Shown: piece after piece, positions 1 through 25,941 of the stretch | Numbering within the stretch: position 1 is the first letter of the stretch | Layout of the letters: each line of letters starts with the position of its first letter | From: a bacterium | Lineage (GTDB): Bacteria; JAJVIF01; JAGGVT01 | DNA length: 25,941 nucleotides | Reading direction: 5' to 3' | Assembly (NCBI GenBank): GCA_021157815.1 | Contig: JAGGVT010000174.1 | Span: 1 to 25,941, forward strand | Notes under the pieces: generated by a model | What the model was told of the DNA's origin: nothing | The model's input: only the letters and a program-made list of their open reading frames with translations | Databases searched by the model: none | Made by a program: the position numbers and the translations under genes

Positions 1-105
1 GATCTATATACTATCGAAGGGGAGAAACAACACTCTCCCTCCCCGCTCGCGGGGAGGGCTGGGGTGGGGGCTTCTTGTTTGCGATGCCTTTTCCGACATG
101 CTCTA
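1..105. repeat. Dispersed GC-rich intergenic repeat, copy 1 (family A)
   Basis: Non-coding stretch downstream of purQ. Its core is a CCCCGCTCGCGGGG palindrome followed by AGGGCTGGGGTGGGG, then a spaced TTTGCGATGCC and CCGACA block. The same order of blocks, with similar flanks, recurs at 16200-16311, and an inverted core lies at 16145-16186. A truncated tail (GCCTTTCCCGACA then ACTC) is near 17781-17799. It looks like a mobile or formerly mobile intergenic repeat; the left boundary may lie outside the window. Confidence 0.6.
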
Positions 106-116
106 AAGCATGGTGT

Positions 117-138
117 TATTCCAAAATTATACGGAATA
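117..138 (-). terminator. Weak hairpin after purQ, possible terminator
   Basis: Read on the minus strand, a TATTCC / GGAATA stem with a loop of about 10 nt lies shortly after the purQ stop. There is no strong U-tract, so this is only a candidate end for the pur operon transcript. Confidence 0.25.
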
Positions 139-153
139 GCTTGAGAATTATAA

Positions 154-939
154 TTACAGGTTACTTGTAATATATTCAATCGCGCCTTTGAATAATTTCA
201 GTCCGACTGCGCTTCCTTTGTGGTTGTCGCGACGAATATCCGGCAGCTGGTTTGCGAATATGTTTCTCTCCGGATGGGGCATCATGCCCAGCACTCGTCC
301 GGTTATATCGGTTATGCCAGCGATATGCGCGACGCTTCCGTTTGGGTTGATTGGATAATCGCCGTGATTCCCTGATTTATCCACATATTCAAATGCAACT
401 TGATTATTCGACTGGATTTTTTGCAGCGTGTTTTCATCATCAACAATGAATTTCCCCTCGGCGTGCGCGACAGGGCATGGGATTATATCAGGCAGTAATG
501 TTAAAAAAGGTGATTTGTTTTTTACGTTCTTTTTGAGGTAAATCCATCGACATTCGAACCTGGCTGAATCGTTGAAAAACAGCGTTGTTTTATTTTCCAA
601 ACCATTGCCCGGAAGGAATCCTGATTTAATCAGCACCTGGAATCCGTTGCAGATACCGACAACGAGATTGCCTGTATTAATGAAAGCCGTGAGTTCATCG
701 CCGAAGAATTTTCGTATTTCCAAAGCGAGCACCGCGCCAGCCGAGATGTCATCACCATAAGTGAATCCGCCGGGCAGTGCCAGAAGTTGATAGTCCCGAA
801 GTATCCGGGGATTTTTCATCAGGCGATTTATATGGCAGTCATCAACCTGCGCTCCAGCAAGTTCCAATGCCCATTTTGCTTCCTGGTCGCAGTTCGTTCC
901 AGGACCTCTCATTATCAGCGCTTTGGGAAACTTTGCCAT
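154..939 (-). CDS. purQ: Phosphoribosylformylglycinamidine synthase, glutaminase subunit PurQ
   Basis: Glutamine amidotransferase subunit of FGAM synthase (fourth step of purine synthesis). It releases ammonia from glutamine and passes it to PurL. Seen in the 261-residue protein: the class I glutaminase nucleophile in GICNGFQ (Cys97), the PGGFTYGDD oxyanion-region motif near residue 56, and the catalytic His222/Glu224 in PHPER. The length is slightly above that of small PurQ proteins (about 225-235 aa) and fits the PurQ clade that partners larger PurL. The ATG is preceded by GAGG about 10 nt upstream. It is the last gene of purM-purL-purQ, 30 bp after purL, and is very probably co-transcribed. 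No motif is missing. Confidence 0.95.
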   Translation of the reverse strand: MAKFPKALIMRGPGTNCDQEAKWALELAGAQVDDCHINRLMKNPRILRDYQLLALPGGFTYGDDISAGAVLALEIRKFFGDELTAFINTGNLVVGICNGFQVLIKSGFLPGNGLENKTTLFFNDSARFECRWIYLKKNVKNKSPFLTLLPDIIPCPVAHAEGKFIVDDENTLQKIQSNNQVAFEYVDKSGNHGDYPINPNGSVAHIAGITDITGRVLGMMPHPERNIFANQLPDIRRDNHKGSAVGLKLFKGAIEYITSNL

Positions 940-969
940 GTTTATATAACCTCGACTAATTCTGAATGT

Positions 970-3834
970 TTACCAGTCAAACGTCTTCTGCCATTGTTTT
1001 TTCAATTTATAGATATCAGCATCGATGCACGTTTCGCCGTCTAAACCGCGAATCCTGAGACGACCATCATCCTGAATTATTCCAATCATCGTGATTGAGC
1101 AGGATTGCATAACGCGCATAAATACGGTTTCTTTTTCCGGCAGGATTTCCACAATAAGGCGTCCGGGAGATTCGCCGAACAGGATTTCAGCAGTCGATGG
1201 ATTACCCCGCGTGGGAAATTTCGCAAGGTCAACGGAGACACCAAGTCCGCCAGCGAACGCCATCTCAGACAAAGCTGCCGCGATTCCACCATCTGAAACA
1301 TCATGGCACGACACAACAAACTCTTTTGTGATGGCATCGTGAAGAACCATGTAATCGCGGATGTGAGTGTCCGGTTCAACATTCGGAATACTCCCACCGT
1401 GTAATCCTGCGATAATTGAAAGGTAACTTCCCGCAACTCCCGGCTTCGTGATTCCAAGAATATACAACGGATTTCCCGCGCGTTTGAAATCCATGGTGAC
1501 AGTTTTATCAACATCTTCAACAATCGCAATCGATGATATCAAGAGTGTATGCGGAATCTGAATCATTTCGCCGCCGTAAGAGTATTCGTTGTTAAGGCTG
1601 TCCTTTCCTGATATGAACGGGGTTTTATATTTCACAGCGACATCGTAACACGCTCTGCAAGTCTCATAGAGCGCACCAAGGCTTTCGGGTTTGCTGACAC
1701 TGCCCCATGCGAAGTTGTCCAGAATCGCCATTTGCTTAGGGTCAGCGCCAATCGCGACAGCGTTACGAACAGCCTCATCAATGGAATGAGCCGCCATTTG
1801 GTATGAGTCGATTTCACCTAGACGGGTATTTATCCCGTGAGTGATTGCGATTCCCTTTTTGGAATCACGCAGAGGCCGAATCACTGAGCCATCGGAGGGG
1901 CCATCGTTGCATGCTCCGACAAACGGTTTCACCGCGCTTTGCCCCTGTACCTCATGGTCATACTGCCTGACAACCCACTCCTTGGAGGCGACATCAGGAT
2001 GCGATAGGATTTTATTTAGAATATCCTCGAAACCGTCCTGTGGAATTACGCCATCAAGAGGTCTTGGTTCGTGCTTTACCACTACTTGTTTGGTCGATTG
2101 CGGGCATCCGTTATGCATGAAATCCATTTCGATATCGCAGACGATATTTCCATCGTATGTAAGCTCAAGGCGATTTGTGTCGGTGTATTCGCCGATTATC
2201 GTTGATTGAACATCCTCTTCATCGCAAATTTGAATCATCTCATCGACATTTTCAGGCGGGACAGCGAATACCATTCGCTCCTGCGCCTCACTGACCCAGA
2301 TTTCCCACGGCTGCAATCCCTCGTATTTAAGCGGGACAAGATTCAATTCGACTTTCGCCCCGGTTCGCTCTCCCATTTCACCGACCGCGCTTGACAGCCC
2401 TCCGGCCCCGCAATCGGTGACAGCACGAAAGAGTTTTTTATCGCGGCATTTGAGCATGACATCGGTGAATTTCTTTTCAGTTATCGGATTTCCAATCTGC
2501 ACCGCGCCGGATGAGTGTATTTCACTGCCCTCATCGAGCTCAAGCGAGCTGAAAGTCGCGCCGTGAATGCCATCCCGGCCTGTCGCTCCTCCGATTACAA
2601 GAATCTTGTCGCCGGTTTCAGCATCGCCGAATGATGCCCACTTCGGCATGATTCCCACCGTTCCGCAGTAAACAAGCGGGTTTCCGACATAATTCGGGTG
2701 GAAGTTAACGCTACCGTTGATTGTGGGTATTCCCATACGGTTGCCGTAATCGCGAACTCCGGCGACAACGCCTTTCATAATTCGCTTTGGGTGAAGGGTT
2801 CCCTTTGGCAGTTCATCGCGCGATGTTTCAGGATCGGCGAAACAGAAAATGTCTGTATTGGCGATTGGTTTCGCGCCAAGGCCGCATCCGAGGATATCTC
2901 GAATCACGCCGCCTATTCCCGTTCCAGCGCCCCCGTACGGTTCAATCGCTGATGGATGGTTATGTGTTTCCACTTTGAAACAGATGTTATGTTCATCATC
3001 AAACCTGATAATCCCGGCGTTGTCCTTGAATACTGAAACGCACATTGGATGGTTTATTTCACTTGTCGCTGCAAATACGGTTGATTTGAGCAGATTAGTA
3101 ATTTTCTTTTTATCGTTGATTACATAATCGCTTGTCAGCGTTTTGTGTATGCAGTGCTCGCTCCATGTCTGCGCAAGAGTTTCGAGTTCGACATCGGAGG
3201 GGTCGCGATCAAGTTTGATATAGTAATCCTGAATGATTGTCATTTCGGTGCGATTAAGCGCAAGGACACGATCTTTGCTGAGTTTGTCGAGGGCGTCGCC
3301 ATCAAGTTTACGAATCGGAACGGTTTCTGATATTGGTTTAATTGGAGTGCCTTTCGGAAACGGGTCGTCCGTGTCAGCCATCGTACGCTGGATGACCTTG
3401 TTCATGAGAAGCTTGTCGCGGATAAGTTCGAGTTCGTTATTTGTAAGATCACCAGCTATTAAGAAACGCTTTCCGGTTTTAACCTGCCGGATGCCATCGA
3501 TTCCCAACTCACTTATGCCCCTTAGAGCGGTCGCGCCAGCCGGGTCGGAAACTCCGGGCAGAAAGCCAATCAGAAACGAATGATAACCGCTGTTCGAATT
3601 TGAAAAACCGATTGAATAACGCTCAACCACAGGATCGCATAAAAGTTCCTTCGCCGCATTGTCAACCTCGCCCTCTGAAATCGCGCCTTTAAGCCAAAAG
3701 ACAGTGTTTATCCGTGCATTGAGTTTCGTGCCTATTCCGAGGTCACGGATGTCATCAATGAGACCGTTCGCGAATGGGTCGGGAAAACCATCTTTTTTTG
3801 AGATTTCAATAACGAATATTGCATCGTTTGGCAT
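970..3834 (-). CDS. purL: FGAM synthase synthetase subunit PurL with two N-terminal PurS-like domains
   Basis: ATP-dependent conversion of FGAR to FGAM using ammonia from PurQ. The ATG at 3834 (954 aa) is chosen because AAGGAGT lies 7-8 nt upstream; an in-frame extension to 3903 would run into purM and has no ribosome site. Residues about 5-74 and 84-153 each read as PurS-like modules, the second with GFLPGVSDPAGATALRG. The catalytic body follows: SEHC at about 225, VETHNHPSAIEPYGGAGTG from about 288, GGATGRDGIHGATFSS, TDCGAGGLSSAVGEMGE and CHDVSDGGIAAALSE. Small-type PurL is about 740 aa with a separate PurS, whereas the large single-chain enzyme (about 1300 aa) also includes PurQ. This protein is intermediate: PurS-PurS-PurL fused, PurQ separate. 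No separate purS gene is visible in the operon. Confidence 0.95.
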   Translation of the reverse strand: MPNDAIFVIEISKKDGFPDPFANGLIDDIRDLGIGTKLNARINTVFWLKGAISEGEVDNAAKELLCDPVVERYSIGFSNSNSGYHSFLIGFLPGVSDPAGATALRGISELGIDGIRQVKTGKRFLIAGDLTNNELELIRDKLLMNKVIQRTMADTDDPFPKGTPIKPISETVPIRKLDGDALDKLSKDRVLALNRTEMTIIQDYYIKLDRDPSDVELETLAQTWSEHCIHKTLTSDYVINDKKKITNLLKSTVFAATSEINHPMCVSVFKDNAGIIRFDDEHNICFKVETHNHPSAIEPYGGAGTGIGGVIRDILGCGLGAKPIANTDIFCFADPETSRDELPKGTLHPKRIMKGVVAGVRDYGNRMGIPTINGSVNFHPNYVGNPLVYCGTVGIMPKWASFGDAETGDKILVIGGATGRDGIHGATFSSLELDEGSEIHSSGAVQIGNPITEKKFTDVMLKCRDKKLFRAVTDCGAGGLSSAVGEMGERTGAKVELNLVPLKYEGLQPWEIWVSEAQERMVFAVPPENVDEMIQICDEEDVQSTIIGEYTDTNRLELTYDGNIVCDIEMDFMHNGCPQSTKQVVVKHEPRPLDGVIPQDGFEDILNKILSHPDVASKEWVVRQYDHEVQGQSAVKPFVGACNDGPSDGSVIRPLRDSKKGIAITHGINTRLGEIDSYQMAAHSIDEAVRNAVAIGADPKQMAILDNFAWGSVSKPESLGALYETCRACYDVAVKYKTPFISGKDSLNNEYSYGGEMIQIPHTLLISSIAIVEDVDKTVTMDFKRAGNPLYILGITKPGVAGSYLSIIAGLHGGSIPNVEPDTHIRDYMVLHDAITKEFVVSCHDVSDGGIAAALSEMAFAGGLGVSVDLAKFPTRGNPSTAEILFGESPGRLIVEILPEKETVFMRVMQSCSITMIGIIQDDGRLRIRGLDGETCIDADIYKLKKQWQKTFDW

Positions 3835-3865
3835 GCATTTACTCCTTACAGATTCTGGTTCAATC

Positions 3866-4933
3866 TCAACTGGTAAGAATAACCTCACCGTTTCCGGGAA
3901 CAATTTCGCCGATTATTTTGCTTTCAACCCCGAATCGCTTAAGAATAATCTGCGCGTTGTCAACCTCGCCACCGCGCATGACAAGTGCCATTCCGATTCC
4001 CATGTTGAATGCCTTGAACATCTCATCGTGGCTGATATTGCCCCACTCGACAACAATTTCGATTTCAGGCGGCACATCCCAGCTGGTCGGGTCAACGCGC
4101 GCGCTTAAATCATCAGGAAGAATTCTCGGAATGTTGCCGGTAATGCCACCGCCTGTGATATTCGCTATCCCCTGAATCTCAACGCCGTTTTCAATCAGTT
4201 CCATGACCGGTTTGACGTAAATCGTAGTCGGCTTTAACAAAGCGGCTCCCAGATAATTTTCAAGTTCGGGGACTTTGTCAGCATATTTATATGGCGACTT
4301 TTTCTCGATTACTTTGCGAATCAGTGAATACCCGTTTGAGTGAAATCCGCTTGATAACAGCCCGAGAACAACATCCCCTTCCCGAATGGCGGAGTTGTCA
4401 ATGACTTTGCTTTCATCGACAATTCCAACGCCAAAAGCCGCGAGGTCAAATTCGCCGGGTGGGTAAATATCCGGGAGTTCAGCTGTTTCACCGCCGACAA
4501 GCGCGCAGTCTGCCTGCTTGCATCCGGTAACAATGCCCTCGATTATTTTTTCAAACGTGTCATCATCGAATTTTCCAATCCCGATATAATCGAGCAGGAA
4601 CAGGGGTTTCGCGCCAACGCAGATAATATCGTTTACTACCATCGCGACAAGGTCAATACCGATTGTGTTGTATCGCTTCATTTCATGGGCAATCAGGAGT
4701 TTTGTGCCTACGCCGTCCGTTGAACTGACAAGAATCGGTTTGTCCATGCTTGAAATATCCGGACGGAAAAAACCGGCGAATCCGCCTATGCCGGTGGGAA
4801 CGCCTTTTGTGTGCGTCGAGCTCACAAGGGCTTTTATCCTGTCAATTGCCTTGTCCGTACGCTCGATATCCACACCGCTTTCAGCATATGTCATCCCTTT
4901 TTCTTTTTGTTTTTTTGTCATGTCGGCCATCAT
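3866..4933 (-). CDS. purM: Phosphoribosylformylglycinamidine cyclo-ligase (AIR synthetase) PurM
   Basis: Converts FGAM to AIR with ATP, the step after PurL/PurQ. Recognised by SSTDGVGTKLLIAH, then GIDLVAMVVNDIICVGAKPLFLLDY, GGETAELPDIYPPGEFD, LLSSGFHSNGYSLIR and IANITGGGITGNIPRI, all in canonical order. The family usually begins close to MTYAESGVDI, which here is an internal ATG at 4894 with AAAAAGGG directly against it. Upstream ATGs at 4933/4930 follow a weak GCGGGAT site, and a TTG at 4957 has none. I chose 4933; the Lys-rich extra residues before MTYA may not be translated. It is the first gene of the pur operon, with 31 bp to purL. Confidence 0.93.
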   Translation of the reverse strand: MMADMTKKQKEKGMTYAESGVDIERTDKAIDRIKALVSSTHTKGVPTGIGGFAGFFRPDISSMDKPILVSSTDGVGTKLLIAHEMKRYNTIGIDLVAMVVNDIICVGAKPLFLLDYIGIGKFDDDTFEKIIEGIVTGCKQADCALVGGETAELPDIYPPGEFDLAAFGVGIVDESKVIDNSAIREGDVVLGLLSSGFHSNGYSLIRKVIEKKSPYKYADKVPELENYLGAALLKPTTIYVKPVMELIENGVEIQGIANITGGGITGNIPRILPDDLSARVDPTSWDVPPEIEIVVEWGNISHDEMFKAFNMGIGMALVMRGGEVDNAQIILKRFGVESKIIGEIVPGNGEVILTS

Positions 4934-4998
4934 TATCCCGCAGGATGATTTTATCAATCAGAATGTGAAAGCATACGACAAGATTAAAATCATTTCCA

Positions 4999-5027
4999 CT
5001 TTTAAGGCTGAAAAGATAAAATTTCAA
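4999..5027 (-). promoter_or_regulatory. Candidate sigma70 promoter of the pur operon
   Basis: On the minus strand TTGAAA (5022-5027), a 17-bp spacer and TAAAAG (4999-5004) precede purM, giving a leader of roughly 60 nt. Five and four of six consensus bases match. No purine riboswitch-like fold was recognised in the short leader. Confidence 0.4.
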
Positions 5028-5194
5028 TTTTGAACCAAGGATTTTCATACAAAACTTGTCAAAATAAAATACGGATTGCTGATTGGTGGAACACAGATGA
5101 ATGTGGTGAAGTAGGTATCGCTGAAATCGGAGAACATCATTGCTGTGCTTGCGAGACACAATGATTTAGATATTTAAAATTTTAAAATGTGAGT

Positions 5195-5200
5195 TATAAT
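5195..5200 (+). promoter_or_regulatory. Perfect -10 box (TATAAT) ahead of the lipoprotein gene
   Basis: TATAAT sits 22 bp before the ATG at 5223, followed by the strong ribosome site CGGAGGTC. The -35 region is poor, so the promoter is tentative and would give a very short leader. Confidence 0.3.
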
Positions 5201-5222
5201 TAACATTTTACCGGAGGTCATC

Positions 5223-6239
5223 ATGAATATTAATGACAAAAGAACAACCTTTTTACTTATACTTTTGTTATTGTTCGCTGTTAGTTGCAGTGGAAACAAG
5301 GATCATGAAATTGGCACTCAACCTGATAACGTAGATGTAAATCTTGCAAACCCGACGAGATTAACAGATGCAAGCAGCGAAAAATACCCCATTTTGATTC
5401 CACCTGGGAAAGACGATTCATGTGAATTCTATTATTCAAACTCTAACCTGTATCATAATCGGCTTAATTTTTTTGGTAAGCAACTACGAGCTTTCCAAAC
5501 TAAATATGGTAGATATCCGGACACGCTTGAAGAATATTTAGATGCTGAAACTACTATATTCTGGCCCATTGATCCATTTACGAATAAACCATTTGTTTAT
5601 TCTAAATCTATCACCCCGGATTTAGGTTCGATGGGAAAATTCTCTTTTGAAAATGTTAAAGATAGAAATAATGAGATTGGACTTAAGATTCTGTGTTCTA
5701 TACCTACCGATGAGGAAACTTTCATGCTTGCGAATTATCCATTACCTGCGCCAGGAAATAATTTTGACAACATAAATATGCGTTATGAAAACCAATTCTC
5801 AACACTGCCTGATTATCTCAACTCACAAGCTTATTTATTGGCAGCGGATTATGCATATCAGTTTGGCGAACTACCTGAAACTTTGGGGGAATTCCTGTGC
5901 GGCTATTTAATAATCAAGGACAATTGGCCTGACATGAGTTCAATAAAATCAAAAGAGGATAAAGGTTATTTTGAGTTGGGTTTAACACCCGATAAATTAA
6001 CTTACTACAGCATTATCCATATGACAACTGGTTGGAAAAGGGAGAGAAGCTATACTTATGAATCAACGCCAAATCAAAAGAGAAAAATGAGCCAGAACCT
6101 GGCTATGGCACTGACTATGCCTGATGTATCCAAATTATCGCATATGGTTCCTTTTGCTTCATCGCTGATTTATCCGACTGCTGAATCTTTGCCAAAGGAA
6201 CTCTGCATAACAAAAACTGAGATTCTTGCATTGAAATAA
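5223..6239 (+). CDS. Predicted lipoprotein with two pilin-like (GspG-type) motifs
   Basis: Function unknown. The 338-aa product starts with a basic N-terminus, a hydrophobic stretch LLILLLLFAV and a lipobox-like AVSC, so Lgt (encoded later in this window) would acylate the Cys at about residue 22. The mature part has FQTKYGRYPDTLEEYLD followed by WPIDPFTNKPFVY, resembling the C-terminal part of type II secretion major pseudopilins. A second, more diverged copy occurs later: AYQFGELPETLGEFL, then NWPDM. No N-methylation prepilin motif is present, so it is not itself a pilin. CGGAGGTC about 6 nt upstream fixes the start. The coding sequence is noticeably more A+T-rich than the pur genes, which may point to a different history. 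Confidence 0.75.
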   Translation: MNINDKRTTFLLILLLLFAVSCSGNKDHEIGTQPDNVDVNLANPTRLTDASSEKYPILIPPGKDDSCEFYYSNSNLYHNRLNFFGKQLRAFQTKYGRYPDTLEEYLDAETTIFWPIDPFTNKPFVYSKSITPDLGSMGKFSFENVKDRNNEIGLKILCSIPTDEETFMLANYPLPAPGNNFDNINMRYENQFSTLPDYLNSQAYLLAADYAYQFGELPETLGEFLCGYLIIKDNWPDMSSIKSKEDKGYFELGLTPDKLTYYSIIHMTTGWKRERSYTYESTPNQKRKMSQNLAMALTMPDVSKLSHMVPFASSLIYPTAESLPKELCITKTEILALK

Positions 6240-6430
6240 GTAAACGGCCAAAGAATCCACTTTCCTGAACTTGCGATAGACACTGGGCTTATGAACGAGC
6301 CTTATTTAAGCCATCCAGTTTGAAGCCTCTTATGGACTATCCTCATTTCTTTAAAATCATTCGTCATTATTGAAATTTCATATTAGACCGCACAATTATC
6401 ACGCAAAAAGTGTCATAATAGTGAGGAAAG

Positions 6431-6450
6431 CACCATGCAAAAGCATGGTG
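6431..6450. other. Perfect 8-bp hairpin CACCATGC-AAAA-GCATGGTG
   Basis: A short stem-loop about 30 bp upstream of the next gene. The AAAGCATGGTGTTA half also occurs at 105-118 beside repeat family A, so this may be a repeat remnant and not a regulatory site. The rest of 6240-6478 shows nothing else clear. Confidence 0.4.
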
Positions 6451-6478
6451 TTACAGACAAATCATGGAGCGTCAAACA

Positions 6479-7591
6479 ATGCGAAATTACAAATCATTAG
6501 TTTTAATATACCCGTTGATTTTCCTTCTATCATTCATTGTCCTGTGCAATGAACCGGCAGTCGCGCAAAAGCATCCTGAACCAAGCATCATGATAGAGGA
6601 TTTCTATCCTGTCCAACGAGGCGTTCTTGAAAGGGCATGGGCACAGGTCGCAGGCGTGAATGGCGCGAATATTCCCCATATTCGTAAAGCAGCAAAGAAA
6701 TATAATATGCATCCCGCGGATGTCGCCACTGTTCTTGTCGCCGATTCGGCATGCCGATTCGCCTGGCCCGGCGGACTGCCGAATGAAATCCCGTTCGGAT
6801 TCGTCCATTCGCAGACCGGAATCTCCCAGATACCCCCCAGCATGGCGGCATCGCATAGATTGATAGAATCAGGCCTGTTGATTTCCGGGGCAAAATCGCG
6901 ATTCAAAAGAATGAGGGAATCGACACTGCAGCCTGAAAAGGGTGTCGATTACTGGTTTAAATCTCTGGTTGATGAATCATACGAAGCTATGAAAGATCCC
7001 GGCGTGAATATAAGAGTCGCTGCGCGATTCATGCGTCGAGTCTCGAATGCCGCTTTAAATCTGTATAAGCCAGATGCCCGTGATTCTCTTATGATGGATG
7101 ATCAAAGCCTTATTCCCAAGCAGCATATCAGATGGGCGGATGAATTCGACTGGGGTAAACTGAAAAAATACCTTCGCGACCACATGTTGTGGGATTATAC
7201 CTATGAATTTGATATAACTGAGTTCGCGCCGTCGGATGACAGAATCAGCGAACTCAACATGATGATTCTCTATTCGGAATATCGCACAAGTCCGCCGTTC
7301 GATGGCTCCTGGTTTTTCGAGGCGATGTATCTTGTGCGTGAAACAAGGCGATGGCTTAACTCGCGTGAGGATATTCTTGACCAGCTGAAACCTCTGGATG
7401 GCAAAGTCAAACCGTATGTTGAATGGGTTGAGGATTATTCGTTCTACCAGAATGAGGCTGAAATGCTTAATCCGGGAAGAGTCCGGACTGAAGATGAGGA
7501 TTCCGGCAATACAAATGATAAAGAAGAGAAAAAGGACGAGAAGTCTAAAAGCGAAGACAAGGGAAAACGTAAAACCAGAGGCGGGTACTAA
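6479..7591 (+). CDS. Secreted lysozyme-fold-like protein, degenerate lytic transglycosylase
   Basis: 370 aa from the ATG at 6479, chosen because GGAG lies 9 nt upstream; the ATG at 6464 contains that site. Residues 1-30 form a signal peptide ending near AVAQ. A region from about 75 to 190 follows the order of lytic transglycosylase (SLT) motifs: a helix ending VLVADSACRF, then TGISQIPPSMA (compare GLMQIMPxTA), then NIRVAARFMRR (compare NIxLGxxYL). The position expected to hold the catalytic Glu (ESxF) is Asp89, and the spacing to the second motif is longer than usual. It may be inactive or a binding protein. The C-terminus is a charged, Lys/Glu-rich tail of about 40 residues. Its end overlaps the end of the convergent HTH gene by 4 bp. 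The fold assignment is inference from motif order. Confidence 0.6.
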   Translation: MRNYKSLVLIYPLIFLLSFIVLCNEPAVAQKHPEPSIMIEDFYPVQRGVLERAWAQVAGVNGANIPHIRKAAKKYNMHPADVATVLVADSACRFAWPGGLPNEIPFGFVHSQTGISQIPPSMAASHRLIESGLLISGAKSRFKRMRESTLQPEKGVDYWFKSLVDESYEAMKDPGVNIRVAARFMRRVSNAALNLYKPDARDSLMMDDQSLIPKQHIRWADEFDWGKLKKYLRDHMLWDYTYEFDITEFAPSDDRISELNMMILYSEYRTSPPFDGSWFFEAMYLVRETRRWLNSREDILDQLKPLDGKVKPYVEWVEDYSFYQNEAEMLNPGRVRTEDEDSGNTNDKEEKKDEKSKSEDKGKRKTRGGY

Positions 7592-7977
7592 TCAAAATTC
7601 TCCATGAAATACTCGCAATCACGACACTCCTTGTCGCAGAGAATCAAGTCGCTATCCACAACGTTTCGTAGAAGAAAACAGTTTAGTGCCCTAACGCGGT
7701 ATGTCAGGCACTCGGTACAATGATGGTCGTCAGCAAGTTTCCTGTCATCAGACTGCCAGCAATACAGGCGATTATCCTTATTGTTGGCGACGTCACTCTT
7801 GGAACTGCTTTTATTATCACCGGAAATCCAGTTATCCAGAGTTTTTTTCGAAAACCTCCAGTGCCTTCCGACTTTTATCGCCGGTACCCGTTTCTCCTGA
7901 ACCAGTTTATAAAGAGTGCTTCTCGGTATCTTGAGATAAGACATCACTTCCTTGAAACTCATTATTTCATCAGTCAT
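7588..7977 (-). CDS. Excisionase/MerR-type HTH protein with Cys-rich C-terminus
   Basis: 129-aa putative DNA-binding protein. Residues about 4-52 (MSFKEVMSYLKIPRSTLYKL, then VPAIKVGRHWRF and LDNWI) match the helix-turn-helix domain (HTH_17) found in excisionases and small regulators. After a Ser/Lys/Asn linker, residues 73-121 contain seven Cys (73, 87, 90, 100, 114, 118, 121) in CxxC-like pairs (HCTEC, CDKECRDC), suggesting zinc or another metal. The ATG at 7977 has AGAGGTG about 6 nt upstream; longer in-frame starts lack a site. It is a single gene, convergent with the preceding one, with no integrase beside it, so a regulatory role is likelier than excision. The target is unknown. Confidence 0.75.
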   Translation of the reverse strand: MTDEIMSFKEVMSYLKIPRSTLYKLVQEKRVPAIKVGRHWRFSKKTLDNWISGDNKSSSKSDVANNKDNRLYCWQSDDRKLADDHHCTECLTYRVRALNCFLLRNVVDSDLILCDKECRDCEYFMENFD

Positions 7978-8020
7978 ACAAAGCACCTCTGTCGTTAAAT
8001 GTGAAAATAAAACCAAACTG

Positions 8021-8031
8021 TATTAGTAATA
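8021..8031. promoter_or_regulatory. Small palindrome TATTA-G-TAATA upstream of the HTH gene
   Basis: An 11-bp odd-centred palindrome 44 bp upstream of the HTH start codon. It shares TAGTAATA with the palindrome at 8107-8119. Possible operator for autoregulation; inference only. Confidence 0.3.
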
Positions 8032-8106
8032 ACTGATACTTTCCGTTTACTATACATACTGGCACAGATATAACATAATTATAACGTCAAGAGGTTCGAA
8101 TAACAA

Positions 8107-8119
8107 CTAGTAATACTAG
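8107..8119. promoter_or_regulatory. Small palindrome CTAGTA-A-TACTAG upstream of the HTH gene
   Basis: A 13-bp perfect odd-centred palindrome, 76 bp from the related one at 8021-8031. The HTH gene's promoter is expected in between, although I could not place a convincing -35/-10 pair. Confidence 0.3.
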
Positions 8120-8143
8120 AGAAATCTGAGTAGGTTAAAAGAA

Positions 8144-8366
8144 GTTAGCAGGTTAGCAGGTTAGCAGGTTAGCAAGTTAGTAGGTTAGCAAGTTAGCAGG
8201 TTAGCAAGTTAGCAGGTTAGTAAGTTAGCAAGTTAGTAAGTTAGCAAGTTAGCAGGTTAGCAAGTTAGTAAGTTAGCAAGTTAGCAGGTTAGCAAGTTAG
8301 TAAGTTAGCAAGTTAGCAAGTTAGCAGGTTAGTAAGTTAGCAGGTTAGCAAGTTAGCAAGTTAGTA
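8144..8366 (+). repeat. Octamer tandem array A, GTTAG[C/T]A[A/G], about 28 units
   Basis: 27 full units plus 7 nt of an 8-bp repeat that varies almost only at two positions by transitions (C/T at 6, A/G at 8), giving GTTAGCAG, GTTAGCAA, GTTAGTAA and one GTTAGTAG. There are no spacers, so it is not CRISPR. Because 8 is not a multiple of 3, TAG occurs in all three sense frames and TAA in all three antisense frames within 24 nt. Unlike the other three arrays, it does not follow a gene on its own strand. Confidence 0.95.
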
Positions 8367-8395
8367 CGGGAAAAAGATATCACTCGGGGACCCCG

Positions 8396-8408
8396 GGGAA
8401 GGGACACC
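8396..8408. repeat. 13-bp direct repeat, left flank of MITE-like element
   Basis: GGGAAGGGACACC lies exactly at the left edge of the inverted-repeat element and is repeated exactly at its right edge (8638-8650). This fits a target-site duplication; IS4-family transposases are known to make duplications of about 9-13 bp. Confidence 0.7.
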
Positions 8409-8637
8409 ATAAGCGCTAAGTTATTTATCCTTAAAAAAACTACTTTAAACTACTGTAAAATCGCAATGAACTGTAAAGCCGGACATTGAAATCAGAGCCC
8501 CAAACGTTAGTGAGGGGTAAGCAAAGTTTATAGCATCTTCGAGATTACCCCTCACTAACGTTCGGGGCTCGGATGATGCATCAGTCGGGGATTGAGTGAA
8601 TACTACCTGGCAACGAAAAGTTTAACTTAGCGCTTAT
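8409..8637. mobile_element. MITE-like non-autonomous element, 229 bp
   Basis: Bounded by perfect 15-bp terminal inverted repeats (ATAAGCGCTAAGTTA at 8409-8423 and its complement at 8623-8637) and flanked by 13-bp direct repeats. It contains no plausible gene. Its interior holds a second large inverted repeat (8495-8520 against 8545-8570). The features together are those of a miniature inverted-repeat element mobilised by a transposase encoded elsewhere. No transposase is in the window. Confidence 0.75.
8495..8570. repeat. 26-bp inverted repeat inside the MITE-like element
   Basis: GAGCCCCAAACGTTAGTGAG and the following six bases (8495-8520) pair with 8545-8570 with one mismatch across a 24-nt loop. 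It would form a strong hairpin in DNA or RNA. Confidence 0.85.
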
Positions 8638-8650
8638 GGGAAGGGACACC
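8638..8650. repeat. 13-bp direct repeat, right flank of MITE-like element
   Basis: Exact copy of 8396-8408 (GGGAAGGGACACC). Removing the element and one copy would restore a continuous ...CCCCGGGGAAGGGACACCGG... site. Confidence 0.7.
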
Positions 8651-8706
8651 GGGTTACGGATTAGCAGGTTTAGTACGGAATGACAGTTGAGTGTTCTTTT
8701 CTTTTT

Positions 8707-8829
8707 AACCTGCTAACTTACTAACCTGCTAACCTGCTAACTTACTAACCTGCTAACCTGCTAACCTGCTAACTTACTAACCTGCTAACTTACTAACCTG
8801 CTAACTTGCTAACTTGCTAACTTGCTAAC
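8707..8829 (-). repeat. Octamer tandem array B, about 15 units, at the 3' end of the DUF5693 gene
   Basis: On the minus strand, the strand of the neighbouring gene, it reads GTTAGCAA/GTTAGCAG/GTTAGTAA repeats. The first units are translated as the last residues of the gene (VSKLAS) and supply its TAG stop. It is in inverted orientation to array A, with the MITE-like element between. Confidence 0.95.
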
Positions 8830-10866
8830 TTTTTTATTGATTGCGTAGAGGATTGCTGACAGGATTAATCCGCCGAGGATTCCGACAATCAAACCGTAGA
8901 TTGTTCGTTCTATTGAAATGTCCAGGGGTGTGTGGAAATGGCAGAATGTGTTAAACATCGAAACCTGCCCGACCAGTCCGCCGATTAAACATATAAAAGC
9001 CAGTGAACTGAATTTGGTATTGTATCGATATAGAGAGAAGAGAGAGAGAATCAGAAGAGGATGTCCGATTAGGAACTCTTTTGTGCGAGGCCTGACTGAG
9101 AAAAATCCCTCTAAAAGCCCTCTGAAAGTGTTTTCGATTTGAGAGACAGAGAGTATCGGCTCATTTCCTGAACGGGTAATGAGGATAAAACCAGCGAAAG
9201 CTATCACCGCAAAGAGAATAATGTGTTTTAGTTTTATCTCCATGTCACCAAGGAATGCGAGTTCCTTGAGGAATCCGGATTTCGCCTGGCGGAAGAAAAG
9301 GCGCACTCCGATAAGCGCGGCAAGGAAGATTGGAATTACGAATGAAATCTTTACACCGCTGTAGCTTTCAACGTTGAGCATGTAGGATGTCGTGGAGAAC
9401 ATCGCGGCGACAATCGATGCGCCAGTCAGCGTGAATAGAACAATCAGCGGAAATGAAAGCAAGGGAGTTGGAAAGTGTCCGCGCTTTTTAAAGATATCGA
9501 AATTCAAAGCGATTCCCATCGCTGGGAATGTGATGCCCGCGATTACTCCCCACGATTTAATAATCATCGATTCCTGTGAATGTGATGCGCTGATTATGGA
9601 AATGATGATAACTGCTATCAACAGCAGATAGGAGCGGATTTGCCATCCCCATGACAGAAGCAGAAGCAGTGATGCGCCAACCGCAAATAAAATTAGCAGA
9701 TTGGCAATAAATGATGTTTGAGCTTTTTCAAACGGTTTTGCCTGTCCGATTTTAAATCCAGCTTTCTCAATTTCATTTTTTACCGATTTGAAATATTCAA
9801 TATTGGTCTCAACTAAATTCGTACCTTGAGTCGGAACGAAAAAGGGTTTTAAATAAACGATTCTTACATTTCGCTCTTTTACAGCTCTCACAAATCGCGC
9901 GACAGCTTTTTTAGGCGTGTAAACCTCCATCTCCTCATCGGAGATTGAATGGACACGAAGAACATTTGGCAGCATTAAATTGGCAAGCGCCTTGTCGCCA
10001 TCCTGTTTAGCGAATTCGATGTAGCCGAAAGACATATTTTGATATTGTAAATACGATTTCATTTCTTTCAGCATTGCCGGATAACCCAGCACCTCATCGC
10101 CATCCATAATTATCGTTTTGGGGTACACTCCTGCGGGGAAAAAAAACTTATTGCCATCATGGGTGGGTTGTTTCATGTTTTTTAACGAGTCAACAAATCG
10201 GTTGTTTCTTAATCGAGGTATGATTTTAAAACCATGATCTTGAAGTTCCCTGAACAAGGAAGTTCGGAATCCAGCTCCCAGATGATACATCTCCTCAGGA
10301 TCACCTTTAAGTGTAATTACATGGACACCTTCCTCATCGAATACTTTCCGTCTGACTTGCGTGTAGCCGATCCGCTTGCCCCATGATTGTGTCAGATTGT
10401 AAACAGTCTTATAATCATCTTTGTAAACAGACATATAATCATCTTTGAAAATCAGATGAACATCATTAGGTGAAAGCCCCAGAGTCTGCGCGACAAGTTT
10501 ATCCTCAGTAACATAATTTATTTCCGGCTTTTCTTTTTTCTGACGCGAGGAGGGGCCATCCAGAACTCTTTTCTCGATGTTAAATCCTTTAACCACAGCG
10601 GCAATTCCGCGCTCCTCAAGAAACTCAGGGGTGTCCTCCAAAAGCGCGATTGTGTCGAACCCATCGGATTTCAGGCGGTCAAGCAAATCATCAATTTCGA
10701 TTCCGTTGTATCGAGCGAACCTGTGCAGCTGGAAGTAATCCAGCGCGATGGTTACGGTTCGATTGTCGTTTTCAATTTTCGCACGATTTGTCAGCTCAGC
10801 AAGTGATGCGACAAGTCCGATCGCGATAATTATCAGAAGAATTATGTTGTAACGCTTTTTTAGCAT
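8809..10866 (-). CDS. DUF5693 family multi-membrane protein
   Basis: 685 aa, function unknown. One N-terminal membrane segment (about residues 7-25) is followed by LAELTNRAKIENDNRTV and DDLLDRLKSDGFDTIALLED, which match the start of DUF5693 proteins. The large domain to about residue 385 should lie outside the cytoplasm; about eight membrane segments follow to the end. In Firmicutes, DUF5693 genes are often beside csaB (cell-wall polymer pyruvylation), but no such neighbour is present here. No clear ribosome site precedes the ATG at 10866. The C-terminus, VSKLAS plus the stop, is encoded by octamer array B, so the original stop was probably replaced by the repeat. Confidence 0.75.
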   Translation of the reverse strand: MLKKRYNIILLIIIAIGLVASLAELTNRAKIENDNRTVTIALDYFQLHRFARYNGIEIDDLLDRLKSDGFDTIALLEDTPEFLEERGIAAVVKGFNIEKRVLDGPSSRQKKEKPEINYVTEDKLVAQTLGLSPNDVHLIFKDDYMSVYKDDYKTVYNLTQSWGKRIGYTQVRRKVFDEEGVHVITLKGDPEEMYHLGAGFRTSLFRELQDHGFKIIPRLRNNRFVDSLKNMKQPTHDGNKFFFPAGVYPKTIIMDGDEVLGYPAMLKEMKSYLQYQNMSFGYIEFAKQDGDKALANLMLPNVLRVHSISDEEMEVYTPKKAVARFVRAVKERNVRIVYLKPFFVPTQGTNLVETNIEYFKSVKNEIEKAGFKIGQAKPFEKAQTSFIANLLILFAVGASLLLLLSWGWQIRSYLLLIAVIIISIISASHSQESMIIKSWGVIAGITFPAMGIALNFDIFKKRGHFPTPLLSFPLIVLFTLTGASIVAAMFSTTSYMLNVESYSGVKISFVIPIFLAALIGVRLFFRQAKSGFLKELAFLGDMEIKLKHIILFAVIAFAGFILITRSGNEPILSVSQIENTFRGLLEGFFSVRPRTKEFLIGHPLLILSLFSLYRYNTKFSSLAFICLIGGLVGQVSMFNTFCHFHTPLDISIERTIYGLIVGILGGLILSAILYAINKKVSKLAS

Positions 10867-10966
10867 ACGATTAGAAAATCATTTTAGACCAGTAAGCCGG
10901 TTTTGTCATTCACGTTTTTTTCTTTTACATGTATAAACTAATTTCCACCTGAATTAGATTATTCTC

Positions 10967-10994
10967 TTGACATCAACGAAATCACCGATAAAAT
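10967..10994 (+). promoter_or_regulatory. Sigma70 promoter of tRNA-Leu
   Basis: A perfect TTGACA (10967-10972), a 16-bp spacer and TAAAAT (10989-10994) lie about 20 bp before the mature tRNA 5' end, as expected for a tRNA promoter. Confidence 0.7.
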
Positions 10995-11013
10995 TCTATA
11001 AAGAGCAGTGCAA

Positions 11014-11096
11014 GCCGAAGTGGCGGAATGGTAGACGCAGCAGACTCAAAATCTGCCGTACGCAAGTACATGAGGGTTCAAGTCCCTCCTTCGGCA
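11014..11096 (+). tRNA. tRNA-Leu, anticodon CAA
   Basis: Acceptor strands GCCGAAG (11014-11020) and CTTCGGC (11089-11095) pair fully, and the discriminator is A. The anticodon stem GCAGA/TCTGC closes the loop CTCAAAA, giving anticodon CAA for UUG codons. The long variable arm (GTAC-GCAA-GTAC) is the class II hallmark of leucine tRNAs, and GGTTCAAGTCC is the T loop region. CCA is not encoded. Confidence 0.95.
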
Positions 11097-11164
11097 TTTT
11101 GTTTTCATCATGCGGTCGAAATTGCATCAATGGGCAAAATTTCCAGATAAGGTAATTACCCAAT

Positions 11165-11240
11165 GTAACCCGGCGTCCCCTCGCCGGGGTAATGCGTGGA
11201 TTCATCACCATCTCCCCCGGTTAATAAGAAACCGGGCTAC
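11165..11240. repeat. Dispersed palindromic repeat, copy 1 (family B, 'GTAGCCCGG' ends)
   Basis: The stretch runs from GTAACCCGG to CCGGGCTAC with internal CCGGGG, GCGTGGATT, CACC and CCCCCGG blocks. The same order of blocks is found at 25736-25810. The ends are imperfectly complementary, so it can fold on itself. It lies between tRNA-Leu and manA. Confidence 0.6.
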
Positions 11241-11283
11241 AGGTCTCGTTATTTTTTTATTTGTTTCATCCGATAATATAAAC

Positions 11284-12513
11284 ATGCGACAAATCCATAT
11301 CCTTAAAAACACGATTCAAAACTACGCGTGGGGTTCGAAAACCGCGATTCCCGAAATCCTTGGCGTTGCGCCATCAGGTGAACCTCAGGCTGAACTCTGG
11401 ATGGGAGCTCATCCAAAAGCGCCATCGAGTGTGGTATGTGATGAAACCTCAATCGCGCTGGATGAATATATAAGCTCAAATCCAACCGGCGTTCTTGGCA
11501 AGACAATCGCAGAGAAATTTAACAACAAACTTCCGTTTCTGTTTAAAATACTCGCGGCTGAAAAACCGCTTTCCATTCAGGCTCATCCGAATCTTGCGCA
11601 GGCGCGGGAGGGTTTCAAGCGTGAAAACGATGATGGCATCCCGCTGGATTCCCCTGTCCGGAATTATCGCGATAAAAACCACAAACCGGAGATAATCTGC
11701 GCGCTGACTCCATACTGGGCGATGAACGGATTCAGGTACGCTGAGGATTCTATTAATCTTCTCGAAAAAGTCGCTGGCGATAAAACCGCTGGCGGTAAAG
11801 TCGCTGGCGGCAATCTTGTTAATGAGTTGGACGCTTTCAAAAAAGAGCCAAACAACCGGGGATTGAAATTGTTTTTCCAGTCGCTCATGGAAATGGATGA
11901 GGAGAGGAAAAAGAATGTCGTTGATGAATCAGTTATTCTTGCTGAGAAATTCGCAGATGATAATCCCGCTTTTGAATGGCTCGTTCGACTTCACGGGGAG
12001 TACCTCGGCGATGTCGGCATCTTCTCCCCTCTTCTCCTGAATCTGATTCAACTTAAACCGGGAGAAGCCATGTTCCTTCACGCAGGAGTTCTTCACGCGT
12101 ACCTGCATGGCGTGGGAATCGAATTAATGGCGAATTCGGACAATGTACTCAGGGGCGGATTGACGCCAAAACATATCGACTTGCCTGAGCTTTTCAAAGT
12201 CGTTAACTTCAGAGAAACGCCTCTGGATATTCTTAAACCCGAAAGCGCGAATTCCGCTGAAAGTGTATATTCATCATCCGCGGATGAATTTGTTCTGTCG
12301 GTTATAAATATAAGCGCTGATAACCCGTATAAGAGTGAAAGAAATCGAAGTATTGAAATTATGATATGCACTGATGGTGATGCTGTAATCGTTGATTCAA
12401 TCGGTGAATCGATGGACATAAAGCGTGGAACATGTTTAATGATTCCGGCATCGGTTGATTATTACAGCATAGAGGGTGACGCTGTAACCTACAAGGCATC
12501 AGTACCCATTTGA
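11284..12513 (+). CDS. manA: Mannose-6-phosphate isomerase, class I (type I PMI)
   Basis: Zinc-dependent interconversion of mannose-6-P and fructose-6-P, feeding GDP-mannose or mannose use. From the ATG at 11284 (409 aa) the protein begins MRQIHILKNTIQNYAWGS, typical for the family. Zinc/active-site motifs are all present: ELWMGAHPKAPS, SIQAHPNLAQA, HKPEIICAL, and AMFLHAGVLHAYLHGVGIEL followed by SDNVLRGGLTPKHID. No ribosome site is seen before this ATG, and longer in-frame starts have no family similarity. Odd: residues about 163-177 are a threefold five-residue repeat (VAGDK-TAGGK-VAGGN) encoded by 15-bp DNA repeats. It is followed directly by 21-bp tandem repeats. Confidence 0.93.
   Translation: MRQIHILKNTIQNYAWGSKTAIPEILGVAPSGEPQAELWMGAHPKAPSSVVCDETSIALDEYISSNPTGVLGKTIAEKFNNKLPFLFKILAAEKPLSIQAHPNLAQAREGFKRENDDGIPLDSPVRNYRDKNHKPEIICALTPYWAMNGFRYAEDSINLLEKVAGDKTAGGKVAGGNLVNELDAFKKEPNNRGLKLFFQSLMEMDEERKKNVVDESVILAEKFADDNPAFEWLVRLHGEYLGDVGIFSPLLLNLIQLKPGEAMFLHAGVLHAYLHGVGIELMANSDNVLRGGLTPKHIDLPELFKVVNFRETPLDILKPESANSAESVYSSSADEFVLSVINISADNPYKSERNRSIEIMICTDGDAVIVDSIGESMDIKRGTCLMIPASVDYYSIEGDAVTYKASVPI
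11770..11814 (+). repeat. Three 15-bp in-frame repeats inside manA
   Basis: GTCGCTGGCGATAAA, ACCGCTGGCGGTAAA and GTCGCTGGCGGCAAT are adjacent and add five residues each, so copy-number change would keep the frame. Confidence 0.8.
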
Positions 12514-12526
12514 AGCCATTCGGGTT

Positions 12527-12610
12527 GCTAAATATCATTCCGTGCATGCTAAATATCATTCCGGGCAAATTAAATGTTATTCCGCGCAAATTAAATGTCA
12601 TTCCGGGCTT
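12527..12610 (+). repeat. Four 21-bp tandem repeats after manA
   Basis: Four adjacent 21-bp units of the form (GC/AT)TAAAT(A/G)T(C/T)ATTCCG(N)GC(N)(N), starting at 12527, 12548, 12569 and 12590. They start 13 bp after the manA stop. An open frame through them on the minus strand only reflects the period being a multiple of three. Confidence 0.85.
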
Positions 12611-12620
12611 GACCCGGAAT
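12600..12620. repeat. ATTCCGGG...CCCGGAAT palindrome, copy 1 (family C)
   Basis: An 8-bp stem, ATTCCGGG/CCCGGAAT, around a 5-nt loop overlaps the last 21-bp unit. Its exact reverse complement occurs at 17548-17568. A second hairpin, ATTCTGAAT/ATTCAGAAT, follows at about 12645-12665. Confidence 0.75.
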
Positions 12621-12716
12621 TCATGTATTGCCGAAAAAATATTGATTCTGAATCAAATTCAGAATGACGATCTTTAATCCGTAAGTCCGATTGCATTTTG
12701 TGTTTCGCTTATATTA

Positions 12717-12745
12717 TTGCCACTGTATAAATATTGTGATAAAAT
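12717..12745 (+). promoter_or_regulatory. Sigma70 promoter of etfBA
   Basis: TTGCCA (12717-12722), a 17-bp spacer and TAAAAT (12740-12745); each box matches consensus in five of six bases. It predicts a transcript start near 12752 and a leader of about 97 nt. Confidence 0.55.
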
Positions 12746-12762
12746 TCACACACGGTATTAAT

Positions 12763-12801
12763 CCTGTTCTTGTTTTTCATGAAGGAAAGAACGGGTTTTT
12801 T
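12763..12801 (+). terminator. Terminator-like hairpin in the etfBA leader
   Basis: CCTGTTCTT (12763-12771) pairs with AAGAACGGG (12787-12795) across a 15-nt loop and is followed by TTTTTT. It lies downstream of the predicted etfBA promoter and upstream of the etfB ribosome site. It could act as an attenuator of etfBA or simply terminate transcription arriving from manA. Confidence 0.65.
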
Positions 12802-12848
12802 AATGCCTGATTTGTTTTTCACTTTGAGCCAAACTACTGGAGGTCAGA

Positions 12849-13631
12849 ATGAAAATAGTCTGCCTCGTAAAAGAAGTCCCGGATTCAGAAGCAAAGATCA
12901 CGGTCGAGAACGGTAAAATCAAAGAGACCGGTGTTAAATTCATTGTAAATCCCTATGATGAGTATGGCATCGAAGAAGCTTTGAAGATCAAGGAAGCGGG
13001 AGGAGAGCATCAGGTATTTATTCTAACGTTCGGAACCGAGCGCGCGAAAAAGGTTATGGAAAGCGCGATGGCTTTGGGCGCCGACGAGGGATTTCTTGTC
13101 GCTGATGGCTCAGCACCGGATTGCGATTCCCACACCACGGCAAAAGTTCTTGCAGCCGCGTTGAATAAAATCGGATTCGACATGATTTTCTGCGGCAAGC
13201 AGGCAATCGATGATGATTCCTCTCAGGTTGGAGTGCGAGTCGCTGAAATGCTCTCATTGGGACATGCCTCTGTGGTTAATAAATTCGAACTCACAGATGG
13301 CAAAGTCAAGGTGGAAAGACAGATTCAGGGCGGACAGGAGGTTATTGAAATGCCTGTTCCCTGTGTTATTACATGCCAGAAAGGGCTTAACGACCCGAGA
13401 TACCCATCGTTGAAAAATATCATGGCGGTTAAGAAAAAACCTCGCACGGTTTTCACTCTTGATGATATCGGTTTAAGCGCGGACGATGTCGGTGTTAACG
13501 GCAGTTTTGTCGAGGTAACCAAATTCGAACCGCCGCTGGAAAAAGCGCCGGGGCGTGTTATCGAGGGTGAACCTGAGGACACTGCGAAAGAACTCATTCG
13601 AAGTTTGAGAGAAGAAGCGAAAGTTATCTAA
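12849..13631 (+). CDS. etfB: Electron transfer flavoprotein, beta subunit
   Basis: Beta subunit of the cytoplasmic ETF heterodimer that carries electrons between flavin dehydrogenases and the respiratory chain or bifurcating enzymes. The 260-aa protein has the family hallmarks: MKIVCLVKEVPDSEAKI at the start, VNPYDEYGIEEALKIKE, CGKQAIDDDSSQVGVRVAEML, and the ETF-beta signature region VERQIQGGQEVIEMPVPCVI, followed by CQKGLNDPRYPSLKNIMAVKK. Length is normal. TGGAGGTC about 6 nt upstream gives a strong start. etfA follows after 55 bp. No acyl-CoA dehydrogenase, fixCX or ETF-QO gene is nearby, so the partners are unknown. Confidence 0.95.
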   Translation: MKIVCLVKEVPDSEAKITVENGKIKETGVKFIVNPYDEYGIEEALKIKEAGGEHQVFILTFGTERAKKVMESAMALGADEGFLVADGSAPDCDSHTTAKVLAAALNKIGFDMIFCGKQAIDDDSSQVGVRVAEMLSLGHASVVNKFELTDGKVKVERQIQGGQEVIEMPVPCVITCQKGLNDPRYPSLKNIMAVKKKPRTVFTLDDIGLSADDVGVNGSFVEVTKFEPPLEKAPGRVIEGEPEDTAKELIRSLREEAKVI

Positions 13632-13686
13632 TCCGGCATCGCCATTGAATATCTATTAAAGCAGAAATCAATAAGGATACTGAAAA

Positions 13687-14652
13687 ATGGTCTTAATAAT
13701 AGCAGAGCACCAGAATGGCCAGGTGAAAAAAACATTAGCGGAATGTCTTTCAGCCGCGAAGCAGTTGGCTGAAAAGCTCGGTGGGGAGATTCACGCGGTA
13801 TTAATCGGCTCATCTCTTGATGAGTTGGCATCTCAGATTGACGGCTTTGCGATTAAAAAGCTGCATTTGATTGATTCGCCTGAACTCGAAAAAGCAACCA
13901 CTGAAAAACAGGCTGATGCTTTGGCTCCGTTTGTCAAGGGCGGAGAGTTCAAAGCCGTACTTGGTCCCGCAAGCGCGTGGGGTCGAGACCTGACTGCCCG
14001 CCTCGCGGCGAAAATTCCCTGCGGGCTGGCTACCGACTGCACTGAACTTCGCTGGGATGGCGACAAGCCGATTTTCTATCGGCCTGTTTACGCTGGCAAA
14101 GCGTTCGCCAATGTCGCGTTTAAAAATGGCGTGATTATGGCAACGCTTCGCCCGAATGTTTTCCCCCCGGATGAAAAAACAGGCGAGACTCCCGAAAAGG
14201 GCACGATTACCTATGATGCCGGTTCTGTGGCATCGCAAATTCTCGATATCATTCGCAAAGCGACCGGCCGTGTTGAACTGACAGAAGCGGATATAATCGT
14301 CTCCGGAGGCCGTGGAATAAAGGGAGCGGAGAATTGGGGCATACTTGAGGAATTAGCGGATACTCTGGGCGCCGCTTTGGGAGCATCACGCGCTGTTGTC
14401 GATGCCGGTTGGATTGAACATTCGCATCAGGTCGGCCAGACAGGAAAAACTGTCAGCCCGAAAATCTATTTCGCATGTGGAATCTCAGGCGCAATTCAGC
14501 ATTTGGCAGGTATGAGTTCAAGCAAGGTTATAGTCGCGATTAATAACAATCCTGAGGCTCCCATTTTCAAAGCGGCAACATTCGGGATCGTGGGCGACAT
14601 GTTCAAGGTCGTTCCTATTTTGACAGAGGAATTCAAGACGATAGTGGACTAG
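13687..14652 (+). CDS. etfA: Electron transfer flavoprotein, alpha subunit
   Basis: FAD-binding alpha subunit that pairs with EtfB. The 321-aa protein shows the typical N-terminal domain (VLIIAEHQNGQVKKTLAECL) and the C-terminal FAD domain, with SGGRGIKGAENWGILEELAD, LGASRAVVDAGWIEHSHQVG, QTGKTVSPKIYFACGISGAI and INNNPEAPIF, and the end GIVGDMFKVVPILTEEF. AAGGA about 10 nt before the ATG supports the start. It has no fused ferredoxin domain, unlike some bifurcating ETFs. It is in an operon with etfB; no clear U-tract terminator directly follows it. Confidence 0.95.
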   Translation: MVLIIAEHQNGQVKKTLAECLSAAKQLAEKLGGEIHAVLIGSSLDELASQIDGFAIKKLHLIDSPELEKATTEKQADALAPFVKGGEFKAVLGPASAWGRDLTARLAAKIPCGLATDCTELRWDGDKPIFYRPVYAGKAFANVAFKNGVIMATLRPNVFPPDEKTGETPEKGTITYDAGSVASQILDIIRKATGRVELTEADIIVSGGRGIKGAENWGILEELADTLGAALGASRAVVDAGWIEHSHQVGQTGKTVSPKIYFACGISGAIQHLAGMSSSKVIVAINNNPEAPIFKAATFGIVGDMFKVVPILTEEFKTIVD

Positions 14653-14865
14653 TAATTATTTGTTCTGGGAAAAAAGGGGCATTCCCCAATCATGGGGTAC
14701 GTCCACATGAGGCTTCAAATCTGACGTTATCAATATACTATGCTGTAATCCCTTATTTATACTGTGTTTATTCACTTGGTTGGGACAGTCCTTTTTTTTC
14801 TCAATCCAAACTCATCCCACACGATTTATTGAAGAGCCATTAATATATTCTCAAACGTCTGTTCC
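14653..14865. other. Non-coding gap after etfA
   Basis: No gene is supported. Two mutually exclusive small hairpins (GGGG-CATT-CCCC at 14676-14687 and CCCC-AATCAT-GGGG at 14684-14697) lie just after etfA. A weak ACTGT/ACAGT stem precedes TTTTTTTT at about 14793-14800 and may terminate etfBA. Confidence 0.4.
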
Positions 14866-14894
14866 TTGACGTGTTATTGCATTGGTTGTAAAAT
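14866..14894 (+). promoter_or_regulatory. Sigma70 promoter of lgt
   Basis: TTGACG (14866-14871), a 17-bp spacer and TAAAAT (14889-14894); each box matches in five of six bases. The predicted transcript start near 14901 leaves a leader of about 166 nt before the lgt ATG. Confidence 0.55.
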
Positions 14895-14900
14895 CACACG

Positions 14901-15056
14901 GTTATTCTCCCGATAAGGTTTATATCAAATCTCTGGTTTTGTTGTAAATCAGGATTATGGTTTATCTGTTTCATCGGGAGAATATGTGTTTCATAGAACC
15001 TTTTGAAACATCAATTTGTCATAGAAATCATTGACACAGGGATTAATCCCGGAGGT
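14901..15056 (+). promoter_or_regulatory. Structured leader of lgt, candidate cis-regulatory RNA
   Basis: Three stems in order: ATTCTCCCGAT (14904-14914) with ATCGGGAGAAT (14973-14983), enclosing 58 nt; TGTTTCA (14987-14993) with TGAAACA (15004-15010); and GGGATTAATCCC (15039-15050), directly against the ribosome site GGAGGT (15051-15056). I do not recognise a known riboswitch class. Regulation is inference from the layout. Confidence 0.45.
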
Positions 15057-15066
15057 ATTATATAAT

Positions 15067-16125
15067 ATGAACCCGATACTTGTGCCTATTGGCGAAGTTA
15101 CCTTAAAACCGTTGATCTTGTGGATACTGGGGGCCGGCGCTCTGTTATTCTTCTCGTTCGCGCAGAGCTACGGACAGGCAAAAGGATGGAAGACAGGCAG
15201 GATTATCGGGCTTGGCGTGATATTTATTCTTGTCGGCGATTTAATTGTCTATCTTGTCGCAAAAGCATTGAACTGCCCTGAGCAATTGTTTGTTGGAACT
15301 GTTAATGTGTACTCCTACGGCTTCATGCTGACTATCGCTTTTATCGTAGGAACAATAATTACCGTTTACGCCGCCAAACGAGAGCAGGTTGATTCGGAAA
15401 TCATTCTTGATCTTATTTTCGTCATTATCATTGGCGCGCTTATCGGAGCGAGGATAATGTATGTCATCCTGAAATTGGATGAATTCCTCACCTATGAAAC
15501 AATCATGGTCGGTGATCAGGAACAGTTGAAATTCCTTCTCATGCCAACCCTGAAACATATGGCAGCTATTCATCAGGGCGGGCTTTCAGTGCACGGCGGA
15601 GTAATTGGCGCGACGCTGTTGAGCGCTATCTATACCAGGATGAAGAAACTGAACTTTTGGAAAATCGCTGATCTTTTCGCTCCCTCGCTTGCTCTGGGCA
15701 TGGCGATTGGCCGTATCGGATGTTTCCTTAACGGATGCTGCTACGGCGTTGTCTGCAAGAATCCGGATGCTTGGTACGCTGTTAGTTTTCCGCTCAATAC
15801 TCACACAGGTGTAACACCGGAACCACGGCACGCGGCGCAGCTTTATATGATGGCGCTTAATTTGATTATCTTTTTCATCCTGAGGGGAATGTATAAGAAC
15901 AGGAAATTCGACGGGCATGTTTTTCTCATGTGGATTGCCCTTTACTCAATCGCTCGATTCTTCCAGGAATTTTTCAGATTCGGAGTGTCGAGCGATGTCA
16001 TCTTCGGCACAATCACAATCGCCCAGCTTGCCAGTGTGATTTTGGCTGTTGTTGCATTTGTGATAATCGCTGAAGTCAACAAGCGAATTGAAATCGCAAA
16101 ACGCGCTAAGGAAGCATCTGAATAG
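15067..16125 (+). CDS. lgt: Prolipoprotein diacylglyceryl transferase Lgt with extra N-terminal membrane segments
   Basis: Integral membrane enzyme that moves diacylglycerol from phosphatidylglycerol to the lipobox Cys of prolipoproteins. The ATG at 15067 (352 aa) follows GGAGGT by 10 nt; an upstream in-frame TTG at 15031 has no site. Signature elements: HQGGLSVHGGVIGATLL (His176), GMAIGRIGCFLNGCCYG (Arg216; a Cys variant of GRIGNFxNxExxG) and ARFFQEFFR near residue 310. The usual family start, MxPILxxIG...xYSYGxML, appears split: MNPILVPIGEVTL at 1-13 and VYSYGFMLTIAFIVG at 81-95. About 65 residues with two membrane segments lie between. A soluble-looking insert near 138-165 is also present. 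It is a single gene with its own promoter. Confidence 0.92.
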   Translation: MNPILVPIGEVTLKPLILWILGAGALLFFSFAQSYGQAKGWKTGRIIGLGVIFILVGDLIVYLVAKALNCPEQLFVGTVNVYSYGFMLTIAFIVGTIITVYAAKREQVDSEIILDLIFVIIIGALIGARIMYVILKLDEFLTYETIMVGDQEQLKFLLMPTLKHMAAIHQGGLSVHGGVIGATLLSAIYTRMKKLNFWKIADLFAPSLALGMAIGRIGCFLNGCCYGVVCKNPDAWYAVSFPLNTHTGVTPEPRHAAQLYMMALNLIIFFILRGMYKNRKFDGHVFLMWIALYSIARFFQEFFRFGVSSDVIFGTITIAQLASVILAVVAFVIIAEVNKRIEIAKRAKEASE

Positions 16126-16144
16126 CCAAGGTTGTTGTTATATC

Positions 16145-16186
16145 TCATCCCCCCCCTAATCCCCCCGCGAGCGGGGGGGAAAATTT
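16145..16186 (-). repeat. Inverted core of repeat family A
   Basis: Read on the minus strand, CCCCCGCTCGCGGGG followed by a G-rich run resembles the core at 41-70 and 16249-16278. Together with the copy to its right it forms a back-to-back pair just after lgt. Confidence 0.5.
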
Positions 16187-16199
16187 TGCATTTGCAAAC

Positions 16200-16311
16200 T
16201 ATATACCTGGTCTATACACTTGCGAAGGAAAAAGACAGCATGCTTCTTCCCCGCTCGCGGGGAGGGCTGGGGTGGGGCATTTTATTTGCGATACCTTTCC
16301 CGACACACTCA
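16200..16311 (+). repeat. Dispersed GC-rich intergenic repeat, copy 2 (family A)
   Basis: Same blocks as 1-105: a TATAC/CGAAGG left part, then CCCCGCTCGCGGGG, AGGGCTGGGGTGGGG, TTTGCGATACC and CCGACA. It is bracketed by AAAAAGACAGCA (16229-16240) and TGCTATCTTTTT (16320-16331), which are complementary except at one base. It may therefore be embedded in a former terminator. Confidence 0.6.
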
Positions 16312-16332
16312 AAACCCTCTGCTATCTTTTTC

Positions 16333-16364
16333 TTACTAACTTACTAACCTACTAACCTGCTAAC
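16333..16364 (-). repeat. Octamer array C, four units, directly after rsgA
   Basis: On the minus strand: GTTAGCAG, GTTAGTAG, GTTAGTAA, GTTAGTAA, starting 7 nt after the rsgA stop and in the sense orientation of rsgA. Confidence 0.9.
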
Positions 16365-16371
16365 CATTCTT

Positions 16372-17400
16372 CTAATATTTCGGACCGTATAAATCCTCAA
16401 GTTCACTGCGGATTCCAAGCATACTCTTATATCTTTCGGGATGGACTTTCCCCTGTTCGACCGCTTCTTTTACAGCGCAGCCCGGTTCTGTTTCGTGTTT
16501 GCAGCTTAATCCGAATTTGCATTTACCGGATAGAGGCTCCATTTCAGGATAGAGAGTTATTAATTCATCCGGGTCGAGATTCCATAACGCGAGCTGTTTG
16601 ATTCCGGGTGTGTCGAGGACGAATCCGCCGTCATCGAGTGGAAACGCTGCCAGGTGCGATGTTGTGTGCTTGCCTTTACCGGTCGCTTTACTGATTTCAT
16701 TGACTTTTAAGCCAAGACCCGGTTGGATTTTATTCAGCAGTGATGATTTCCCGGTTCCGCTTGGCCCGACCAGAACGGATGTTTTGTTAACCATCATGCT
16801 CTTCAGCTCATCGACCCCCTCACCAGAAATCGCGCTGGTTGGGAGAATGTGGCATCCGACTGGCTTATATATTTCCCGGATTCTATTCAATTCACCATCT
16901 TTTGGGATATCGGTTTTGTTCATAACAATAACCGCGGGAATATCCTCCCATTCAGCGGCTATCATGAACCTGTCGATGAGTCCCGTTTTGGGGACTGGCT
17001 TCGACAGGGCGAAAACAATAAACAGCGTGTCAATATTCGCGCAAATTACAGATTCAAGCGGTTTTGGGCTGGGAGACCGTCGGCTTAACTGGTTTTTTCT
17101 TGGCTCGACTCGTTCGATTACTCCCCTGTCGGATTCATCATCGGATGGCGTAAACCTTACAATATCGCCAACCGCAACAGGATCAACCTGCGCTATTCCC
17201 TTTATGCTGTCAACGCTCTGGCGTCGCTGACGTGACAACGGATAAACAAGTGATTTTCTCAATCTGCTTCTGATGCCGCAAAGAAACTCATTTCCGTTGG
17301 AAAATACGCGATATTCTCCGCGCTGTTTTTCAAGCACATTTCCCATGGGAAGCTTGCCCATTTTTGACATATCCAAATGAGGATCGGATGTTTCAATCAA
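16372..17400 (-). CDS. rsgA: Ribosome small subunit-dependent GTPase A, TTG start
   Basis: Circularly permuted GTPase acting in late 30S ribosome maturation. The 342-aa protein has an OB-fold region (residues about 28-100), then the permuted motif order G4 (NKTD, 161-164), G1 (GPSGTGKSS, 212-220), G2-like (GKGKHTTSH) and G3 (DTPGIKQ, 263-269). A zinc knuckle follows: Cys294, Cys300, His302, Cys308. The first Cys pair is spaced by five residues, one more than the usual four (CxFxDCxH). The TTG at 17400 is chosen because GAGG lies 9 nt upstream; the first ATGs (residues 11 and 14) lack a site. A promoter is seen upstream, and octamer array C directly follows the stop. Confidence 0.95.
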   Translation of the reverse strand: MIETSDPHLDMSKMGKLPMGNVLEKQRGEYRVFSNGNEFLCGIRSRLRKSLVYPLSRQRRQSVDSIKGIAQVDPVAVGDIVRFTPSDDESDRGVIERVEPRKNQLSRRSPSPKPLESVICANIDTLFIVFALSKPVPKTGLIDRFMIAAEWEDIPAVIVMNKTDIPKDGELNRIREIYKPVGCHILPTSAISGEGVDELKSMMVNKTSVLVGPSGTGKSSLLNKIQPGLGLKVNEISKATGKGKHTTSHLAAFPLDDGGFVLDTPGIKQLALWNLDPDELITLYPEMEPLSGKCKFGLSCKHETEPGCAVKEAVEQGKVHPERYKSMLGIRSELEDLYGPKY

Positions 17401-17441
17401 ATTTGTTTACCTCAATTTTTCAAACAGCCATTAATCGATGC

Positions 17442-17471
17442 AATATAATGACACGGTTACAGGCATGACAA
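17442..17471 (-). promoter_or_regulatory. Sigma70 promoter of rsgA
   Basis: On the minus strand TTGTCA (17466-17471), an 18-bp spacer and TATATT (17442-17447), each five of six to consensus, about 40 bp before the TTG start. Confidence 0.5.
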
Positions 17472-17547
17472 GCCATTATTAATTATAGAGCAGAGACCTC
17501 TGAAAAAGGAAGAAATGATGCTAGTTTTTATAAGCGAAAAAGAATGG

Positions 17548-17568
17548 ATTCCGGGTCAAGCCCGGAAT
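17548..17568. repeat. ATTCCGGG...CCCGGAAT palindrome, copy 2 (family C)
   Basis: Exact reverse complement of 12600-12620, with an 8-bp stem and TCAAG loop. TCATTCCGG recurs shortly after at about 17581. Confidence 0.75.
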
Positions 17569-17645
17569 GACAGTAGTTTGTCATTCCGGAGAAAAAACTC
17601 GTCGAAAAGCATCTTGTTTTTAATGATACCATTTTACTGATAACA

Positions 17646-17753
17646 CTCGGGTGCCGCCCACACATCACGTCTTTTTGTGATTTGTGGGTGATTACTGCGA
17701 AGTCATGCAATTTCACCCATAAAGCCGAGACGGCTGTATGGGCGGCACCCGAG
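17646..17753. repeat. 108-bp element with perfect 15-bp terminal inverted repeats (family D)
   Basis: CTCGGGTGCCGCCCA at the left end and its exact complement at the right end. No gene is inside. The left 44 bp (17648-17691) occur again, identical and inverted, at 23183-23226. It is MITE-like, but no obvious direct repeat flanks it. The remainder of the 17401-17987 gap holds the rsgA promoter, palindrome C and a remnant of family A at about 17775-17799. Confidence 0.75.
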
Positions 17754-17987
17754 GAATTCAAATGAGGAGAAACGCAAAAAATGCCTTTCCCGACAGACTC
17801 GAAAGCCGGAATCCAATCTTTTCAAAGGTCTCAATCATATAATCGAAAACAATGAGTTTAAACACCATGTGTCCATCCATCCTTTTTGTTCTTGAATAAA
17901 TCCGCTACAATCTTTAAAATCTATAGTTTGGACTCTTTTATTCATTAGTAACTGACTCACAAGCCTAATTCAATTACGGAGACATTT

Positions 17988-20720
17988 ATGCCCGACAAAG
18001 ATGAAGAACTGGTTGATGATAACACCGAAGAAAAAATCGAGCAGATTCCTGACGTGAATCAACTGGATGATATTGAATCAGATGATGACAAGGATGCGAT
18101 AGACCTGTCGCCGTATATCTACCCAATCGCATCTTTTCTGATACCGCTGATTGTATATTGGCGAACGATGTGCACGGCGTTATATATCGGGGATGGCGGC
18201 GATTTTATCACCGCGAGCCATACTCTTGGGCTTCCGCATCCGCCGGGATATCCGCTTTATACGCTGCTTGGCAAGCTGTTTTTATCGCTGCCGATTCCGG
18301 GCGGATTAAGTGAAGCGGCGTGGCGGATGAATTTCATGTCAGCGTTTTTCGGAGCTCTGACAGCTCTTCTGGCATATCTGCTAATTAAGCGAATCACGAA
18401 ATACGACTGGCTTGCTTTTTTCGCGGCGCTGACAATTGCATTCGGGCGAACATTCTGGTCGCAGGCCGTTATCGCCGAGGTTTACACGCTGAATACGTTT
18501 TTCATACTTTTGCAGCTTTACCTTCTTGTAATCAGAACTGACAAATTCGCCGGCAGGACTCTAATCTGGATGGGGCTTGCACTTGGATTAAGCCTCGCGC
18601 ATCACCCATCAATCGCGATTTTCTTCCCGGCGTATATTTATTATTCCTACATTCATCGCGATTATCCGATGACCCGGCTATTAATTGTCGCGCTGGCTTT
18701 CGGGCTTGCGATTATCAACCCTATCGGAATTTTGGCAATCCTTCTGCTGATTCCTCATGAGCTGATTATCGCAAAGGTGAAAAAACAGGACTTTCTCAAA
18801 TTGCAGAAATCGGCGCTGGCATTCGCATTATTGGTTTTTATTCTGTCAGTTGGACTGTACGCCTACCTGCCGATTGTGAAATATAAAAATCCGGTTACAG
18901 GCCCACTGGAATTTGAATCAATACAGCAAAATGTCCAGTACTTTGTTGAGACAGTTACGCGCTCGATTTACCAATATAAGGCAATGAGTCCGGGCGAAGC
19001 GCTTACAACCACTCCGATGGTTTTTAAGCGTTATTTGGAAATCCTTTGGGATGATTACCTCGCGCTGGTGTTTATATTTTTCCTGGGATTCATGGCGATT
19101 AAGCGAAAGGTTCACATCGCCGCAGTGGCATTTATTTGCTATGCGTTGTTCATGATTACAGTTTTGTTCTATCCATCCGGCGATATACTGCACGCGCCTT
19201 TGAAAAACCTTGAGGTTGTCATGCCGCCTCTTATGATTCCCGCGCAGTTGATGTATATCCTGTTCGGGTTTATCGGCATCGGATGCGTCCTTGACTGGAT
19301 ACCCGGTTATGTCGAATCGATGAGGAAAATCGATCCAATGCCGACGGAGAAGAAAATCAGGTTTTTGAATGGCGTCGTGATTGGTTCGCTTGTTCTTCTT
19401 GTCCTTGTTGTAATACCTATTCACAACTGGTTTTTCTGCGATAAATCCAAAAGCCTTACCGCGTACAATTACGCGCGCAATGTGATTATCAGTGCTCCTG
19501 ACAACTCGTTCGTTCTCAATACAGGCGATGAAACTTTCCTGTTTTGGTATCTGACTGAAGTCGAGCATTTCATGCCTGAGAAAAACGTTGTACTTCAAAA
19601 TTGGATTCACAATATCAGGGGGTTCGAGGTTCTTGCAAATGAGGAACAGGCGATCAAAGACGTTCTGATGTGGGTGCTGAAAAACCGTGAATGGTCAATC
19701 ACTGACAAGGAATTTAAGGAGATAGACCATCACCTGCCAAAATTCGACCACTACTGCGCTACTTTCCTTACAGACTACATCCAAAAGGATATTCTTTTTG
19801 CATCCCAGGATGTTGTCATGCATGATTTGGTTTACGAGTTCGTGTTTAAACCACAGGAGTATTATGATAAATATAATTACGAAATCCATCCTGAGTATGG
19901 CATTGTCAAGATTGAGGAGCCTATAGATTTAGAAAGTGAAGATGCTGAAAAAACACCGTTCATTTCACTTGAGAAACGGCGGATGGAACAGTCATATTTC
20001 GAGGACGACTACCCCGGAATGCGCCTTAGAATGGATGGTGATATTCCGTTCGACACTTTCCATTGGGAGGGATTGTTTATCCCCGAATATGACGCGACGG
20101 GAAAAGTGATTAAACTGGATTACGACCAATCGTACCACGACCCGCAGGAGGATGAGATAATCGGGCGGTACCAGGAGATGCTCCACAATATCGGAGCATG
20201 GAATGTGCATGTGGCATCGGGAATAGAGCGCCAGGAAGATCAGGTTGAACCTCTGAAAACAGCGACATCGGCGTTTCGTAACGAGATAAAACTGAAAGTT
20301 ACCGACCCCGTGGGATGGCTCAGTCTGGGTAATGTTTATATTCAACTTCGAATGATGGATCAGGCTGTCGAGGCTTTGACACAGCACAAGAATCTGGTCA
20401 TGTTTCTTCCCGATTCCACAATGAAAAAGAAATCGGAAGCGCATTATTATCTTGCGTACGCGCTATATATAATGGGCGATTTTAACCACGCGCGAAAAGA
20501 GATAGATTCCGCCCTGCTGTTTGATTCCACCTCTGAACAAGCCTCCAAACTGAGAAAGACAATTCTTGAGCAGGAGGAGTTGACCAGGAAGAAAATTGAT
20601 AAACTTAAAAAGAAAATTGAAAATAGTGATGAAGAAGATGAAGAAATCGAAGACGGAATGGGTAGTCTTGAGTTGGGCGGTGAGTTGGAAAAAAGCGATG
20701 AGGGGGAGGGGAAAGGTTAG
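17988..20720 (+). CDS. DUF2723 membrane protein with C-terminal TPR-like region
   Basis: 910 aa. An acidic N-terminal tail (about 40 residues) precedes about a dozen membrane segments. GDGGDFITASHTLGLPHPPG (68-87) with PLY matches the conserved first-loop region of DUF2723 proteins, related to GT-C glycosyltransferases; the acidic residue there is the expected catalytic or metal site. After the membrane part comes a soluble domain, then helix pairs (GWLSLGNVYIQLRMMDQAVEAL and AHYYLAYALYIMGDFNHARKEI) typical of TPR repeats, and a coiled, highly charged end. A role in glycan or protein glycosylation is inferred from the family. The ATG follows GGAG by 7 nt. The TAG stop lies inside the first unit of octamer array D. 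Confidence 0.8.
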   Translation: MPDKDEELVDDNTEEKIEQIPDVNQLDDIESDDDKDAIDLSPYIYPIASFLIPLIVYWRTMCTALYIGDGGDFITASHTLGLPHPPGYPLYTLLGKLFLSLPIPGGLSEAAWRMNFMSAFFGALTALLAYLLIKRITKYDWLAFFAALTIAFGRTFWSQAVIAEVYTLNTFFILLQLYLLVIRTDKFAGRTLIWMGLALGLSLAHHPSIAIFFPAYIYYSYIHRDYPMTRLLIVALAFGLAIINPIGILAILLLIPHELIIAKVKKQDFLKLQKSALAFALLVFILSVGLYAYLPIVKYKNPVTGPLEFESIQQNVQYFVETVTRSIYQYKAMSPGEALTTTPMVFKRYLEILWDDYLALVFIFFLGFMAIKRKVHIAAVAFICYALFMITVLFYPSGDILHAPLKNLEVVMPPLMIPAQLMYILFGFIGIGCVLDWIPGYVESMRKIDPMPTEKKIRFLNGVVIGSLVLLVLVVIPIHNWFFCDKSKSLTAYNYARNVIISAPDNSFVLNTGDETFLFWYLTEVEHFMPEKNVVLQNWIHNIRGFEVLANEEQAIKDVLMWVLKNREWSITDKEFKEIDHHLPKFDHYCATFLTDYIQKDILFASQDVVMHDLVYEFVFKPQEYYDKYNYEIHPEYGIVKIEEPIDLESEDAEKTPFISLEKRRMEQSYFEDDYPGMRLRMDGDIPFDTFHWEGLFIPEYDATGKVIKLDYDQSYHDPQEDEIIGRYQEMLHNIGAWNVHVASGIERQEDQVEPLKTATSAFRNEIKLKVTDPVGWLSLGNVYIQLRMMDQAVEALTQHKNLVMFLPDSTMKKKSEAHYYLAYALYIMGDFNHARKEIDSALLFDSTSEQASKLRKTILEQEELTRKKIDKLKKKIENSDEEDEEIEDGMGSLELGGELEKSDEGEGKG

Positions 20721-20873
20721 TAAGTTAGCAAGTTAGTAAGTTAGTAAGTTAGCAGGTTAGCAAGTTAGTAAGTTAGCAGGTTAGCAGGTTAGCAGGTTAG
20801 CAAGTTAGCAAGTTAGTAAGTTAGTAAGTTAGCAGGTTAGTAAGTTAGTAAGTTGGCAGGTTAATAAGTTGGC
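20716..20873 (+). repeat. Octamer array D, about 20 units, at the 3' end of the DUF2723 gene
   Basis: Begins with GTTAGTAA, whose TAG is the stop codon of the gene, and continues with GTTAGCAA/GTTAGCAG/GTTAGTAA units. The last three units are degenerate (GTTGGCAG, GTTAATAA, GTTGGC), which gives the array a decayed distal edge. Confidence 0.95.
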
Positions 20874-20900
20874 TTTTCGATAACCCGAGAATAATCCGTC

Positions 20901-20932
20901 ATTCCGACATTCGCGAAGCGAATGGTCGGAAT
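20901..20932. repeat. ATTCCGAC...GTCGGAAT palindrome
   Basis: Stem of ATTCCGAC/GTCGGAAT extended by ATTCGC/GCGAAT with one bulge around a GAA loop. Similar in type to the family C palindromes. Confidence 0.7.
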
Positions 20933-20963
20933 CCCTTTCTTCGTTTCACCCATCGGATGTAGG

Positions 20964-21001
20964 AAGAAATAGCAGAGAGTTAAAACCCTCTGCTATTTCT
21001 T
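20964..21001. terminator. Bidirectional terminator between the DUF2723 gene and dnaN
   Basis: AAGAAATAGCAGAG (20964-20977) pairs over 14 bp with CTCTGCTATTTCTT (20988-21001) around a 10-nt loop, A-rich on the left and T-rich on the right. It lies between converging genes and can serve both. A near-identical stem is at 25681-25712. Confidence 0.8.
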
Positions 21002-21033
21002 TCGCTATTGATGCAATTTATTCTGCATTGAAA

Positions 21034-22155
21034 CTATTCAGACAGGCGGACGGGCATTATTACATAGAGGAAATCCTCATCTCCGGGAATGGTTATCAAT
21101 CCAGGCTGCAATTGATTTCCAAACTGAAGTTCAATTTCCTCGGAGTCAATATTCTGAATGGGATCCATCAGGAACTTGTAATTGAACGCGACTTTAATAT
21201 CATCGCCCTCTTTCTGGACAGGAAGTTTTTGCGTGGATGATCCCAGACTTTCCACATGCGCGTTAATTGTAAGCATGTCACCATCTGTTGACAGAACAGC
21301 CATGTCCCGACCTTCTCGCTGCCTTGCCACAATCGCGACACCTCTTACAGCCTGCTCCAATAATTCACGTTCAATAATTAGTTTCCCAATGAAATCATGA
21401 GGAATCACTCTATCGTAATCAGGATATTTGGCATCGATAATATGAGTTGTTATTACCGTGTCGCCCAAATCGAATTGTGTCATTTCCTTGCTAATCGTAA
21501 TTTTGATATCATTCTCGCATCCAAAAGACAAAATTCTTAACAGATCATCCATGGACTTTGCTGGAATAAGAGCTTTGATTCCATCCTTGGGCGAGCGGCC
21601 CTCGATAGGGCATCTGTCAAGCGCGAGACGCCGTCCATCCGTGGCAATCATTACGCACTTTTTCGCTTCAATGACAATATAGATTCCGTTCGACCATGTC
21701 CTGGCGGAATCTTTGCTTGAGGCATAGGTGGTTTTTTTGAGTGAATTTAAAAGCTCACTGGGTGATGTTTTAAATGTGCTTCCCTTTTCCTTTATGTCCG
21801 GGAACTCAGGATATTCTTCTGCACTGATTCCATGAATGTCATACTCCGATGATTCTGTCTTGACAGTTACACGAGTGCCATCCTTGATCTCCATTACAAC
21901 TTCACCATCGGGAAGCTGAGAAATTACCTCATGAAGCATCTTTGCAGGCAACGCGAGATTGCCCTCGCCCTCGGTGGTAACCTCGAATGTATTGCGGACA
22001 CTCATCTCAAGGTCGTAAGATATTAGCGTGATGCTATTTTTACCGTATTGAATCAGCACATTACCCAGTATGGGAAGTGTCGGCTTGGTCGGCACAGCCT
22101 TTGAAATGATGTTCAGTGACCTTATGAGATCTTTATGTTGGCAAATAACTTTCAT
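21034..22155 (-). CDS. dnaN: DNA polymerase III beta subunit (sliding clamp)
   Basis: Ring-shaped processivity clamp of the replicase. The 373-aa product from the ATG at 22155 (GGAGGT 9 nt upstream) begins MKVICQHKDLIRSLNIISKA. It has PTKPTLPILGNVLI, the three-domain clamp pattern (LPAKMLHEVISQLPDGEV, GIYIVIEAKKCVMIATDGRR and LEQAVRGVAIVARQREGRD) and the usual C-terminal LYVIMPVRL. Length is normal. An upstream in-frame extension to 22317 lacks similarity and crosses the promoter. In many bacteria dnaN follows dnaA near oriC. Here it is alone, divergent from a ccdA-like gene, and no DnaA-box cluster was noticed. Confidence 0.96.
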   Translation of the reverse strand: MKVICQHKDLIRSLNIISKAVPTKPTLPILGNVLIQYGKNSITLISYDLEMSVRNTFEVTTEGEGNLALPAKMLHEVISQLPDGEVVMEIKDGTRVTVKTESSEYDIHGISAEEYPEFPDIKEKGSTFKTSPSELLNSLKKTTYASSKDSARTWSNGIYIVIEAKKCVMIATDGRRLALDRCPIEGRSPKDGIKALIPAKSMDDLLRILSFGCENDIKITISKEMTQFDLGDTVITTHIIDAKYPDYDRVIPHDFIGKLIIERELLEQAVRGVAIVARQREGRDMAVLSTDGDMLTINAHVESLGSSTQKLPVQKEGDDIKVAFNYKFLMDPIQNIDSEEIELQFGNQLQPGLITIPGDEDFLYVIMPVRLSE

Positions 22156-22216
22156 GCTAGATAAACCTCCAAAACCTTGGATGAATGAAAAATCATTATC
22201 CTCAATAGAAACGAGA

Positions 22217-22245
22217 ATTATAGTCTTTTTAAACCTGATTGTAAA
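22217..22245 (-). promoter_or_regulatory. Sigma70 promoter of dnaN
   Basis: On the minus strand TTTACA (22240-22245), a 17-bp spacer and a perfect TATAAT (22217-22222), about 60 bp before the dnaN start codon. Confidence 0.7.
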
Positions 22246-22283
22246 TAATCGGGGCTGATTGGATATGAATATAAGCTTATGGA

Positions 22284-22312
22284 CTGTCAAACAGGGAATT
22301 TCATGATAAAAT
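22284..22312 (+). promoter_or_regulatory. Candidate promoter of the ccdA-like gene
   Basis: CTGTCA (22284-22289), a 17-bp spacer and TAAAAT (22307-22312), about 80 bp upstream of the ATG at 22393 and divergent from the dnaN promoter. Confidence 0.4.
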
Positions 22313-22392
22313 GCCACATCATGTATCTTGATTTGAAACTCTTGATTTGAAACATCAAGATGCTTGAAGATAAATACAGGGGCACAAAAACA

Positions 22393-23157
22393 ATGAAAAA
22401 AAGTATCACGTACAAAGTTATGTCAAACTCGCTGGCGTTCATCGTGGGATTCTCGATTATCTTCATTTTCGTAATCGGCTCGCTTGCCGGTTCACTGACC
22501 AAGTTTTTCTTCGACTACACAGATACAATCAACAAGATTCTTGGAGTGATAGTTGTAATTCTCGGAATTCACATGCTGGGTATTTTCAAGATTACAGCGC
22601 TTATGAGTGAAAAGCGATTCAACATGGCGGAGAGAAAATGGGGACTTGCAGGCAGTATGGTTGTTGGGATGGCGTTCGCATTCGGCTGGACACCTTGCAT
22701 CGGGCCGATTCTGTTCGCGATATTCGCTCTCGCGCAGGAGTCGGGCAATTACTGGACATCGCTTCTTCTAATGGCCTTTTACTCACTTGGGCTCGCTATT
22801 CCGTTTCTACTCACCGCTCTCGCGCTTAATAAATTCCTTTTGTGGTTTCAAAAATTCAAACAGCATTTCAGGAAAGTTGAGATTTTCAGCGGGATTCTTG
22901 TTATGGGAATCGGCGTTCTGATTTTCACTGGCGGATTAAGTTCCCTGAACCAGTATTTCGCAGGCCTTGGTGGATTGGAAGCAGACCTTCAAGATCGTGT
23001 CTTCGGTGAGTCGCAGATCAACCTGTTGTTTGCTTTTGTTGGCGGACTTATCTCGTTCCTCAGTCCGTGCGTACTGCCAATGATGCCGATGTATATAAGC
23101 TACATCTCAGGAGTTTCCATCGGTGAGATGACAGGTGAGGTTAAGGGCGGGGAATAA
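22393..23157 (+). CDS. CcdA/DsbD-family membrane thiol transporter with circularly permuted helices
   Basis: CcdA passes electrons from cytoplasmic thioredoxin across the membrane to extracytoplasmic thiol proteins (cytochrome c maturation, disulphide repair). In the 254-aa product six membrane segments are seen at about 12-34, 47-67, 85-111, 121-145, 163-185 and 208-239. GWTPCIGPI (Cys102) is in the third and SFLSPCVLPMMP (Cys226) in the last. In ordinary CcdA the SPCVLP helix comes first and GWTPCIGP fourth, so here the first helix stands at the C-terminus. The rest (SLAFIVGFSIIFIF onwards) begins where family helix 2 begins. The region upstream encodes no SPCVLP helix in any frame I can read. 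The ATG at 22393 has AGGGG about 10 nt upstream; the ATG at 22360 has no site. Confidence 0.85.
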   Translation: MKKSITYKVMSNSLAFIVGFSIIFIFVIGSLAGSLTKFFFDYTDTINKILGVIVVILGIHMLGIFKITALMSEKRFNMAERKWGLAGSMVVGMAFAFGWTPCIGPILFAIFALAQESGNYWTSLLLMAFYSLGLAIPFLLTALALNKFLLWFQKFKQHFRKVEIFSGILVMGIGVLIFTGGLSSLNQYFAGLGGLEADLQDRVFGESQINLLFAFVGGLISFLSPCVLPMMPMYISYISGVSIGEMTGEVKGGE

Positions 23158-23183
23158 AAGCGGCGTTCCCAAATGTCGCTTTT
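23156..23183 (+). terminator. Hairpin directly after the ccdA-like gene
   Basis: AAAAGCG (23156-23162) pairs with CGCTTTT (23177-23183), starting within the stop codon. The T-run is short. Confidence 0.45.
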
Positions 23184-23226
23184 CACCCACAAATCACAAA
23201 AAGACGTGATGTGTGGGCGGCACCCG
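23183..23226 (-). repeat. Partial copy of family D element
   Basis: 44 bp identical to the reverse complement of 17648-17691, including CGGGTGCCGCCCA. The other half of the element is absent, so it is truncated or one half of a composite repeat. Confidence 0.8.
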
Positions 23227-23311
23227 GGCTTGTTGTAAAACCTTGTTTTTTTAGAATGACAACCTTATAGCTTTCACGACCAACTCTTAAACCCTATGCT
23301 ATTTTTTTTGG

Positions 23312-23605
23312 TTATTCCTCGACGCCCAATTCGCGCAGCTTAATAACTGCAAATACGCAGTAGTTGATAATGTCGCGGTATTCGCTGATACGACCCTCTG
23401 CGACCTTGCTTTTTTCGCCTTTTTGAGCGAGTTCCTCGAGTTGCTGCACACGCCGCACCTTAACTAGAATCTGGTCGGTAATTGACGGCACCCGCATTTC
23501 GCGCCAACTGTCGCCGTAATCATGGTTCTTTCTTATCATGATTTCGCGTGTTTCTGAAATTATCTCATCGTATTTTTTAACCAGCTCATCAGTGCTTTCT
23601 TTCAT
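23312..23605 (-). CDS. DUF1599-family small protein
   Basis: 97 aa, recognised by KNHDYGDSWREMRVPSITDQ, VRRVQQLEELAQKG and EYRDIINYCVFAVIKL, the pattern of DUF1599 (Pfam groups it with nucleotide-modification-associated domains; biochemical role not known to me). It is soluble and probably helical. The ATG at 23605 is chosen because GGAG lies 9 nt upstream; the ATG at 23611 and TTG at 23620 are too close to or contain that site. It is the last gene of a minus-strand unit, 29 bp after the small membrane protein gene, and likely co-transcribed with it. Confidence 0.8.
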   Translation of the reverse strand: MKESTDELVKKYDEIISETREIMIRKNHDYGDSWREMRVPSITDQILVKVRRVQQLEELAQKGEKSKVAEGRISEYRDIINYCVFAVIKLRELGVEE

Positions 23606-23634
23606 CACCATGTTCTCCAAAATGTTAGGTCAAT

Positions 23635-23823
23635 TTACTCTTTTTTATCCAGTCGCTCGCGGATTCCGCCCAGTTCGGTGATTATATGAGCGAGAAGGAA
23701 AATGAAAACGCCGGTAACCATAAGCAAGGCGCCCTCAGATGGGTCCTTCGATATGAAAAACCGGAATACCACGCCTACGACAAACAGAATCACAGCTACA
23801 ACTTTGAAAGTTAGATCGACCAT
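23635..23823 (-). CDS. Small two-helix membrane protein, unknown
   Basis: 62 aa, not recognised. Two hydrophobic segments, VVAVILFVVGVVFRFF (about 8-23) and ALLMVTGVFIFLLAHII (about 32-48), are joined by a short SKDPSEG turn. A charged cytoplasmic-type end, IRERLDKKE, follows. GGAGG 7 nt before the ATG, and tight spacing (48 bp after the GT-C-like gene, 29 bp before the DUF1599 gene), support a real gene. Confidence 0.7.
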   Translation of the reverse strand: MVDLTFKVVAVILFVVGVVFRFFISKDPSEGALLMVTGVFIFLLAHIITELGGIRERLDKKE

Positions 23824-23871
23824 CCTTCAACCTCCGTGAATCAGATTTAATCACTCCATGTATTATATCAA

Positions 23872-25554
23872 TTATCCATCATCATTATTGCCGTAATCCG
23901 ATGCCAATTCCAGCTGCTGCGCCATCTCATTTGAAAGAACGCCAAATTCGCCATAGGTGAAATAGATTCCCCATGCATTCTTCAGGTCAAGCATATACGA
24001 CCTCACAGCTTCAATTCCCTCAATATCCATTCCGGGAATTATGCTGATTCGAGAGTTGTCAGCAATATTAATCAGCATTTCACTTGTGAATACCGCGACT
24101 TTCTCATCGTCTTTCAATTTGAAAACCCAGTATTTTTTATCATCAATTGTTACTGACGGCAGCTTCATACGCATATCATTCCATCCGAAAGCCAGCATGG
24201 TTTCACCATTAGCGGCAATGGGTCTTTGCGACAGGTATCGAGTCCAAAGGATATTGTAATGCGGCAAGTAGTACATCAGGACACGATAATTCAAATCACT
24301 CATAATCAAAATATTGTCGGGGCCGCCAACATCATCGGACAACGTATCAAGGCTATTAATCATCAACATAACATAAGCATCGCTGGCATAAAGCCTGTGA
24401 TAGTTGTAGCCATCGGGGTCATACTTTCTATATGTCTCGCCTAAAACCAGAATATCCAGGGAGAAAAACACAATCAAAAGATGAAGAGGAATAATTACAG
24501 CCAGCAGTTTGATTATGTCATTACGATTTAATGCAGCATGACCGATTTTAATACGCAGCGATGAAAACCATCCCGCGACTTTGTTGATGCCAAGAGCTGT
24601 TACAATCGCGATTAGGGGTGAAATGAATAACGGTATTCCGGGATAATTCACATAGTTAATCGAGTAGAGGATAATCGCTGGCGCTCCCCATAAGAGGAAA
24701 AATGGTGATGTCGGCAACTCGTTTGATTTCTTTTTGCGCCAGCTGAAAAGCGGGATAATCGCGAAAAACGCCCATCCGGGGAATGACTGTCGAAGGTAGA
24801 AATAAATCGCTCGCCAGTTTTTAACAAGCTTCCCAAGTGGTTTGTGCAAAAGCGCGCTGATGTTACGCTGGTGTTTTCCGCCTTCTGATGCCAGTTCAGC
24901 GAGATATGCCGTAAATCCTCCACTGAGTAACGCGACCGGAATCAACCACGCGGCTTGTAGAATCAGATATATTCCCGATGCCATCAGCAGCTTTTTGTAT
25001 CCAAGACGATACACCGCCCAGATTGCAAGCGGGACAAGAAGGATTGATTCATACGGCCGGACCATTCCCATGAGTCCAAGCGCGATTGCTATTTTCCATG
25101 CGTTTTTCTCTTTCCCGCTGATAATGCGCCATGCGAGAAACGCGACTAAAATAGAGAAAAACGCTCCCGAAGTATATGTCAGCGCTTTTAATTCTTGGTA
25201 TATGGTCAGTGGCGCAAAAGCATACAGTCCGGCGGCAAGCCATGCGACTGATGAACTGCCGGACATTTCACGCACAAGTTTGAGAATTAATACCGCAGCG
25301 ATTGTTGACAGAAGCAATCCGATTAACACAAAGGAAAGGTTGGGGTTGTGTGTAAGACAAGTCAGAATTTTCCCAGTTAGAATATAAAGCGGATATCCAG
25401 GAGGATGCGGTCGATGCTCCAGTATGTTGTAGCGCTCAATCGCCAGAGCAAACTGTGCTGAATCCCACCAGCTTAGAAGATGCGAACGGTGCTGCAATTT
25501 CAGCATGAATACCAGAACAGCCGCCAGTATGGGAATGAGATCAAATGACTTCAT
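23872..25554 (-). CDS. GT-C-like multi-membrane protein (HPPGYPLY family)
   Basis: 560 aa from the ATG at 25554; an in-frame TTG at 25596 would add 14 polar residues but has GAGAG directly against it, and neither start has a good site. About ten membrane segments are followed by a soluble domain of roughly 180 residues. The first loop has WWDSAQFA (29-36) and HRPHPPGYPLY (to 57), the same arrangement as in DUF2723 proteins and other GT-C glycosyltransferases that use lipid-linked sugars; the Asp in WWDS is the likely catalytic residue. Substrate unknown. It has only distant similarity to the 910-aa protein at 17988 and lacks its TPR tail. It is the first gene of a three-gene minus-strand unit. 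Confidence 0.75.
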   Translation of the reverse strand: MKSFDLIPILAAVLVFMLKLQHRSHLLSWWDSAQFALAIERYNILEHRPHPPGYPLYILTGKILTCLTHNPNLSFVLIGLLLSTIAAVLILKLVREMSGSSSVAWLAAGLYAFAPLTIYQELKALTYTSGAFFSILVAFLAWRIISGKEKNAWKIAIALGLMGMVRPYESILLVPLAIWAVYRLGYKKLLMASGIYLILQAAWLIPVALLSGGFTAYLAELASEGGKHQRNISALLHKPLGKLVKNWRAIYFYLRQSFPGWAFFAIIPLFSWRKKKSNELPTSPFFLLWGAPAIILYSINYVNYPGIPLFISPLIAIVTALGINKVAGWFSSLRIKIGHAALNRNDIIKLLAVIIPLHLLIVFFSLDILVLGETYRKYDPDGYNYHRLYASDAYVMLMINSLDTLSDDVGGPDNILIMSDLNYRVLMYYLPHYNILWTRYLSQRPIAANGETMLAFGWNDMRMKLPSVTIDDKKYWVFKLKDDEKVAVFTSEMLINIADNSRISIIPGMDIEGIEAVRSYMLDLKNAWGIYFTYGEFGVLSNEMAQQLELASDYGNNDDG

Positions 25555-25680
25555 GCCGAAACGCGTTTCCGATTGCTTTTTAGTTTCCTGATTCAACTCT
25601 CACATTTTCGATGTAACTACGGAATAAATCAAGGGAATTTAGTGATGTGATTTAATGATGCGTTAAAAAAAAGGATTTAT

Positions 25681-25712
25681 AAATAGCAGAGTGTTTAAAT
25701 GCTCTGCTATTT
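25681..25712 (-). terminator. Terminator hairpin, copy of the AAATAGCAGAG/CTCTGCTATTT family
   Basis: AAATAGCAGAG pairs with CTCTGCTATTT (25702-25712) across 10 nt. Read on the minus strand it is followed by TATAAATCC and then TTTTTTTT, so it can end the transcript of the partial gene at the right edge. Confidence 0.65.
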
Positions 25713-25735
25713 GTAAACATTCCGCAGATATTGCA

Positions 25736-25810
25736 GTAGCCCGGGAATCCATTTCCCGGGGTTTGCGTGGATTAGCACCTTTTTTCCCGGGAAATGGATT
25801 CCCGGGCTAC
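25736..25810. repeat. Dispersed palindromic repeat, copy 2 (family B)
   Basis: Starts GTAGCCCGGGAATCC and ends GGATTCCCGGGCTAC, perfectly complementary over 15 bp, with CCATTTCCCGGG blocks extending the stem. Internal GCGTGGATTAGCACC matches the copy at 11165-11240. Confidence 0.7.
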
Positions 25811-25824
25811 GAGCAATTACTTGT

Positions 25825-25941
25825 TTATAGCGGCGGTTCAATCACCTCTACCGGTATAACGATTTCATCCTCGCCGCCATTACTATCATCCACGGTTATG
25901 GTTATTGAATAATTGCCTGTTGTGAGCGGGGCAATCCAGAC
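25825..25941 (-). CDS. 3' end of a PKD/Ig-like repeat surface protein gene (partial)
   Basis: An open frame enters from the right edge and ends at TAA (25825-25827). The last 38 residues include WIAPLTTGNYSITITVDDS and GGEDEIVIPVEVIEPPL. WxAPxxTGxYxITVTVxDxxGG is the end of PKD/cadherin-like beta-sandwich domains common in secreted bacterial surface proteins. The rest of the gene is outside the window. Confidence 0.7.
   Translation of the reverse strand, partial: VWIAPLTTGNYSITITVDDSNGGEDEIVIPVEVIEPPL

Follow-up and report, generated by a model that had tools for sequence, protein, structure and literature searches.

Locus and gene structure

The window, by which we mean the whole 25,941-nt stretch of DNA that was analysed, comes from a draft genome of 3.2 Mb in 221 contigs (91% complete; G000) and contains, at 22393-23157 on the plus strand, a gene for a 254-residue protein whose translation, Pfam match and PDB match point to a circularly permuted form of CcdA. 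An in-frame ATG at 22360 is an alternative start that would add 11 residues; a Shine-Dalgarno-like AGGGG, as read from the sequence, is located at 22378-22382 on the plus strand, 10 nt ahead of the ATG at 22393. The gene has one start, one stop and no frame break, its base composition is fairly even throughout, and no repeats were found at its joins. It is flanked by dnaN (21034-22236) on one side and by a gene for a DUF1599 protein on the other, both on the minus strand; no redox partner gene was found beside it, i.e. the gene stands alone. A promoter scan at the gene gave results at chance level and a terminator was not found. Just upstream, at 22326-22353, there is a perfect tandem duplication of TCTTGATTTGAAAC (2 × 14 nt), and the surroundings of the dnaN-ccdA pair encode two TMEM260-like (protein O-mannosyl-transferase-like) membrane proteins, at 17988-20717 and 23875-25596, the first of which has C-terminal TPR repeats.

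The protein has six transmembrane helices, as predicted from hydropathy and from the secondary structure of an AlphaFold model, which are numbered here as in the CcdA family; all the coordinates that follow are on the plus strand. Family helix 2 is now the first helix (residues 14-32; 22432-22488) and is preceded by a Lys-rich N-tail that is predicted to be cytoplasmic. It is followed by helix 3 (residues 49-67; 22537-22593), helix 4 (residues 95-113; 22675-22731), which carries the motif GWTPCIGP with the redox residue Cys102 (codon 22696-22698), helix 5 (residues 124-142; 22762-22818) and helix 6 (residues 164-182; 22882-22938). A new linker of net negative charge, predicted to be periplasmic (residues 183-210; 22939-23022), leads from helix 6 to family helix 1, which has been moved to the C-terminus (residues 211-229; 23023-23079) and carries SPCVLP with the redox residue Cys226 (codon 23068-23070). 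The C-terminal tail, MMPMYISYISGVSIGEMTGEVKGGE (23080-23154), corresponds to the last part of family helix 1 together with the first part of the loop between helices 1 and 2, and is predicted to be cytoplasmic.

Helix order of the window protein

The preliminary description had reported a reversed order of the redox cysteines and an N-terminus that starts at family helix 2. Both observations are borne out: in the translation of 22393-23157 Cys102 in GWTPCIGP precedes Cys226 in SPCVLP, and of the two stretches in which PF02683 (DsbD_TM) matches the protein (50.7 bits; cut-off 27.1) the longer begins at profile position 42, which lies beyond helix 1. The sole PDB match found with phmmer, Thermus thermophilus CcdA (5vkv), is likewise divided, with residues 10-190 of the window protein matching chain residues 40-211 (i-E 4.7e-22) and residues 209-241 matching chain residues 3-35 (i-E 2.8e-5). 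Chance cannot, on these sequence matches, explain two stretches of 5vkv in swapped order, from which the helix order 2-3-4-5-6-1 follows; a circular permutation with the cut in the loop between helices 1 and 2 is the reading supported by the window sequence. Three-frame reading of the plus-strand flanks revealed no SPCxLP-type helix 1 upstream of the gene, and the idea of a helix 1 hidden there in another frame was rejected on this basis; nor was a helix-2-like remnant found downstream of the stop codon. Searches of the G000 genome, with the protein and with PF02683, found no second CcdA/DsbD membrane domain.

Two of the features that characterise CcdA are present in the window protein, namely the six (predicted) transmembrane helices and the motif pair SPCxLP in helix 1 and W(T/A/S)PCxGP in helix 4, the latter also being present in the permuted homologues described below. 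Another, the order of helices 1-6 collinear with the profile and with periplasmic termini, is absent. Because the two profile stretches lie in swapped order, the protein is filed here as a circularly permuted CcdA homologue, not as an ordinary family member.

Recurrence in other lineages

The preliminary description had proposed looking for homologues with a C-terminal SPCVLP-type helix, and such a search identified permuted genes in an Armatimonadota MAG and in six of the seven genomes of another phylum. In a contig search covering 80 relatives, helix 1 came before helices 2-6 wherever both were present, with the exception of a single contig, WVXJ01000251.1 of Armatimonadetes bacterium CS1-C002 (locus L060; genome G059), on which a complete permuted ORF of 262 residues lies mid-contig. 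The encoded protein (P0002) is collinear with the window protein from end to end (39% identity over 246 residues, E 4e-42) and its gene is the only strong CcdA/DsbD match in that genome. Among the 291 Armatimonadota genomes searched, 22 gave matches, the 21 others having the normal order in their best match. Normal helix order was also found in the nearest class relative of the window genome with a whole gene (G003) and in all the remaining relatives whose helix order was readable.

Several other candidates were rejected. The ccdA of G001 had been considered as a split gene; it is cut by contig ends and its pieces fit the normal order. Extra rows that seemed to span the permuted arrangement, such as those of G521, G358, G369 and G502, contain stops and were taken as read-through past the stop into unrelated sequence; when read, G358 and G521 have the normal order. 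The phage record MT835550.1 was dismissed as a permuted copy, its CcdA order being normal; the locus in question (2855-6532) belongs to an unverified faecal phage record and is probably bacterial sequence. No permuted copy was seen in the plasmids and viral contigs searched.

In a spread sample of 385 genomes, two further rows, G384 and G652, spanned the permuted arrangement at full length. Of the seven genomes searched in the phylum to which G384 belongs, six carry a full-length permuted CcdA, and these six fall into two families. One of these (f93) comprises G384 and four other genomes, whose permuted proteins are 56-69% identical to that of G384; in the second, the permuted protein of G680 is 34% identical to that of G384. 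The five f93 genes have dN values of 0.04-0.40 against dS values of 0.36-1.7, i.e. the permuted genes in this family are under purifying selection, and conservation among the five proteins is highest in the moved helix. Both redox motifs are intact in all six permuted proteins aligned. In this lineage a match to 5vkv in two swapped stretches was found for the G384 protein; L146, for which such a match was obtained, falls below the PF02683 cut-off in Pfam, which the Armatimonadota protein and that of G680 do reach. Family profiles miss such permuted proteins or split them into two stretches. No further permuted lineage was found in a second spread sample of 385 genomes, which largely overlaps the first, or, at a strict threshold, in 132 genomes of the phylum of G012. 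These searches lead us to conclude that the permuted form is rare, but real and inherited.

The gene neighbourhoods of the permuted copies vary. In family f93 (L145:1947-6454, L146:3310-6124) recJ lies immediately upstream of the permuted ccdA and overlaps it by 8 nt. The next gene in G652 is lepA, and in the Armatimonadota copy lepA is found two genes upstream, a likeness that is probably coincidence. In G680 (L156:974-2187) the permuted gene directly adjoins one for an ArsC-like low-molecular-weight phosphatase/arsenate reductase, beyond which there is an alcohol-dehydrogenase-like ORF; in this genome CcdA may have taken on a role in the redox chemistry of arsenic or thiols.

Route and number of origins

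According to the preliminary description, tandem duplication followed by trimming could have produced the permutation. By this route, the most likely one, ccdA would have been duplicated in tandem, the end of the first copy would have been fused in frame to the start of the second, and helix 1 of the first copy and helices 2-6 of the second would then have been lost. By comparison with canonical C-tails, the linker of the window protein reads as a native-like C-tail (GLSSLNQYFAGLGGLE) followed by a native-like N-tail (SQIN), with the C-tail part FTGGLSSLNQYFAGLGGLE resembling LTGGMMRIAALFSSFGGFAE in the C-tail of a normal CcdA (L048), and it is on this account that the route is plausible. The linker has the make-up that this route would leave, but no intermediate was found: none of 137 CcdA-like ORF readings in the loci examined showed a second helix-1 or helix-4 motif, and the long ORFs inspected as candidate tandem or double-helix-1 intermediates were rejected, being CcdA-thioredoxin fusions or open upstream.

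The number of such events was addressed with trees built from sequences restored to the family helix order. A careful 64-row tree joins the G059 protein to Armatimonadota proteins of normal order (97/89) and the window protein to a different normal-order group (98/95). A 121-row tree counts three changes of helix order. A single origin followed by horizontal transfer, which would explain all the permuted copies without several independent permutations, is possible, if somewhat doubtful. It is compatible with the shared cut in the same loop in G000 and G059, and with AU tests that do not reject the two as sisters (p = 0.691 on the quick tree and 0.156 on the careful tree), tests which led us to drop a firm claim of independent origins for this pair; against it stand the separate normal-order groupings in the better tree, the three changes on the larger one, and the far greater divergence of the genes from the phylum of G384. 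We favour two or three origins over one. We give even odds to the more specific proposal that CcdA underwent several independent permutations, each with its cut in the same loop, and that the permuted form has taken the place of the normal one in nearly all of a small phylum. If true, this would be the clearest natural case in which a polytopic helical membrane protein has been circularly permuted repeatedly, and one in which the helix orientations are all kept while the termini are shifted to the other side of the membrane.

Topology and predicted structure

The termini of native CcdA lie on the same side of the membrane. The preliminary description argued that moving helix 1 behind helix 6 keeps every helix orientation and transfers both new termini to the opposite side. 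The charge distribution agrees with such a flip, which would bring both termini into the cytoplasm. The loop charges fit the positive-inside rule, with the N-tail and the loops between helices 3 and 4 and between helices 5 and 6 cytoplasmic and the new linker (net charge -3) periplasmic; the C-terminal tail is then predicted to be cytoplasmic, its own charge not being diagnostic. This pattern implies that helix orientation is conserved while both termini change sides.

The fold was predicted with AlphaFold2 from an input alignment of helix 2-6 rows together with permuted proteins; when normal helix-1 fragments were entered as rows of their own, the alignment deteriorated, helices 1 and 4 being similar to each other. 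The resulting model has a pLDDT of 81.5 and a pTM of 0.76, with values of 84-87 in the moved helix, compared with a pLDDT of 77.9 and a pTM of 0.73 for a normal-order control (from L031). For both models 5vkv was the top VIA-align match, residues 1-235 of the control aligning with chain residues 1-209 (Z 8.9, rmsd 4.3, 191 residues) and residues 5-205 of the permuted model with chain residues 36-224 (Z 6.6, rmsd 5.2 Å, 182 residues). VIA-align is an order-dependent aligner, and its match, which covers helices 2-6 and cannot place the moved helix 1, is as expected for a permuted model; the agreement of the model with 5vkv is moderate. Foldseek searches of the PDB returned poor matches (best E 0.16).

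The moved helix might instead swap into a neighbouring chain, such that the working unit would be a dimer or oligomer with exchanged helices. The 28-residue linker is long enough for either arrangement; however, with the native termini on the same side, closure within one chain needs no swap, and the single-chain model is globally confident (pTM 0.76), so that we consider helix exchange unlikely.

Proposed function

The evidence overall favours, with a probability of roughly 85%, the reading that the gene is a real and functional circularly permuted CcdA, with helices 2-3-4-5-6 followed by helix 1. The usual task of CcdA is to move electrons through the membrane, from thioredoxin in the cytoplasm to thiol proteins of the periplasm. 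In the window protein the six helices would keep their orientations and pack as in CcdA, placing Cys226 of helix 1 next to Cys102 of helix 4; reducing equivalents would travel by way of this pair from cytoplasmic thioredoxin to TlpA/ResA-like lipoproteins in the periplasm. The path of the chain alone would differ, both termini being cytoplasmic and the native termini being joined by the periplasmic linker of about 28 residues. Family knowledge and the conserved cysteines make electron transfer the most likely activity. Likely candidate partners encoded in the genome are TlpA proteins (L161 and L165) that resemble lipoproteins and carry WCAPC or YCEPC motifs.

That a genuine genomic rearrangement left a non-functional, decaying pseudogene is highly improbable: the permuted form is known from just one genome of its class, but the frame is open, the motifs are intact, the topology signals are native-like, the gene is the only CcdA found in the genome, and purifying selection acts on permuted homologues elsewhere. 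Least probable is an assembly artefact, with a normal ccdA broken up and put together again in a false order, as might be suspected from the fragmented, incomplete draft and from the normal order in G003; the uninterrupted frame, even composition, lack of repeats at the joins and lack of a normal copy elsewhere in the genome speak against it, and the case against such a join, which is very unlikely, rests on recurrence: the order and the cut loop are shared with the complete mid-contig Armatimonadota gene and with the permuted genes of six genomes from a further small phylum.

Comparison with known systems

Among soluble proteins, natural circular permutation is a familiar event. The permuted CcdA is a real case, found in nature, of a membrane protein with several helices that has been circularly permuted; descriptions of such cases are very few. 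It shares with CcdA/DsbD_TM (PF02683; 5vkv) homologous helices 1-6, single-Cys motifs in helices 1 and 4, charged cytoplasmic loops and a size of about 250 residues; it differs in the order 2-3-4-5-6-1, in termini predicted to be cytoplasmic instead of periplasmic, and in the new periplasmic linker that joins the native termini. It is a CcdA homologue that departs from the family in helix order and retains the sequence features tested. CcdA-TlpA fusions likewise contain a CcdA membrane domain; those at L170, L171, L172, L174 and L176 have the normal order and carry a thioredoxin/TlpA domain on the periplasmic C-terminus, whereas the permuted form has no fusion and, its termini facing the other side, could not carry such a domain on the same side. 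A description of circular permutation in CcdA or DsbD was not found in the mostly open literature searched; an earlier one may exist elsewhere.

The closest precedent is the pair VKOR and DsbB, two families of polytopic helical membrane thiol oxidoreductases between which a natural circular permutation has been proposed (PMC4555120). A survey from 2015 knew of no report of circular permutation in polytopic helical membrane proteins before this pair, for which the proposed route is also duplication, followed by outer deletions (PMC4555120). VKOR and DsbB share 12-14% identity and their link by permutation is inferred from structure (PMC4555120), whereas permuted and normal CcdA belong to one family and are up to 48-49% identical when placed in the same order. 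With both forms in one family, insertion and folding under a changed helix order become directly testable; if the protein works, helix 1 of CcdA can be inserted last.
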